Source of the DNA: Candidatus Howiella intestinavium
Lineage (GTDB): Bacteria; Bacillota; Clostridia; Oscillospirales; Acutalibacteraceae
Direction: 5' to 3'
Length of the DNA stretch: 64,000 nt
NCBI GenBank assembly: GCA_904420585.1
Contig: CAJFVX010000024.1
Location: 1-64,000, forward strand
Part shown: in pieces, positions 1 through 64,000 of the stretch
How positions within the stretch are numbered: position 1 is the first letter of the stretch
How the letters are laid out: the number at the start of each line of letters is the position of its first letter
Made by a program: the position numbers and the translations under genes
The notes under the pieces: model-generated
Database searches by the model: none
What the model saw: the letters and a program-made list of their open reading frames with translations, nothing else
Told to the model about the DNA's origin: nothing

Positions 1-85
1 AGAAGGAGGGACTCGAACCCTCGCGCCGGTTGCCCGACCTACGCCCTTAGCAGGGGCGCCTCGTCACCAACTTGAGTACTTCTCC
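1..85 (-). tRNA. tRNA-Ser (anticodon GCT), 3' acceptor end cut by window edge
   Basis: Reverse complement GGAGAAGTACTCAAGTTGG...CCTGCTAAGG...GGTTCGAGTCCCTCCTTCT; long variable arm; GCT in the anticodon loop. Confidence 0.9.
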
Positions 86-128
86 GTGTTGTAACGTCTA
101 TAAAAAATATGCAGTTTGTTGGAGAGAT

Positions 129-215
129 TGGCGGAGAGAGAGGGATTCGAACCCCCGGCCCTTGCGGGTCACTGGTTTTCAAGACCAGCTCCATAAACCA
201 CTCGGACATCTCTCC
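129..215 (-). tRNA. tRNA-Ser (anticodon TGA), CCA encoded
   Basis: Reverse complement GGAGAGATGTCCGAGTGG...GGTCTTGAAAACC...GGTTCGAATCCCTCTCTCTCCGCCA. Confidence 0.93.
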
Positions 216-487
216 GAAAAGCGGCCTCATTATTGTAGCACAGGCCACCGCCTTTGTCAACTTCTTTTTTGGGAAAATCGACGGGTTTTCTCCGGGCTTT
301 AAAGTTTCAACACTGTCTTTTCCCGGAAAAATTCGGACTCCAATGGATCGGCAGAGTGGATTTTTGCCGGAAAGACCGGAAAACAGTTGCGCCCCGGGGG
401 AATTTCAGTTAAAATATAAGAATACTTTGGCCTGGGCGCGGCGGTATGGATCCCGCCAGCGGCAGAAAGCCGGAAAGAAGGGATATT

Positions 488-1375
488 ATGCGTATTGCAG
501 ACTTATATAAGCAAAAGCGGCCGGTGGTGTCGCTGGAAATTTTTCCACCCAAGAAGGACCAGGGGCCTGAGAGCATCCTGGATACCCTGGAGGCCATGAC
601 CGACCTGCGCCCGGACTTTATCAGCGTGACCTACAGCGCCGGCGGCAGCGGCGGCAGCGATATCACCCTGGATATCGCCGGTATCATCAAGGAGCGCTAC
701 GGCGTGGAGGCTCTGCCCCATTTGACCTGTATCCAGTCCACGCCCCAGGCGGTGGAAGAACGATTGGACAAGCTGCTGAGCAAGGGACTTCAAAATGTCA
801 TGGCCCTGCGGGGCGATCTGCCGGCCGACGGCAGCCTTCCGCCCGAGGGGGCCTATACCTACGCCAAGGATCTGATCGCCGCCATCAAGGCCCGGCATCC
901 CGAACTCTGCATAGGCGGGGCGGCCTATGCGGAAGGGCATATCACCTGCGACAGCATGGAGGAAAACCTGTCCCACCTGCGGCAGAAGGAGGAGGCGGGG
1001 GCCGACTTCTTTGTCACCCAGCTCTTTTTTGACAACGAGATGTTCTACCGCTTCCACGAGGCCGCCCGGAAGGCGGGGATAAAGGCGCCCATTTCGGCCG
1101 GCGTCATGCCCATCCTGGGACGCAGCCAGATTCAGAAGATGATTTTTATGTGCGGCGCGTCCCTGCCATCCCGCATTATCCGCATCCTCAATAAATATGA
1201 AAACGACCCCGACGGCCTGGTCAAGGCGGGCATCGAATACTCCAGCGAGCAGCTCCAGGGCCTGGCGGCCCATGGGGCCGACGGGCTGCATATCTACTCC
1301 ATGAACCGGCCGGCCATCGCCCGGGGCAACCTGGCCGCCATCCGGCAGGGGGGAGCGGAGGCCGCCCGTGTATAG
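488..1375 (+). CDS. metF: 5,10-methylenetetrahydrofolate reductase
   Basis: MRIADLYKQKRPVVSLEIFPPKKDQG...FISVTYSAGGSGG...; in-frame ATG at 488 after aagaaggga; neighbour of metH. Confidence 0.92.
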   Translation: MRIADLYKQKRPVVSLEIFPPKKDQGPESILDTLEAMTDLRPDFISVTYSAGGSGGSDITLDIAGIIKERYGVEALPHLTCIQSTPQAVEERLDKLLSKGLQNVMALRGDLPADGSLPPEGAYTYAKDLIAAIKARHPELCIGGAAYAEGHITCDSMEENLSHLRQKEEAGADFFVTQLFFDNEMFYRFHEAARKAGIKAPISAGVMPILGRSQIQKMIFMCGASLPSRIIRILNKYENDPDGLVKAGIEYSSEQLQGLAAHGADGLHIYSMNRPAIARGNLAAIRQGGAEAARV

Positions 1376-2057
1376 GATTGACCGGGCAGAGGCGCTGCGG
1401 TATCTGGGCTACCGGGGACAGGCTATAGAGCCCCAACTGGACGCCCTGATTGACGACTGTATGGAAGAATGCCTGCAGATCGCCCGGCCCCGTTCGGTCT
1501 GGCGGCGGTTTGAGGTGTCCTTTCCCGAAGGGGAGGCGGATGTGACCCTGCCGGCGGCCGGTTTTGCCCTGCCGGGGCGGGATATCCGGGCTCATCTGTC
1601 CGGCTGCGGGGCCTGTTATCTTCTGGCCGCCACCCTGGGGGTGGAAATCGACGCCGCCATTCGGCGGTACGAAGCGGGAGATTTGACCCGTTCCCTGATT
1701 CTGGACGCCTGCGCCACCTGCCTTATCGAATCGGTCTGTGACGAGGCCGAGACCGCCATCCGCAGCCAGGCCGCTAAAGCGGGGAAGGGACTGACAAGCC
1801 GGTACAGCCCGGGCTACGGCGACTTGCCCATAGAAATCCAGCCCCGCTTTACGGCTCTGCTGGATACCCCCCGCCGCATCGGCCTCTATTGCAGCGGCAG
1901 CTACATTCTCATGCCCCGCAAGTCGGTGACAGCCGTCCTGGGCCTGCGGGACGAACCTGCCGGCCGTACAGAAGAGCGGCGGGGCTGCGGCCGCCGGTGT
2001 GTCGACTGCCGCCTAAAAGACTGCTTATACCGGAAGGAGGATGCGCCTTGCGCATAA
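1368..2057 (+). CDS. Vitamin B12-dependent methionine synthase activation-domain protein
   Basis: GTG start overlapping the metF end; stand-alone activation-domain-like protein directly upstream of a metH that lacks this domain. Confidence 0.8.
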   Translation: MYRIDRAEALRYLGYRGQAIEPQLDALIDDCMEECLQIARPRSVWRRFEVSFPEGEADVTLPAAGFALPGRDIRAHLSGCGACYLLAATLGVEIDAAIRRYEAGDLTRSLILDACATCLIESVCDEAETAIRSQAAKAGKGLTSRYSPGYGDLPIEIQPRFTALLDTPRRIGLYCSGSYILMPRKSVTAVLGLRDEPAGRTEERRGCGRRCVDCRLKDCLYRKEDAPCA

Positions 2058-4456
2058 CTGAACAGATAAAAGATGGCTTTCTGCTTTTTGACGGGGCTAT
2101 GGGTACCATGCTCCAGCGGGCGGGGGTGGCGCCGGGCCAGCTTCCCGAGCTTTTGAACCTGACCGACCCCGGCCTGATTACAAGCATCCACAAGGCCTAT
2201 GTGGAGGCCGGCTGCCAGGTGGCATCGGCCAATACCTTCGGGGCCAACAGCCTGAAGCTTGCCGGCAGCGGACACACGGTGGAAGAGGTGGTAAAGGCGG
2301 GCATCGCCTGTGCCAAGGCGTCGGGCGCCCGCTGGACGGCCCTGGACTTAGGCCCCACCGGGCAGCTTCTGGAGCCCATGGGCACCCTTTCCTTTGAAAA
2401 GGCCTACGACCTCTATGCCGAGCAGATAAAGGCCGGCGCCGCCGCAGGGGCCGACCTCATTCTCATAGAAACCATTTCGGATTTATATGAGGCCAAGGCC
2501 GCCATACTGGCCGCCCGGGAACTGACCGACCTGCCGGTATTCTGCACCCTGACCTTTGAAGAAGGCCAGCGTACCTTTATCGGCGCCGACCCCCTGACCG
2601 CCGCCGTGGCCCTGAACGCCTGGGGGGTGGACGCCCTGGGGGTCAACTGCTCCCTGGGGCCGAAGGAGCTGCTGCCGGTGGTGGAAACCCTGCTTACCTA
2701 CGCCAAGGTGCCGGTGATGGTGCAGGCCAACGCCGGGCTGCCCCGGGAAGAGAATGGCCGCACGGTTTACGACATCGGGCCGGAGGACTACGCCGCCGCC
2801 GTGGAGCTTATGCTGGAAAAGGGCGTGCACATTGTGGGGGGCTGCTGCGGCACCGACCCGACCTACATGGCCCGCCTGCACAGCCTGCTGGAGGGCCGCC
2901 GGCCGGTGGAGACCCATCCCCGGACGGTCACGGCCGCCTGTTCGGGCACCACGACCTGCCTGCTGGACGGCCGGGTGTCGGTCATCGGGGAGCGCATCAA
3001 CCCCACCGGCAAGAAGCGGCTGAAGGAGGCCCTGCGGGAGGGGCGGATGGATTATATCATCGGGGAGGCCATCGACCAGACCAACGCCGGGGCCGACCTG
3101 CTGGACGTCAACGTAGGGCTGCCTGAGCTGGACGAGCCGGCTATGCTGGCAAAGGTTATCCGGGAGGTGCAGGGGGTCACCGCCCTGCCGCTGCAAATCG
3201 ACAGCTCCGACCCCGCCGCCATCGAGGCGGGAGTGCGGTGCTATTGCGGCAAGCCCATTATCAATTCGGTCAATGGCAAGAAAGAGACCATGGAACAGAT
3301 TTTCCCCATTGTCAAGAAGTACGGGGCCCTGGTCATCGGCCTGACGCTGGATGAAAAGGGCATCCCCCCCACAGCCGAGGAGCGGCTGGCTATAGCGGCC
3401 CGGATTCTGGAAACGGCCGAAAGCTACGGCATCCCCCGGGAGGATCTGCTCATCGACTGTTTGGTGCTGACCGCTTCGGCCCAGCAGGAGCAGGTGCTGG
3501 AGACCCTGAAGGCCATCAAGCTGGTCAAGAGCCGGCTGGGACTCAAGACGGTGCTGGGGGTCAGCAACGTATCCTTCGGCCTGCCCAATCGGCCCCTGCT
3601 CAACAGCACCTACCTGGCCGCCGCCTTTGGAGCGGGGCTGGACGCGCCGATTATCAATCCCATGTCGGCCGAAATCATGCGGGTGGTGGATACCTTCCGG
3701 GTGCTGGACAACGAGGACAAGGACGCCGCCGCCTATATCGCCAAGTATACCGGTACCGAAACGGCCGCAGCCGCTGCGCCTGTCCCACCGGCCGGCCAGG
3801 CGGGAGCGCCGGCTGTCCCACCGGCCGCCGAGACCCTGACCCTCTACGACTGCATCGTCCAGGGGCGCAGGGAGGAGGCGGTGCGCAAGACCACCGCCCT
3901 GCTGGAGAGCGGGGACGCCCTGGAGATTATCGACGGGCAGTTTGTGCCTGCGTTGGACTATGTGGGGGATCGGTTCGAGAAGGGAAAGCTGTTCCTGCCC
4001 CAGCTGATGCAGTCGGCCCAGGCGGTGAAGGCGGCCTTCTCGGTCATCAAGGCCCACAACGACGCGGCGGGCCGGCAGGGGGAAGCCCGGGGAAAAATCC
4101 TGCTGGCCACCGTCCAGGGGGACATTCACGACATCGGCAAAAATATAGTAAAGATGATGCTGGAAAACTACGGCTACGACGTGGTGGACCTGGGCAAGGA
4201 CGTGCCGGTGGAGCAGGTGGTGGAAGAGACCCTGAAGCAGCAAATCCCCCTGGTGGGCCTCAGTGCCCTGATGACCACTACGGTAAAAAGCATGCAGGAA
4301 ACCATCGAGGCCCTGCGGGCCGCCGGGGCGGCCTGCAGGGTGATGGTGGGCGGCGCGGTGCTCAACGAGGAGTACGCCGCCATGGTGGGCGCCGACTACT
4401 ACGCCAAGGATGCCCAGGCCAGCGTCCGCATCGCCAACGAATTTTTCGGCGGATAG
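2048..4456 (+). CDS. metH: Cobalamin-dependent methionine synthase (homocysteine-, pterin- and B12-binding domains, no activation domain)
   Basis: LLFDGAMGTMLQRAG; GGCCGTDP; VIGERINPTGKK; DIHDIGKNIV B12 motif; in-frame TTG start at 2048 after aaggagg. Confidence 0.9.
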   Translation: MRITEQIKDGFLLFDGAMGTMLQRAGVAPGQLPELLNLTDPGLITSIHKAYVEAGCQVASANTFGANSLKLAGSGHTVEEVVKAGIACAKASGARWTALDLGPTGQLLEPMGTLSFEKAYDLYAEQIKAGAAAGADLILIETISDLYEAKAAILAARELTDLPVFCTLTFEEGQRTFIGADPLTAAVALNAWGVDALGVNCSLGPKELLPVVETLLTYAKVPVMVQANAGLPREENGRTVYDIGPEDYAAAVELMLEKGVHIVGGCCGTDPTYMARLHSLLEGRRPVETHPRTVTAACSGTTTCLLDGRVSVIGERINPTGKKRLKEALREGRMDYIIGEAIDQTNAGADLLDVNVGLPELDEPAMLAKVIREVQGVTALPLQIDSSDPAAIEAGVRCYCGKPIINSVNGKKETMEQIFPIVKKYGALVIGLTLDEKGIPPTAEERLAIAARILETAESYGIPREDLLIDCLVLTASAQQEQVLETLKAIKLVKSRLGLKTVLGVSNVSFGLPNRPLLNSTYLAAAFGAGLDAPIINPMSAEIMRVVDTFRVLDNEDKDAAAYIAKYTGTETAAAAAPVPPAGQAGAPAVPPAAETLTLYDCIVQGRREEAVRKTTALLESGDALEIIDGQFVPALDYVGDRFEKGKLFLPQLMQSAQAVKAAFSVIKAHNDAAGRQGEARGKILLATVQGDIHDIGKNIVKMMLENYGYDVVDLGKDVPVEQVVEETLKQQIPLVGLSALMTTTVKSMQETIEALRAAGAACRVMVGGAVLNEEYAAMVGADYYAKDAQASVRIANEFFGG

Positions 4457-4502
4457 GCAAAAAAGAAGGAGCCGCCTTATCATAAACGCAGGACCGCTTT
4501 TT

Positions 4503-4631
4503 ATGAACAAGAACGGTTCCCCTTTAAAATGCTTCAGATGCGGCGGCTCTGTCAGGATGCACAGGTACCCAAAGAAAAAGCTGCGCCCTTTTGCCTGCGG
4601 GGGTTATATCAAGGCGGACTGGAGTGCTTAA
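4503..4631 (+). CDS. Possible 42-aa zinc-ribbon-like small protein
   Basis: MNKNGSPLKCFRCGGSVRMHRYPKKKLRPFACGGYIKADWSA*, followed immediately by an intrinsic terminator. Confidence 0.35.
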   Translation: MNKNGSPLKCFRCGGSVRMHRYPKKKLRPFACGGYIKADWSA

Positions 4632-4676
4632 GGGACAGCCCGATCACAGCAGATGTGGTCGGGCTGTCCCTATTTT
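4632..4676 (+). terminator. Intrinsic terminator
   Basis: GGGACAGCCCGA...TCGGGCTGTCCC followed by tattttta. Confidence 0.8.
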
Positions 4677-4998
4677 TATGATTGCCGCAGCCAAGATTTT
4701 TTCAAACAGCTGAATAAGGTATAGCGCCAGGCGGAGCCAAACAGATGGGAACGGCTGTAAATGCAATATATAAAAGGGATGAAGGGGAGAAATGGCGGCA
4801 TACTAGGAAAGGTTTAAGCCCATACATATCAAATATGCGTGCAGTAAAAACTTCCAAAAACAAATTTCCAGCCCCGGCGGCTTCGGGCTTTGGAAACGCA
4901 ATGCGCCAGCATGTTCCGCCCAAAGGGATAATTCCCTTTATAGCCGGCGGATTTCGAGGCAGATTAAATAAGGCAAGCTGTTTTTGGGAGTGTAAACA

Positions 4999-6249
4999 AT
5001 GAAACTGACAGCAAAAAAAATCATCAAACCTATATTTACAGCCGCCAGCCTGCTTTCCACGGCCGTGCTGACGTTAGCCTATCTTTTCGGCAACCATCTT
5101 CCCGACCATTTCCAGGTTGTGGAGGGCAGCAGCCTGACCTTTCAGCATATGCCCGTCCGGGCTGTCTACAACGACAGCGCCCTCTCCCAGGCTGAACTGG
5201 GGGACACCGCCCTGGCCGGCAGCGAATACAGCGTGGACCTAAAGCTGTTCGGGATTATCCCCGTCAAGGAAGCCCAGGTGGACGTGGTGGGCCAGATGTA
5301 TGTGGTGCCGTCGGGGACCACCTTCGGCATCAAAATCTTTACCGAGGGCGTGCTGGTGGTGGGGATGAGCGATGTGGACGGAAAAGAGGGCCTGAGCAAC
5401 CCCGCCAAGAACGCCGGTATTAAGGAAGGGGATATTATTCTGTCCATCGACGGCCAGACGGTCAGCAGCAATGAAGACGTGGCGGCCGTCATCGAAAAAA
5501 GCGAGGGCCGTTCCCTGCGCATGGAGCTCCAGCGGGACAATATGACCTTTACGGTGGCCTTTACCCCCGTTTTGTCGGCTACGGAAGATAAGTACAAGGC
5601 CGGCTTATGGGTGCGGGACAGCTCGGCCGGCATCGGCACCCTTACCTTCTATGACCCGGCCACCGGCATTGCAGCCGGTCTGGGACACGGCATCTGCGAT
5701 GTGGATACTGGTGACCTGCTGCTCTTGAGTTCAGGAGAACTGGTTGGGGCGAAAATCCATAATGTGGTGAAGGGAAAAGCGGGCTCGCCGGGCGAGCTGC
5801 GGGGGCAGTTTACCGACGGTACTCTGGGGAACCTGCTGATGAACGGGGAAACCGGCGTATACGGCCGCACGGCCGATTTGTCTGCCAGCGGCCAATGGAT
5901 GAAAATCGCCATGAAACAGGAGGTCGAAACAGGGCCGGCGCAGATTCTGACAACCATCGACGACGGAGAGCCCCGGCTTTACGACTGCGAAATCGAAAAA
6001 GTGCATTTTAACGACGAGAGCCTGACGCAGAATATGGTAATCCGCGTCACCGACCCGGAACTTTTGGAGGCCACCGGCGGCATTGTACAGGGCATGAGCG
6101 GCAGCCCCATTATTCAAAATGACTGTTTGGCAGGGGCCGTAACCCATGTTTTTGTCAATGACCCCACCAAGGGATATGGCATTTTCGCCGAGAACATGTA
6201 TAATTCCGCAAAATCCGTGGCGGGCGCGTCAGCCCAAAAAGCGTCCTGA
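4999..6249 (+). CDS. spoIVB: SpoIVB peptidase (S55, PDZ domain)
   Basis: PDZ region (IKEGDIILSIDGQTV) and QGMSGSPIIQN serine motif; directly upstream of spo0A as in other sporeformers. Confidence 0.92.
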   Translation: MKLTAKKIIKPIFTAASLLSTAVLTLAYLFGNHLPDHFQVVEGSSLTFQHMPVRAVYNDSALSQAELGDTALAGSEYSVDLKLFGIIPVKEAQVDVVGQMYVVPSGTTFGIKIFTEGVLVVGMSDVDGKEGLSNPAKNAGIKEGDIILSIDGQTVSSNEDVAAVIEKSEGRSLRMELQRDNMTFTVAFTPVLSATEDKYKAGLWVRDSSAGIGTLTFYDPATGIAAGLGHGICDVDTGDLLLLSSGELVGAKIHNVVKGKAGSPGELRGQFTDGTLGNLLMNGETGVYGRTADLSASGQWMKIAMKQEVETGPAQILTTIDDGEPRLYDCEIEKVHFNDESLTQNMVIRVTDPELLEATGGIVQGMSGSPIIQNDCLAGAVTHVFVNDPTKGYGIFAENMYNSAKSVAGASAQKAS

Positions 6250-6376
6250 GCATACCTTCTGTTAAATTCTTACAAACTTGGTAATATTTTCAAGTTTATA
6301 CCGCGCGGCTACTTGAAAGCCGTCTAAATATATGGTAAATTATTCCATGCAATCAAAGGAAACGGAGGAAGAATGC

Positions 6377-7150
6377 ATGGAAAAGAAGTTAAAGGTGCTC
6401 ATTGCGGATGATACCACGGGATTTGGTCAGATTTGCGCGAATGTGCTGAAAACCTACGGGATGGAGGTCAGCCTCTGCCCCAAGGACGGCATGGCTGTGC
6501 TGGAGGAGATAAAGACCCAGCATCCCGACGTGGTGCTGGCCGATGTGTTTATGCCAGGCCTGGATGTGCTGGGGGTGCTGCGGGGGCTGGAGAGCATGGA
6601 CAAAAAGAGCCGGCCCATGGTCATGGCCATGTCCAGCTATGACAACGCCCGTCTGGAAATCGAGACCCTTTCGGCCGGGGCCAGCTACTATTTTCTCAAG
6701 CCCTTTGACATGAACGTGCTGGCCGAGCGGATTATCCAGCTCTCGGGCTGGAAGAACGAGCCGGCGGAACTGCCCGGCAAAACGGTTTCCTCCGAACCGG
6801 ATTTGGAACTGATGGTGACCGAAATCATCCATCAAATCGGCGTGCCCGCCCACATCAAGGGGTATCATTATCTGCGGGAGGCCATTATGCTGGCCGTCAA
6901 GGATTCGGAGATCATCAATTCAGTGACCAAGCAGCTCTATCCCACCGTGGCCAAAATGCACGATACCACCTCCTCCCGCGTGGAGCGGGCCATCCGGCAT
7001 GCCATCGAAGTGGCCTGGGACAGGGGGGATGTGGATGTGCTCAATTCCTATTTCGGCTACACCATCCACAACGGCCGGGGCAAGCCCACCAACAGCGAGT
7101 TTATCGCCATGATTGCGGATAAACTCCGCCTGCGGCTGAAAATCAGCTGA
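6377..7150 (+). CDS. spo0A: Sporulation transcription factor Spo0A
   Basis: Receiver (IADD...[10 protein letters not shown]...FLKPFD) and C-terminal [18 protein letters not shown]...[18 protein letters not shown]. Confidence 0.95.
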
Positions 7151-7221
7151 CGGAAAAATCACGGCGGACGGCGCCGCTGATTCCGCCGAAAAAGCAGGGA
7201 AATGAATATGAGGAAAAAGGG

Positions 7222-7275
7222 AAAGACGCCCGGATGCGGCCGTTAAACATACGGCAGACCGGGCGTCTTTATTGT
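7222..7275. terminator. Bidirectional intrinsic terminator between spo0A and DUF4364 gene
   Basis: AAAGACGCCCGG...CCGGGCGTCTTT. Confidence 0.75.
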
Positions 7276-7286
7276 TTTATCCCTGC

Positions 7287-7871
7287 CTAAAAGGAGATTT
7301 CCTCCGGCTCATAGGGCATTTCGTCATGGGTCATGAGTTCCACAACGCCGGTGTAAATGGCCGATGGGTCATCCAGAAAAATATTTTTCACGGTCTGAGC
7401 CTGCATTTCATCGGCCACCATCAGACGGATGGTCATAAGTTCGGCCCCCCGATCCATGACCGAGCAGCTGATGCAGTAGCCCCTTTCGGCCTTGGTGATT
7501 TCCACCTTGTTTTCCCGTTCCCGGCGCAGGCGGGTCAGCAGCTTGATGGCCGACTTGACCGCCTTCTCCCGCACGGTGACGGGCAGATCCCGCTGGAGGG
7601 TCTCCACAATGGCGCAGCCTGCGTCGGTGATTTCGTAGGCGTCCGCATCCCCGTCTGCAGGACGGATATTCCCTTGTTCGGTCAAATCCTGTATGGCCTG
7701 GCCCACCTCAAAATAGTTGGCCAGACCCTCGTAATGGAACAGTTCCTGAATCAGCTGGCCGGATATGGGCTGCCGGATGCTTCTCAGAATATAGCAGACC
7801 AGCAGGCGGATTTCGGTGCGGTTGATAAGCCCGCCGGGCTCCACGCCCGCGCGGAATGCGTCGAATTCCAT
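7287..7871 (-). CDS. DUF4364 family protein
   Basis: MEFDAFRAGVEPGGLINRTEIRLLVCYILRSI..., winged-helix-like, recalled DUF4364 family. Confidence 0.75.
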   Translation of the reverse strand: MEFDAFRAGVEPGGLINRTEIRLLVCYILRSIRQPISGQLIQELFHYEGLANYFEVGQAIQDLTEQGNIRPADGDADAYEITDAGCAIVETLQRDLPVTVREKAVKSAIKLLTRLRRERENKVEITKAERGYCISCSVMDRGAELMTIRLMVADEMQAQTVKNIFLDDPSAIYTGVVELMTHDEMPYEPEEISF

Positions 7872-7909
7872 ATGTCACAATCCTTTCTGCCGTATAAAGC
7901 CCAGCCGTC

Positions 7910-8491
7910 TTACGCGTCCAACAGGGGCGGAATATCCGCCAGGGCCTGCTTCAGCCGCTCTGCCCGGTGGGCGGGGGAGAGGGGATGCCTGTCCAGGTTC
8001 CCCAGCAGGGCCGCGCCCTGGAACTTGCAGTTGGTCACCGTGAACATGGGGGCCAATTGCTCCAGCAGCAGGGAGCGGAAGTCCTTATCCGAACCGGCGG
8101 TAAAGAGCAATACCGCCTTTTTGGGCCGGGCGATGGGCGGCCGCATCTGTCGGTGAAACCGGGCGTTGAAGTAGACCTGGGTGCGGTCAATCATGGCCTT
8201 TAAGGGGGCGGGCAGGCCGGCGTTGTATACCGGCGCGGCCAGAATGAGCAGCCCGGTTTCCTCAAAGGCGGCGTAAAATTCTTTTAAATCGGGCAGGCGG
8301 CAGTCCGGGTTGGCTTTGCACCAGCCGCAGTCCACACAGGGGAGGGGGCGGAGACTGTAGGCGCTCAGCCGGCCGCAGTCTTCCATAGACAGCTTCTCTC
8401 TTTCCAAAAAGGCCTGCACAAGGGCTGCCGTAGGGCCGTCCGCATGGGGGGAGCCGAAGAGGATAAGGGGCCGCGCCGCGATGTTATCCAT
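7910..8491 (-). CDS. Flavodoxin/NADPH-dependent FMN reductase family protein
   Basis: LILFGSPHADGPTAALV...CVDCGWCKANPDC...LILAAPVYNAGLPAPLKAMIDR. Confidence 0.8.
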   Translation of the reverse strand: MDNIAARPLILFGSPHADGPTAALVQAFLEREKLSMEDCGRLSAYSLRPLPCVDCGWCKANPDCRLPDLKEFYAAFEETGLLILAAPVYNAGLPAPLKAMIDRTQVYFNARFHRQMRPPIARPKKAVLLFTAGSDKDFRSLLLEQLAPMFTVTNCKFQGAALLGNLDRHPLSPAHRAERLKQALADIPPLLDA

Positions 8492-8494
8492 CTC

Positions 8495-9586
8495 TCAGCG
8501 TCCTTCCTCCCCGCCGCCGGCCGGCTGGGCCGCGTCGCAGTATTCACAGAAGAGGCCGCCGTCGGTCTTTTTAAACAGCCGGGGCAGGTAGCTTTCGGTG
8601 CTGGTGATGCAGCGGGGATTGGCACAGCGATGGGGTGTGTTGGACTCCGGCCGGGCATCCAGCTGCTTTTTGCTGCCGTCCAGCATGTGGAGGATAAGGG
8701 CCATGCGGGCGAACATGCCGTATTCGGTCTGCTCAAAGTAGACGGCCCTGGGGTCGTCGTCCACGGCGTAGTCGATTTCATCCACCCGGGGCAGAGGATG
8801 GAGGATTTTCAGACCGTACCGGGCCCGCTTCAGGGTCTCGGTATCCAGCACAAAGGCCCCCTTCTGCTTTTCGTATTCTTCCCTGGAGGCGAACCGCTCC
8901 TGCTGGATGCGGGTCATGTACAGCACATCCACATCCCCGATGGCGTCGTACAAACTGGCGCACTCGGTATAGTCGCAGCCGGCCGCCCGCACCAGGTCTT
9001 TCAGATAGTCCGGCAGGGCCAGTTCGGGGGTGGATATCAGGATAAAGCGGCTGCCGGGATAGCGGATGAGGGTTTTAATCAGGGAATGTACCGTCCGTCC
9101 GTTTTTCAAATCACCGCAGAAGCCCACGGCCAGATGGTCCAGCCGGCCCTTGGTGTTGAGCAGGGTAAACAGGTCGGTCAGGGTCTGGGTGGGGTGGAGG
9201 TGCCCGCCGTCGCCGGCGTTGATGACCGGCGCCCGGGAGAACATGCCGGCGGCCTTGGCCGTCCCCTCCTTGGGGTGGCGGATAACCACCACATCGGCAT
9301 AGTTGCTGACCACCCGGACGGTGTCCTTTAAACTCTCCCCCTTGGATACGGAGGAATTGCCGGGGTTGTCGAAGCCGATGACCTGTCCCCCCAGTTTTAG
9401 CATGGCCGACTGGAAGGACATCTGGGTGCGGGTGGAGGGTTCGTAGAATAAGGTGGCCATCAATTTCCCGTGACAGCTGTCCAGGTAATAGGGGGGATGG
9501 GCCATAATGACCTTGGCCAGGTCGAGAATCTGGTTGATTTCGTCTAAGGACAGGTCGTCCAAATCGATGAGATGCCGGGTTTTCAT
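8495..9586 (-). CDS. pyrB: Aspartate carbamoyltransferase with C-terminal PyrI-like zinc-binding extension
   Basis: FYEPSTRTQMSF, HLHPTQTLTDLF, HPLPRVDEID; C-terminal CANPRCITSTE...CEYC resembles the PyrI zinc domain. Confidence 0.9.
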   Translation of the reverse strand: MKTRHLIDLDDLSLDEINQILDLAKVIMAHPPYYLDSCHGKLMATLFYEPSTRTQMSFQSAMLKLGGQVIGFDNPGNSSVSKGESLKDTVRVVSNYADVVVIRHPKEGTAKAAGMFSRAPVINAGDGGHLHPTQTLTDLFTLLNTKGRLDHLAVGFCGDLKNGRTVHSLIKTLIRYPGSRFILISTPELALPDYLKDLVRAAGCDYTECASLYDAIGDVDVLYMTRIQQERFASREEYEKQKGAFVLDTETLKRARYGLKILHPLPRVDEIDYAVDDDPRAVYFEQTEYGMFARMALILHMLDGSKKQLDARPESNTPHRCANPRCITSTESYLPRLFKKTDGGLFCEYCDAAQPAGGGEEGR

Positions 9587-9715
9587 ATGCCATCATCCTC
9601 TTAAAGCAGGTTGGTTTGCAAAAGGGAAGAGGGAGGGGAACTCCCTTTCTGTATCCTGTTTATTATAATATCTGGAGAAATTCTTGTAAAGCGAAAAGGG
9701 CAAAAAAGCAGGCCG

Positions 9716-9752
9716 GAAAAAAGCCCGGGCTTCGGTGAGGAAGCCGGGCTAT
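9716..9752 (-). terminator. Intrinsic terminator of the lipoprotein gene
   Basis: AGCCCGGCTTC...GAAGCCCGGGCTTTTTT on minus strand. Confidence 0.75.
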
Positions 9753-9757
9753 GGGCC

Positions 9758-10612
9758 TTAAGACCAGAGGGAATCGACGGTTTGGGCGTCCGTCAGGGAA
9801 ATGGTGTCGGCCGGCGTAATGTCCAAATCAGTCCCCAAATCCGAGAAGGTCAGCCGGATGGTCATGGTAAAGCTCATGACCTGTCCGTCGGCGCTGCCGG
9901 CCACTTCGGCGGTGGCCGTGACGCCCGAAAGCTGGCTGTCCTCTGTGATTTCGGCCGTAATATCCATACTGACCGTCTGATAGGGAGTGCCGAATACGTC
10001 GGAAAAGTTTTCCGAAATGGAGGTAAGGGTCTCGTCGTCCAGGGTGAGCTGGACGGTATAGCCTTCCTCGGTCTGCGAGACGCTCTGGCTTTCGGCTGCG
10101 GCGTCGGCCGGGTCGATGAGGCCGTAGCTGTAGGAGCGGATAAGGCGGCCCAGCCGCTCCTCCGCGTCGGCATTCAGGGCCTGCTTGCGGGTGACGCCGT
10201 CCACGGCGGTGTAGACGTGGGCGCCGTCGCAGTACCAGTCGGAGGCCAGGCTGCTAAGGCCGGTTTCGGTGGCCGTCTGGTTGGAAAAGCGAAAGCCGTC
10301 GGCGTGGGATACGGCCATAACGCCGGTGGTGGCGATGGTATAGGCGCCGCTGTCGTTCTCCACCGAATACCCGCAGCGGAAGGAGCCGTTTTCCACCTGC
10401 TCCGCAAGTCCCGCCACGGCGGTTTGATAGAGGGCGAAGCCGTCCACCGAATCGGTTACGTCCACGCCGGCCTGAGAGGTGTTTTCCTCGGAGGCAAGGG
10501 CATCCGAGGACAAAACGGATACGGAAGAGTCCGTCCCTTCCGCACCGCCGCCGCAGGACGCAAGGGACAGGGCCAGGAGGCCGGACAGAGCAAGCAGGGC
10601 GTATTTTTTCAC
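9758..10612 (-). CDS. Secreted lipoprotein (DUF6612-like)
   Basis: GTG start after GGGAGG; MKKYALLALSGLLALSLASCGGG lipobox. Confidence 0.65.
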   Translation of the reverse strand: MKKYALLALSGLLALSLASCGGGAEGTDSSVSVLSSDALASEENTSQAGVDVTDSVDGFALYQTAVAGLAEQVENGSFRCGYSVENDSGAYTIATTGVMAVSHADGFRFSNQTATETGLSSLASDWYCDGAHVYTAVDGVTRKQALNADAEERLGRLIRSYSYGLIDPADAAAESQSVSQTEEGYTVQLTLDDETLTSISENFSDVFGTPYQTVSMDITAEITEDSQLSGVTATAEVAGSADGQVMSFTMTIRLTFSDLGTDLDITPADTISLTDAQTVDSLWS

Positions 10613-10752
10613 AGGTGTATCGCCTCCCGATGGGTCAGCGGGGCAGCTTTGTCCCCGGTATATTTTGCCGGCAGGAAGGGACGGCAAGCCGGACATACTA
10701 AAAAGACAAGCGTCTGCGGAAGGCCCGCAGGGGAAGGGAGAAATGCGGAACA

Positions 10753-10878
10753 ATGAGAAAGAAGCTGATAATCCTTTTTGCCCTGACGCTGGCGTTGTTC
10801 CTCACCGCCTGCAGCGAGACCATCGAAATGGGCCAGGCCAGGGAGGTGCGGGTGACGGCGACCAATCCGTCCCCTTAG
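10753..10878 (+). CDS. 41-aa putative small lipoprotein
   Basis: ATG at 10753: [41 protein letters not shown]; signal peptide with LTAC lipobox; absent from the ORF track. Confidence 0.5.
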
Positions 10879-12233
10879 TTCTTGAGGCTCTGCAAAGGAG
10901 CGGGAATCCGGCCGCCCCGGTGGATAAAGACGGAGGGGGAAGCAGTGTTGACCCGCATGACCGGGCCGCCGCCCAGCAATCCCCCGAAGGACAGCTCATC
11001 CCCCACCTGCTTGCCGATGGCGGGGATTAAGCGCACGGCGGTGGTCTTGGAATTGACCATGCCGATGGCCGCCTCGTCGGCGATGATGGCCGAGATGACC
11101 TCCGGCGTGGTGTCGCCGGGGATGTTGATCATATCCAGTCCCACCGAGCAGACGGCGGTCATGGCCTCCAGCTTCTCAATAATCAGGGTGCCGCTGCGGG
11201 CCGCGTCGATCATGCCCGCGTCCTCGGTGACCGGGATAAAGGCGCCGGACAGGCCGCCCACGTGGGAGGAGGCCATGACCCCGCCCTTTTTCACCGCGTC
11301 GTTGAGCAGGGCCAGGCAGGCAGTGGTGCCGCAGGCCCCGCAGGTTTCCAGCCCCATTTCCTCCAGAATGTGGGCCACCGAGTCGCCCACGGCGGGGGTG
11401 GGGGCCAGGGACAGGTCCACAATGCCGGCGGGTACGCAGAGGCGGCGGGAGGCCTCTCTGGCCACCAGCTGCCCCATGCGGGTGATTTTAAAGGCGGTGC
11501 GCTTGATAAGGTCGGCCACGCCGGTGATATCCAGCCCCTTGGACTTGGCCAGTGCGGCCCGCACCACGCCGGGGCCGGATACGCCCACGTTGATTTCACA
11601 GTCGGGTTCGCCCACGCCGTGGAAGGCGCCGGCCATAAAGGGGTTGTCCTCCGGCGCGTTGCAGAAGATCACCAGCTTGGCCGCGCCGATGCAGTCCCGG
11701 TCGGCCGTGCGCTGGGCCGTCTGCTTGACGATGCGGCCCATCATCTCCACCGCGTCCATATTGATGCCGGCCTTGGTGGAGCCGATGTTCACCGACGCGC
11801 AGACGTGCTCGGTGATGTCCAAAGCCTCGGGGATGCTCTCGATTAAGGCGTAGTCCCCGGCGGCAAAGCCCTTTTGCACCAAAGCCGAATAGCCGCCGAT
11901 GAAGTTGACGCCCACCGTCCTAGCCGCCCGTTCCAGGGCTTCGGCGAATTTTACAATCCGGCTGGTCTGGCAGGCGGCGGCCAGCATGGCGATGGGGGTC
12001 ACGGCGATGCGCTTATTGATGATGGGGATGCCGTATTCCTTTTCAATGGCCTCGCAGACCGGCACCAGGTCGGAGGCCATGCGTACAATTTTATCGTATA
12101 CCTTCCCGCAGGCGGCGTCGATGTCGCTGTCGATGCAGTCCAGCAGGGAAATGCCCATGGTGACGGTGCGGATGTCCAGGTTCTCGTCCTGGATCATGGT
12201 AATGGTTTCCAGTATATCGTGCGTATCAAACAT
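10875..12233 (-). CDS. PFL family / UPF0210 (DUF711) protein
   Basis: [33 protein letters not shown]...; paired with an ACT-domain gene. Confidence 0.85.
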
Positions 12234-12245
12234 CGGCCCGGCCTC

Positions 12246-12515
12246 CTAAATCCTGTGCATGGAATTGAAGATGTCCTCGTGCATGACGTGGACGGAAAGG
12301 CCCATGTCCTTGCCCAAATCGCTGAGTTTGTCGGCAAAGCTGCCGAAGTCGATGGAAATATTCGTGATGTCGCACATCATAATCATGCAGAACATATCCT
12401 GCAGGACGGTCTGGGACACCTCGCTGACATTGACGTTGCATTCCGCGCAGGCGCCGGAGACCTTGGCCAGAATGCCCACCGTATCCTTACCTACAACCGT
12501 AATAACCGCTCGCAT
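12246..12515 (-). CDS. ACT domain-containing protein (UPF0237)
   Basis: MRAVITVVGKDTVGILAKVSGACAECNVNVSEVSQTVLQ. Confidence 0.85.
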   Translation of the reverse strand: MRAVITVVGKDTVGILAKVSGACAECNVNVSEVSQTVLQDMFCMIMMCDITNISIDFGSFADKLSDLGKDMGLSVHVMHEDIFNSMHRI

Positions 12516-12641
12516 ATAGCGAAACCTCCGTTCCTTTTGCTCATTTGTACCTACCATCATAGCACATTTTTTCAAAAAAGGGAACGAAAAATTGCGGCGG
12601 CCGGCCCTTCCGGGCGGTTTGTACAGGATTCCCCCGCAAAT

Positions 12642-13649
12642 CTAAGGACGGGCTGTGCAGTCCTGCGGTCCTTCGGGCCAGAGATCCCGCAGCTGTTCCT
12701 CGGTCAGCCGGCCGGCAAATTCCTTTTTGGCCCGCAGAAGGTAGATAAGATCCCGGACGATTTGGTAGAGCAGGGCCCGGGCCTCAAACTCCTCCCTTGT
12801 GGCGGGCAGGGGAGCGGTGCGGAAGGCGGCCCGCCGGCCTTCCAGCTCCTCCAAGAGGCTGCCGGCGTTGTCCAGCCGGTGGAAGGAGGCGGCCACATCC
12901 CGCAGCAAAGCGGCGGTGGCGGCGGCCTGCTCGGGCAGAAAGGAAAGGCCGTCGGCCGCCTCCCACATGTTTTCCAGCAGGGCGCACTGGTTCCGCCGCA
13001 GGGCGGCGTATTCGCTGTAGTAGCGGGTTTCCTTTCGCAGCCGGTTGTCCTCGTGGGCCCTGGAGCGGGCCAGGGTGTCCTTCAGATGCGCCCGCAGCGG
13101 GGAAAATTCCATATGGGGCCGCGGCGGCCGTCCCTCCAGCCGGTCGGAAAGGGCCAGCAGGAGATTGCGCAGGGATTCATCGATAAAGGCCTGATCCTGC
13201 CGGATGCGGCCGGATATGTCCCGCATATAGGTGTTGACCAGGATGCCCAGCCCCACGCCGATGACCAGCAGGGCCAGCTCGTTTAAAACCAGCCGGGGGG
13301 TTAAGGCGCCGGCAATCCAGTAGTGGCTGGCCAGGACCACGTTGGAGGAAAGCCCTTCCTCGGAAGAAAGGAGATAGCAAAGGAGGGTGAAGAGAAAAAG
13401 GAAGACGCCGAAGGCCAGGACGCCGTAGCGCAGGGACGGGAAGGTCAGCAGCGCAAGTCCCAGGGCCAGGAAGAAGTCCAGGAATCGCTTGCCGGCCACC
13501 CGGAAGGTGTCCCGCCGGGTGTCCTGGATGCTCAGCAGGGTGATGACCCCGGCCGAGGTGCCGTGCTCCAGCCCCAGGAGCCGGGCGATGAGAATGGCGG
13601 CGGAACAGCCCACGGCAATCTTCAGGGCCTTTAAAAGACGTGGCGGCAT
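12642..13649 (-). CDS. Aromatic acid exporter family (FUSC/ArAE-like) membrane protein
   Basis: N-terminal TM region LLKALKIAVGCSAAILIARLLGLEHGTSAGVITLLSIQDTRRDT plus soluble C-terminus. Confidence 0.75.
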   Translation of the reverse strand: MPPRLLKALKIAVGCSAAILIARLLGLEHGTSAGVITLLSIQDTRRDTFRVAGKRFLDFFLALGLALLTFPSLRYGVLAFGVFLFLFTLLCYLLSSEEGLSSNVVLASHYWIAGALTPRLVLNELALLVIGVGLGILVNTYMRDISGRIRQDQAFIDESLRNLLLALSDRLEGRPPRPHMEFSPLRAHLKDTLARSRAHEDNRLRKETRYYSEYAALRRNQCALLENMWEAADGLSFLPEQAAATAALLRDVAASFHRLDNAGSLLEELEGRRAAFRTAPLPATREEFEARALLYQIVRDLIYLLRAKKEFAGRLTEEQLRDLWPEGPQDCTARP

Positions 13650-13837
13650 GGATTCACCTCCTGCAGCGTATTGCCAAAGCCCGCCGGCTTCCGGAATATT
13701 TTGCCCCCTTGCCCGGCTTTCTATAAGTTTTCCCTTTCCCGTCCCGCCGCCCGCCGGAAAAAATCCCGCATGTTTCCGGACAGGTTGGCATATACAAAAA
13801 ACATAGGCGGAACACGCCGGGATAGGGGGATGCGGGT

Positions 13838-14821
13838 ATGCGCGAAGACGATTTTCTTTTGGACGACCTTCCGCCGGCCGAGGGGGAGAAAAAGAAGAAA
13901 AAGGACCCCAAGCTGGATTTTTTGCTGCTGCAGGTCACGGCCTGCGCCGTGCTGCTGCTGGCTGCCCTTGTCATCAAGCTGGCCGGCGGCAGCTTTTACG
14001 CCGAGGCCCGGGAAAAGTACATAGAGCTCTTTGAGGACGAAACCTCCCTGTCGGAGGTTATGGAGACCATGACCGGCGTCTTTCAGATGACCCCGGCCGA
14101 CGGCGCTTCCGACCCGGCCGGTACGTCGGAAACATCCGCCCCGGCTTCCCTGCCTGCCGACAGCAGCCTTCCGGCGGCCGGCGGGGAGTCTTCCGTCTCC
14201 TCCGGCGGGGAAGAGGGAACCGCCTCCGATCCCGCCTCCGACCCGGCCGCCGGGGCGGATACCACCACTTCCGGCGGCACGGTGCAGACCGACGCCCCGC
14301 CGGTGGCCGAGGGGAGCAGCACAGCCAGGCTCAAGCAGGGAGAAGAGGAGGACGACGTCACCAATTACCTCTTTGATTTGGTCCAGGTGCAGACGGTGCT
14401 CAAATCCCCCGGCAGCAGCGGCAACCAGCTGCTGGCCCCGGTATCCGGCACGGTTTCCTCCCGCTTCGGCTATCGGATACATCCCATCACCGGCAAGTAT
14501 TCCATGCACGGCGGGCTGGATTTGGCCGCCGACGAGGGCACGGAAATCCAAGCCTCCATGGACGGCGTGGTCAAGACGGTGGCCCAAAGCGACAGCTACG
14601 GCATGTATGTGGTCATCGACCATCAAAACGGGTTTGAGACCTGGTACGCCCACTGCAGCAAGCTGCTGGCGGAGGAGGGGGAGGCCGTCCGGCAGGGGGA
14701 CGTGATTGCGCTGGTAGGGCAGACCGGCTACGCCACAGGGCCCCACTGTCATTTTGAGGTGCGGGTCCAGGGCTGCAAGCTGAACCCCGAATGGCTCTTA
14801 AAGCTGCCGGAGGCCGCATGA
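13838..14821 (+). CDS. Membrane-anchored M23/LytM-domain protein (SpoIVFA-like candidate)
   Basis: Single TM, low-complexity Ser/Ala linker, MHGGLDLA...WYAHCSKL...GPHCHFEVR; overlaps an M50 gene. Confidence 0.75.
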   Translation: MREDDFLLDDLPPAEGEKKKKKDPKLDFLLLQVTACAVLLLAALVIKLAGGSFYAEAREKYIELFEDETSLSEVMETMTGVFQMTPADGASDPAGTSETSAPASLPADSSLPAAGGESSVSSGGEEGTASDPASDPAAGADTTTSGGTVQTDAPPVAEGSSTARLKQGEEEDDVTNYLFDLVQVQTVLKSPGSSGNQLLAPVSGTVSSRFGYRIHPITGKYSMHGGLDLAADEGTEIQASMDGVVKTVAQSDSYGMYVVIDHQNGFETWYAHCSKLLAEEGEAVRQGDVIALVGQTGYATGPHCHFEVRVQGCKLNPEWLLKLPEAA

Positions 14822-15417
14822 GCTTCCGCCTGTTTGGCATCCGCTTTACCATCACGGTGCCCTTCTGCCTGCTGCTTGTCTTTATGCTGCTGGTGGATCG
14901 CACCGGGCTGATGGGCTGGATGCTGCTGGCCGTCCTGCTGCACGAGGGCGGCCATCTTGTGTGTATGGCCGCTGCGTCGGCCCGGCCCCGGGCCATCCGG
15001 CTGCAGGCGGGGGCCATCCGCATCGAAAAATCCGGCCGGCTGCTGACCCGCCGGGAGGAATTGCGGATTGCCGCCGGCGGCCCCCTGACCAACCTTTTCT
15101 GCGCCGGGGGCGGGTATATCCTGTACAGCTGTACCGGTATGCCGGCCGCCGCCCTTTTTTTCGCCGTTCATCTGCTGTACGGCCTTTTTAACCTCCTGCC
15201 GCTGCTGGGGCTGGACGGCGGAACCATATGCTACCTCTTTCTCAGCCGCCGGATGGGGGAGGAGCGGGCCGGACGCTGCTGCAAATGCCTCTCCCGGTTT
15301 TTATCGGCCTTTATCCTGCTTGCGGGAGGTTTTCTGGTTACAAAAGGCAATCCCGCCCTATTATTTACCGGTGTATATCTCATCTTCATGCAGGCTTTAA
15401 AGGGCGGCGGTCTCTGA
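14818..15417 (+). CDS. M50 family site-2 metalloprotease (SpoIVFB-like candidate)
   Basis: LLHEGGHL (HExxH), LLGLDGG motif, multiple TM segments; ATGA overlap with the M23 gene. Confidence 0.8.
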   Translation: MSFRLFGIRFTITVPFCLLLVFMLLVDRTGLMGWMLLAVLLHEGGHLVCMAAASARPRAIRLQAGAIRIEKSGRLLTRREELRIAAGGPLTNLFCAGGGYILYSCTGMPAAALFFAVHLLYGLFNLLPLLGLDGGTICYLFLSRRMGEERAGRCCKCLSRFLSAFILLAGGFLVTKGNPALLFTGVYLIFMQALKGGGL

Positions 15418-15424
15418 AAAGCTG

Positions 15425-15800
15425 TAGGATTAATGATGTGTAACAGAAAAGAGAAAGAGGAAAGGAGAGCGCCAATTTAAGGGACGGACAGGGAAATGGT
15501 TGTAAGCCCGTTGGCGAACAGCTAACTGAGCTTTGAAATCATCGAAGGAGCAGAAGCGGAAACGGCTGTTTAGGGTTGGGCAGTTTTACCGCCATAGCAC
15601 CACGTTTCCACAGCTTGACCCAGAATACAACGATTCCGGCATTCGGATTCCTGCGGCGCATACGGTGTGTTGATTTGGATGGCTGCGGGGACGATGGGAC
15701 AAGCGTTCCGTCATAGCGCTTTCTCCAACGATAGATATACTGCCGGTTCAGACAATACCGGTTTTATTCCCCTCTGTTACACATCATTGTAACTCCTACA
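15425..15800 (-). mobile_element. Degenerate insertion-sequence remnant with terminal inverted repeats (IS481-like DDE transposase pieces)
   Basis: Perfect 16-bp IR AATGATGTGTAACAGA at 15432-15447 / 15771-15786, imperfectly extended outward; minus-strand translation has broken transposase pieces (RQYIYRWRKRYDGT, RRNPNAGIVVFWVKLW). Confidence 0.7.
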
Positions 15801-15895
15801 CGCAGAGATAATTTTTCACAGCCATCTTCGTTGATTCCATCCGGCATCCATGTTAAAATTACGGTATGCAGTCCACATAGGGGAGGTGTGTTTCC

Positions 15896-16717
15896 ATAAC
15901 GGCTTACTATGAAATCCGGCCCGATAAAATATTTGCCTTTAAAAGCGACAATCCCTATTTTCCCCCTCATATGCACATGCAGCTGGAGATGATGCTGGTG
16001 CTGGAAGGCAGCCTGTATGCCTATATAGACGGGCAGAAGCATCTGCTGGAAACGGGGGATATGACCTTTGTCTTTCCCAACTGTATACACGGGCGCGCCT
16101 CGGTGGGCCAACAGCCGGCCCGCGTGGCCATAGCGGCCGTTGTCCCCCAGCTGACCGGGCAGTTCAGCCAGACCGTGCTGCACTTCCGGCCGCAGACGCC
16201 TATACTCTCTGCCGGGGATGTCACGCCGGCGGTTCTGCACGCATTTGACCAGTTGCTGGAGCTGAGCCGGGAGGTCAATCAGGGCCAATATGCCGAAATT
16301 TTAATCCAGTCCTATATGCAGATTATCCTGGGGTGGACCCTTCCCCGTTTTCAGTTGGTTCAGAAGGAAAACAAGGGCTTCAGCAGCATCCAGAAGGCCG
16401 TGGATTACATTTTAAAAAATTACACCCAGCCCATCACCCTGGAATCGGCCGCAGAGGCGGCCGGCGTGGGGAAAAATCATTTGTCCGCCGCCTTTTCCAA
16501 GCATATGGGCATGAGTTTCAATCAGTATGTAAACAACATCCGGCTGCACAGCGCCAGAGAGACCCTGCAGTATACGGATAAGAGCATCACCGAAATCGCC
16601 TACGCATGCGGATTCGGCAGCCTGCGCACCTTTAACCGCCTTTTCTCCGACCGTTTCCAGCAGACCCCCAGCGCCTATCGCTGCTCCCTTTTGGAAGAAA
16701 GGGCAAACAAAGAGTGA
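15896..16717 (+). CDS. AraC family transcriptional regulator (cupin N-term, HTH C-term); start uncertain
   Basis: PHMHMQLEMMLVLEGS cupin, C-terminal AraC HTH (SITEIAYACGFGSLRTFNRLFSDRF); no in-frame ATG/GTG/TTG before 15971; ATA at 15896 lies 7 nt after GGGGAGGTG. Confidence 0.8.
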   Translation: MTAYYEIRPDKIFAFKSDNPYFPPHMHMQLEMMLVLEGSLYAYIDGQKHLLETGDMTFVFPNCIHGRASVGQQPARVAIAAVVPQLTGQFSQTVLHFRPQTPILSAGDVTPAVLHAFDQLLELSREVNQGQYAEILIQSYMQIILGWTLPRFQLVQKENKGFSSIQKAVDYILKNYTQPITLESAAEAAGVGKNHLSAAFSKHMGMSFNQYVNNIRLHSARETLQYTDKSITEIAYACGFGSLRTFNRLFSDRFQQTPSAYRCSLLEERANKE

Positions 16718-16964
16718 ATGCGGCCAGCCACGCCGCTGCCTGCCGGCGTCGGATGTGTTGTTGGCACCGGTTCCCCTGACTGCGCCCGATTTGAGGCTGC
16801 AAGGGAATTTTCCAGCGTCCTTTCTTGCGTCCGGGTCCTTGTTGTGGTAGAATAATAATCCGTGGCGAACGATTGCAGAAAGCGCCGCGCTATATCGGAT
16901 GTGGATAAACGGCCGCCCCTCAAAATGCGGGCGGGACGTTGAGATAAGAAAGGGTTGGAATTTC

Positions 16965-17996
16965 ATGAGTTTTACATTTTTAAAAGCGCTGCCCACCCCT
17001 GCGGAGATACGGGAGCGGTATCCGCTTTCTCCCAAAGGCCGGCAGGTCAAGCAGGAGCGGGACAAGGCTATACGGGAGATTATCACGGGGCAGTCGGATA
17101 AATTTCTCGTTATTATCGGCCCCTGCTCGGCCGACAACGAAAAGGCCGTATGCGATTATGTGAGCCGCCTGGCCCGGGTACAGGAAAAGGTGGCGGATCG
17201 CCTGGTGCTGGTGCCCCGGATTTACACCTACAAGCCCCGGACCAACGGGGACGGCTACAAGGGGCTGGCCTTCCAGCCCAATCCCAATGAACAGCCGGAT
17301 TTGACGGCCGGCCTCATCGCCATGCGCAAGCTGCACATGCGCTCTATTGAGGAATTCGGCCTGCCGCCGGCAGATGAAATGCTCTACCCGGAGAACTGGG
17401 GATATGTGGAGGACTTGCTCTCCTATGTGGCCATCGGCGCCCGTTCGGTGGAGGACCAGCACCATCGCCAAACGGCCAGCGGCTTCGATGTGGCCACCGG
17501 CATGAAGAACCCCACCAGCGGGGACTTCTCGGTCATGCTCAACTCCATCTATGCGGCGCAGCACCCCCAGCATTACGCCTACAGCGGCTTTGAGGTGGAG
17601 ACCTCGGGCAACGACCTGGCCCACGCCATCCTGCGGGGCGGCGTCAACAAGCGGGGGGTCAGCCAGCCCAACTACCATTATGAGGACATCAAGCGTCTGC
17701 TGGGCATGTATCTGAAAATGGGCCTTCAGAATCCGGCTGTGATTGTGGACGCCAACCACTCCAATTCGGACAAGCAGTACGAAGAGCAGGTGCGGATTGT
17801 CAAGGAGGTCATGCACAACCGGCAGCTGGCAAGCGATATCCGGCAGCTGGTAAAGGGCGTTATGATCGAAAGCTATATCGAGCCCGGCCGGCAGGATGTG
17901 ACCGGCCAGGTTTACGGGAAGTCCATCACCGACCCCTGTTTGGGATGGGATGCCTCGGAACGGCTTATCTGTGAAATTGCGGAGATGAACCAATAA
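16965..17996 (+). CDS. 3-deoxy-7-phosphoheptulonate synthase (class I)
   Basis: IIGPCSADN, RIYTYKPRTNGDGYKG, ARSVEDQHHRQTASG, VDANHSNSDKQ. Confidence 0.93.
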   Translation: MSFTFLKALPTPAEIRERYPLSPKGRQVKQERDKAIREIITGQSDKFLVIIGPCSADNEKAVCDYVSRLARVQEKVADRLVLVPRIYTYKPRTNGDGYKGLAFQPNPNEQPDLTAGLIAMRKLHMRSIEEFGLPPADEMLYPENWGYVEDLLSYVAIGARSVEDQHHRQTASGFDVATGMKNPTSGDFSVMLNSIYAAQHPQHYAYSGFEVETSGNDLAHAILRGGVNKRGVSQPNYHYEDIKRLLGMYLKMGLQNPAVIVDANHSNSDKQYEEQVRIVKEVMHNRQLASDIRQLVKGVMIESYIEPGRQDVTGQVYGKSITDPCLGWDASERLICEIAEMNQ

Positions 17997-18003
17997 ATAA
18001 GCA

Positions 18004-18056
18004 GGGCCGGATAAGGAACGGTATAACCCCGCCTTATCCGGCCTGTTATTTTTTAT
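18004..18056 (+). terminator. Intrinsic terminator
   Basis: GGGCCGGATAAGG...CCTTATCCGGCC then ttattttttatt. Confidence 0.8.
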
Positions 18057-18087
18057 TCTTTTGTACGGCTAAAGCCGCCCGGAGCCT

Positions 18088-19454
18088 TTACCGCGGGCAG
18101 CATTCAAAATCCGTGTCGATATAGTGGGAGATGAAGCGGGCGCGGAAGCTTCTTATCCCGCACAGGGAGTTGGGGGTGCCGTCCGATACATCCAAATCCT
18201 CCGGCAGGACAAACTTGATGCACTTGACCAGCACGTCCCGGCAGGCGGGGAAATGATGGGCGGGCACGGTGACGGTTTTCAGTCCGCGGGAATACTCGTT
18301 GCCCTGTCTGTCCACCTCGGTCAGCAGGATGGCCAAGGCCACCCGCTTGTTCGGACAGACGTTTTTCAGGTTTACATCCAGCTGCAGAATCCGTCCCTGG
18401 GATTCCAAGTAGACGTCGCCTGCGTCGAACAGCACCGAATCCCGGCAGCTCCCCATGGAGATTTCCACCGGTTCCGGAGAGGGCTCCGGCTGTGCGCCGC
18501 CGCAGTCCACCTGCACGGTGGGGGCGGGGAAGGTGGCCTGGTTGTTTTCCGCATCCGTATAGGTGATGGATTCATTGACCAGCTTGTTCCCCGACGTGCC
18601 GGCGGTATGCCGGATGAAGAATTCCAGCGTGGCGCCCTCGTTGGCCGTGGTCCCCAGCTCGTCGATGGTCCACTTCAGGGTGGTGGTATTGATCATGGTG
18701 GCGGTGCCCTTGGTAGGCATACGGATGTCCGTAATGACGAAATCGGGGTTTACCACCTCATCGATGACAATGTCGGTGGCGCCCGGTTTGGAGATGTTGG
18801 CCGCCAGGTCGGCGAACAGGTCTTCCAGCTCGGCGTCGTCCGGGTGATGGCCACGTGGGAGGCATCCGGATCGGTGGCCCATTCATTCAGGACATTGGGG
18901 TCAATGCCGTCTGCGCCCACCAGGCCGATACAGTAGATGATGACGCCGGAGGCCCGGGCGGCTGCGGCCACGGGGGTGGGGTCGGGACCGGCGGTGGTCT
19001 TCCCGTCGGTAAACATGACGATGACCTTGGCGTTGGAGGAGGCCGGGTCGAAGAGGGCCGTGGCCTTCTCGAAGGCGTCGGCGTGGTTGGTGCTGCCGCC
19101 GGCGGTTAAGCTGTCCACCGCCGCCTTCAGGTCGGCTGTGGATGTGATAAGCTGGGTATCCTGGACAGCGGTTTCCGCAAAGCTGACAATCCCGATGCGG
19201 CTGCCGGAACCGATGTTGCCGTCCTGGGTGCCGTCGGTGGCCTCATCGATAATATCGATGAAGGCCTTGGCGCCGGCTTTCATGTTGCTAAGGGGGCTCC
19301 CCGCCATGCTGCCGGAACGGTCCAGGACCAGGACAATGTCCGTAGGGTTGCTGCTGATGTCCGGCGAAGCGGCCAGCGCCAGCGTAACCATCAGCGAACC
19401 GTCACACTCTATCCGGTCGGTGCTGATAATTTTATTAGAATTATTTAATCCCAT
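18088..19454 (-). pseudogene. VWA-domain protein disrupted by one apparent frameshift near 18842
   Basis: ORF 18750-19454 carries VWA MIDAS (VLVLDRSGSMAG...MFTDGK); ORF 18088-18882 continues the protein in another frame; join ...DASHVAIT|PDDAELEDLFADLA... Confidence 0.7.
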
Positions 19455-19573
19455 GCTGTTTGCTCCTTTCCATATTTGGGCGCGCAGGACGCCCTGTCAC
19501 ATCTTATGCCGGATATGGGACTTGGATGTGGACTTGCCCTGTCTTTGTTTTGAAGCAGCCTGGCATTATTACG

Positions 19574-19617
19574 ATAAAAAAGCCCAAGCCGGCAGTATAT
19601 ACCGTCGGCTTGGGCTT
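19574..19617 (-). terminator. Intrinsic terminator of MATE gene
   Basis: AAGCCCAAGCCG...CGGCTTGGGCTT with T-tract on minus strand. Confidence 0.8.
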
Positions 19618-19638
19618 CTATTGTATTTGCGGGCCAAG

Positions 19639-20575
19639 TTACGCGCTTGTTCCGGCCCCTTCCGGCTGCGCCGGCCGGTCTTTCAGCGCTTTTGTATACC
19701 GCACCATCATGCACACCACAAAGACGGCCACTACCGTCTCGGTAATCGGCATGGTAAACCAGATGGAATCCGCGCCGAAAAGGACGGGAAGCAGGAAGAT
19801 GAGGCAGCCGCTGATGACAATACCCCTGGCCACCGAGACAATAAAGGCTGTGCCGGGCTTCATCAGCGCCTGGAAGTAGTAGGTGGAGAAAATATTCAGA
19901 GGCAGCAGCAAAAAGGAAATGCCGTAGACCCGGAAAATGGCCGGGGCTATCTGCAGGACTTCGGCCGTCGGGGCCATAAAAATGCGGATAAACAGGTTGG
20001 GTAGTCCAAGGCTCAAAGCCGTCCAAAGCAGGGCGAAAAAGGCCACTGCACCCAGAGCGTATTTCAAAGTCTGCCGGATGCGCGTACCCGCGCCCGCGCC
20101 GTAGTTGGTGGAGATAATGGGCTGGGCCGCCTGTCCCACGCTGTAGGCGCAGCACTGGGCAAAGGTGCTGATATTGACAATGACGCCGTAAACCGCCAGG
20201 GCGTTGGTGCCAAGCCAGGTCACAATCTGCCGGTTGAACAGGATGGTCAAAAGCCCCATGGCCACATCGATAAAGAAGGTGGAAAAGCCCGTTACCCCTA
20301 TCTCCCGCAGCTTGCGGAACAGCCGGGCGGGCCGGACCAGCCGCAGGGTATTCTTCTTCAAAAGGAAATGGGACAGCATCACCACAAAGGTGATGAAAGA
20401 GCCGATGGCGGTGGCCAGTCCCGCGCCGTAGGCCCCCGTATCGCAGGCAAAGACGAAAAAGTAATCGCCGAATATATTGAAAATACCGCCGGCCAGCACC
20501 CCGCCGGTGGCCAGGGCGGGGTTTTTGTCGTTGCGCAGATAGGCCGCCAGCATCTGGTTGAAGAGGAACAGCGGA
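19639..20575 (-). pseudogene. MATE family efflux transporter, 5'-truncated
   Basis: LFNQMLAAYLRNDKNPALATGGVLAGGIFNIFGDYFFV... is internal MATE sequence; the N-terminal portion expected in a full-length protein is absent; coding similarity stops at the IS remnant. Confidence 0.75.
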
Positions 20576-21060
20576 TGTAACGATACAATAGAAGTGAGAC
20601 CAAGAGGATAGAAAAAAGCGATTGAGAACGTTAGAATAAAGCTGCCACACCCAAACTAACGAAAGGACTCAATCGCCATGGATATTGTAGCACAGGAAAA
20701 GGGAAAGAACAAGCGGTATTTGCCCCATACGATGAGCACGAAGGAGGGCGCAGTGAAGCTATACCGGCAGACAAAGGATATAGACGCAGTTTTATAATTA
20801 CCTGAAGTTCTATTCTTATGAAGACCTACAGATGCAGATGAAGCGATATTTTCAGTCAGCCAACCGTATTTCTATGGCCATCCTTAACTATTGCAGAAAC
20901 GGCGGGAACTGGTAGCTGCCCGTCTTTTCTGACACAGGGTGGACCAAGCCTGTGGGGTCTCTGCGAAATCGTTCTCCTAATTCTTAAAACTCTCTCGCCT
21001 TTTTCAGTCGCACATCATTGACAAACCTACAGCTGGCTGTGAAAAATTATCTCTGATTCA
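20576..21060 (+). mobile_element. Second degenerate insertion-sequence remnant
   Basis: ATG 20678: MDIVAQEKGKNKRYLPHTMSTKEGAVKLYRQTKDIDAVL*; then YNYLKFYSYEDLQMQMKRYFQSANRISMAILNYC in another frame; CACATCATTG...CCTACAG end similar to the 15.4-kb remnant. Confidence 0.65.
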
Positions 21061-21317
21061 CGAAAAATCTATACTGCAGGAACATAAAATCGTAAAAAAT
21101 GGCTGGAAACAGAGCCGCTTTGTCGAGCAATTGCAGGTAAAAAGAGATATAGTATCTGTAGGCGCAATGTCCGCAGACCGGCAAACCTTTGCCGATGCGG
21201 GGCAGAGCAGATGTATTTTCCCGGAATCGGCGCACAGAGAGCCGGTATTGCAGAACTTGGGGCCGGAAAAGACGGGAAAACCGGCTGTTTTACAACCGAA
21301 AGGAGATGCTGTAAGTT

Positions 21318-24300
21318 ATGCACGGAAAACGATTTGGCGCGCTTTTGACGGCGGGCTGTATTCTATTATCCGCCCTTCCCCTGTCCGCCGGGGCGCAGGA
21401 GGAAGCGTGGGACGGGCAGGCGGCCGACCAGTCGTGGTATACCGATGCCGCCGAGCTGCATCTGGATACGGCGGCCGAACTGGCCGGGCTGGCCAAGCTG
21501 GTCAATGCGGGGACGGATTTCAGCGGCCAGACGGTGTATCTGGATGCGGACGTAGACCTGGGCGGCCACGACTGGACCCCCATCGGGCAGGTGACGGCCC
21601 TGGCCAAAGATTCCATACAGGGCAGCGCCTTTGCCGGGGTATTTGACGGGCAGGGCCATACCGTCCACGGCCTGTCCTTAAAGTTTGCTGAAGGGAATTT
21701 GGGCTATGGGCTTTTCGGATACAGCACGGGTTCCATAAGCGATGTATCGGTGGCTTCCGACGGGGTTATAGACCTGAGCGGCGTCACCGCCGACCTGACT
21801 CCCTTTGGCGCCATTGTGGGCTTTAATAACGGGGGAACCGTTTCCCGCTGTACCTCGGCGGCCCGGATTACCGACGACGGCACCGAAACCGATACCCGCC
21901 GCTCTCTCAATGTGGGCGGCATCGTAGGCATCAACGACTACGGGGGCGTGGTGGAATACTGCGTAAACCTGGGTAGTATCCATCTGCCCAGCGTCAAGGC
22001 CAGAATCGGCGGTGTCGTCGGTTCCAGCTGCTTTTCCAGCAACGCCACCACAACGACTATACAGTACTGTGTCAATTACGGCGGCATAACGGCCGGCCTG
22101 TGTGACAATATAGGCGGCATATGCAGCTTCAGCCGCCGGGGCGTCATCCGCTACTGCTACAACAGGGGTAACCTGCAGCTGGAAAGCGGGGAAGGCGCGG
22201 TCGGCGGCATAGCCGGCGTCATCAACCATCAAAGCCTGACCTGCTGTTATAACACCGGGACCATGCAGAGCACCTCCCGCAATACCAGGAGCATTGTGGG
22301 TTCGGGCAACGACCCCAGCACCGCCACCTGCTTTGGCTTAAGCGGCACCCTTTCGGCTGACGACGCCTGGTGTGTCGACAGTGAAACCCTAAAGGCCGGC
22401 GTGCTGGCCCTGGACGCCGCCGACGACGGAAACGCCTACGTGGAGGACAGCCAGGGCATAAACGACGGGTATCCGGTGCTGAGCTGGCAGCTGGACAACG
22501 GGGAAGCCGCCGACCAGGCCGCCGCCGACCGGGTGAGCGCCATCATCGCCGCCCTGCCGGCTCTGGAGCAATTGACCGTGGATGACCAGGCGGCGATAAA
22601 AGAAGCCCGGGAGGCCTATGAAGCCCTGCGCGCAGCGCAAAAGGAACTGGTGACCAATCTGGATGTGCTGGAGCAGGCGGAGGAAAGGCTGGCCGAACTT
22701 TTGGAAGCCCTAAAGGAAAAAAACCTTGCCCTGGGCAAGCCCGCCGAGGCAACCTATGAGCAGATGGACGGGGAGTACCAGGCCTATGCCGCCAACGCGG
22801 TGGACGGGGACTACCATTCCAGATGGTCCACCTTTGGCGCTCCTTCTTTGCCGGGGGCTATCCAGGTGGATCTGCGGGCTGTCTGCGAAGTGGAGAGCGT
22901 GGCCACCTACTGGTTCGGAGTGGGACGCACCTATACCTATTCCATCTATCTGACCGATGAACCCATGATTGTCGATGGTGTCCTGCAGACAACCGGGGAA
23001 CCGGTGGCCGCCGATCTGACCGGCCAGGGGAGCGGTACGGCCAACTCCTCCACATCCGCCGGCACACCCGGCAGCCTGCGCACCGAATACACCTTCCCGG
23101 AGAAAGTGACCGGGCGGTATCTGACCATTGTATGCACCGATGTTGCAGGCGGCAATGCCGCCGTATTATGGGAACTGGAGGTAAACGGCGTGCAGGTTGG
23201 CGAAACAGTACAGGCGGCCATTGCATCCATCTCCGGCATGACCGGGAGAAGGGTTGCCTTTGGAACGGAAATGCAGGATATTGTCCTGCCGGACAAAGCC
23301 ACCGTATCCCTGGATAACGGGCAGAAGGGGGAGGTATCCCTCCGGTGGGCCTGCGCTGATTACAATTCCCAGCAGCCGGGGACATATACCTTTGTGGGCA
23401 CGCCGGTGCTGGATGAGGAGGGCGAAATAACCAACCCGGCCGGCATCACCGCATCCCTGCCGGTGACCGTCTGCGAGGAGGAGGCCGACCTTTCCGGCCG
23501 ACAGGTGGTGTCCATCTCTAACGACTGGACCTTCATGCAGGGTACCCTGGCCGGCGCAGAGGCCCCGGCCTATAACGACGCCGCCTGGGAGCAGCTGGAC
23601 CTTCCTCATACCTGGAACGCCCAGGACGGCCAGGACGGGGGCAATAACTACTACCGGGGAGACGGCTGGTACCGCAAGGTGCTGGACTGGAACCCCGACT
23701 ACGCCGGCAAGCGAATCGATATCGAGTTTTTAGGTGCCTGCCTGCAGGCCGACGTCTATGTAAACGGGCAGTTTATGGGCAACCATAAGGGTGGCTATAC
23801 CGCCTTCCGGTTTGACATCACCGACGCCCTGATTCCCGGCCAGGAGAATATCATCGCCGTCCGGGTCAACAACCAGCAAACCCAGGACATCGCGCCTTTG
23901 TCGGGGGACTTCACCGTCTTCGGCGGCATCTACCGGGAGGTATCCCTGGTGCTGACCGACAGCGTACATATCGATACGGCCGACTACGGTTCCTCCGGCC
24001 TCTATCTGACCCAGACCAACGTCTCCGAGGAAAGCGCCGATTTGGAAATCCGTTCCAATATCGTAAACGACGGGGAAGAGGAAAAGACGGTGACCGTCCG
24101 GGCGACCTTACGGCATCCGGATGCATTTGAAGAAATCGACACCATCCCCAACCCGGCCTTTGACCCGGCGGATATGGTGGGCGGCGGTATTGTAGAGAGT
24201 TACGAAACCCAGCTGACCATCCCGGCCGGGGAATCCGCCGCCTTTGTCCACGACCTCACGGTGGAGGCCCCCCATCTGTGGAACGGCCGGGAAGACCCCT

Positions 24301-26711
24301 ACCGCTACCAGGTGGATTTGGAGGTCTTCCAGGAGGGGGAGCGGGCGGATAACCAAACCGGCTATGTGGGCTTCCGCTACTACACCGTGGATTATGATGA
24401 AGGCTTTTTCTTAAACGGCGAATCCTACCCCCTGCGGGGCGTCAGCCGCCATCAGGACTGGGAGGACATGGGCACCGCCCTGACCCAGCGGGAGCACAAC
24501 ATCGACTTCGGCCTGATTTACGAGATAGGCGCCAACGCCGTGCGATTGGCCCACTATCCCCAGGCCCCCTATTTCTACGAGCTGTGCGACAAGTACGGCA
24601 TTGTGGTGTGGGCCGAAATCCCCTTTGTGAACAACGTGGGCGGTTCGGGCACCTATGAGAACCCTGACGCCGACCGCCAGGCCTTTTTCCAGGTGACCAA
24701 GCAGCAGCTCATCGAGCTTATCCGCCAGCAGTACAACCGGCCGTCCATCTGCTTCTGGGGATTGCAGAACGAGGTGCTGGAGTACGCAGAGTGCATGCCG
24801 GAATTCATGGCCGAGCTCAACGACCTGGCCCACAAGGAAGACCCCACCCGCCTGACCACCCAGGCCACCGACAAGGACGCCGCCAAAAACTGGGCCAGCG
24901 ACCTGATTGCCTGGAACCGGTATCCCGGCTGGTACTTCGGCACCAAAGAGGACATGGGCGCGGATCTGGATAAAAACCACGCCGGGGATGACCGTCCCTT
25001 CGGCATATCGGAATACGGCATCGGCTCCAATATCGAGATCCATGTGGATAAGGCCACCAACGCCGACAAGAGCCTGGGGGCGGTGCAGCCGGAGGAATAC
25101 CAGAACATCTGCCACGAGAGTTTTATCCCGCAGATAAACGAGCGTTCCTATCTCTGGGCGACCTTCAACTGGAACATGTTCGACTTTTCCTCCGATATGC
25201 GGGCCGAAGGGGGACTTACCGGCGTCAACACCAAGGGCCTTGTGACCCGCGACCGGGAGGTGAAAAAGGACAGCTTCTACCTCTACAAAGCCAACTGGAG
25301 CGACGAGCCCTTTGTATACATCACCAGCCGCCGCAACGATGTGCGGCAGAACTCTCCTGTGGAGATTAAAGGCTACTCCAACTGCGACAGCGTGGAGCTG
25401 ACGGTCAACGGCCAGGTGATAGGCCGCCTCAGCCAGGAGGACTTAGCCCAGGAAACCGTCTTTGTGTGGGAGGATGTCCCTCTGGCCAACGGGGAAAATA
25501 CCATTGTGATGACGGCCGAGAAGGATGGGGAAACCTATACCGACACGGTGGTGTGGGAAAAGCAGGAAAGCGCGGACACCAGCCTGTGGTCGGATGCCCT
25601 GCTGGTGGACAACGCGGCGAGAACCATCTCTTTGACCGCCGATGTACAGGCCGAGGACCTGCAGGAGGTCATACACAGCTACGGCGCGCTGCTGGAACTG
25701 TTCAGCGAGACCGGCCGGCGGGTCACGTCCGGGCCCATCCGCGCGGGCATGATTTTGCAGGTCATCTCCGAGGACGAAAGCGAGACGGCTCTCTATATCT
25801 TTGTGAATCCCTGCCTGACCCAGGATAAGCCCATAGAGGCCAGCTCCTATCAGGACAACCAGAATGGGAACAATCCGCCGGAATATATGAACGACGGCGA
25901 CGACACCACCCGCTGGGCCGCCGGCCTGACGGAAGACGGCGGCAATACCAGCTATCCCCAGTGGGTGGAAATCGACCTGGGGGATCTGTATGCGCTGGAT
26001 CGGATTGACGTTTCCTGGTTCCAGGGTTCCTCCTCCAAGCGGGCCTATACCTATACGGTTTCGGTCAGCGAGGACGGGGAGGATTACCGGCAGGCAGTCG
26101 ACCGTTCGGAGAACACGGTTGTGGGCGTGGTCAGCGATTCCCTGGACGGCGTGAAAGCCCGATACATCCGGCTGGATATAACCGGCAACAGCGAATGGTC
26201 GGGCAGCGGCTCCGCGGCGGCCTCCATTTATGAAATCCGGGCCTATGGGGAGAAGACAGCGGCAGTCGAGCCGGCGGACAAAGAGGCGCTGCAAAAGCTG
26301 TATGACCAGCACAAGGGGGATACCCAGGGGACATACACCGATGAAAGCTGGCAGGCCTTCTTAGAAAAGTTGGATGCGGCGGAAAAGGTGCTGGAAAATC
26401 CCGACGCCACCCAGGCTGAGATAGACCAGGCGCTGCAGGCGCTTACAGAGGCCATAGCCGGCCGGAAGGAGGAGATCCCCGACCCCACCCTTATTCCCGG
26501 CGATATGGACGGGAACGGCAAGGTGACCATCACCGATGTGATGCAGGCCTGCCGGGTGCTGGCCCGGAAAAACACCGGGGAGCGACCCACGCCGGAGGAA
26601 ATCCGGATAGGAGACCTGGACGGGGATAAAGACATTACCATAACCGATATAATGGGAATCTGCAGGATTCTGGCCCGGGGAGAAAACGGTGCTGATACGC
26701 AGAGGCTGTAA
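21318..26711 (+). CDS. Secreted multidomain GH2 glycosidase (beta-galactosidase-like) with GLUG-type repeats, F5/8C (CBM32-like) modules, FIVAR-like segments and C-terminal dockerin
   Basis: Signal peptide; ISNDWTFMQG...LPHTWN...GWYRK...GLQNEV...GISEYG; two F5/8C-like regions; GDMDGNGKVTITDVMQACRVLARKN...GDLDGDKDITITDIMGICRILAR. Confidence 0.88.
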   Translation: MHGKRFGALLTAGCILLSALPLSAGAQEEAWDGQAADQSWYTDAAELHLDTAAELAGLAKLVNAGTDFSGQTVYLDADVDLGGHDWTPIGQVTALAKDSIQGSAFAGVFDGQGHTVHGLSLKFAEGNLGYGLFGYSTGSISDVSVASDGVIDLSGVTADLTPFGAIVGFNNGGTVSRCTSAARITDDGTETDTRRSLNVGGIVGINDYGGVVEYCVNLGSIHLPSVKARIGGVVGSSCFSSNATTTTIQYCVNYGGITAGLCDNIGGICSFSRRGVIRYCYNRGNLQLESGEGAVGGIAGVINHQSLTCCYNTGTMQSTSRNTRSIVGSGNDPSTATCFGLSGTLSADDAWCVDSETLKAGVLALDAADDGNAYVEDSQGINDGYPVLSWQLDNGEAADQAAADRVSAIIAALPALEQLTVDDQAAIKEAREAYEALRAAQKELVTNLDVLEQAEERLAELLEALKEKNLALGKPAEATYEQMDGEYQAYAANAVDGDYHSRWSTFGAPSLPGAIQVDLRAVCEVESVATYWFGVGRTYTYSIYLTDEPMIVDGVLQTTGEPVAADLTGQGSGTANSSTSAGTPGSLRTEYTFPEKVTGRYLTIVCTDVAGGNAAVLWELEVNGVQVGETVQAAIASISGMTGRRVAFGTEMQDIVLPDKATVSLDNGQKGEVSLRWACADYNSQQPGTYTFVGTPVLDEEGEITNPAGITASLPVTVCEEEADLSGRQVVSISNDWTFMQGTLAGAEAPAYNDAAWEQLDLPHTWNAQDGQDGGNNYYRGDGWYRKVLDWNPDYAGKRIDIEFLGACLQADVYVNGQFMGNHKGGYTAFRFDITDALIPGQENIIAVRVNNQQTQDIAPLSGDFTVFGGIYREVSLVLTDSVHIDTADYGSSGLYLTQTNVSEESADLEIRSNIVNDGEEEKTVTVRATLRHPDAFEEIDTIPNPAFDPADMVGGGIVESYETQLTIPAGESAAFVHDLTVEAPHLWNGREDPYRYQVDLEVFQEGERADNQTGYVGFRYYTVDYDEGFFLNGESYPLRGVSRHQDWEDMGTALTQREHNIDFGLIYEIGANAVRLAHYPQAPYFYELCDKYGIVVWAEIPFVNNVGGSGTYENPDADRQAFFQVTKQQLIELIRQQYNRPSICFWGLQNEVLEYAECMPEFMAELNDLAHKEDPTRLTTQATDKDAAKNWASDLIAWNRYPGWYFGTKEDMGADLDKNHAGDDRPFGISEYGIGSNIEIHVDKATNADKSLGAVQPEEYQNICHESFIPQINERSYLWATFNWNMFDFSSDMRAEGGLTGVNTKGLVTRDREVKKDSFYLYKANWSDEPFVYITSRRNDVRQNSPVEIKGYSNCDSVELTVNGQVIGRLSQEDLAQETVFVWEDVPLANGENTIVMTAEKDGETYTDTVVWEKQESADTSLWSDALLVDNAARTISLTADVQAEDLQEVIHSYGALLELFSETGRRVTSGPIRAGMILQVISEDESETALYIFVNPCLTQDKPIEASSYQDNQNGNNPPEYMNDGDDTTRWAAGLTEDGGNTSYPQWVEIDLGDLYALDRIDVSWFQGSSSKRAYTYTVSVSEDGEDYRQAVDRSENTVVGVVSDSLDGVKARYIRLDITGNSEWSGSGSAAASIYEIRAYGEKTAAVEPADKEALQKLYDQHKGDTQGTYTDESWQAFLEKLDAAEKVLENPDATQAEIDQALQALTEAIAGRKEEIPDPTLIPGDMDGNGKVTITDVMQACRVLARKNTGERPTPEEIRIGDLDGDKDITITDIMGICRILARGENGADTQRL

Positions 26712-26737
26712 AACCCAGCCGGAAGGAGGTTTCGAGT

Positions 26738-29716
26738 ATGTTCAAAAGGTTATTGTCCTGGGTCGTATCGGCCGCCCTGCTGGGCGGCTGCCTGTGGGGG
26801 CTTCCCATCCCGTCCTGTGCAGAGGACGGGACGGCCTCCCCCGCAGAGGTGAACGCCATGATTGAAGCGCTGTTTCCCGTGACCCATAAGACCGCCGTAC
26901 CGCTGAAGGGGGCCGTGCAGGCCTATGAAGCCTTATCGCCTGCAGAACAGGAACAGGTGACCGGCTATTCCAGAATTGCCGAGGCCGAAGCCCAGCTGCA
27001 GGCCCTGCACGATGCATTTTCCGTGTCGGTTTCGGGATGGCCGGCCTCTCTCGACAGCTCCACCACCAGCTGGATGGGGAAGTGCACTACAGAGGAAAAG
27101 GCGCTGACCCGGCAGGCGATGGCGGAGGAAATCCGACGGCTGTACGTGGAGGAGGGATACCAGGCCGGGGAAACCGAGGATCTGGCCCTGGTGGATACCT
27201 GGTCCCCCACCTGGACGCCGGCGGGTGTTCTCATCAATCTGGACGCTGCCGACAGCGACAACATCGGCAGGATCCACGGTGAAAATTGGGGATTTAACAA
27301 AATCGGCACCATTATCTCGGCGCCCTATGCGGGCATGGCCTTTTCCCAAATCCGCTACATGTCCCAGGACTATGTGGCCAACGGCTGGACGCCCCTGCTG
27401 TCGAATACCTTTTTGTATGACGGCAGGTACTATTCGGTCACCTGGGATAAGGTGAAATCCTATGACAGCGGGATTCCCGAGGAGCGGGGAAGGGTTCTGA
27501 CCGCCGAAGAACTGACCTATACGGATCAGTATCCGGGCCGGGGCCTTATAAACGACGGAAACAACACCTTCCGGTACGCTTTGGCCCGGTATAACCAAAC
27601 GCATAAATCCGACAGCCGGGTGCTGGGTATCCCCATTGCCAACGCCCGGCTGACCGACGGCGTCGCCTATCAGACCTTCCGCGGCCCGGACGGCGATGCC
27701 TATATAGCCGGCGACCCCGTTGCGATTACGGCTGCGGCCGCCACCCCCGAGAAGCCGGAGGGGGCCTATGCCATCGCAGGGGAAATGGCCCGGGCCTTCC
27801 AGTCCCTGGGCGAGACCGACAATGCGCGTTTTGCCGTCACCGGCGCGCCCTTGGGCGAGCAGTATGAGGCGGAAGGGATGCTCTGCCAGGACTTCCAGCT
27901 TCTCACCCTGGCGGTAGATCTGGAGACCGGCGCGGTTACCCAGACCTCCAACGACACGGCCCTTATGGACTTTTCCATAGAGGGTGGCCAGCTTCTGGAT
28001 AATCTGGGAACGGACATCAACATCCTGGTTCCGGCCGGCACGGATATAACCCAAATCACGCCGGACTTTTCCATCCATCCCCATTCCACGGTTACACCCG
28101 CCGAAGGCCCCCAGGACTTTACCGACGCCGTGACCTATACCGTCACATCCCAGCTGGGGGTTTCCGAAAGCTATGTGGTGACGGTCATAGTGGACGGCCC
28201 GGGCAGCCCGGCGGATACGGCCGCGGCGGAACAGGTGCGTCGGGCCATTGACCATCTGCCGGCCGAAATCTCGCTGCAGGAGACGGCGCAGGTGCAGCTG
28301 GTTCAAAAACAGTACGATGCGCTGTCGCCCCGGCAGAAGTATTTGGTGGACAATGTCGCGAAATTGGAGGACGCCCTGGAGCAGGCGGAGACCTTAAGCC
28401 AGGGAAAAATCAAGGTGGCCTGCATCGGCGACAGCATTACCGAAGGGGACGTCAGCGGCGGCGTCGTACAGCCGGCCTCGTATCCTTCCCAGCTGCAGGA
28501 GATGCTGGGCGACCGATACGAAATCCGGAACTTTGGCAAATGCGGCATCTGTATGTCCAAAAATTCTCATTACCCCTATTGGGGCCTGAGCGAATTCGCT
28601 GAAAGCCAGGCCTACCAGCCGGATATCGTCATCATCATGCTGGGCACAAACGACGCTTCCACCCGCAACTGGTCTACGGTACAGGGCAACTTTGAAAGCG
28701 ATTACACCGAGTTTGTCAATATATACAAGAACCTGGAATCCAAGCCCCAAATCTATTTGACCAAGGTCAGCGGCGTCCATCAGGCCGCCCAAATCGGGAT
28801 AGAGGAAGTCAACGAAATCGTGGAGCGGATCGCGGAAAATACCGGCTCGCAGCTGGCCGATATGTACACCTGGGAGTACAATCTCTCAGACAGCGATAAG
28901 GCCAAGTATTTCGACGACAGCCTGCATCCCAACGCGGAAGGGTATACCCTCATGGCCCGGCAGTTTAAGCAGCAGATATTCGAGCCTTTGGAGGACAGCA
29001 CCCTGAAAAGCATCGAGATTGACGGCCGGCCCCTGGAGGGCTTTCAGCCTGACCAGACCGAATACACCCTGGAAATCGGCCGGGATGACCCCCTGCCTGT
29101 CGTTACGGCTGTGACAAACGCGGAGGCCGCCGCGGTGCACATTACCCAGGCCCAGGAGGATTATCCCGTGGCGACCCTGAACATATCCGCCGGCAATCCC
29201 TATTTCAGCAGGGCCTATACCATAACCCTGAAGCGGGCAGGCGGGGAGTCTGTATTGGAGCAGGCGCTGGCCGCTGCCGAGGAGGCGCTGGACGGTCTGC
29301 ATCCGACCAACGAAACTACGGCGGACGAGGTTCTGGATACCGCTGTGAAAGCCGTGAATCATGCGCAGGTGGCCATTTCATGGAAAGAGCCCTTTACCAT
29401 AAAAATGGCCACGGCCGACACAGCCGGTTCCATTACGGGGACCCTGGAATTCAGCTTTGAGGGAAGAAGTCTGGTTTTGCAGCTGGAGTTTTCCATCGAA
29501 CCGCTGGGCGGAACCGGTATCCTGGCCGGTGATATGGATGAGGACGGCGAAGTGACCATAACCGATATAATGGAAGCCTGCAGAGTCTTGGCCCGGAAGG
29601 CGGCGGATATCGTCCCCACACCGGACGAGATCGCCATTGGCGACCTGAATACAGACGGGGATATGACCATAATCGATGTAATGATGATCTGCAGAATTTT
29701 GGCCCGCAAGAACTGA
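26738..29716 (+). CDS. Secreted SGNH/GDSL hydrolase with LGFP-like N-terminal region, cadherin-like beta-sandwich and C-terminal dockerin
   Basis: CIGDSITEGDVSGG, IIMLGTNDAS, DDSLHPNAEGY; C-term GDMDEDGEVTITDIMEACRVLARK...GDLNTDGDMTIIDVMMICRILARKN. Confidence 0.85.
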   Translation: MFKRLLSWVVSAALLGGCLWGLPIPSCAEDGTASPAEVNAMIEALFPVTHKTAVPLKGAVQAYEALSPAEQEQVTGYSRIAEAEAQLQALHDAFSVSVSGWPASLDSSTTSWMGKCTTEEKALTRQAMAEEIRRLYVEEGYQAGETEDLALVDTWSPTWTPAGVLINLDAADSDNIGRIHGENWGFNKIGTIISAPYAGMAFSQIRYMSQDYVANGWTPLLSNTFLYDGRYYSVTWDKVKSYDSGIPEERGRVLTAEELTYTDQYPGRGLINDGNNTFRYALARYNQTHKSDSRVLGIPIANARLTDGVAYQTFRGPDGDAYIAGDPVAITAAAATPEKPEGAYAIAGEMARAFQSLGETDNARFAVTGAPLGEQYEAEGMLCQDFQLLTLAVDLETGAVTQTSNDTALMDFSIEGGQLLDNLGTDINILVPAGTDITQITPDFSIHPHSTVTPAEGPQDFTDAVTYTVTSQLGVSESYVVTVIVDGPGSPADTAAAEQVRRAIDHLPAEISLQETAQVQLVQKQYDALSPRQKYLVDNVAKLEDALEQAETLSQGKIKVACIGDSITEGDVSGGVVQPASYPSQLQEMLGDRYEIRNFGKCGICMSKNSHYPYWGLSEFAESQAYQPDIVIIMLGTNDASTRNWSTVQGNFESDYTEFVNIYKNLESKPQIYLTKVSGVHQAAQIGIEEVNEIVERIAENTGSQLADMYTWEYNLSDSDKAKYFDDSLHPNAEGYTLMARQFKQQIFEPLEDSTLKSIEIDGRPLEGFQPDQTEYTLEIGRDDPLPVVTAVTNAEAAAVHITQAQEDYPVATLNISAGNPYFSRAYTITLKRAGGESVLEQALAAAEEALDGLHPTNETTADEVLDTAVKAVNHAQVAISWKEPFTIKMATADTAGSITGTLEFSFEGRSLVLQLEFSIEPLGGTGILAGDMDEDGEVTITDIMEACRVLARKAADIVPTPDEIAIGDLNTDGDMTIIDVMMICRILARKN

Positions 29717-29718
29717 GC

Positions 29719-29764
29719 AAGCGCTGTCCCGGCAGAGGATAAACTGCCGGGACAGCGCTTTGTT
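29719..29764 (+). terminator. Intrinsic terminator
   Basis: AAGCGCTGTCCCGGCAG...CTGCCGGGACAGCGCTTTGTTT. Confidence 0.8.
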
Positions 29765-29775
29765 TGGACCTGCAT

Positions 29776-29817
29776 GCAAAAAAGCCCGCACAAACAAAAC
29801 GTTTGTGCGGGCTTCTG
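29776..29817 (-). terminator. Terminator downstream of tRNA-Thr
   Basis: AAGCCCGCACAAAC...GTTTGTGCGGGCTT with T-tract on minus strand. Confidence 0.75.
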
Positions 29818-29825
29818 CCATTTGA

Positions 29826-29901
29826 TGGAGCTGCTAACCAGATTCGAACTGGTGACCTCATCCTTACCAAGGATGTGCTCTACCACCTGAGCCATAGCAG
29901 C
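29826..29901 (-). tRNA. tRNA-Thr (anticodon GGT)
   Basis: Reverse complement GCTGCTATGGCTCAGGTGGTAGAGCACATCCTTGGTAAGGATGAGGTCACCAGTTCGAATCTGGTTAGCAGCTCCA. Confidence 0.95.
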
Positions 29902-30113
29902 GTATCTCTGTCAAACCTCTTACCGGCGACGAAAAATATTATACGATATAGGCTGGCATTTGTCAAGAACTAATTTTTCTGTTTTCCGCAAATCTTTGAC
30001 GGGATTCTTACGTTTTTCTTTCATAGGGGCAGGAAATGAAAATGTGTGGTATAATAGCCCCAGCAGATCCGCTGGGGCGGCTGCAGTGTATAGAGGAAGG
30101 GGAGGGGACGGCA

Positions 30114-30818
30114 TTGACCGGGGAAGGGAAGGCACCCCGCGTCCTTGTGGTGGACGACGAGCGGGAAATCGCGGATTTGGTGACGCTGTATCTGAAAAAC
30201 GAGGGCTGCCGGGTATATACCTGCTGCGACGGGGCGGAGGCCCTGCGGTGGATTCAGACCGAGGAGCTGGATCTGGCCATTCTGGACGTTATGCTGCCGG
30301 GGGTGAATGGCTTTGAGCTGTGCCGGCGCATCCGGGAGAGCCACACCTACCCGGTTATTATGCTGACGGCCCGGGTGGAGGATATGGATAAAATCAACGG
30401 CCTTACCATCGGCGCGGACGATTACATCACCAAGCCCTTTAACCCGCTGGAACTGGTGGCCCGGGCCAAGGCGCAGCTGCGGCGGTACCTGCGGTACGGA
30501 GCGCCCCCCGACCGGGAGGAGGATTTTCTGGAATTTTCCGGCCTGACCATCAACCGGGCCACCCACGGCTGCACCCTGTACGGGAAAGCGGTAAACCTGA
30601 CGCCTATCGAGTTCGATATCCTCTGGTGCCTGGCCGAAAACCGGGGCCGGGTGGTGAGCCAGGAGGCCCTTTTTGAACGGGTCTGGGGGGAGAAGTACCT
30701 GGATTCCAACAATACGGTTATGGTGCATATCCGCCGGCTGCGGGAAAAGCTGAAGGAGCCGCCCCGCAATCCGAAAATCATCAAGACAGTGTGGGGAGTG
30801 GGATACAAAATTGAGTAG
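30114..30818 (+). CDS. OmpR/VanR-like response regulator
   Basis: VLVVDDEREIADLV...LDVMLPG...KPFNPLELVARAKAQLRRY; winged-helix C-term; likely TTG start after GAGGGG. Confidence 0.85.
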   Translation: MTGEGKAPRVLVVDDEREIADLVTLYLKNEGCRVYTCCDGAEALRWIQTEELDLAILDVMLPGVNGFELCRRIRESHTYPVIMLTARVEDMDKINGLTIGADDYITKPFNPLELVARAKAQLRRYLRYGAPPDREEDFLEFSGLTINRATHGCTLYGKAVNLTPIEFDILWCLAENRGRVVSQEALFERVWGEKYLDSNNTVMVHIRRLREKLKEPPRNPKIIKTVWGVGYKIE

Positions 30819-31956
30819 CAAGGGAACGGCGAGATTTAAACGGAGGCTATTCCTCCGGATTCTTCTGGGCGTGGCGCTGAGCATGCTTCTGCTGCTTTTT
30901 CTGCTGTTTCTGGCCGACGGCATTCTGAACAACCTGCTGGCCGACGTCATGTCCACGGTGAATCATTCCATGTATATATTCCTGCGGAGCCACAAGACCG
31001 AGGTCATCCTGGCGGCTTTCGTGGTGGTGGCGATTTTTTCCATCTGGATTGCCGTGTCGGCGGCCACCCGGTATATCGATATGCTTGTGGAGTCCATCGG
31101 GAAGGTATTCCAGAAGGACGACGGCCTCATCAAGCTGCCGAGAGACTTTGAGGATATCGGGGATCAGCTGAATACCATTAAATACAACGCCCTGCGCAGC
31201 GAGCAGGTGGCGAAGGAAGCGGAGCAGCGGAAAAACGACCTGGTGGTCTATCTGGCCCATGATTTAAAGACGCCGCTTACATCGGTCATCGGCTACCTGA
31301 CCCTGCTGCGGGACGAAAAGGACATTTCCCCGGCACTGCGGGAAAAATACCAGGCGGTGGCCCTGGAAAAGGCCGAGAGGCTGGAGAGCCTTATCAACGA
31401 GTTCTTTGAAATCACCCGCTTCAATCTCCAGAGCATTACCCTGGAGAAAGGCCAGGTGCAGCTTTCGGTGATGCTCCAGCAGCTGGCGGATGAATTCCAG
31501 CCGCTGTTTGCCCCCAAAGGCCTTACCTGTGAATCCCATATCACGCCGGGGCTGGTGATAAACGGAGACGCCGACAAGCTGGCCCGGGTGTTTGACAACC
31601 TGTTGAAAAACGCCGTCAGCTACAGCTGTGCAAACAGCGTCATCCGCATATATGCCGCGCCCTACAGCCAGCCCTTCCAGCGGCCGGACGGCAGCGCGGC
31701 GGGGAGTCGGCCGGGGGTGCTGCTGCAGTTTCAGAACGAGGGAGATCCCATCCCGCCCCATAAGCTGCAAAGCATATTTGAAAAGTTTTATCGGCTGGAT
31801 ACCACCCGTTCCAGCAGTTCGGGAGGCGCCGGCCTGGGCCTGGCCATCGCCAAGGAGATTGTGGAGCTGCACGGCGGGGCTATTTGGGCCTCCAGCACAG
31901 GTCCTGCCTCCGGCAGCAGGGGGCGGACGGAGTTTACAGTATTCCTGCCATTGTAA
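30811..31956 (+). CDS. VanS-like sensor histidine kinase
   Basis: Two TMs, HAMP-like region, AHDLKTPLTSVIGYLTLLRD, DNLLKNAVSYS, GGAGLGLAIAKEIVELHGG. Confidence 0.88.
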   Translation: MSSKGTARFKRRLFLRILLGVALSMLLLLFLLFLADGILNNLLADVMSTVNHSMYIFLRSHKTEVILAAFVVVAIFSIWIAVSAATRYIDMLVESIGKVFQKDDGLIKLPRDFEDIGDQLNTIKYNALRSEQVAKEAEQRKNDLVVYLAHDLKTPLTSVIGYLTLLRDEKDISPALREKYQAVALEKAERLESLINEFFEITRFNLQSITLEKGQVQLSVMLQQLADEFQPLFAPKGLTCESHITPGLVINGDADKLARVFDNLLKNAVSYSCANSVIRIYAAPYSQPFQRPDGSAAGSRPGVLLQFQNEGDPIPPHKLQSIFEKFYRLDTTRSSSSGGAGLGLAIAKEIVELHGGAIWASSTGPASGSRGRTEFTVFLPL

Positions 31957-32097
31957 GGTTTTCCGCCCGCCGGAGAAAGGGGAAAGAGGCCGGCGGGCGG
32001 GCTTTTTTTCGGTTGGACAAGGAACCGGCCCGGCAAAGCTTCATAGAATGGTAGTGAAGTAAAACGCTTCACACTATTACCATAGGAGGCTTTGTAT

Positions 32098-32946
32098 ATG
32101 GCAGAGTTAAACAGCGGTTTTAAAGCGCCTGGCAGCTTTAAAGAAGCGGTCTGCATAGACGGCGGCAGGGTATATGACTCCTGTTGCGACAGGGATTGCC
32201 TGGAAGACCTGCGCTGCTTCTTTACGGCCCGGGGCCAGGAGATCATCCAGCAGGCGCTGAACGTCCGCATCCGTTCGGCCGAGATCATCAACGTCTTCAT
32301 CGACGTGGAGCCGGTCAACTTCAACCGGGGCTACTACGCCTGTGACCTGACCTTCTTCTTCCTTGTCAAGTTCGACGTGTTCTGCTCCCCCCATTCCAAG
32401 CCGGTACCCGTCCGGGGCGTCTGCTTCTTTGACAAGAAGGCCATTCTGTACGGCAGCGAGGGCAATGTGAAAATCTTCTCCAACGAATTTTCCCAGGAGG
32501 GGGCCGACGATCACCAGGTGCGCCCCACCAACAACCTGCCCAAATGCGTGGTGCAGTGCGTGGATCCCGTGCCCCTGGCCGCCCGCGTCTGTGAAATCCG
32601 GGACTGCTATGAGAATGTGCGCTGCATGCCGTCCTGTGTCTGCAACCGGCTGGGCGGGGAGGTCTGCACCAGCCTGTCCAACGGCGACAAGACGGTGTAT
32701 GCCACCATCGGCTTGTTTTCCATCATCCAGCTTATCCGCAATGTGCAGATGCTGATTCCGGTATACGATTTCTGCATCCCGGAGAAGCAGTGCAGCTGCG
32801 ACGAGCCCACCGAGTGCGCCTGCGACATCTTCAAGAAAATCAAGTTCCCCACCGACGACTTTTTCCCGCCCCAGCCGGCTTCCGACTGCGGCTGCAGCCA
32901 GCCCGTGGCAGCCTGCGATGCAGAGGATGAGGAAGAGGAGATCTGA
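32098..32946 (+). CDS. Cysteine-rich hypothetical protein (possible spore-coat/structural)
   Basis: aggagg RBS; about 24 Cys in 282 aa including C-terminal CSCDEPTECACD and DCGCSQPVAACDAEDEEEEI. Confidence 0.75.
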   Translation: MAELNSGFKAPGSFKEAVCIDGGRVYDSCCDRDCLEDLRCFFTARGQEIIQQALNVRIRSAEIINVFIDVEPVNFNRGYYACDLTFFFLVKFDVFCSPHSKPVPVRGVCFFDKKAILYGSEGNVKIFSNEFSQEGADDHQVRPTNNLPKCVVQCVDPVPLAARVCEIRDCYENVRCMPSCVCNRLGGEVCTSLSNGDKTVYATIGLFSIIQLIRNVQMLIPVYDFCIPEKQCSCDEPTECACDIFKKIKFPTDDFFPPQPASDCGCSQPVAACDAEDEEEEI

Positions 32947-32977
32947 CCGGCCTGTCCTGCGGCAGGGCTACATAGGA

Positions 32978-33008
32978 AATCCCCCGCCGCAAAACCGCGG
33001 CGGGGGAT
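32978..33008. terminator. Possible intrinsic terminator
   Basis: ATCCCCCGCCGC...GCGGCGGGGGAT, weak T-tract. Confidence 0.5.
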
Positions 33009-33065
33009 GCAGGCCGTATCCAGGCCAAAACGAGCGGCGCCGCCCATGTGGACGGCGCCGCAAAC

Positions 33066-33818
33066 TTATTTCTCCTCTTTGGGCTTTGCGATACCCTTCC
33101 GGATGTCCTCCAGAGTGGGGTCGATGTGGGCAGACCAGAGCTCGGTGCGGCTGGCGGTGGGGGCGGCCCAGCGGCAGGCGTTCCGGATAATCTGCTGCAC
33201 ATAAGGGTTGTGGAAGGACTGGTTGGTTTCATGCCCGGGCTGGAAGTAGAAGATTTTGCCATAGCCCCGGTGCCAGGTGCAGCCGGCCCGGAAGGCCTCG
33301 CCGATATCGAACCAGCCCAAGAAAATCAGCTCGTCCGGCTCGGGGATGTCGAAGAATTCGGCGTAGCACTCCTCCACCCCGATTTCAAAGTGCTCGGGAA
33401 GCCCCTGGGCGATGGGATGGGAGGGCATGCAGCACAGCATGCGCTCGTAGGTATCGTCCCGCCAGCGCAGGCGGCAGGTGGTGCCCATAAGCTTCTGGAA
33501 AATTTTGGACTCGTGGCCGGAGTGCAGGACGATAAGGCCCATGCCCTGCAGCACCCGCTTGTAAATCCGGTCCACCACCTCATCGGGCACCCGGCCGTGG
33601 GCGCAGTGGCCCCACCAGATGAGCACGTCGGTGTCGTTCAGCACCTCGTCGGGCAGGCCGCAGTCCGGGTCGTCCAGGGTAGCCGTGCGCAGCTTCCCTT
33701 CGCCGACCTCGGCCTTCACCACATCGGCCAGGAATACATGCAGGCCGCCGGGATAGACTTCGGTGACCCGGGGGATTTCCTTCTCGTGTACGTTTTCATT
33801 CCAAACGGTAATATTCAT
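33066..33818 (-). CDS. ThuA domain-containing protein
   Basis: MNITVWNENVHEK...DVLIWWGHCAHGRVPDEVV...GLIVLHSGHESKIFQ...YFQPGHETNQSFHNPYVQQIIRNACRW. Confidence 0.85.
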   Translation of the reverse strand: MNITVWNENVHEKEIPRVTEVYPGGLHVFLADVVKAEVGEGKLRTATLDDPDCGLPDEVLNDTDVLIWWGHCAHGRVPDEVVDRIYKRVLQGMGLIVLHSGHESKIFQKLMGTTCRLRWRDDTYERMLCCMPSHPIAQGLPEHFEIGVEECYAEFFDIPEPDELIFLGWFDIGEAFRAGCTWHRGYGKIFYFQPGHETNQSFHNPYVQQIIRNACRWAAPTASRTELWSAHIDPTLEDIRKGIAKPKEEK

Positions 33819-33959
33819 CGAATTTGCCTCCAGTCGGGGCGGGGCCCCATCTATTTTCCAACTGCCATTATAGCAATAACCGCACGCCCCCACAAGGAAG
33901 TTTTTTGCGGAAGCTGCGCCATATATTGACCAATCCCGTAGAGATGGGCCAATATGGGC

Positions 33960-33997
33960 ACAAAAAACGGGCCGGGATTGTCTCCCGGCCCGTTTTC
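33960..33997 (-). terminator. Intrinsic terminator
   Basis: AACGGGCCGGGA...TCCCGGCCCGTT with T-tract on minus strand. Confidence 0.8.
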
Positions 33998-34005
33998 TGC
34001 AAAAA

Positions 34006-34308
34006 TTATTCGTTCAGCGCCCGCTCCAGCCAGATGGAGCCGATATCCATGGCATTATACAGCCCCTGCTTCTCGCTTTTCTTGACTACCCGATCCCGGG
34101 TGCGCAGATCGGGGTCGGTGTACATAAGCTGTACCACGACTTTATCCGCGATTTCCATCTTATCCGTCTTTTTGGTGCTCATGATCTGCAGCATGACCAC
34201 ATATTTATCCGACATGTTGCCGTAATAAATGGTATTGCCCTTGCGAACCAGCGGTTTGCCCTTATAAGTTAAATACGCCGGCTTTTTGCTTTCTGCCAAT
34301 GCCGTCAC
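34006..34308 (-). CDS. Hypothetical protein (100 aa)
   Basis: MTALAESKKPAYLTYKGKPLVRKGNTIYYGNMSDKYVVMLQIMSTKK...; clean upstream gap and own terminator. Confidence 0.65.
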   Translation of the reverse strand: MTALAESKKPAYLTYKGKPLVRKGNTIYYGNMSDKYVVMLQIMSTKKTDKMEIADKVVVQLMYTDPDLRTRDRVVKKSEKQGLYNAMDIGSIWLERALNE

Positions 34309-34372
34309 ACCTCCAGCTGAAAATTCCTGTCTTATTAGTTTACCATATGGGGCGCCTTTTGTAAAGAGCAGC

Positions 34373-35557
34373 CTACATGCCGCAAAGGGCCTTCAGCCGG
34401 CCGGCCCGGGAGACGTCCTCCCAGGGCAGGTCCAAATCCATCCGGCCCATATGGCCGTAGGCGGCCAGCTGCCGGTAGATGGGCCGGCGCAGGTTCAGAT
34501 CATGGATGATGGCGGCCGGCCGCAGGTCAAAGGTTTCGGCTACAGCCGCAGCGATGGTTTCGTCGGCCACGGCGCCGGTGCCGAAGGTATCCACCAGCAC
34601 CGAAACGGGATGGGCTACGCCGATGGCGTAGGCCAGCTGAACCTCACAGCGCTTGGCCAGGCCGGCGGCCACGATGTTCTTGGCCACCCACCGGGCGGCG
34701 TAGGCCGCCGAACGGTCTACCTTGGTGGGATCCTTGCCCGAGAAAGCGCCGCCGCCGTGGCGGGCAAAGCCGCCGTAGGTGTCCACGATGATTTTCCGCC
34801 CGGTAAGCCCCGTGTCCCCCTGAGGGCCGCCGGTTACAAATCGGCCGGTGGGGTTGACATAAACCTTTGTATCTTCATCAAACAGGCCTGCGGGCAGGAC
34901 GGGCTTGATGACCTTTTCGAGAATATCCCGGCGGATGTCCTCCAGTTCCACATCGGGGCTGTGCTGGGAGGAGACCACCACCGTGTCCACCCGGACAGGG
35001 CGGTCGCCGTCGTACTCCACGGTGACCTGGGTCTTGCCGTCCGGCCGCAGGTAGGGCAATTCTCCCGACTTGCGGACGGCGGTCAGCTGCCGGGCCATGG
35101 CGTGGGCCAGGGAGATGGGCAGGGGCATGAGCTCGGGGGTGTCGTCGCAGGCGTAGCCGAACATCATGCCCTGGTCGCCGGCGCCGTTCTGGTTCAGGGG
35201 GTCGGTTTCGCCGCTCTTTTCCTCCAAAGAAGCGTCCACCCCCATGGCGATGTCGGGGGACTGCTCATCGATGGAGGTGAGGACGGCGCAGGTGTGGCCG
35301 TCAAACCCCTTGGAATAGTGATCGTAGCCGATGCCGTTGACCACCTCCCGGGCAATGTGGGGAATGTCCACATAGGCCTTGGTGGTGATTTCCCCCATGA
35401 CGGTGACCACGCCGGTGGTGCAGAAGGTTTCGCAGGCCACCCGGGCGTCGGGATCCTCCGCCAGGATCGCATCCAGGACGGCGTCGGAAATCTGGTCGCA
35501 GATTTTGTCGGGATGTCCCTCGGTGACCGATTCGGATGTGAATAAACGTTTTGCCAT
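34373..35557 (-). CDS. metK: S-adenosylmethionine synthetase
   Basis: [25 protein letters not shown]..., [31 protein letters not shown]. Confidence 0.97.
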
Positions 35558-35604
35558 TATGGTTCCTCCTGTGATTTTGAAAGACCTTCCCCTTGGTAAA
35601 GACG

Positions 35605-35642
35605 AAAAAACGCTCCGCCGGCGGGCCGGACAGAGCGTTTTG
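35605..35642 (-). terminator. Expression-platform terminator of the SAM-I riboswitch
   Basis: Minus strand AAAACGCTCTGTCCGGCCCGCCGGCGGAGCGTTTTTT. Confidence 0.8.
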
Positions 35643-35647
35643 TATCC

Positions 35648-35745
35648 ACCTCATCTTCCGGATATACCGCAGGATTTGGCACCTTGGCAAACGCCAGGTT
35701 GCCGGGCATCGCAGGGCCTGTTCCCTCCGCCGCTCTTGATAAGGA
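35648..35745 (-). promoter_or_regulatory. SAM-I (S-box) riboswitch upstream of metK
   Basis: Minus strand CTTATCAAGAGCGGCGGAGGGAACAGGCCCTGCGATGCCCGGCAACCTGGCG...AAGGTGCCAAATCCTGC...GGAAGATGAGG. Confidence 0.93.
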
Positions 35746-35853
35746 AAATCATTCAATTGTCTGGGGAGCCGGACAGGCTCCGGATACTATAGTACCACAT
35801 TATGGGACTTTGTCAACTATCTTTTGCAAGTCCGGGCTGTCAGGGAGCGATTA

Positions 35854-36417
35854 TTACGCCGTTTTTCCCAGCAGCCGGCCGTTTTTGCGCAGGAAGGGGG
35901 TCAGAGCCTTGAAAAGAATCCCGGTGAGGACGCTGTTGATACCGGCTTTCAGAAGGTTAAAGGGAAGGATGGCCGGAAGCAGAAGGTCGATAACGGCTTC
36001 CCGGGGCGCTCCCATATATAAGGGGGTCAGCCAGAGGTTCATGGGAATCATAACCAGGGCCATACCGACGGTGCCGAGAACCATGCCCAGAATGGCGTGG
36101 GTGAACTTGCCCTTCCGGCGGTAAAGGGCGCTGACCAGGATGACCAGCACACTGGAGGCCACCACATGCATCACCAGCCCATACCAGCCGTTCCCACCCA
36201 ACAGGAAGGCCTGCACCAAGGATACCACCAGCAGGATAAGCAGGCCGGGGACGGTGCCGTAGAGCATACTGCCCAAAAGGATGGGTACGTCGGCCATGTC
36301 GTACTCTAAGAAGCTGGCGGCCGGAATCAGGGGAAAGTGGATCAGCATGACCAGCACAACCGATATGGCGGCCAGCATAGCCATTTGAGCCAGACGGATA
36401 ACGTTTTCTTTTTTCAT
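35854..36417 (-). CDS. ribU: ECF transporter riboflavin-specific S component
   Basis: Six-TM S component MKKENVIRLAQMAMLAAISVVLV...SFLEYDMADVPILLGSMLYG; preceded by an FMN riboswitch. Confidence 0.88.
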   Translation of the reverse strand: MKKENVIRLAQMAMLAAISVVLVMLIHFPLIPAASFLEYDMADVPILLGSMLYGTVPGLLILLVVSLVQAFLLGGNGWYGLVMHVVASSVLVILVSALYRRKGKFTHAILGMVLGTVGMALVMIPMNLWLTPLYMGAPREAVIDLLLPAILPFNLLKAGINSVLTGILFKALTPFLRKNGRLLGKTA

Positions 36418-36449
36418 ACAATCGACTCCTTATCCGCTATCTTTGGACG

Positions 36450-36484
36450 CAAAAAGCCCCGCAGATAAAACATCTGCGGGGCTG
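36450..36484 (-). terminator. Terminator in the ribU leader
   Basis: GCCCCGCAGAT...ATCTGCGGGGC with T-tract on minus strand. Confidence 0.8.
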
Positions 36485-36525
36485 GAACGTACGCAATCGG
36501 CCTGATGGGAAATGAGGGGAACTGC

Positions 36526-36664
36526 GCGCGCCTTCTTCCATCCGGACTGTAACCGTCGGCTCCGGAATCACACCGGAATCAGCTGTGCAATACACAGGTC
36601 GCGGGCTCGCCGGCCAAGGCCGGATTACCGCCGGTGGGGAATTGCACCCCGCCCCGAAGACAGC
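36526..36664 (-). promoter_or_regulatory. FMN (RFN) riboswitch
   Basis: Minus strand CTTCGGGGCGGGGTGCAATTCCCCACCGGCGGTAAT...GAGCCCGCGA...CAGCTGATTCCGGTGTGATTCCGGAGCCGACGGTTACAGTCCGGATGGAAGAAG. Confidence 0.95.
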
Positions 36665-36736
36665 AATAAATTTGTTATTATAATATGCCCATCCGACCGG
36701 TTTGTCAAGAGGCCGCCGGCGATAAATTGAAAAAGG

Positions 36737-39700
36737 CTACTGCTGGATGCTTTTGAGGTAGTCCACAATCCCCTGCACCGTAGCGTCGGCGCTGGCCTCG
36801 TTAAAGGCGTCGGTGACTAAGAGGCTGTATTCGTCGGCGTTGCTGACAAAGCCGTTTTCGGTGAGAATGGCCGGGCAGTCGGAGACCCGCATGACGTAGA
36901 AATTCCCCCACTTATTCCCCCGCTGGTCCAGATACAGCCCGGCATTCCGGTTGTAGACCGCCCGGGACAAGGGCTCGGAAAAGGGGTTGAAATAGTAGCT
37001 TTCATACCCCTTGCTGGACGTGGAGGTGCTGGAGTTGCGGTGGAAGGAGATAAAGAGGTCGGGTTTTACCGATTTCACCGTCCGCACCCTGGGGTCAAGC
37101 CCCACCCGGTCGCTGTCGTTTTTGGTCAGGGTAACCTCCGCCCCCAGGGCTATCAGGCGATCCCGCGCCTTATAGGTGAGGGTGCTGTTCAAAATGGCCT
37201 CGGTATAGCGGGGATCCGACCCCACCGCCCCGGGGTCGCTGCCGCCGTGGCCGGGGTCCAGGACAATTTTTACCCCCTCCAGGGATACGCCGTATTGGTT
37301 GTCCGCCGCTTTCAGCTGCACCGGCTTTAAAAAGCTGAAAACCAGCTGTCCGTCGCTGTTGTACTCGGCGTTCCAGCCGTACAGCCCGCCGGTTTTCTTC
37401 AAATACAGCCGCAGGGTGTAGTCGGCCTCGTTCTTTATCCATTCGGCGCCGGAAAAGATGGGGTTGTCGGCCGGCAGGTCGATTTTCCCCTGGGCGGTGC
37501 CGGCGTAGCAGAAGGTGATGTCCACATGGTCGAAGGTGGGGGAGGAGATGGAATAGTTGGGCGCGCCGCCGGAGGGGTAGGGATTCTGATACCCCTGGGG
37601 CGCCAGCTTAAACCGGAAGGGGGCCTTCCAGTCCACGTCGAAGGTCATGTATAAGAAACGGTCGTCCTCCCGTACGCCGGCGGCCGTCACATTGTTGGTC
37701 TCGGGGAGGGTGCCCTCGTAGACCTTGATGTTGTCCCCCTTCTCCTCGGTGGAGGTATAGACCCGCTTGCCGTACCGGAGCACCCGGTAGGTGAATCCCG
37801 ACCCGGCGTCCATGACCGTGGAGCGGGAGCAGTAGTCCACCGTGCCGGCGGGCAGATAGTTGTTGGTGGGGCGGGAACGGTCATCGATGATGTTGCCGTC
37901 GAAGGTTTCGATCTGGTAGGAGACCGCCTCGGCAATGAGGCCGGTGCCCACGTTGATGTAATTCTCGCTGCCGTCGCCGGTTTCCTGGAAGGGGGGCAGG
38001 CCGGGGTCGTTCGGATTCCCCGCCCGGACGGTGATAACGCCCCCGGTCATGGACTCGCTCTGGCCGCCGTAGTGGGCTGTAAAGGAGATTTGCCCCATGC
38101 GGGTGTCGGACGACAGGTTGGAGGGCATGGAGAAGGTGCCCAGATAGGTAATGAAGTCTCCGCCCGTATCCTCGGGATTGTCGCTGATTTGGGGATCCAG
38201 GGCAATGGATGTATCCCCCAGGCTGGCGGTGACGGTGCTGCCCTTCCGGGCCACCGCCTTGACCATGATGACCGCGCCGCCGTCCAGGGTAAGATCCCCC
38301 GCCGGGGCGATTTCTTTCAGCAGCACCTGCCGGTAGGTGACGGTGTAGGTAAGGGTCTGTCCTTTGTGCTGGAAGGTGAAGGTGTTGGCGCCTGTCTGCA
38401 AATCCATCTGCAAGGAGAAGTAGCCGGCGTCGGTGCGGGTGACCTCCTGCCCGTTTAGGAGCAGGGGAAACTGGGTGTCGGAAGCCCCCACAAAGCCGAT
38501 GCTGGATTCGGTGGTGGTCAGATTCCGGCTGGCCGGGCTGCTGATGCGCAGGTCGGCGGGCTGGTACCCCTCCGGCAGCTGGCCGGTGAGATATTTCTGC
38601 AGCACCGCCGCGCCGCCGCTGGTATCCTCGGTCAGGTCGGCCAGGGTGTAAAAGGCCGAGCCGGCCGAAGCGAAACCCTTCAGCGCTGCCACTTGTTTGA
38701 CCAGCTGGTCGGGACTTTCGTAGCCCTCTGCAGCCGCCAGGGCCTTGTCGGCGGCGTGGCGGAAACAGAGGCCGAAATGTCCCTCGGCCTTTTGATTCCA
38801 CCAGGCGGCCACGGTTTCAAAGGGGGCTGCCCCATCGCCGGTTGCGGTGGCCGAGACCATGGCCCAGTCAAAATATCCCGCCTGGAGCCAGCCCAGGGTA
38901 TCCGCCCCGGCCGCGTAGGATTCCGCCGCCGCGGTCTCCAGCTCTATGCCGCCCTGGACCGTGGCCGCCTTCGCCCATACAGGGTCGGCCGCTACCCCCA
39001 GATATAAGCTGCCGTTTGCTTCCCGGATGGCCTGGGAAGCCTGCCGCACGGCGGCGGTAAGCCGGTCCCGGCGGAAGGCGTCGTAGCCCATGCCGCCGCC
39101 CTCCGCCATGTAATCGGCATAGGAGCCGCCGGATGTCCCGTAGGCGCAGCCCTCCAGCAGCAGGCCGTCCAGCCCCTGGATTCCCGCTATGGCTGCCGCC
39201 CCCTCGACGGCCGCAGCGGCATCCTCTGACCGGGATAAATCCAGCTGCTGCCCCTCCGACAGGTCGTAGACGGCGTACAGGGCCATCCCTTTGGCATGGG
39301 CCGTATCAATGGCCAAATCCAAATAACTGCCCCCGGACGGGGCTGCCGCCTGGGTTTTATCATTTACGGGAAACAGGATGGTGTTGCAGCCGTATGTCCC
39401 GGCTGCGTCCATAGCCGTTTCCAGGGATGCGGCGGCCTGTACGCCGTCCTGTCCCTGGGTCAGAAATTCCCGCCCGGCCGTTATGTATGTCCCGACGATG
39501 CGGTCGGAGCGGGTTACGGCCAGCGTGGTTCCCGAGGAGGTGGAACCGGCCAGGGCCTGTCCGCTGTCCGCCGGCCGGGAAACTTCGGCGGCTGAAGGGT
39601 CGGCTTCAGGCGTGCGGAACAGCCCCGAAAGGGCCAGGCCGCCGCCCACAAGGGCCAGGGCCACGAGGCAGGCGCCGCCGATGAGGAGGGCTCGCAGGCG

Positions 39701-40321
39701 GCTTTTTCTGCCGCCTTTTTGAACTGTCGGCATATCGTCTGCTAAACCGTATTCCAGCCCTTCCTGGTTTGCATAAGCCCCGGCAACCGCCTCGTCTTCC
39801 ACCGGGGAAGGGCCGGTGCCCGGTGCGAAATCTCCTGCATCGGAAGAGGCCTCCATCTCATCTGCGGAAAGAGCGGCGTCCGGCTCCGGATAAGCCGGTT
39901 CCGTCTCGCCGCCGCCATCCGGCCTGTCAGAGTTATCGGCCATAGAACTCGCTTCATCGTCCGCCGGAAGAATCCCAGTATCCGGTGCAGGCTTGGATGG
40001 ATTGGCAAGGGCGTCTGTATCTTCGGCGGAACTGGCTTCGGTCCTTTCGGCAGCAACCGGCATGGCTCCATAGCTTCCGGTATCCTCCCCCTGTCCGATA
40101 GCTTTCCCGCGCAGTCTTACCCGGCCGGCAGCCCGTCCGCTGTCTGTACGGCTTATATGATACAAAGGCGAGCCGGCATCCGCCGGGCAATCCGCGTTTA
40201 ATCTGTCTTCCGTATGGGCGGCATCGCGGAAAGCCGCCGGCCGCCGTGTGATTTTATCTTTCTTTCTCCGGCTGGCGGCGTGCTGGGCCGGCCGGAAAAA
40301 TCCTTTTTTCTTATCCCCCAT
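36737..40321 (-). CDS. Membrane-anchored cell-wall protein: long disordered cytoplasmic N-term, TM, GHL10-like TIM-barrel region, C-terminal N-acetylmuramoyl-L-alanine amidase (Amidase_3)
   Basis: VKIVLDPGHGGSDPGA...FISFHRNSS...PAILTENGFVSN; TM LRALLIGGACLVALALVGGGLALSG; middle region parallels the adjacent GHL10 protein. Confidence 0.82.
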   Translation of the reverse strand: MGDKKKGFFRPAQHAASRRKKDKITRRPAAFRDAAHTEDRLNADCPADAGSPLYHISRTDSGRAAGRVRLRGKAIGQGEDTGSYGAMPVAAERTEASSAEDTDALANPSKPAPDTGILPADDEASSMADNSDRPDGGGETEPAYPEPDAALSADEMEASSDAGDFAPGTGPSPVEDEAVAGAYANQEGLEYGLADDMPTVQKGGRKSRLRALLIGGACLVALALVGGGLALSGLFRTPEADPSAAEVSRPADSGQALAGSTSSGTTLAVTRSDRIVGTYITAGREFLTQGQDGVQAAASLETAMDAAGTYGCNTILFPVNDKTQAAAPSGGSYLDLAIDTAHAKGMALYAVYDLSEGQQLDLSRSEDAAAAVEGAAAIAGIQGLDGLLLEGCAYGTSGGSYADYMAEGGGMGYDAFRRDRLTAAVRQASQAIREANGSLYLGVAADPVWAKAATVQGGIELETAAAESYAAGADTLGWLQAGYFDWAMVSATATGDGAAPFETVAAWWNQKAEGHFGLCFRHAADKALAAAEGYESPDQLVKQVAALKGFASAGSAFYTLADLTEDTSGGAAVLQKYLTGQLPEGYQPADLRISSPASRNLTTTESSIGFVGASDTQFPLLLNGQEVTRTDAGYFSLQMDLQTGANTFTFQHKGQTLTYTVTYRQVLLKEIAPAGDLTLDGGAVIMVKAVARKGSTVTASLGDTSIALDPQISDNPEDTGGDFITYLGTFSMPSNLSSDTRMGQISFTAHYGGQSESMTGGVITVRAGNPNDPGLPPFQETGDGSENYINVGTGLIAEAVSYQIETFDGNIIDDRSRPTNNYLPAGTVDYCSRSTVMDAGSGFTYRVLRYGKRVYTSTEEKGDNIKVYEGTLPETNNVTAAGVREDDRFLYMTFDVDWKAPFRFKLAPQGYQNPYPSGGAPNYSISSPTFDHVDITFCYAGTAQGKIDLPADNPIFSGAEWIKNEADYTLRLYLKKTGGLYGWNAEYNSDGQLVFSFLKPVQLKAADNQYGVSLEGVKIVLDPGHGGSDPGAVGSDPRYTEAILNSTLTYKARDRLIALGAEVTLTKNDSDRVGLDPRVRTVKSVKPDLFISFHRNSSTSTSSKGYESYYFNPFSEPLSRAVYNRNAGLYLDQRGNKWGNFYVMRVSDCPAILTENGFVSNADEYSLLVTDAFNEASADATVQGIVDYLKSIQQ

Positions 40322-40332
40322 GGATATCCTCC

Positions 40333-41784
40333 TTACGATTGCAAAACATCCTCAAAAGCCTGCATATGGGCCTGGTTTAAGGCCGCGCTGCTGACGATGG
40401 AGCCGTAGGAATACAGCATAAAACCATCGGCCCCCGCCTGCCGCAGCAGGGAAAGCTGCCGGCTTAAAATATCCTCCGACTCCTGCCATTCGGTGCTGCC
40501 GGCATCCTCTGTGCCGATTTTATAGGCCGCCAGCCCCACATAGAGCCGCACGCCCTCTGCCCGGGGCAGGGACAGCCACTGGTTCAAAAGATTGTCAAAC
40601 CGGAAATCCGCTTTTGGGTACTGGAAGCCGAAATACAGCTGGGGGGTTATGTAGTGGGCGTAGCCGCCCTCCCGCATCCATAAGGCTATATCGGCGTAGA
40701 GTTCCTGATAATTCCGGTCGCTGCCGTCGTTCGAAATATGGGCCGAGGGGCTGATGCCAAAGGGCACGCCCCGGCTGTCGGCCAGCCGGTAGACCGCCTG
40801 CATCAGGCTGTTTACATTGGCCCGCCGCCAGTCCCCCAGTGACAGGGCGTTATTTCCCGCCTTTTCCGCATAGGCCGTATAGGTGGCGGCGTCAAAGGCC
40901 GGGTCGGAGGTGGGGTAGAAGTAGTCGTCAAAATGGATGCCGTCCACATCATAATTGTCCAGGATTTCCCGGACGCCGTCCAGAATCAGCTTCTGCATCT
41001 CCACCACGCCGGGGTTGTAGTACATCCCGCCGTCCCAGGGGATGGCCCAGCTGTCGTTGGATGGGTCGCCGTCGGTCAGACAGACCCGGGCCGGATTGTT
41101 TTCGGCCAGTTCCATTGGGTCGTCGGTCTTGTTGGATACCCGGTAAGGGTTCAGCCAGGCGTGAAAGGCAAGGCCCCGGTCGTGGGCCGCCTCAATAAGG
41201 ATGTTCAAGGGGTCATAGCCGGGATTTTGCCCCTGCTGCCCGGCGGCATACTCGCTCCAGGGAAAGTAGGACGAAGGATAGAATGCGTCCGAGTTGGCCC
41301 GTACATGCACCACCACGGTGTTCAGCCCCATGCCCTTTATTTTGTCAAACATGCCGCCAATCATATCCGCAAACTGGTCTGCGGTTTTTCCCCGGCCGTC
41401 CAGCTCATAGTAGGAAATCCAGACCGCCCGCATTTCCCCCTCCTGCACCACCGGCTTGGCTGCCGGCAGCTGCGGCGTGACGGTTTCTGTTTGCCCGGAT
41501 GGTGCCGCCGAAGAATCCACCGGGGCGGATACGCCGGACGAGGCTGCCGGCGACATGGCCCCGCCTGAAGAGGGTGCGGCCTCATCCACGGATGTCACAG
41601 GCGCCGATGAACCGGCGGAAACCGCAGACGAAGGGGCCACAGAAAAGGCAGACGATTGTATCGAAGCCGGTTTGGAGGAGGGAAATACGGCGTCGGCCTT
41701 GGTACAGCCGGCCAAAAGCAGCAGGCTGAGCAGCAGGGCCAGCAGCAGATAGGGGCGGAAAGGGCGTGGGAAATGCATAGGCAA
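40333..41784 (-). CDS. Family 10 glycosylhydrolase-like (GHL10/DUF187) lipoprotein
   Basis: LLLLAGCTKADA lipobox; MRAVWISYYELDG...LNTVVVHVRANSDAFYPSSYFPWS...DVDGIHFDDYFYP...PFGISPSAH. Confidence 0.9.
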   Translation of the reverse strand: MPMHFPRPFRPYLLLALLLSLLLLAGCTKADAVFPSSKPASIQSSAFSVAPSSAVSAGSSAPVTSVDEAAPSSGGAMSPAASSGVSAPVDSSAAPSGQTETVTPQLPAAKPVVQEGEMRAVWISYYELDGRGKTADQFADMIGGMFDKIKGMGLNTVVVHVRANSDAFYPSSYFPWSEYAAGQQGQNPGYDPLNILIEAAHDRGLAFHAWLNPYRVSNKTDDPMELAENNPARVCLTDGDPSNDSWAIPWDGGMYYNPGVVEMQKLILDGVREILDNYDVDGIHFDDYFYPTSDPAFDAATYTAYAEKAGNNALSLGDWRRANVNSLMQAVYRLADSRGVPFGISPSAHISNDGSDRNYQELYADIALWMREGGYAHYITPQLYFGFQYPKADFRFDNLLNQWLSLPRAEGVRLYVGLAAYKIGTEDAGSTEWQESEDILSRQLSLLRQAGADGFMLYSYGSIVSSAALNQAHMQAFEDVLQS

Positions 41785-41932
41785 CCTCCTGGAATTATAT
41801 ATAGAACATTGTACTTCTTTTGTGCGGCCTGGTCAACAAAAATACGGGGAGTTCGACAAAAATCCGGCGGGGAAATCCTGGTAATATCCCATAGAATGTG
41901 GTATACTTTTAAAAAGAAAGCGGGGTGCAGGT

Positions 41933-42205
41933 ATGGCCATACTGGACGTTAAGTCCCGGCTTGAGTATGTGGGGGACTGCTGTTATCCCTGTCCGAACTG
42001 CGGCGGGCCGGCGGCCCTTGCAGTCTACCGGCTGGACAGCCGCCCCAAGGTGCTGGGCCTGCCGGCTGCTCGTCTGCGCAGACGGTATCTGGGAATATGC
42101 AGCGGCTGCGGAGCGCGGTACAGCCTGCCTGAGGACAAGGGGCGGGCCATGGAGAAGGGCGGCCCGGTGACCCTGTTTATCTCGGACATATCCCCCTGGG
42201 AATGA
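41933..42205 (+). CDS. Small zinc-ribbon-like protein
   Basis: MAILDVKSRLEYVGDCCYPCPNCGG...GICSGCGARYSLPED. Confidence 0.55.
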   Translation: MAILDVKSRLEYVGDCCYPCPNCGGPAALAVYRLDSRPKVLGLPAARLRRRYLGICSGCGARYSLPEDKGRAMEKGGPVTLFISDISPWE

Positions 42206-42217
42206 GAAAGGGCGTTT

Positions 42218-42520
42218 ATGGATTTTTTTATAACCCGCATACTACCAGTATATTGTCTGGTCATCGGACTTATCTCTGTTTTTGTGACCATTCTGGACAA
42301 GAGGGCGGCCCGCCGCCATACTCATCGGGTGCCTGAACGCCGGCTTATGCTGCTGGCCTTTGCAGGCGGGGCGCTGCCCATGTATACCGTCATGCTGCTT
42401 ATCCGGCATAAAACCCTGCATAAAAAATTTATGATTGGCCTGCCGGTGTTTATCCTGCTGCATATTTTTCTGCTGGCCGCCCTGCTGTACGGCAGCGGCC
42501 TGCTGCAGCTCCCCATCTGA
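42218..42520 (+). CDS. DUF1294 membrane protein
   Basis: FVTILDKRAARRHTHRVPERRLMLLAFAGGALPMYTVMLLIRHKTLHKKFMIGLP. Confidence 0.85.
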   Translation: MDFFITRILPVYCLVIGLISVFVTILDKRAARRHTHRVPERRLMLLAFAGGALPMYTVMLLIRHKTLHKKFMIGLPVFILLHIFLLAALLYGSGLLQLPI

Positions 42521-42533
42521 AAGGAGACGGAAG

Positions 42534-43004
42534 ATGGAAAGATATGCTTATTATCCAACAGAATTCGGATACATAAAAATCGGCTGTACCCCGGATGCGG
42601 TGACGGCGCTTACCTTCGTGCAGCACCCGGAAGGGGAAAGCAGGCCGACACCTCTTTCCGATGCCGCTTTCCGGCAGGTGCGGGATTACCTGGACGGTGG
42701 GCGGCAAAGTTTTGATTTTCCCTATATCCTGCGGGGGACGGCCTTTCAGCAGAAGGTCTGGAAGGCGCTGCTGGAAATTCCCTACGGTGAAACGAGAACC
42801 TACGGGGAAATCGCCGCAGCCATAGGCAGCCCCAAGGCCTGCCGGGCGGTAGGTATGGCCAACCGGCGGAACCCCATCTGGATTGTGGTGCCCTGCCACC
42901 GGGTGGTGGGCGCCGGCGGAAGCCTGACGGGCTATGCCGGGGGCCTTGCCATGAAGGAGGCACTTTTGCAGTTGGAGCGGAAAAATAGAACTGTCAAAAG
43001 ATAA
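42534..43004 (+). CDS. ogt: Methylated-DNA--protein-cysteine methyltransferase
   Basis: TAFQQKVWKALLEIPYGETRTYGEIAAAIGSPKACRAVGMANRRNPIWIVVPCHRVVG. Confidence 0.93.
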   Translation: MERYAYYPTEFGYIKIGCTPDAVTALTFVQHPEGESRPTPLSDAAFRQVRDYLDGGRQSFDFPYILRGTAFQQKVWKALLEIPYGETRTYGEIAAAIGSPKACRAVGMANRRNPIWIVVPCHRVVGAGGSLTGYAGGLAMKEALLQLERKNRTVKR

Positions 43005-43010
43005 AGGAGA

Positions 43011-43054
43011 ACCCCGTACGGGCCGCAAGCGCGTGCCTTGTACGGGGATTTTTG
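43011..43054 (+). terminator. Intrinsic terminator
   Basis: CCCCGTACGGG...GTACGGGGATTTTT. Confidence 0.65.
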
Positions 43055-43066
43055 TCAGCGGAGGGG

Positions 43067-43843
43067 TTAGTCCGGCTGTCTATCCGTCCTGTCCTGCTTT
43101 TTCCCGGGACAGAGGCATTTTTCCAGCCGGTCGGTCAAACGACAGAGGGCGAACCCAAAGCCGCCGAAGAGGAAGATGCCCAAAAGCATGCGGTCATACT
43201 CCAGTCTGACCCACATGTCCATAATAAAAAAGCCCATGCCGTACCGGGTGCCGTAGGCCTCGGCCAAAAAGAGGATGGAGATGCCGGCGGCAAGGCCATT
43301 GCGCAGAACGGTAAACAGGGCGGGCAGGCAGGCGGGCAGGGCTATATCCAGGAGCATCCGCCAGCCGGACAGCCCGGCGGCCCGGTAAGGCGCAAAGAGG
43401 ACGGGCGGGATTTCCCGTAGGGCGTCCCGGACGGACAGAACCAGGGGAAAGAAGAGGATGAGGAAGACCAGAGCCGCCTTGGAACCCTCTCCCACGCCGA
43501 AGGCAAGCAGGAGCAGGGGCAGCAGGGCGGCCTTGGGTAAGGTCCCCAGCAGGTAGAGCAGGCCGGAAAGATACCGGTCAGACCTTGGAAAAAAGCCCAG
43601 AAGGAGGCCCAAAGGCAGCCCGATAAGCAGGGCCGGAAGGAGTCCTGCGGCCAGGCGGCCGGCGCTGAAAAGCAGATGCAGCCCAGGGGGCTGCCAGCAA
43701 TCTCTAAAGGAAAGCAGCACGGCGGCAGGGGAGGGAAAAAGGGGATGGCCGGCCAGCATGGCGGCTCCCTGCCAGGCTGAAAGGGCGCAGAAGGGGATAA
43801 GGCAGGGGCGCAGCCGCCGGAGCCATCCGGCCGCTTTGGACAT
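43067..43843 (-). CDS. ABC transporter permease (SsuC/ThiX-like)
   Basis: BPD permease EAA-like region FRTALREIPPVLFAPYRAAGLSGWRMLLDIALPACLP; multiple TMs. Confidence 0.82.
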   Translation of the reverse strand: MSKAAGWLRRLRPCLIPFCALSAWQGAAMLAGHPLFPSPAAVLLSFRDCWQPPGLHLLFSAGRLAAGLLPALLIGLPLGLLLGFFPRSDRYLSGLLYLLGTLPKAALLPLLLLAFGVGEGSKAALVFLILFFPLVLSVRDALREIPPVLFAPYRAAGLSGWRMLLDIALPACLPALFTVLRNGLAAGISILFLAEAYGTRYGMGFFIMDMWVRLEYDRMLLGIFLFGGFGFALCRLTDRLEKCLCPGKKQDRTDRQPD

Positions 43844-43936
43844 GGCAAACCTCCTTTCCGGACGCTATGCAGGTATAGGCTTTCCCGCCGGCAAAGAACC
43901 GGCGGACATATGTACAGAACGGTGGGACAGCCTCGT

Positions 43937-44629
43937 CTATACAATCCCATGATTCCCGGAAATCCAGGCCTGCCCCACCCTTTCAGGAACTTTGACCGTC
44001 GTTTGCCGGAAGTCTTCTGCCTGGCCTGCTGGGGAGCAAACCGGGTAAAATTTCATCTCCGCCAGGCCGGCCTCCTCGGCGTCATGGGATGTAAGGAGCA
44101 AAGCGGCGCCTGTGCGGGTCAAATAGGCGTCCAGAAGGTTCCGGACCAAGGCCCGGGCCGCTCCGTCCAGCCCGGTAAAGGGTTCGTCCAGCAGAAGAAG
44201 GCGGGGGGCGGCCGCCAGGGTGCGGGCCAGCATGGCCCGGCGGTATTGCCCGCCGCTGAGGGCGGCCGGATACCGTCCCTCCATCCCTTCCAGTCCCAGC
44301 CGGCGGCAGAGGAGCATCGCCTCTGCCGTCCCACCCTTCCGCCCCACGGCTCGTGCCATGCCGGTGATATTCTGCTCCACCGTCCGGAAGGGCAGCAGGC
44401 AGGGCTCCTGGGGCATGTACCCGATACGTACGCCCCCGCCTACCCGCCGCCGTCCCTCAAAGCAGGTGTGCAGGCCGGCGGCGACGCGCAGATAGGTGGA
44501 TTTCCCGCAGCCCGAGGGGCCGGTGAGCGCCGCCCCTTCCCCCGGCCCCAGCCGCAGCGCAAGGGGGCATCCCACAGGCCGGGGCGGGTTCCCCCCCTTC
44601 CCAGGGTAAAAAGCCCTTTCAATCCGCAA
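43937..44629 (-). CDS. ABC transporter ATP-binding protein
   Basis: LTGPSGCGKSTYLRVAAGL, YPAALSGGQYRRAMLARTLAAAPRLLLLDEPFTGLD. Confidence 0.92.
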   Translation of the reverse strand: MRIERAFYPGKGGNPPRPVGCPLALRLGPGEGAALTGPSGCGKSTYLRVAAGLHTCFEGRRRVGGGVRIGYMPQEPCLLPFRTVEQNITGMARAVGRKGGTAEAMLLCRRLGLEGMEGRYPAALSGGQYRRAMLARTLAAAPRLLLLDEPFTGLDGAARALVRNLLDAYLTRTGAALLLTSHDAEEAGLAEMKFYPVCSPAGQAEDFRQTTVKVPERVGQAWISGNHGIV

Positions 44630-45599
44630 TTCCAGCAGGCTTTCCAGAAGATACCTCCCCCTCTCCCGCCGGTACCTCCAAAAGGCTTTGGGGATCCATC
44701 GGATCGGAAACCAGTCCGGCGTCCATAAGCCATGCGGCGGCAGCCTCCATCTGTTCTATAGCGGGCCAGGCGGCCGGCCGGTAATCCGGCAGCAGGGCGC
44801 TGTCCAAGGCATTGGGAAGCCCCAGGGCTGCAGCGGCGGCGCCCACGTCGGCTTGCCCGCTGTTCAGCAGGTCTACAGCCTGGTTATAGCCCTCTGTCAG
44901 CGTCTGTAGCAACGCGCCTTTTTCCACAAAGGCCGCCTGGTTAAAAAGCAGCACCCCCGCGTCCAAAGACAGGTCGGCCGAGGAGGCCAGCAGCCGCCCG
45001 CCGGCTTCCAGGGCCGCTGCGGCGTAGGGCTCGGGCAAAACGGCAGCGTCCAGCTGCCCCGCCTTCAGCAATTCCAGCCGGGCGGGAATGGAGGGGACGG
45101 CCGTCTTCTCCACCTGTTCGGGGGGAAGGCCGCCGGCCGTAAGCATCCGGTCGCCGGCGTATTCGATGATGGTGTGCAGGCTCATCCCCACGTTTTTCCC
45201 GGCCAGCTGTTCCACTGCGGCAATGTCTCCGCCGGGGGCAGTCACCAGCTTATAGCAGCCGTCGGTGACGCTGAGGATCCGATAATCCCCCTCGTTTTCG
45301 GCGGCGAGAAAGGCGGCCAGCAGGTCGGATACCGCCCCGTCCAGATGGCCGCTGAAAAGGGCGCTGTCCCGGTCGGTGGGGCTTTTGTAAACCTCCAGGA
45401 CGATTTCCTCCGGCAGAAGCCCGGCAAGGGCCGCCGTCATCAGGGGGATGGAGTCCAAATCAGGCATGACCCCTATTCTAAGGACAGCTTTTTCCTCCCG
45501 CCCGCAGCCGGCGGCGGACAGGGCCAGACAAAGGCAGATGAGAAGCGCCAGCAGCCGGTGTGCTGTCCGTTTTATGTATGCCAAGATTGTCCCTCCCAC
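44619..45599 (-). CDS. ABC transporter substrate-binding lipoprotein (NMT1/SsuA-like)
   Basis: LLALLICLCLALSAAGCGRE lipobox; LRIGVMPDLDSIPLMTAALAG...LAGKNVGMS...LKAGQLDAAVLPEPYAAAAL. Confidence 0.82.
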   Translation of the reverse strand: MGGTILAYIKRTAHRLLALLICLCLALSAAGCGREEKAVLRIGVMPDLDSIPLMTAALAGLLPEEIVLEVYKSPTDRDSALFSGHLDGAVSDLLAAFLAAENEGDYRILSVTDGCYKLVTAPGGDIAAVEQLAGKNVGMSLHTIIEYAGDRMLTAGGLPPEQVEKTAVPSIPARLELLKAGQLDAAVLPEPYAAAALEAGGRLLASSADLSLDAGVLLFNQAAFVEKGALLQTLTEGYNQAVDLLNSGQADVGAAAAALGLPNALDSALLPDYRPAAWPAIEQMEAAAAWLMDAGLVSDPMDPQSLLEVPAGEGEVSSGKPAGIAD

Positions 45600-46156
45600 G
45601 GCCGGTACAGGGAATTTTCCACCCCGCCGGCCGCCAGAATCCGGCCGGCCAGATTGTCTATCAGCTGGTCGGGGCTGTCGAAGCGGTTGTAGAAGGCCGG
45701 CATGGGCGGGCAGATGACGCAGCCCGCCTCCCGCAGGGCCAGCAGGTTCCGCAGGTGGATGGCGCTTAAAGGGGTTTCCCGGGGGCTGAGCACCAGCCGG
45801 CGGCTCTCCTTGATGCAGACGTCGGCCGCCCGCAGCAGAAGGGTGTCCCCCATACCGGCGGCCAGGCGTCCGGCGGTGGACATGGAGCAGGGGACGATAA
45901 ACATGCCCGCCGCCGGGAAGGAGCCGCTGGCGATGGGGGAGAAGAGGTCGCGGTTATCCTCCAAAACAAGGGATTCGCCCCCCAAGGTGGTGAGAAAGGT
46001 TTCCAGCGCGAAGCCGGTTTCCTGCCGGAAGACCGCCCGTCCGGTATCGCTGGCTACCAGCCGCAGGGGATAGCCGGCGCCGCAGAGGTATTCCAGCATG
46101 CGCAGGGCAATCCGGCTGCCGCTGGCGCCGGTGATGCCGAAAATCCAGGGCCGCAT
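45572..46156 (-). CDS. ubiX: UbiX family flavin prenyltransferase
   Basis: IFGITGASGSRIALRML...IVPCSMSTAGRLAAGMGDTLLLRAADVCIKESRRLVLSPRETPLSAIHLRN. Confidence 0.93.
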   Translation of the reverse strand: MRPWIFGITGASGSRIALRMLEYLCGAGYPLRLVASDTGRAVFRQETGFALETFLTTLGGESLVLEDNRDLFSPIASGSFPAAGMFIVPCSMSTAGRLAAGMGDTLLLRAADVCIKESRRLVLSPRETPLSAIHLRNLLALREAGCVICPPMPAFYNRFDSPDQLIDNLAGRILAAGGVENSLYRPWEGQSWHT

Positions 46157-46178
46157 AGACTCCGCCTCCTTTTATCCA

Positions 46179-47072
46179 TTAGGACAGCAGCATATCCAAA
46201 AGGGCAAAGAAAAAGAAAACCAGGCTGACCATCTGGTTCAGATGGTAGGCCGCAAAGCGCATACGCCGGGGATTGCGGGGTTCCACATCCATATGCTCCA
46301 AAAGCAGCAGCAGGGACACGGCCAGCAGGCCGGCCCAGTAGAAGCCGCCCACCGGCCGGAATCCGCATACGGCGGCCAGCAGGCCCACCGCCAGGATATG
46401 GCAGCCGGCCGAGATAAGCAGGGCGGGGCGCTGGCCGAACCGGGCTGGAACGGAATGGAGCCTTTCCCGCCGGTCGAAGTCTATATCCTGTAAGGCGTAG
46501 AGGATGTCGAACCCGGCCACCCAGAAGAGCACCGCCCCGCCCAGCAGGAAGGAAAGCAGGGTAAAGCGCCCTTCCACAGCCAGGGCGGCCCCCACCGGCG
46601 CGCCGCCGCAGCAGAGTCCCAGAAAAAAGTGGCAGAGCCAGGTAAACCGCTTGGTATAGGAATACAGAAGAAAAAGCCCCACGGCCAGGGGAGAGAGCAG
46701 CAGGCAGAGCCGGTTCAGCTGCGCGGCCGCAAAAATAAGCAGGGCAAAGCAGGCGATGGTGAGAAGGACGGCTTCCCCAAGGCTTACCCGCCCGTCGGCC
46801 AGGGGGCGGCCGCTGGTGCGGGGGTTTTTCCGGTCAAAGCGCAAATCGGCGATGCGGTTGAAGGCGTTGGCCCCGTTGCGGGCCCCGATTAAGGCCAGCA
46901 GAATCCAGAAAAAGGTGGCGAAATCAGGGAGACCCTCAGCCGTCCAAAGCATGGACAGCAGGCCGAAGGGCAGGGAAAAGAGGGTGTGGGAAAAGAGCAC
47001 CAGCTCCCCATACCGCCGCAGCCGCCCTAAAGGGCCGGGTCTACTTTTGCCGCTTAAGGCTTCCGAAGCCAT
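46179..47072 (-). CDS. UbiA family prenyltransferase (UbiA/MqnP-like)
   Basis: ANAFNRIADLRFDRKNPRTSGRPLADG and DILYALQDIDFDRRERLHSVPARFG. Confidence 0.9.
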   Translation of the reverse strand: MASEALSGKSRPGPLGRLRRYGELVLFSHTLFSLPFGLLSMLWTAEGLPDFATFFWILLALIGARNGANAFNRIADLRFDRKNPRTSGRPLADGRVSLGEAVLLTIACFALLIFAAAQLNRLCLLLSPLAVGLFLLYSYTKRFTWLCHFFLGLCCGGAPVGAALAVEGRFTLLSFLLGGAVLFWVAGFDILYALQDIDFDRRERLHSVPARFGQRPALLISAGCHILAVGLLAAVCGFRPVGGFYWAGLLAVSLLLLLEHMDVEPRNPRRMRFAAYHLNQMVSLVFFFFALLDMLLS

Positions 47073-48498
47073 ATTCCGCCCACCTTTCCCGCACCATCCG
47101 CCGGGTCTCCGGCGGCCGGATGAGATCCGCCGGCCAGGGCCTGGGATGGCCCTCCTCCGACAGCTTGCGGGTGGCGTCGATGCCCAGCCGGTTGCCGAAG
47201 TGCCGGGTGGGGGAGGCGTGATCCAGGGCGTCCAGGGGGCCGGGGGAAATCTGTAAATCCCGGACGGGGTCGATGTTGTTGAAGACCCGCCAGAGCACCT
47301 CCGAACGGTTGTGTGGATCCACGTCCTCGTCCACCACCACAATCATCTTTTGATACATCATTTGTCCCAGCCCCCACAAAGCGTGCATGACCTTGGCCGC
47401 CTGGCCGGGATACCGCTTGCGGATGGACACCACGGCGCAGTTGTGGAATACCCCCTCTATGGGTAAATCCAAATCCCGGATGTCCGGGCAGATAAGCTGT
47501 AAAAAGGGCAGGAAGATTCGCTCGGTGGCCTTGGCCAGGTAGCAGTCCTCCATGGGCGGCCGGCCCACCACGGTGGCCTGGTAGATGGGGTGGTCCCGGC
47601 GGTGGAGCCGCTTGAGATGGAAGACGGGGTAGGGGGCCTTTTCGGAGTAATAGCCGGTGTGGTCCCCAAAGGGCCCTTCCTCCCGGGTTTCCTCCAGATC
47701 CACATACCCCTCCAGCAGAAATTCGCAGTTGGCCGGTACCCGGATGTCGCTGCAGGTGGATTTGGCCAGGGGCACCGGCCGGCCCCGCAGAAACCCGGCC
47801 AGCAGCATCTCGTCGATGCCGGGGGGCAGGGGAGCCGTGGCGGCGTAGGTGACGGCCGGGTCGCAGCCGATGGCCACGGATACGGGCATGCGCCCGCCCA
47901 GCCGTTTGTACTTTTCGGCCAAGGCCCGGCCGTCCTTGTGCAGATGCCAGTGCATGCCGGCCGTCCGGCGGCCGTACACCTGCATCCGGTAGACGCCGTA
48001 GTTGTGGACGCCGGTTTCCGGATCCCGCAGGCAGACCACCGGCAGGGTGAGAAACCGGCCCCCGTCCTCCGGCCAGCAGTAAAGGGCGGGCAGGCGGGTG
48101 AGGTCGGGAACCTCCTCCGCCTCCTGCCACACGCCGGAGGAAACCGGCAGGGGCAGGGCGGCGGTCAGGCCGGCCAGGCGGGGGACGGCCTTCACCTTAT
48201 CGAGGAAGGTAAGGTAGTTTTCGCTGTGGATGAGCCGGCGGATTTTTTTCCCCAGGTCGTCCAGCCGGGGCGTATCCAGCGCCAGCTCCATGCGGTGGTA
48301 GGAGCCGAAGGCGTTGGTCAGCACGGGAAAGGCCGAACCCTTTACCCGGGTAAAAAGGAGCGCCGGCCCCAGCCGTTTGGAGACCCGGTCGGTAATCTCG
48401 GCGATTTCCAGATAGGAATCCACCTCCGCCTCCACCCGGTGCAGCTGCCCGGCCTTATCCAGCGCGGCGGCAAAGGCGTGCAAATCCTTATAGGCCAT
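47041..48498 (-). CDS. UbiD family decarboxylase
   Basis: PFGDHTGYYSEKAPYPVFHLKRLHRRDHPIYQATVVGRPPMEDCYLAKATERIFLPFLQL...VVVDEDVDPHN. Confidence 0.93.
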   Translation of the reverse strand: MAYKDLHAFAAALDKAGQLHRVEAEVDSYLEIAEITDRVSKRLGPALLFTRVKGSAFPVLTNAFGSYHRMELALDTPRLDDLGKKIRRLIHSENYLTFLDKVKAVPRLAGLTAALPLPVSSGVWQEAEEVPDLTRLPALYCWPEDGGRFLTLPVVCLRDPETGVHNYGVYRMQVYGRRTAGMHWHLHKDGRALAEKYKRLGGRMPVSVAIGCDPAVTYAATAPLPPGIDEMLLAGFLRGRPVPLAKSTCSDIRVPANCEFLLEGYVDLEETREEGPFGDHTGYYSEKAPYPVFHLKRLHRRDHPIYQATVVGRPPMEDCYLAKATERIFLPFLQLICPDIRDLDLPIEGVFHNCAVVSIRKRYPGQAAKVMHALWGLGQMMYQKMIVVVDEDVDPHNRSEVLWRVFNNIDPVRDLQISPGPLDALDHASPTRHFGNRLGIDATRKLSEEGHPRPWPADLIRPPETRRMVRERWAEYGFGSLKRQK

Positions 48499-48735
48499 GG
48501 AAATTCCTCCTTGGACGCCCCCGGCCGGCTCCCTTATATGTATGAGGCGGCGGCCCGGGGTATCCCAGTTTTATCCTGAATAGTATGGCCTTTTTTCCCA
48601 TTATTATGAATAAAGTGCGGTTATCCGGCGGGCGGCAGGGGAGGGAATGGCGTCTGAGGATATCATTCCACAGACGCAAAATGCCCCGGCGGCCATATCC
48701 GGCTGCCGGGGCGATGATTTGATGATACAGAAGGC

Positions 48736-49113
48736 TTAAAGTTTCCCGCCGTATTTTTGCACATGGGCCTTGATGGCCGCAAAACTCTCAGCGCTGATGA
48801 CATGCTCCATCCGACAGGCATCCTCTGCGGCGACCTTGGGATCCACGCCTAGAGTGGTCAGCCAGTCGGAGAGAAGGGTATGGCGTTCGTAGATTTTTTC
48901 GGCGATGTCCCGCCCTTTGTCCAGCAGAGAGATATACCCATCCTTGTCCACTTCAATATATCCGTTTTCCCGCAGATTTTTCATGGCTACGCTGACGCTG
49001 GGCTTGGAGAAGGACAGCTCATTGGCGATATCAATGGAACGCACCATGCCGTTGCGGCCCTGCAGCATGAGGATGGTCTCCAGATAATTTTCAGCAGATT
49101 CCTGTATTTTCAC
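48736..49113 (-). CDS. DtxR/MntR family metal-dependent transcriptional regulator
   Basis: VKIQESAENYLETILMLQ...VRSIDIANELSFSKPSVSVAMKNLRENGYIEV; divergent from feoA. Confidence 0.9.
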   Translation of the reverse strand: MKIQESAENYLETILMLQGRNGMVRSIDIANELSFSKPSVSVAMKNLRENGYIEVDKDGYISLLDKGRDIAEKIYERHTLLSDWLTTLGVDPKVAAEDACRMEHVISAESFAAIKAHVQKYGGKL

Positions 49114-49268
49114 TCTGTCACCAGCTTTTTTGCAAATTATTATACAATCGAATATTTGTAAAAAATAGTATAGCACAGGCGCGGTATTTTTTGCAAGGCT
49201 TAGCAGAAATACGGGGCGCCGCCTCCATAAATTCTTCCTGATTTTTGCGCAAATGGCTTGACAAACGA

Positions 49269-49344
49269 GTTAGGAAGTGCTAACATGCATGTGGTTAGAA
49301 AATGCTAACTGTGATTTTTTCTTGTTGAGTTAGCTTAAACTACC
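49269..49344. promoter_or_regulatory. Cluster of palindromic operators TTAG-N6-CTAA (probable metalloregulator sites)
   Basis: GTTAGGAAGTGCTAAC 49269-49284; GTTAGAAAATGCTAAC 49294-49309; GTTAGCTTAAACTACC 49329-49344. Confidence 0.75.
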
Positions 49345-49374
49345 CTTATGGGTGCAAAAAGGGGGATGCATAGG

Positions 49375-49584
49375 ATGCCGCTTACATTGGCAAAACCGGG
49401 GGAGGAAAACATCATCCGGCGGATCGGCGGGAATCCGGAGGTCCGGGCCCACCTGGAGAACCTGGGATTTGTGGCCGGCGGAAGCGTGACGGTTATCTCC
49501 ACCATCGGCGGGAACCTGATTGTGAACGTCAAGGAGTCCCGGGTGGCTATCAGCAAGGAGATGGCCGGGAAAATCATGGTATAG
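49375..49584 (+). CDS. feoA: Ferrous iron transport protein A
   Basis: MPLTLAKPGEENIIRRIGGNPEVRAHLENLGFVAGGSVTVIS... Confidence 0.9.
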   Translation: MPLTLAKPGEENIIRRIGGNPEVRAHLENLGFVAGGSVTVISTIGGNLIVNVKESRVAISKEMAGKIMV

Positions 49585-49624
49585 ATTATAATGGCGCAAG
49601 CCATTGGAAATAGGAGGAAACAGC

Positions 49625-49846
49625 ATGAAGACGTTGAGGCAGGTAAAGGTAGGCGATACGGTCCGGGTGGTGAAGCTCCACGGGGAAGGCGCGGTCAAGC
49701 GCCGGATCATGGATATGGGCATCACCAAGGGCGTAGAGGTGTTTGTGCGCAAGGTGGCGCCGCTGGGGGATCCGGTAGAGGTCACCGTCCGGGGTTATGA
49801 GCTCTCCCTGCGCAAGGCCGACGCGGAGATGATCGAGGTCGCCTAG
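49625..49846 (+). CDS. feoA: Second FeoA protein
   Basis: MKTLRQVKVGDTVRVVKLHGEGAVKRRIMDMGITKGVEVFVRKVAPLGDPVEVTVRGYELSLRKADAEMIEV. Confidence 0.92.
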   Translation: MKTLRQVKVGDTVRVVKLHGEGAVKRRIMDMGITKGVEVFVRKVAPLGDPVEVTVRGYELSLRKADAEMIEVA

Positions 49847-49891
49847 AGCGCCCCGCGGGGCTCCCGATACCGGAGAGATCCCGGCCAATAG

Positions 49892-49907
49892 GTTAGTTTA
49901 AACTAAT
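49892..49907. promoter_or_regulatory. Fourth TTAG-N6-CTAA palindrome, upstream of feoB
   Basis: TTAGTTTAAACTAA, perfect palindrome. Confidence 0.6.
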
Positions 49908-49931
49908 TTCTGCTTGAAAGGAAGAAAGAGG

Positions 49932-52343
49932 ATGAACATTCGAATCGCCCTTGCGGGCAACCCGAACAGCGGTAAAACCACTCTGTTCAACGCGCTGACC
50001 GGTTCCAACCAGTTTGTGGGGAACTGGCCGGGCGTCACGGTGGAAAAAAAGGAAGGCAAGCTGAAAAAGCACAGCGACGTGACCATCATGGACCTTCCGG
50101 GCATTTATTCCCTGTCCCCCTACACGCTGGAAGAGGTTGTGGCGAGAAACTATCTGATTGACGACCGGCCGGACGCCATCCTGAACATTGTGGACGGCAC
50201 CAATCTGGAGCGCAACCTGTATCTCACCACCCAGCTGACCGAGCTGGGCATCCCGGTGGTGGTTGCGGTCAACATGATGGATGTGGTGAAGAAAAACGGG
50301 GACAAGATCAATATCGCCGAACTGTCCCGGCAGCTGGGCTGTAAGGTAGTGGAAATTTCGGCCCTGAAGGGCACCGGCATCATGGAGGCGGCCGAAGCGG
50401 CCGTGGAGGCCGCCGAGGGTACCAAGACGGTGCCCATGCACAGCTTCAGCGGCGTGGTGGAGCACGCCCTGGCCCACATTGAGGAGGCCGCCGTGCACAA
50501 CATGCCCGCCGAGCAGCAGCGGTGGTACGCCATCAAGATTTTCGAGCGGGATGAAAAGGTGCTGGAACGGCTGAAGCTGGATAAGAACGTCCTTGCCCAC
50601 ATCGGGGAGGACATCAAGGCGGCCGAGGCCGAGATGGACGACGACGCCGAAAGCATCATCACCAACGAGCGGTATGTCTACATAGCCTCCATCATCAAGG
50701 GCTGCTATAAGAAAAAGAACGCCGGCCAGCTTTCCATCTCGGATAAAATCGACAAGGTGGTGACCAACCGCTGGGCGGCCCTGCCCATCTTCGCGGTGGT
50801 CATGTTTATCGTCTACTATGTCTCGGTGACCACGGTGGGCACCTGGGCCACCGACTGGGCCAACGACGGGGTGTTCGGCGACGGCTGGCACCTGTTCGGC
50901 ATCGGCTCTTCCTCCTACAGCGAGGCGGCCGACGCCTATGTGGAGCCCGGGGCCATGGTGGAAGCCTTTGAGGCGGCGGCCGCCGAGGCCGGCCTGGATC
51001 CGGCCGAAGCTGCCGACCTTACCACCACCGCCTACCTCTACGATGACAACGGGAATGTGGAAGAAGAAATCCCCGTGGACTTTGCCGCCTATGAGGAAGC
51101 GGCGGCCATCGAAGAGCCTGACCCGGCTGATTACGGCGTCTGGGTGCCCGGCATCCCCGTCCTGGTGGGGAACGGGCTGAACGCCATCAACTGCGCCGAC
51201 TGGCTGCAGGGCCTCATCCTGGACGGTATCGTGGCCGGCGTGGGCGCCGTGCTGGGCTTTGTGCCCCAGATGCTGGTGCTCTTCCTCTTTCTGGCTTTCC
51301 TGGAAAGCTGCGGCTATATGGCCCGTATCGCCTTTGTCATGGACCGGATTTTCCGCAAGTTCGGCCTGTCGGGCAAATCCTTCATCCCCATGCTCATCGG
51401 TACCGGCTGCGGGGTGCCGGGCATCATGGCGTCGCGTACCATTGAAAACGACCGCGACCGCAAGATGACCATTATGACCACAACCTTCAGTCCCTGCGGC
51501 GCTAAGCTGCCCATTATCGCCCTGATAGCCGGCGCCCTCTTCGGCGGCGCCTGGTGGGTGGCCCCCAGCGCCTACTTTGTGGGCATTGCGGCCATCGTCA
51601 TCTCGGGTATCATGCTTAAAAAGACCCGCATGTTCGCCGGCGACCCGGCTCCCTTTGTCATGGAGCTGCCGGCCTACCACCTGCCCACCGTGGGCAACCT
51701 GCTCCGCTCCATGTGGGAGCGCGGCTGGTCCTTTATCAAGAAGGCCGGTACGGTTATCCTGCTGGCCACCATCTTAGTCTGGTTCACCTCCTCCTTCGGC
51801 TGGGCCGACGGCAGGTTTGGCATGGTGGACATGAACGACAGCATCCTGGCCATTGTGGGCAACGCCATCGCCTGGATCTTCGCGCCTCTGGGGTGGGGCA
51901 ACTGGCAGTCGGCCGTGGCCTGCGTCACCGGCCTTATCGCCAAGGAGAACGTGGTCGGCACCTTCGGCGTACTCTTCGGCGGCTTCGAGGAGGTTGCCGA
52001 AAACGGCTGGCAGGTCTGGGCCAATATGCGGGAAGCCTTCACGCCTCTGTCGGCCTACTCCTTCTTGGTCTTCAACCTGCTCTGCGCCCCCTGCTTCGCG
52101 GCCATCGGCGCCATCAAGCGGGAGATGAACTCGGCCAAGTGGACCTTCTTCGCCATCGGCTACCAGTGCGTATTCGCCTACGCCGCAGCCCTGGTTATCT
52201 ACCAGCTGGGCTCCCTCTTTACGGGTACCGGCAGCGTCATTGGCTCCATTGCAGCCTTCCTGATTGTGGCCTTTATCCTCTTCATGCTCTTCCGGCCCTA
52301 TAAGGAGAGCGGCAGCGTCCTGGGAGCCAAGGTTCGCGTCTAG
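49932..52343 (+). CDS. feoB: Ferrous iron transport GTPase FeoB
   Basis: ALAGNPNSGKTTLFNALTGSNQFVGNWPGVTVEKKEG...DLPGIYSLSPYT; Gate motifs GTGCGVPGIMASRTIEN. Confidence 0.96.
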   Translation: MNIRIALAGNPNSGKTTLFNALTGSNQFVGNWPGVTVEKKEGKLKKHSDVTIMDLPGIYSLSPYTLEEVVARNYLIDDRPDAILNIVDGTNLERNLYLTTQLTELGIPVVVAVNMMDVVKKNGDKINIAELSRQLGCKVVEISALKGTGIMEAAEAAVEAAEGTKTVPMHSFSGVVEHALAHIEEAAVHNMPAEQQRWYAIKIFERDEKVLERLKLDKNVLAHIGEDIKAAEAEMDDDAESIITNERYVYIASIIKGCYKKKNAGQLSISDKIDKVVTNRWAALPIFAVVMFIVYYVSVTTVGTWATDWANDGVFGDGWHLFGIGSSSYSEAADAYVEPGAMVEAFEAAAAEAGLDPAEAADLTTTAYLYDDNGNVEEEIPVDFAAYEEAAAIEEPDPADYGVWVPGIPVLVGNGLNAINCADWLQGLILDGIVAGVGAVLGFVPQMLVLFLFLAFLESCGYMARIAFVMDRIFRKFGLSGKSFIPMLIGTGCGVPGIMASRTIENDRDRKMTIMTTTFSPCGAKLPIIALIAGALFGGAWWVAPSAYFVGIAAIVISGIMLKKTRMFAGDPAPFVMELPAYHLPTVGNLLRSMWERGWSFIKKAGTVILLATILVWFTSSFGWADGRFGMVDMNDSILAIVGNAIAWIFAPLGWGNWQSAVACVTGLIAKENVVGTFGVLFGGFEEVAENGWQVWANMREAFTPLSAYSFLVFNLLCAPCFAAIGAIKREMNSAKWTFFAIGYQCVFAYAAALVIYQLGSLFTGTGSVIGSIAAFLIVAFILFMLFRPYKESGSVLGAKVRV

Positions 52344-52385
52344 GAACCGGCCCATCGGTATACATTTGAAAGGAGGAAAATCGGT

Positions 52386-52562
52386 ATGCTGCAATTCCTT
52401 GCCGCCAATTGGGGCACTCTGGTAATCGGCCTGGCCGTAGCGGCGGTTATTGTTCTGGTTATCTGCAAGCTGCGCCGGGATAAAAAAGGGGGAAAAGCGT
52501 CCTGCGGATGCGGCTGCAAGAATTGCCCCTCCGCCGGCGTGTGCCACAGCCATAAGGAATAA
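52386..52562 (+). CDS. FeoB-associated Cys-rich membrane protein (58 aa)
   Basis: MLQFLAANWGTLVIGLAVAAVIVLVICKLRRDKKGGKASCGCGCKNCPSAGVCHSHKE*; below ORF-track cutoff. Confidence 0.88.
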   Translation: MLQFLAANWGTLVIGLAVAAVIVLVICKLRRDKKGGKASCGCGCKNCPSAGVCHSHKE

Positions 52563-52677
52563 GAAGCGGGAGGGCGCCTGCGGACGTCCTCTCCAGCCCG
52601 CAAGCGGCGTGTGGCTAGTTGGCGCGCGCCGCTTGCTCTGCGTATGAGGTCGGCTTTGACTGGAAAGAAGGGATTTT

Positions 52678-53058
52678 GTGGAAGCGGAATTCTGGGGAAC
52701 GGCCCTTATCGTCGTCATCCTTGTCATCATCTGTGTCATCGGCGTGCGCAGCTATATCAAAAAGCTGGCCCACGGCTGCTGCGGCGGCGGGGACGGCGGC
52801 GTGAAGCGCATCCGGCCGGCCGACCGGGATGCGGCCCATTACCCCTACGTACACACCCTGGGCGTAGACGGCATGACCTGTAAAAACTGTGCGGCCCGAG
52901 TGGAAAACGCCTTTAACCGCCGGGACGGCTTTTGGGCGTCGGTGAATTTGAAAAAGGCAGCGATTGTAGTGCGCTCCAAGCAGCCGGTGACAGAAGAGGA
53001 GCTGGAGGCCATTGTCCTCCATACCGGCTATACCGTTCGTTCGATAGAGGCGAAATAG
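52678..53058 (+). CDS. TM-anchored heavy-metal-associated (HMA) domain protein
   Basis: GTG start; TM WGTALIVVILVIICVIGVRSY; GVDGMTCKNCAARVENAFNRRDGFWASVNLKKAAIVV. Confidence 0.88.
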   Translation: MEAEFWGTALIVVILVIICVIGVRSYIKKLAHGCCGGGDGGVKRIRPADRDAAHYPYVHTLGVDGMTCKNCAARVENAFNRRDGFWASVNLKKAAIVVRSKQPVTEEELEAIVLHTGYTVRSIEAK

Positions 53059-53068
53059 AGAATGCGCA

Positions 53069-53110
53069 GGCCCGCACGGCAGTATGATATACGCCGTGCG
53101 GGCCTTTTTG
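53069..53110 (+). terminator. Intrinsic terminator of the feo operon
   Basis: GGCCCGCACGGC...GCCGTGCGGGCCTTTTT. Confidence 0.85.
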
Positions 53111-53214
53111 CTGCATGCGGAGTAAACTTAACTTGACAGCCTGCAGGGCTTGCATATAGAATAGGGGCAGATGCGGCGGTGGGCCGCCGGCAAAACGCAA
53201 AAAGGAGAAAAACC

Positions 53215-53922
53215 ATGGAGCTTGTCATCGAGCACCTCAGCAAGCATTTTGAAAAGAAGGAAGTCCTGCGGGACATCGATTTTACCTTTACCAAAGGAAA
53301 GATATACGGTCTGCTGGGCCGCAACGGCGCGGGAAAGACCACCCTGTTCAACTGCCTGAACCGGGACTTGAAAAGCGATAGCGGCCGGTTTTACATACGG
53401 GAGCAGGCGGGGGAGCGGGAGGTAAAAGCCCAGGACATCGGCTATGTCCTCTCCACGCCTACAGTGCCCGAATTCCTGACCGGCAGGGAGTTTTTGAAGT
53501 TCTTCATGGATATCAACGAAAAGGAAATCCAGGATCCCCGCCCTCTGGACGCCTATTTCGACTATATGGGCATCGGCCCGGAGGACCGGGACAAACTGCT
53601 CAAGGACTATTCCCACGGCATGAAAAACAAAATGCAGATGCTTATCAACATCATCGCCCGGCCCAATATTCTGTTGTTGGACGAACCCCTGACCTCTTTA
53701 GACGTGGTGGTGGCCGAAGAGATGAAGCAGCTGCTGCGGAATCTGAAGGCCGGCCGGTGCATTATTTTCTCCACCCATATCCTGGAGCTGGCCCTGGATT
53801 TGTGCGACGAAATCGTCATCCTCAACCGTGGCCGGCTGGAAGAGGTGGATAAGGAGAACCTGGATACGGGCGGATTCAAGGAGAAGATCATCGACGCCTT
53901 GCGGGAGGAAGAACATGCTTAA
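53215..53922 (+). CDS. ABC transporter ATP-binding protein
   Basis: YGLLGRNGAGKTTLFNCLNRDL, YSHGMKNKMQMLINIIARPNILLLDEPLTSLDVV. Confidence 0.92.
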   Translation: MELVIEHLSKHFEKKEVLRDIDFTFTKGKIYGLLGRNGAGKTTLFNCLNRDLKSDSGRFYIREQAGEREVKAQDIGYVLSTPTVPEFLTGREFLKFFMDINEKEIQDPRPLDAYFDYMGIGPEDRDKLLKDYSHGMKNKMQMLINIIARPNILLLDEPLTSLDVVVAEEMKQLLRNLKAGRCIIFSTHILELALDLCDEIVILNRGRLEEVDKENLDTGGFKEKIIDALREEEHA

Positions 53923-55495
53923 AGCCTTTCGGATTTCCTTTGCCCTCAAAAATACCTACCGGGTCAACAGCATTCTCTACTCCCTCAAGCAGATACCTCT
54001 GGTTAAGCACCTGCTGCCCGACGCCTTGTATAAAAGCCGCGGCTTGAAGATTTTTGGAAATGTGCTGTCGGGGATATGGGAGGTGCTGTCCGCTTTTATC
54101 GGCAAGGCGCTCTATCTTTTCCTGATGGTGGCGGGCATCGGCGTGCTGTACGAACAGGCGCCGGCCGACGGAGTCTTTCTGCACATCTTGTTTTTCCTGA
54201 CCCTCATCGGGGCCTTTATGAATACCTATATGTTCAACCCCACCAACGATAAATACTACGCCATGATTCTCATGCGCATGGACGCGCGGGCGTATACCCT
54301 GTCCAACTATGCCTACACCATGGGAAAGACCCTTATCGGCTTTCTGCCCTTTACGATGCTTGTGGGCTGGCTGCGGGGCGTGCCTGTCTGGATAGGCCTT
54401 CTGCTGCCCCTTTTTATCGTGGGGACCAAGCTGTTTGCGGCCTGGCTCTTCCTGCTGCGCTACAAGCGCACCGGCAGGTGTACCAACGAGAACCTGCCGC
54501 CCAAGGTCCTCTGGCCCTTGGTGGGTATCCTGCTGGCCGCCGCCTATGTCCTGCCGGCGGTGGGCTGGGTTCTGCCGGTTCCGGCCGTGCTGGCGGCAGC
54601 GGGCCTGCTTACGGCGGCCGGCGTGTACGCGGCGGCGGGGATTGCCCGGTTTGATGCCTACGGGGAAATGTACCGCCTGCTGCTGGCCGAAAAGCGCAGC
54701 GGCCTGGATGTAAACCGCACGGTGGCCAAGGCCGTGGAGGAGCAGAGCCGGAAGGCCATCAGCCAGGAGGCGGGCATCACCAGCGGCCGAAAGGGTTTTG
54801 CCTATTTCAACGATCTGTTTGTCAAGCGGCACAAAAAAATCCTCTGGCGGCCGGCCAAGCGGGTGGCGGCCGTCTGCCTTGCCCTGCTGATAGGGATGCT
54901 GCTTTTGTTCCGCCTGCGGCCGTCGGTGATGGAAAGGACAAATGAGCTGCTGCTCAGCTTCCTGCCCTTTTTCACCTTTGTCATGTACTGCATCAACCGG
55001 GGTACGGCCTTTACCCAGGCCCTCTTTATGAACTGCGACCACAGCATGCTGACCTATTCCTTTTACAAAAAGCCCCGGTTTATCTTAAAGCTGTTCCAAA
55101 TCCGCCTGTGGGAAATCGTGAAAATCAACCTGCTGCCCGCTCTGGTCATCGGCCCAGGGCTTTCGCTTCTGCTGTTTTGCTCGGGCGGCACGGCCAATCC
55201 CCTGTACTATGCGGTTATGCCGGCGGCTGTCCTGTCCATGAGCGTGTTTTTCTCGGTGCACTATCTGACGATATACTATCTTCTGCAGCCCTACAACGCC
55301 GGCACCGAGATGAAAAGCGGCACCTACCGGGTGGTGACGGGGGTCACCTATTTCGTCTGCTTTGCCTTTATGCAGGTGCGGATGGAAACCCTGAGTTTCG
55401 GCCTCATCGCCATCGGCTTCTGCCTTGCCTACTGCCTGGTGGCCTGCCTGCTGGTATACAAGCTGGCCCCCACCACCTTCCGGCTGCGCAGCTGA
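53915..55495 (+). CDS. ABC transporter permease (ABC-2-like, about 12 TM)
   Basis: MLKAFRISFALKNTYRVNSILYSLKQIP...; hydrophobic throughout; overlaps the ATPase gene by 8 nt. Confidence 0.75.
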   Translation: MLKAFRISFALKNTYRVNSILYSLKQIPLVKHLLPDALYKSRGLKIFGNVLSGIWEVLSAFIGKALYLFLMVAGIGVLYEQAPADGVFLHILFFLTLIGAFMNTYMFNPTNDKYYAMILMRMDARAYTLSNYAYTMGKTLIGFLPFTMLVGWLRGVPVWIGLLLPLFIVGTKLFAAWLFLLRYKRTGRCTNENLPPKVLWPLVGILLAAAYVLPAVGWVLPVPAVLAAAGLLTAAGVYAAAGIARFDAYGEMYRLLLAEKRSGLDVNRTVAKAVEEQSRKAISQEAGITSGRKGFAYFNDLFVKRHKKILWRPAKRVAAVCLALLIGMLLLFRLRPSVMERTNELLLSFLPFFTFVMYCINRGTAFTQALFMNCDHSMLTYSFYKKPRFILKLFQIRLWEIVKINLLPALVIGPGLSLLLFCSGGTANPLYYAVMPAAVLSMSVFFSVHYLTIYYLLQPYNAGTEMKSGTYRVVTGVTYFVCFAFMQVRMETLSFGLIAIGFCLAYCLVACLLVYKLAPTTFRLRS

Positions 55496-55537
55496 CCGGC
55501 CGGGAGATATTTCCGGCGGCCGTCTGCAAGGTTTTGG

Positions 55538-55566
55538 TTGACAAAGGCCAGGTAAGATGATATAAT
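55538..55566 (+). promoter_or_regulatory. Sigma-A promoter of the Pel-type operon
   Basis: Consensus TTGACA (55538) - 17 nt - TATAAT (55561). Confidence 0.85.
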
Positions 55567-55574
55567 CATCATAC

Positions 55575-55684
55575 TAAAAAAGTACATAGGAAGCTGAGAA
55601 GGGTACCGTGTATCTGGACGCTTGCGGTATCTGGAGCTAGTAGCGTAACCGGCAAAAAGGAAGACTTTTTTGCCGGTTTTTTTG
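55575..55684 (+). ncRNA. Leader RNA of unknown class ending in an intrinsic terminator
   Basis: Noncoding segment from the promoter to ACCGGCAAAAA...TTTTTTGCCGGTTTTTTT (55647-55688); no class recognised. Confidence 0.4.
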
Positions 55685-55688
55685 TTTT
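55647..55688 (+). terminator. First intrinsic terminator in the leader
   Basis: ACCGGCAAAAAggaagacTTTTTTGCCGGTTTTTTT. Confidence 0.8.
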
Positions 55689-55693
55689 CAACT

Positions 55694-55785
55694 GCATCTG
55701 TTTGGCAAAGCTGGCGAAAGCCAGTGACGCAAAGCGTAGAGGCTACCGCGGCTGTTATCGGCCGCCATGCCCGTCTGGCTGCAAG
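55694..55785 (+). promoter_or_regulatory. c-di-GMP-I (GEMM-I) riboswitch
   Basis: TTTGGCAAAGCTGGCGAAAGCCAGTGACGCAAAGCGTAGAGGCTACCGCGGCTGTTATCGGCCGCCATGCCCGTCTGGCTGC: P2 with GAAA tetraloop, GACGCAAAGC core, RGGCTA and CCATG P3 elements. Confidence 0.85.
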
Positions 55786-55818
55786 AAGGTGGATTTCACC
55801 CTTTTTGCAGCTTTTTTA
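55778..55818 (+). terminator. Terminator (expression platform) after the c-di-GMP aptamer
   Basis: GCTGCAAGAAGGTGgattTCACCCTTTTTGCAGCTTTTTT. Confidence 0.8.
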
Positions 55819-55924
55819 TTTGCCCGCACATCTTCCGGGCGGGCGCATACAATTCAAATGTACCCGCTTGTCCGGCGGCGGCCGGCGCGGGCCCGCATAC
55901 CGAAAGAGAAGGGAAGGGGTTTTT

Positions 55925-56830
55925 ATGAAGAAAAGTTTGTTGGGCTACAACAAGCAGGCGGTGGACGAAACCATAGGGGATCTGGAAATCCGCAACACCC
56001 GGCTGGAGACCCAGCTCAAGCGCCTGCAGGCCGAGCTGGACGCCGCCCGCAAGGAGCTGGAGGCGGAAAGAGAACATCCGGAAGAAAGTGAAGCCGATAC
56101 CGAGGAACTGGAGCAGCTGCGGGCCGAAAACCAGGCGCTGCAGGCTGAGAATCAGGCGCTCCAGGCCGGGAAGGAGCAGCTGCGGCAGGAGCGGGATTCC
56201 CTGGCCCAGCGGCTTCAGGCGGCCGGAAGCGTGACGGCTTCCCGGGATCAGCTGGAACAGGTCACCGGCATCTGCCGGGAGGCCTATGAGGAAATGATGC
56301 ATGCCAAAGAGCAGACTCAGCAGGGCATCAGCGCCTATGTGGGCGCCTTCTGGGAGGAATGGAACGTCTGCCAGGCCCGGATGCTGCAGGCGGCCCAGGA
56401 TATGGAGCGTGCCCGGGATGAGGGCCGTGAGGCTTTCCTGAGCATTGCCGACGAAATTCTGGCCGGTTATGAGAAGCTGACCGAGGCGGACGCCCGGATG
56501 CAGCGGCAGCTGACGGAGATGGAGGAAACCCGTTCCCAGGTGGAGCGGCAGCTGGAGGCAACCATTCGTTCTTTGGACGCGGAAAGGGAAAAACCTGCTG
56601 ACGAGTCAGAGGAAGAGGAGACCGATGGCTATGCCGTTCTGCAGGCCCTGCGCCGCCGGGAAAAGAAAAACCGGCCGGCCGAAGAAGTGGCGGAAGTCAG
56701 CCAAGAGCCGGATACAAAGGAAACGGCCAGCCGGATTATACCGGTCAAGCCGGCGGCCCCTATGGGGGATATCGGCATTGCGGTGGGGATTGACGCCCGC
56801 AATATCATGAGCCGCCGCAAGGGCTCCTGA
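55925..56830 (+). CDS. Coiled-coil protein, DivIVA-like N-terminus, first gene of the Pel-type operon
   Basis: MKKSLLGYNKQAVDETIGDLEIRNTRLETQLKRLQAEL... heptad-rich; overlaps the HD-GYP gene. Confidence 0.75.
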   Translation: MKKSLLGYNKQAVDETIGDLEIRNTRLETQLKRLQAELDAARKELEAEREHPEESEADTEELEQLRAENQALQAENQALQAGKEQLRQERDSLAQRLQAAGSVTASRDQLEQVTGICREAYEEMMHAKEQTQQGISAYVGAFWEEWNVCQARMLQAAQDMERARDEGREAFLSIADEILAGYEKLTEADARMQRQLTEMEETRSQVERQLEATIRSLDAEREKPADESEEEETDGYAVLQALRRREKKNRPAEEVAEVSQEPDTKETASRIIPVKPAAPMGDIGIAVGIDARNIMSRRKGS

Positions 56831-58629
56831 TGATGGATAAGCCGGATGGCCGGACCGCCGCCTTTTCCTCCGGCCGCTATGGGCTGCTGCTGATTCTGCT
56901 GCTGCTCATAGCGGCAGCGGCCGCCTTTCTGCTCCAGCCTATGGGCGTATATACCCGTTCGGCCGGTACGCTGACCGAATGGGAATATACCGCCGGTTCG
57001 GGAGAAAAGGAGCTGGAAACCGCCGGAACCTGGGAGACGGCCGACGCCGCCCATCCGGTGCAGACGGCCGGGAAGGATTGTCTGATCCTTCGGAGAGAGC
57101 TGCCTCCTTCGTCCTGCGACGCCCTTTGGCTGCGGCTTTTTTACGGTTCGGTATCGGTGCGCCTGGATGGGGAAGAGGTGTACGACGGCCTGGTATTTGG
57201 CGGCCCCTTTGCCGCCTTGGGGTATATGGTTCCCATAGAGCCGGCCGACAGAACCCGGACTCTGGAAATAACCGTATACAGCCCCTTGGCCTTTTCCTTC
57301 CACGCCGGTGCCGCACAGGCGGATTCGCTGGCGGAAAAGGGGCGGATGGCCTATGCGGTGCAGTGGATATGGTGCGCTTTGAGCACCGCCCTTTCCTGTA
57401 TCATGTTTATTGTGGCCCGCCGGCGGCCTTCCGGCAGACGGAAGCTGTGCCTTGCGGCCGGCGCGCTGCTGTTGTGCGGTATCCTGTTTGCGGCGGCCCC
57501 ATTGGCCGGCTGGGGGATACTGCCTGCGGCCCTGGGCCTTCGTATAACCCTTTCCGGGCTGACCATGGCTGTTTGGATGGCGATAATGGCCGTGGCATTA
57601 AACCGGATGGAATGGAGTCCGGCGGCCGAAGTGTGGGCAGCGGCCCACTTTGTATACGCCATATGCCTGCTGTGCTGGCCATACACGGTGTTTTTCGACG
57701 CCGTGGCAAAGGCTGGGCTGCTTTTGCAGCTGGGCAGCGCCGTATTTATAACTGTGATGGCCCTGCTGGGAAAATTCCGGCTGGACACGATGGCCGCCGC
57801 GGCCGTAACCCTGCCGCTGGCGGCGGGACTGCTGTACTGGCTCTGCCTGTTCCTGCAGGCGGAGGCCGGCTTCATGTCCTTTTCCCCGGCTGCCCTGCTG
57901 GTGTTCTGTGCTTTCTGCTTTATCCTGTGGGTGCGGCGGATCCGCCGGACGCACAGGCAGCTGCCGGCACAAGATGAGAGTGTTATCCCGGCCGACCTGC
58001 CGGATACCCTGCTTTCGGACGGCTGGGAGACAGAGGCCGGCGCCCGCTTTTTTGCCCTGTTGGACGACCGGTGCGCCGGCCTGGGGCAGCACGCCCTACG
58101 GGTGGCCGACTATACCCGGCTGCTCTGCCGGCAGATGGGCATGGGACAGGAGCAGACGAAAGAAATTGCCGCCGCGGCCCTTTTCCACGACATCGGCAAG
58201 CTGGAAGTAAAGCGGGATACTTTGTACAAGACCGGGCGGCTGACCGCCGAGGAATTTGAGGAAATCCAGCGGCACACCCTGTACGGGTACCGTATGCTGG
58301 AGGGCGGCAGCCGGCCCTTTTCGCAGATGGCCGCCCGCGTAGCCTACGAGCATCACGAGCATGTGGACGGAAGCGGTTATATGGGCCTTGCGGGGGAGGA
58401 CATCAGCCTGCCGGCCCGGATTGTGGCGGTGGCCGATGTGTTCGACGCCCTGACTTCTCCCAGAGGCTATAAACAGGCCTGGAACTTTGAGCAGGCTTTT
58501 GCCTATGTCTGCGAGCAGGGGGGCGGCTACTTTGACAAAGAGGCCGTCCGGGCCTTTTGCAAGGCCCGCCCCCAGCTGCTGGAGGCCTACAGGCGGCATA
58601 AAAGGGAAGAAGACGGGAGTTCGGAGTAA
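56830..58629 (+). CDS. Membrane HD-GYP domain protein (putative c-di-GMP phosphodiesterase) with N-terminal extracellular sensor and multi-TM region
   Basis: ALFHDIGKLEV; YEHHEHVDGSGYMGLAGEDISLPARIVAVADVFDALTSPRGYK. Confidence 0.9.
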   Translation: MMDKPDGRTAAFSSGRYGLLLILLLLIAAAAAFLLQPMGVYTRSAGTLTEWEYTAGSGEKELETAGTWETADAAHPVQTAGKDCLILRRELPPSSCDALWLRLFYGSVSVRLDGEEVYDGLVFGGPFAALGYMVPIEPADRTRTLEITVYSPLAFSFHAGAAQADSLAEKGRMAYAVQWIWCALSTALSCIMFIVARRRPSGRRKLCLAAGALLLCGILFAAAPLAGWGILPAALGLRITLSGLTMAVWMAIMAVALNRMEWSPAAEVWAAAHFVYAICLLCWPYTVFFDAVAKAGLLLQLGSAVFITVMALLGKFRLDTMAAAAVTLPLAAGLLYWLCLFLQAEAGFMSFSPAALLVFCAFCFILWVRRIRRTHRQLPAQDESVIPADLPDTLLSDGWETEAGARFFALLDDRCAGLGQHALRVADYTRLLCRQMGMGQEQTKEIAAAALFHDIGKLEVKRDTLYKTGRLTAEEFEEIQRHTLYGYRMLEGGSRPFSQMAARVAYEHHEHVDGSGYMGLAGEDISLPARIVAVADVFDALTSPRGYKQAWNFEQAFAYVCEQGGGYFDKEAVRAFCKARPQLLEAYRRHKREEDGSSE

Positions 58630-58644
58630 GAAAAGAGGGAACTT

Positions 58645-60744
58645 GTGGATATTTTGGTGACGGGCAGGCTGGCATCCATAACCGGCCAGATAGGCGAAGC
58701 GCTGAAACGGCGGCACAAGGTGGTGTATGCGTCGGACGACCTGGTTTCCGACCGGCTGCCCAAGGGTATAACGCCCTTTTCCCTGGCGCCGGGCAGCCGG
58801 GAATTCGAGCGGATTTTCCATTCCTACCACTTTGACGTGGTTATCTTCTTTGCCCAGCCGGTCTTTGGCGGCGAGGAGTATTACGGGGAATACAAGGATT
58901 TGGAGAACTGCCTGCGCATCTGCGCCGACCGGGATGTGAACCGGTTTATCTATGTCCGCCCGGCCCTCCAGGGGGAGGGGCAGGCGCCGGAGCATGATTT
59001 GAACGTCCTGTTCGCTTCCTGCGATCTGCTCTGCGACTATTACCGCAGACGGCGGGGGATGTCCATCCTCGTCTGCCATACCCCCCTTCTCTATGGAATG
59101 GGAGAGAGCGCCTCCCTGCCGGGCGGGGCCCTGCGGCAGGCCAAGGACAGGGGTTCGGTGCAGTTCCGGGGCGGTGAGAAGGACCGGGTGGGCCTTTTGT
59201 ACCAAGCCGACCTGGGCGAGCTGCTGCTGCGGGTGGCTGAGGACTGGAACCCCGCTCTGACCGAGATGGAAGTGCCGGCCGGGGACGTCCTTTCCTTTCT
59301 GGAACTGGGCGCCCTTTTAAAAATGGAATACCCGGCCCTGCGGTTGTCTTACAAGCCGGCCGGCTACCGGACGGCCGAGGTGCTGACGGGCGAAGTACCC
59401 AAGCGGGAATACGATTGGGTGCCCGTTACCCAATTGACCGACCTGTTGCCCGGGCTTATCCGCGCCCTGGAGGGAGAGCAGGGACAGCGGGCCTCCTTCC
59501 TGCAAAAGTGCAGGGATTTTCTCAAACGGCACAAATTCATTGTCCGGCTGGTGGAACTGATTCTGGGGTTCCTGCTCATGGAGCTGCTCAACCGGGTTAC
59601 GGCCACCACCATCCAGTTTCAATATGTGGATTTCCGGCTGCTGTATATCGTCCTGCTGGGCACCCTCCACGGCATGAAAACAGGTCTGGCTGCAGCGGGT
59701 TTGGCCAGTATATCCCTGCTGGCCTCCATGATTGTCAACCAGCCCAACTGGTATGTCACGGCCTATGATATGGAGAACTGGCTGCCCTTTATCTTTTACT
59801 TTCTCATAGGCGGCGTCACGGGCTATGTCAAGGACCGGCTGCGCAACGACAACCGGTTTTTGTCCGAGGAAAAGGCCCTGCTGGAAGAGCGGTATGTGCT
59901 GCTCAACGAATTTTACATGAGCGCCCTGCAAAACAAAGACCAGTACAAAATGCAGATCATGTCCTATCGGGACAGCTTCGGCCGCCTGTTCGACATCACC
60001 CAGAACCTGGACAGCACCCTGGTGGACGAGGTCTTCAACGAGGCCCTGCATGCGCTGGAGGGCGTGCTGGACAATAAGTCGGTCTGCCTCTACAGCTGTG
60101 ATGAAAAATTGCTCTTCGGCCGTCTGGTGGCCTGTTCCCGGGAGATTCGCAGCACCACCGAAAAGTCGGTCAACCTGTCCAAGCTGGAGAAGATGACGGT
60201 TGATTTTGCAGACGGGGAGGTCTGGGTCAACCGGGAGCGGCTGCTGGGCTACCCCGAGTACGCCGTGCCCATCTACCGGGAGGGAAAACCCATCGCCCTT
60301 ATCTTCCTGTGGAAGGCCAGCTTCGAACAGCTGGCGGTCTACTATGAGAACCTGGTCAAAATCATATGCGGGCTGGTGAAAATGGCCCTGGTCCACGCCC
60401 TGGAATACACCGAGCAGACCGAGAAGGAAATCTATCTGGAGGGCACCCCCATCGTCCGCAACGAGTATTTCTCCCAGATTTTGCAGGTCAAGGAGGAGAT
60501 GGCCCAGGAGGGCACCTCCGAATACAGCCTGATCCAGTTCCATACCACGCCGGAAAACCGGAGCGAGGTGGCCGGGCGGATAGCCCAGGTCATCCGCTCC
60601 ACCGACATCCTGGGCATGGGTTCCGACGGGGAGCTGTATCTCTGCCTGTCCCAGACCAATCAGGACAGCCTGCCGGTGGTGCTGGAGCGGATAAAGGGGA
60701 CCCTTCTGCCCTTCCGGGAGATGCAGAAAGGGGAGGCCATATGA
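58645..60744 (+). CDS. pelD: PelD-like c-di-GMP receptor with N-terminal SDR/epimerase-like domain, TM, GAF-like and degenerate GGDEF (RSTD I-site, SDGEL)
   Basis: N-term MDILVTGRLASITGQIGEAL Rossmann-like; four-TM stretch; GAF-like region; RSTD-ILGMG-SDGEL aligns with RxxD-x5-GGDEF; followed by PelE/PelA/PelF-like genes. Confidence 0.82.
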   Translation: MDILVTGRLASITGQIGEALKRRHKVVYASDDLVSDRLPKGITPFSLAPGSREFERIFHSYHFDVVIFFAQPVFGGEEYYGEYKDLENCLRICADRDVNRFIYVRPALQGEGQAPEHDLNVLFASCDLLCDYYRRRRGMSILVCHTPLLYGMGESASLPGGALRQAKDRGSVQFRGGEKDRVGLLYQADLGELLLRVAEDWNPALTEMEVPAGDVLSFLELGALLKMEYPALRLSYKPAGYRTAEVLTGEVPKREYDWVPVTQLTDLLPGLIRALEGEQGQRASFLQKCRDFLKRHKFIVRLVELILGFLLMELLNRVTATTIQFQYVDFRLLYIVLLGTLHGMKTGLAAAGLASISLLASMIVNQPNWYVTAYDMENWLPFIFYFLIGGVTGYVKDRLRNDNRFLSEEKALLEERYVLLNEFYMSALQNKDQYKMQIMSYRDSFGRLFDITQNLDSTLVDEVFNEALHALEGVLDNKSVCLYSCDEKLLFGRLVACSREIRSTTEKSVNLSKLEKMTVDFADGEVWVNRERLLGYPEYAVPIYREGKPIALIFLWKASFEQLAVYYENLVKIICGLVKMALVHALEYTEQTEKEIYLEGTPIVRNEYFSQILQVKEEMAQEGTSEYSLIQFHTTPENRSEVAGRIAQVIRSTDILGMGSDGELYLCLSQTNQDSLPVVLERIKGTLLPFREMQKGEAI

Positions 60745-61658
60745 CTCTGCGCCTTATTATAATCCTGTATCTCATCCTCCATATCCTGCTCTGCATTCTC
60801 GTATATGTAGGCATCCGCACGCGGGTTTTAAAATTTTCCGAACAGCTTTTTCCCATCATCGCCATGGTGCCGGTGGCCGGCATGGCGGCGGCGGTGGCGG
60901 CCGAGATCATGTCCCGTTTCCGCAAAGGCGGCAAAAAGGAAATGAGCCTGGAGGAGCTGCACATGGCCGAGGACGTGCGGCTGCAGCGTTTGGAGGAGTC
61001 GGAAGGGGACAGCATGGTGGTGCCCCTGGAGGAAGCCCTTTCGGTCAACGACGCCAAGACCCGCCGGCAGCTTATGCTGGAAATCCTGCATCAGAATCCC
61101 GGCGCCTATGTGGAACTTCTCCAGCAGGCCCGCATGGACGACGACATCGAAGTGACCCACTACGCCTCCACGGCCATGATGGAGCTGCAGCGGGATTTTG
61201 AGATAAATCTGCAGCGGGCCGAGCAGGAATATGAAAAGCAGCCCGACCAGCCCGAAAAGCTGGACAGGTGCCTCTACTGCCTGCGAAAATACATCGACAG
61301 CGGGCTGATTGAGGAAAGTATATTGTTCGTCTACCGTACCCGGTACGCCGAACTGCTGCAGAAAAAGCTGGAGCAGGAGCCGGAGAATATGCAGGCCTGC
61401 CAGTACGCAGTGGACAATTACCTGGGCCTTTCCAACTACCGGGAGGCCAAGTTCCTGGCCGACCGGATGCAGAACCGGTGGCCCGACCGGGAGGAAAGCT
61501 GGCTTTCCACCCTGAAGGTCTGCCAGCAGATGAACGACGCCGAAGGCATCCGGCGGGTCCTGCGCAAGGTAAAGCGGGGAAATGTCTATCTGTCCCCGGC
61601 CGGCCGGGAGGCCATCGCATTCTGGGATACCGAGGAAAGGGGGAAGAATCATGAATAA
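60741..61658 (+). CDS. pelE: PelE-like TM/TPR protein
   Basis: Two N-terminal TMs then helical TPR-type repeats; position between pelD and pelA-like genes. Confidence 0.75.
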   Translation: MTLRLIIILYLILHILLCILVYVGIRTRVLKFSEQLFPIIAMVPVAGMAAAVAAEIMSRFRKGGKKEMSLEELHMAEDVRLQRLEESEGDSMVVPLEEALSVNDAKTRRQLMLEILHQNPGAYVELLQQARMDDDIEVTHYASTAMMELQRDFEINLQRAEQEYEKQPDQPEKLDRCLYCLRKYIDSGLIEESILFVYRTRYAELLQKKLEQEPENMQACQYAVDNYLGLSNYREAKFLADRMQNRWPDREESWLSTLKVCQQMNDAEGIRRVLRKVKRGNVYLSPAGREAIAFWDTEERGKNHE

Positions 61659-63498
61659 GGGCGTCTTTAAGAAATTTGTGATCACCTGCGTGACCATGGT
61701 GGTGCTGGCCGCCCTTTCGGTTGTGCTGCTTGCCGACTATATGGGCATCAGCTATTCGGTGGCCCCCTTCCAGCTGACCGACCTGCCCGAATCGGCCCTT
61801 TCCCAGAAGGAGGAGCGGGAAAATGCGGAGGCCTCCTGCCTGGTTCTGCGGGACAGTTCCCAGGAAAACAACGATATTTTCACCGGGCATGTGGAGGAAG
61901 TCCTCCAGCAAATGCGGGTGGGGTATGATATAACCGACCTGGCCGGCGAATCCGTGCCGGATTTTTCCGCCTACTCCACCTGTATCGTGGTCTTCCAGCA
62001 TCTGGACGTCATGGGCCAGTCCATTGTGGACATGTGCAACTGGGTGGAACAAAACGGCGGCCGGGTGCTCATCTTCTGTTCTTCGGACGCCTCCCCGGCC
62101 TACCGGTATCTGTGCCCCTATATCGGCGTGGAGGAGGGCGGCCGGGCCTATTCCTCGGTAAACGGCATGTACCTTTCGGACGATTTCATGATAGGCTCCG
62201 AGGGCTTCCAGTTCCACTGGGATGAGCCCATGTCCACGGCCATCAACATCCGGCTGAATGATGGGGCTAAGGTCTACGCCTGGTCGGACGATGAGAGCCG
62301 GCTGCCCCTGGTCTGGTCCAACGATGTGGGCAGCGGCCGGTTCGTGGTCATGAATATCGGCCTGAGCGAGAAGACCACCCGGGGCTTTACCTGCGCCTGC
62401 TACAGCCTGCTGGAGGATACCTGTGTCTATCCGGTTATCAACGCTTCCTCCTTTTTTCTGGACGACTTCCCCTCGCCGGTTCCCATGGGAGACGGCCAGT
62501 ATATCCGCCAGACCTACAACCGGGATATCTCCAGCTTTTATTCCAATGTCTGGTGGCCGGATATGCTCCAGTTCTGCGACGACTACGGGGTGAAATACAC
62601 CGGTGTGGTCATCGAAACCTACGAGGAGGAAGTGGACGGCTCCTTCCCGAGGCAGCAGGAGCTGGAACGGTTTGAGCATTTCGGCGCGCTGCTGCTGGGT
62701 CACGGCGGGGAAATCGGTCTGCACGGCTATAACCACCTGCCCCTCTGCTTTAACGGTTTTGATTTTAAGGGAGAGGTGGACTACGAAACCTGGAACCGAC
62801 GGGAGGACGTCATCACCGCCGTGCAGGAACTTATCGACTTCACCTCCATGCTTTTTCCGGAAAACCAGCCGTCGGTCTATGTGCCGCCCTCCAACATCCT
62901 CTCGGAAGAGGGCCGGGCGCTTCTCAAGGAGGAATTTCCCCAGATTAAAACCATCAGCAGCGTTTATCTTTATGTGGATGGCCAGATTGAATACACCCAG
63001 GAGTTTGAGGTGGCCGAGGACGGCATCGTGGAATTCCCCCGGGTCATATCCGGCGCCCTGCTGGACCAGTACATGTATTGGGCGGCCATCAACACCCTGA
63101 ATATGTACTATGTCAACTCCCACTTCATCCATCCCGACGACGTGCTGGACGAAGACCGGGGCGCGGCCCTGGGCTGGGAGCAGCTCCACGAGAACCTGGG
63201 GAATTACATGGACTGGCTGTACACCTCCGCCCCCAACATCCGCAACCTGGTGGCCAGCGATTCGGCCCGGGCGGTGCAGCGGTACGACGCCCTTTCGGTG
63301 GAACGGTCCGACGACGAGGATGGGATCCATCTGCGGCTGACCGGCTTCTGGGATGAGGCCTACCTGATGGTGCGCTGCAACAAGGGAAAGCCGGGCCAGG
63401 TGGCCGGCGGTACCATCGAGCACATCGCGGGGGATTATTACCTTTTGCGGGCCACCGAAGCCCAGGTGGACATTTCCATAGAGGGGGAGACGGCATGA
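61651..63498 (+). CDS. pelA: PelA-type polysaccharide deacetylase (DUF2194), no hydrolase domain
   Basis: N-terminal TM; SSFFLDDFPSPVP and GEIGLHGYNHLPL (D/HxxxH deacetylase motifs). Confidence 0.82.
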   Translation: MNKGVFKKFVITCVTMVVLAALSVVLLADYMGISYSVAPFQLTDLPESALSQKEERENAEASCLVLRDSSQENNDIFTGHVEEVLQQMRVGYDITDLAGESVPDFSAYSTCIVVFQHLDVMGQSIVDMCNWVEQNGGRVLIFCSSDASPAYRYLCPYIGVEEGGRAYSSVNGMYLSDDFMIGSEGFQFHWDEPMSTAINIRLNDGAKVYAWSDDESRLPLVWSNDVGSGRFVVMNIGLSEKTTRGFTCACYSLLEDTCVYPVINASSFFLDDFPSPVPMGDGQYIRQTYNRDISSFYSNVWWPDMLQFCDDYGVKYTGVVIETYEEEVDGSFPRQQELERFEHFGALLLGHGGEIGLHGYNHLPLCFNGFDFKGEVDYETWNRREDVITAVQELIDFTSMLFPENQPSVYVPPSNILSEEGRALLKEEFPQIKTISSVYLYVDGQIEYTQEFEVAEDGIVEFPRVISGALLDQYMYWAAINTLNMYYVNSHFIHPDDVLDEDRGAALGWEQLHENLGNYMDWLYTSAPNIRNLVASDSARAVQRYDALSVERSDDEDGIHLRLTGFWDEAYLMVRCNKGKPGQVAGGTIEHIAGDYYLLRATEAQVDISIEGETA

Positions 63499-64000
63499 GG
63501 GTCTGCATGGTTCTGGAGGGATGCTATCCTTACGTCCGCGGCGGTGTATCCACCTGGACCCACTCCCTCATCACCTCCAACCCCCAGCACGAATACGTCC
63601 TCTGGCTCATCGGAGCCAAGGCGGAGGACAGGGGGAACTTCAAGTATGAAATACCGAAGAACGTGGTGGAAATCCATGAAATCTTTCTGGACGACGCCCT
63701 GCGCCTGCGGGGCAGCGCCCGGGACCGGTTTCACTTTAACCGGCAGCAGACGGCGGCTTTAAAAGAGCTGATACTCTGCGGCCGGCCGGACTGGGAAACC
63801 CTTTTTGACCTGTATCATACAAAGCGGGTCAGCGCCCTGTCCTTTCTCATGAGCGAGGATTTTTTGAAAATCCTCATCGAGGTCTGTGAGGAAAAGTACC
63901 CTTACATCTCCTTTGCCGACTTTTTCCACAGCATCCGCTCCATGTTCCTGCCTATACTCTACCTGCTGGGGCAGGAGGCGCCCGAGGCGGATGTCTACCA
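63495..64000 (+). CDS. pelF: PelF-like glycosyltransferase (truncated by window end)
   Basis: MRVCMVLEGCYPYVRGGVSTWTHSLITSNPQHEYVLWLIGAK...; ATGA overlap with the upstream gene; open to the window edge. Confidence 0.88.
   Translation, partial: MRVCMVLEGCYPYVRGGVSTWTHSLITSNPQHEYVLWLIGAKAEDRGNFKYEIPKNVVEIHEIFLDDALRLRGSARDRFHFNRQQTAALKELILCGRPDWETLFDLYHTKRVSALSFLMSEDFLKILIEVCEEKYPYISFADFFHSIRSMFLPILYLLGQEAPEADVY

Follow-up and report, generated by a model that had tools for sequence, protein, structure and literature searches.

A predicted tandem of class II and class I c-di-GMP riboswitches upstream of the pel operon of Candidatus Howiella intestinavium

We analyzed a stretch of 64,000 nucleotides from Candidatus Howiella intestinavium (assembly GCA_904420585.1, contig CAJFVX010000024.1, positions 1-64,000 of the forward strand), hereafter called the window. 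Its forward strand carries a pel exopolysaccharide operon whose first gene (55925-56830) encodes a coiled-coil protein with a DivIVA-like N-terminus and is the conserved first gene in nine related pel operons. The second gene (56830-58629) encodes an HD-domain (HD-GYP-like) protein (PF13487, E 5e-35) that is found in 12 of 12 related operons. This protein is a putative c-di-GMP phosphodiesterase of uncertain activity, with the motif HHEHVDGSGYM in which GYM replaces GYP. PelD follows (58645-60744) and, by comparison with the literature, comprises degenerate SDR, GAF and degenerate GGDEF domains. Its RxxD residues (R651 and D654) are invariant across eight PelD homologues, and the RxxD motif of Bacillus cereus PelD binds c-di-GMP with a KD of 103 nM (PMC7112168). 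Next come a PelE-like protein (60741-61658), with a syntenic homologue in 12 of 12 related operons, a PelA-type deacetylase (61651-63498; DUF2194, PF09960, E 1e-161), and the start of pelF (63495-64000; NF038011 PelF, 340 bits), which runs beyond the window and is followed by pelG (PF16933 PelG, 429 bits).

The operon is thus intact on the contig through pelG in the order pelD-pelE-pelA(DA)-pelF-pelG, and synteny holds in 12 related loci. It shares pelD with RxxD, pelE, the pelA deacetylase, pelF and pelG with the Gram-positive operon pelDEADAFG (PMC7112168), but differs in beginning with the coiled-coil and HD-domain genes. These assignments support an initial annotation of the region, made from the sequence, which had proposed riboswitch control of EPS genes. 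The genome encodes three GGDEF and two HD_5 proteins. The window also contains an FMN riboswitch (36526-36665, reverse strand) before a 187-amino-acid membrane protein that looks RibU-like by eye and a SAM riboswitch (35648-35745, reverse strand) before a 394-amino-acid MetK-like protein, both ordinary. At 49604-52343, a small FeoA-like open reading frame precedes a large one for a FeoB-like GTPase/transporter, as judged by eye from the translations.

Immediately upstream of the pel operon, the initial annotation had placed a c-di-GMP-I (GEMM-I) riboswitch at 55694-55818. The corresponding Rfam model, RF01051, has a single match in the window, at 55694-55786 on the forward strand. This match spans the full length of the model (positions 1-87). 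Its score of 59.6 bits exceeds the gathering score of 35, with an E value of 3.9e-9 across the entire window, and confirms the class assignment. The ligand-contact segments GGCAAA, CGCAAAG and GCUGC are present at aligned positions. The G preceding GCAAA, the A of CGCAAAG and the C of GCUGC, which we take to be G20, A47 and C92 in Vc2 numbering, fit c-di-GMP rather than cGAMP as the predicted ligand. Within the aptamer, GCU at 55778-55780 pairs with AGC at 55733-55735, and the GC that follows includes the ligand-contact C. The region 55690-55822 folds with a z score of -3.5 relative to shuffled sequences. A possible P1 stem (55697-55704 with 55783-55790) was spotted by eye; its conservation is not shown, and we make no claim for it. 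Taken alone, the element is a new but ordinary class I switch.

An intrinsic terminator (terminator 2; 55778-55811, U-tract 55812-55821, forward strand, -19.7 kcal/mol) overlaps the 3′ edge of this aptamer, as had been proposed from the sequence. Its first five bases, GCUGC (55778-55782), are the 3′ strand of the aptamer together with the ligand-contact C. Formation of the aptamer pairs costs the terminator its five base-proximal pairs. What remains without GCUGC is a hairpin of about -5.6 kcal/mol detached from the U-tract. Every one of the 13 class I aptamers in 12 related pel leaders, the window counted among them, shows the same overlap. In each, the terminator opens with the aptamer's GGCUGC or GGUUGC and ends with the complementary sequence; the remainder of the hairpin varies freely. 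Because the overlap recurs so consistently, the ON polarity suggested earlier for the class I switch is well supported, with this conserved feature as the best evidence for the predicted switching.

A permissive Rfam scan of positions 55480-55950 (471 bases) reveals an additional element that the initial annotation had missed. A c-di-GMP-II aptamer matches RF01786 at 55590-55653 on the forward strand with 52.1 bits (E 9.6e-11), which is 1.4 bits under the gathering score of 53.5 and covers model positions 11-74 only. A TPP or HMP-PP switch had been considered as the upstream element and was dropped on the class II match; weak matches to mir-5984, snoRNA and PhrS models in the same scan are attributable to chance. 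From the class, the order and a sister genome we gathered 74 further class II sites and aligned the window's sequence with them. Among these 75 sequences, the window shows zero departures from the columns conserved at 85% or more, and all of its 16 pairs (11 helical and five in the pseudoknot) are standard. The pseudoknot joins ACGCU at 55618-55622 to AGCGU at 55642-55646. Its positions are paired in 72-75 of the 75 sequences, with both-sided changes (GC/AT, AT/GC and TA/CG), and for four of the five the covariation is stronger than in any shuffle. The variant ACGC/GCGU occurs at other class II sites as well. Because the structure line of RF01786 leaves both pseudoknot strands unpaired, this covariation provides largely independent support for the assignment. 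The closing stem P1 is where the assignment is weakest: it is degenerate, with only two of its first four pairs formed. This places it among the eight weakest of the 75, the other seven sites being equally weak. The two aptamers of the pel leader are the only RF01051 and RF01786 matches in the genome, whose assembly is 83% complete.

The class II aptamer is followed by its own terminator (terminator 1; 55647-55678, U-tract to 55689, forward strand), a perfect 14-base-pair hairpin of -18.9 kcal/mol. The aptamer's conserved 3′ end, AACCGGC, forms the 5′ arm of this hairpin. The sole good promoter before the operon lies upstream of both aptamers at 55538-55566 (forward strand), where TTGACA and TATAAT with a 17-base spacer match the consensus at 12 of 12 positions and are accompanied by an extended TG. 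Between this promoter and the class I aptamer, no promoter-like site scores above 7 of 12.

In place of the weak P1, a more distant stem may help to switch terminator 1. The candidate antiterminator strand AAAAAAGU (55576-55583, forward strand) is the complement of ACUUUUUU (55664-55671) in the terminator 3′ arm, and the resulting eight-base-pair stem could replace P1 and sequester that arm. This we offer as a lead only, given that 123 of 5,000 shuffles of the leader reach as many Watson-Crick pairs. Even with the class II core enforced, folding still favors terminator 1 (-34.9 kcal/mol, versus -20.8 kcal/mol for the core plus antiterminator). Readthrough would therefore depend on ligand, pseudoknot and co-transcriptional timing, which are absent from the folding model.

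To place this leader among its relatives, we used a scan of genome contigs with a PelD profile, which yielded 80 loci, and compared the nearest operons that share the gene order. In these operons a class I aptamer precedes the first gene, and no class II aptamer was seen in their leaders. One homologous pel operon is preceded by a class I/class I tandem in which each aptamer has a terminator (L124:207-440), which is a second, independent doubling of the gate. A DNA search in 60 relatives found the class II half alone, in a sister species (G001), where a homologous promoter, class II aptamer and terminator are located elsewhere without a class I aptamer. That copy (L012:8477-8560, reverse strand) lies before a convergent mutS2 with no open reading frame of at least 150 amino acids behind it, and may represent an orphan leader or a small RNA. 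A lone class II unit with the same terminator design, AACCGGCC...GGCCGGUU, occurs in a further genus of the family (L201, G1056). These distributions are most simply explained if an ancestral class I leader acquired a class II module, perhaps together with its promoter, on its upstream side.

Class II aptamers are uncommon in this lineage: 4 of 396 genomes of the order and 4 of 348 of the family have at least one, compared with 51 of 388 of the class. The II-to-I arrangement with two terminators is seen in one genome only, a draft assembly. A strict II-to-I pattern with a gap of 34-64 bases gave zero matches in about 85,000 genomes, a set that may omit the window's own genome, and this gap misses looser pairs such as that at L221. 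A relaxed II-to-I pattern likewise gave zero matches in viral contigs, and none were found when gaps of 60-90 bases were allowed across 143 genomes from a family rich in class II. For the roughly 84 class II sites from the class draw, a core-pattern rather than model-based search found a same-strand tandem with class I at one other locus, L043, in the order class I-GGC, II, II. Three more mixtures occur in the same family, another clostridial family that includes genome G728: L203 (I-GGC, II, II), L204 (I, II) and L221 (II, with I about 140 bases further along). All four precede surface-type genes. At L203 and L204, the ribosome-binding site can be paired by the strand that comes after class II, which suggests translational, bi-mechanism platforms unlike those of the window.

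The identity, polarity and target proposed for the class I element in the initial annotation are supported, but the class II aptamer and terminator at 55590-55689 come first. A transcript must first pass this unit, and class I is therefore the second of two gates rather than a stand-alone switch. Computation establishes which parts are present, how they are ordered and overlap, and the operon behind them, with two complete aptamer-plus-platform units for one ligand behind a single promoter and presumably on one transcript. Binding of the ligand, switch polarity, action in series in vivo and the feedback are inferred from sequence, and we consider it likely that a tandem of two structurally unrelated c-di-GMP ON riboswitches controls the pel operon. 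With somewhat less confidence, we favor the fuller reading of a heteroclass double gate, in which non-homologous aptamers act in series with two terminators and the class II module was inserted before the ancestral class I leader.

In the proposed mechanism, RNA polymerase would start at the 55538-55566 promoter and produce the class II aptamer first. Without ligand, AACCGGC would be captured by terminator 1 and transcription would stop near 55680-55689. With c-di-GMP bound, the pseudoknotted aptamer would hold AACCGGC such that terminator 1 could not close. The class I aptamer would be made next, with GCUGC captured by terminator 2 in the absence of ligand or retained in the aptamer in its presence, allowing transcription to proceed into pel. 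Thus, pel transcription probably needs signal bound at both sensors. Because two serial ON gates would multiply their readthrough probabilities, the OFF state should be tighter and the response somewhat steeper; for two equal hyperbolic gates, simple arithmetic gives a 40-fold rather than an 81-fold range between 10% and 90% response. The HD-domain protein of the operon could feed back by degrading c-di-GMP, and PelD would contribute post-translational control.

Several other readings of the leader can be weighed against this double gate. It is doubtful, though deserving of some weight, that only the class I switch works and that class II is a decaying remnant, with terminator 1 acting as a constant attenuator or being mostly read through. 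The degenerate P1, the score under the gathering cut-off and the closely related pel leaders that manage without class II all agree with decay. However, weak P1 stems recur at seven other class II sites, a candidate replacement exists in AAAAAAGU and ACUUUUUU, and every other conserved class II position is kept, including the covarying pseudoknot. Terminator 1 is moreover a perfect 14-base-pair hairpin, and an intact terminator beside a decaying aptamer would tend to silence the operon.

It is less probable still that the leader comprises two separate units, with class II yielding a short terminated RNA and the class I/pel unit starting from another promoter. The sister species offers a precedent in its promoter, class II aptamer and terminator with neither a class I aptamer nor a clear gene behind them. 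In the window, however, terminator 1 and the class I core are only about 25 bases apart, without a promoter-like site above 7 of 12 between them. The sigma-A-type promoter of related class I leaders sits just upstream of the aptamer, a place that the class II module fills here. Least probable, and in our view highly unlikely, is that ligand favors termination at the class I switch. Both polarities are known among class I switches, and four of the seven genes behind class I switches in C. difficile fall with c-di-GMP (PMC6200980). Terminator 2, however, is built from the aptamer's own basal strand and a contact nucleotide, which would make binding and termination mutually exclusive, and a separate antiterminator/anti-antiterminator pair was not seen in the folds made. 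For class II, all four C. difficile switches are activating (PMC6200980), as the double gate proposes for the window.

The predicted double gate both resembles and departs from known systems. Tandem c-di-GMP-I riboswitches such as Bc3-5 of Bacillus thuringiensis (PMC4759541; PMC9481103) likewise arrange complete aptamer-plus-platform units for a single ligand one after another, and digital, pseudo-cooperative control would be expected in both cases. The aptamers of the window, however, belong to non-homologous classes, II then I, and therefore did not arise by duplication. Tandem c-di-GMP-II arrangements (PMC9481103) share a class II unit serially placed before a surface or matrix gene, but the second unit in the window is class I. 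The SAM-II/SAM-V and SAM-II/SAM-I-IV tandems (PMC9481103) likewise combine, in one leader, aptamers of two classes that differ in structure but share a ligand. The window differs in its ligand and in that both platforms look like terminators with ON polarity, whereas SAM-II/SAM-V combines a terminator with translation control. The 2022 survey counts 347 c-di-GMP-I and 59 c-di-GMP-II doublets, and the text and tables consulted include I/I, II/II and mixed SAM tandems and no class I/II c-di-GMP tandem (PMC9481103). A 2025 survey pools riboswitch classes by ligand (PMC12452182). For the pel operon itself, the earlier description places c-di-GMP control at PelD and leaves riboswitches unmentioned (PMC7112168), whereas the window adds two predicted transcriptional gates in the leader RNA.

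The interest of the locus thus lies in the predicted class II/class I double gate. Same-ligand tandem riboswitches are mostly of the same class; an unrelated pair would indicate that a digital gate can be built by selection out of non-homologous components, and would separate the benefit of two gates from the ease of duplication. If the reading is true, the two checks are free to differ in affinity, kinetics and fold, and a false ON state would require that both fail independently. The leader is also a natural construct for comparing class I and class II sensing within one RNA. Mixtures at L203, L204, L043 and L221, from a different family and with another platform, suggest that the arrangement may be a recurrent, overlooked type. 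For the Gram-positive pel operon, where control by c-di-GMP was previously described at PelD, this leader would add control by the same signal at the level of transcription.
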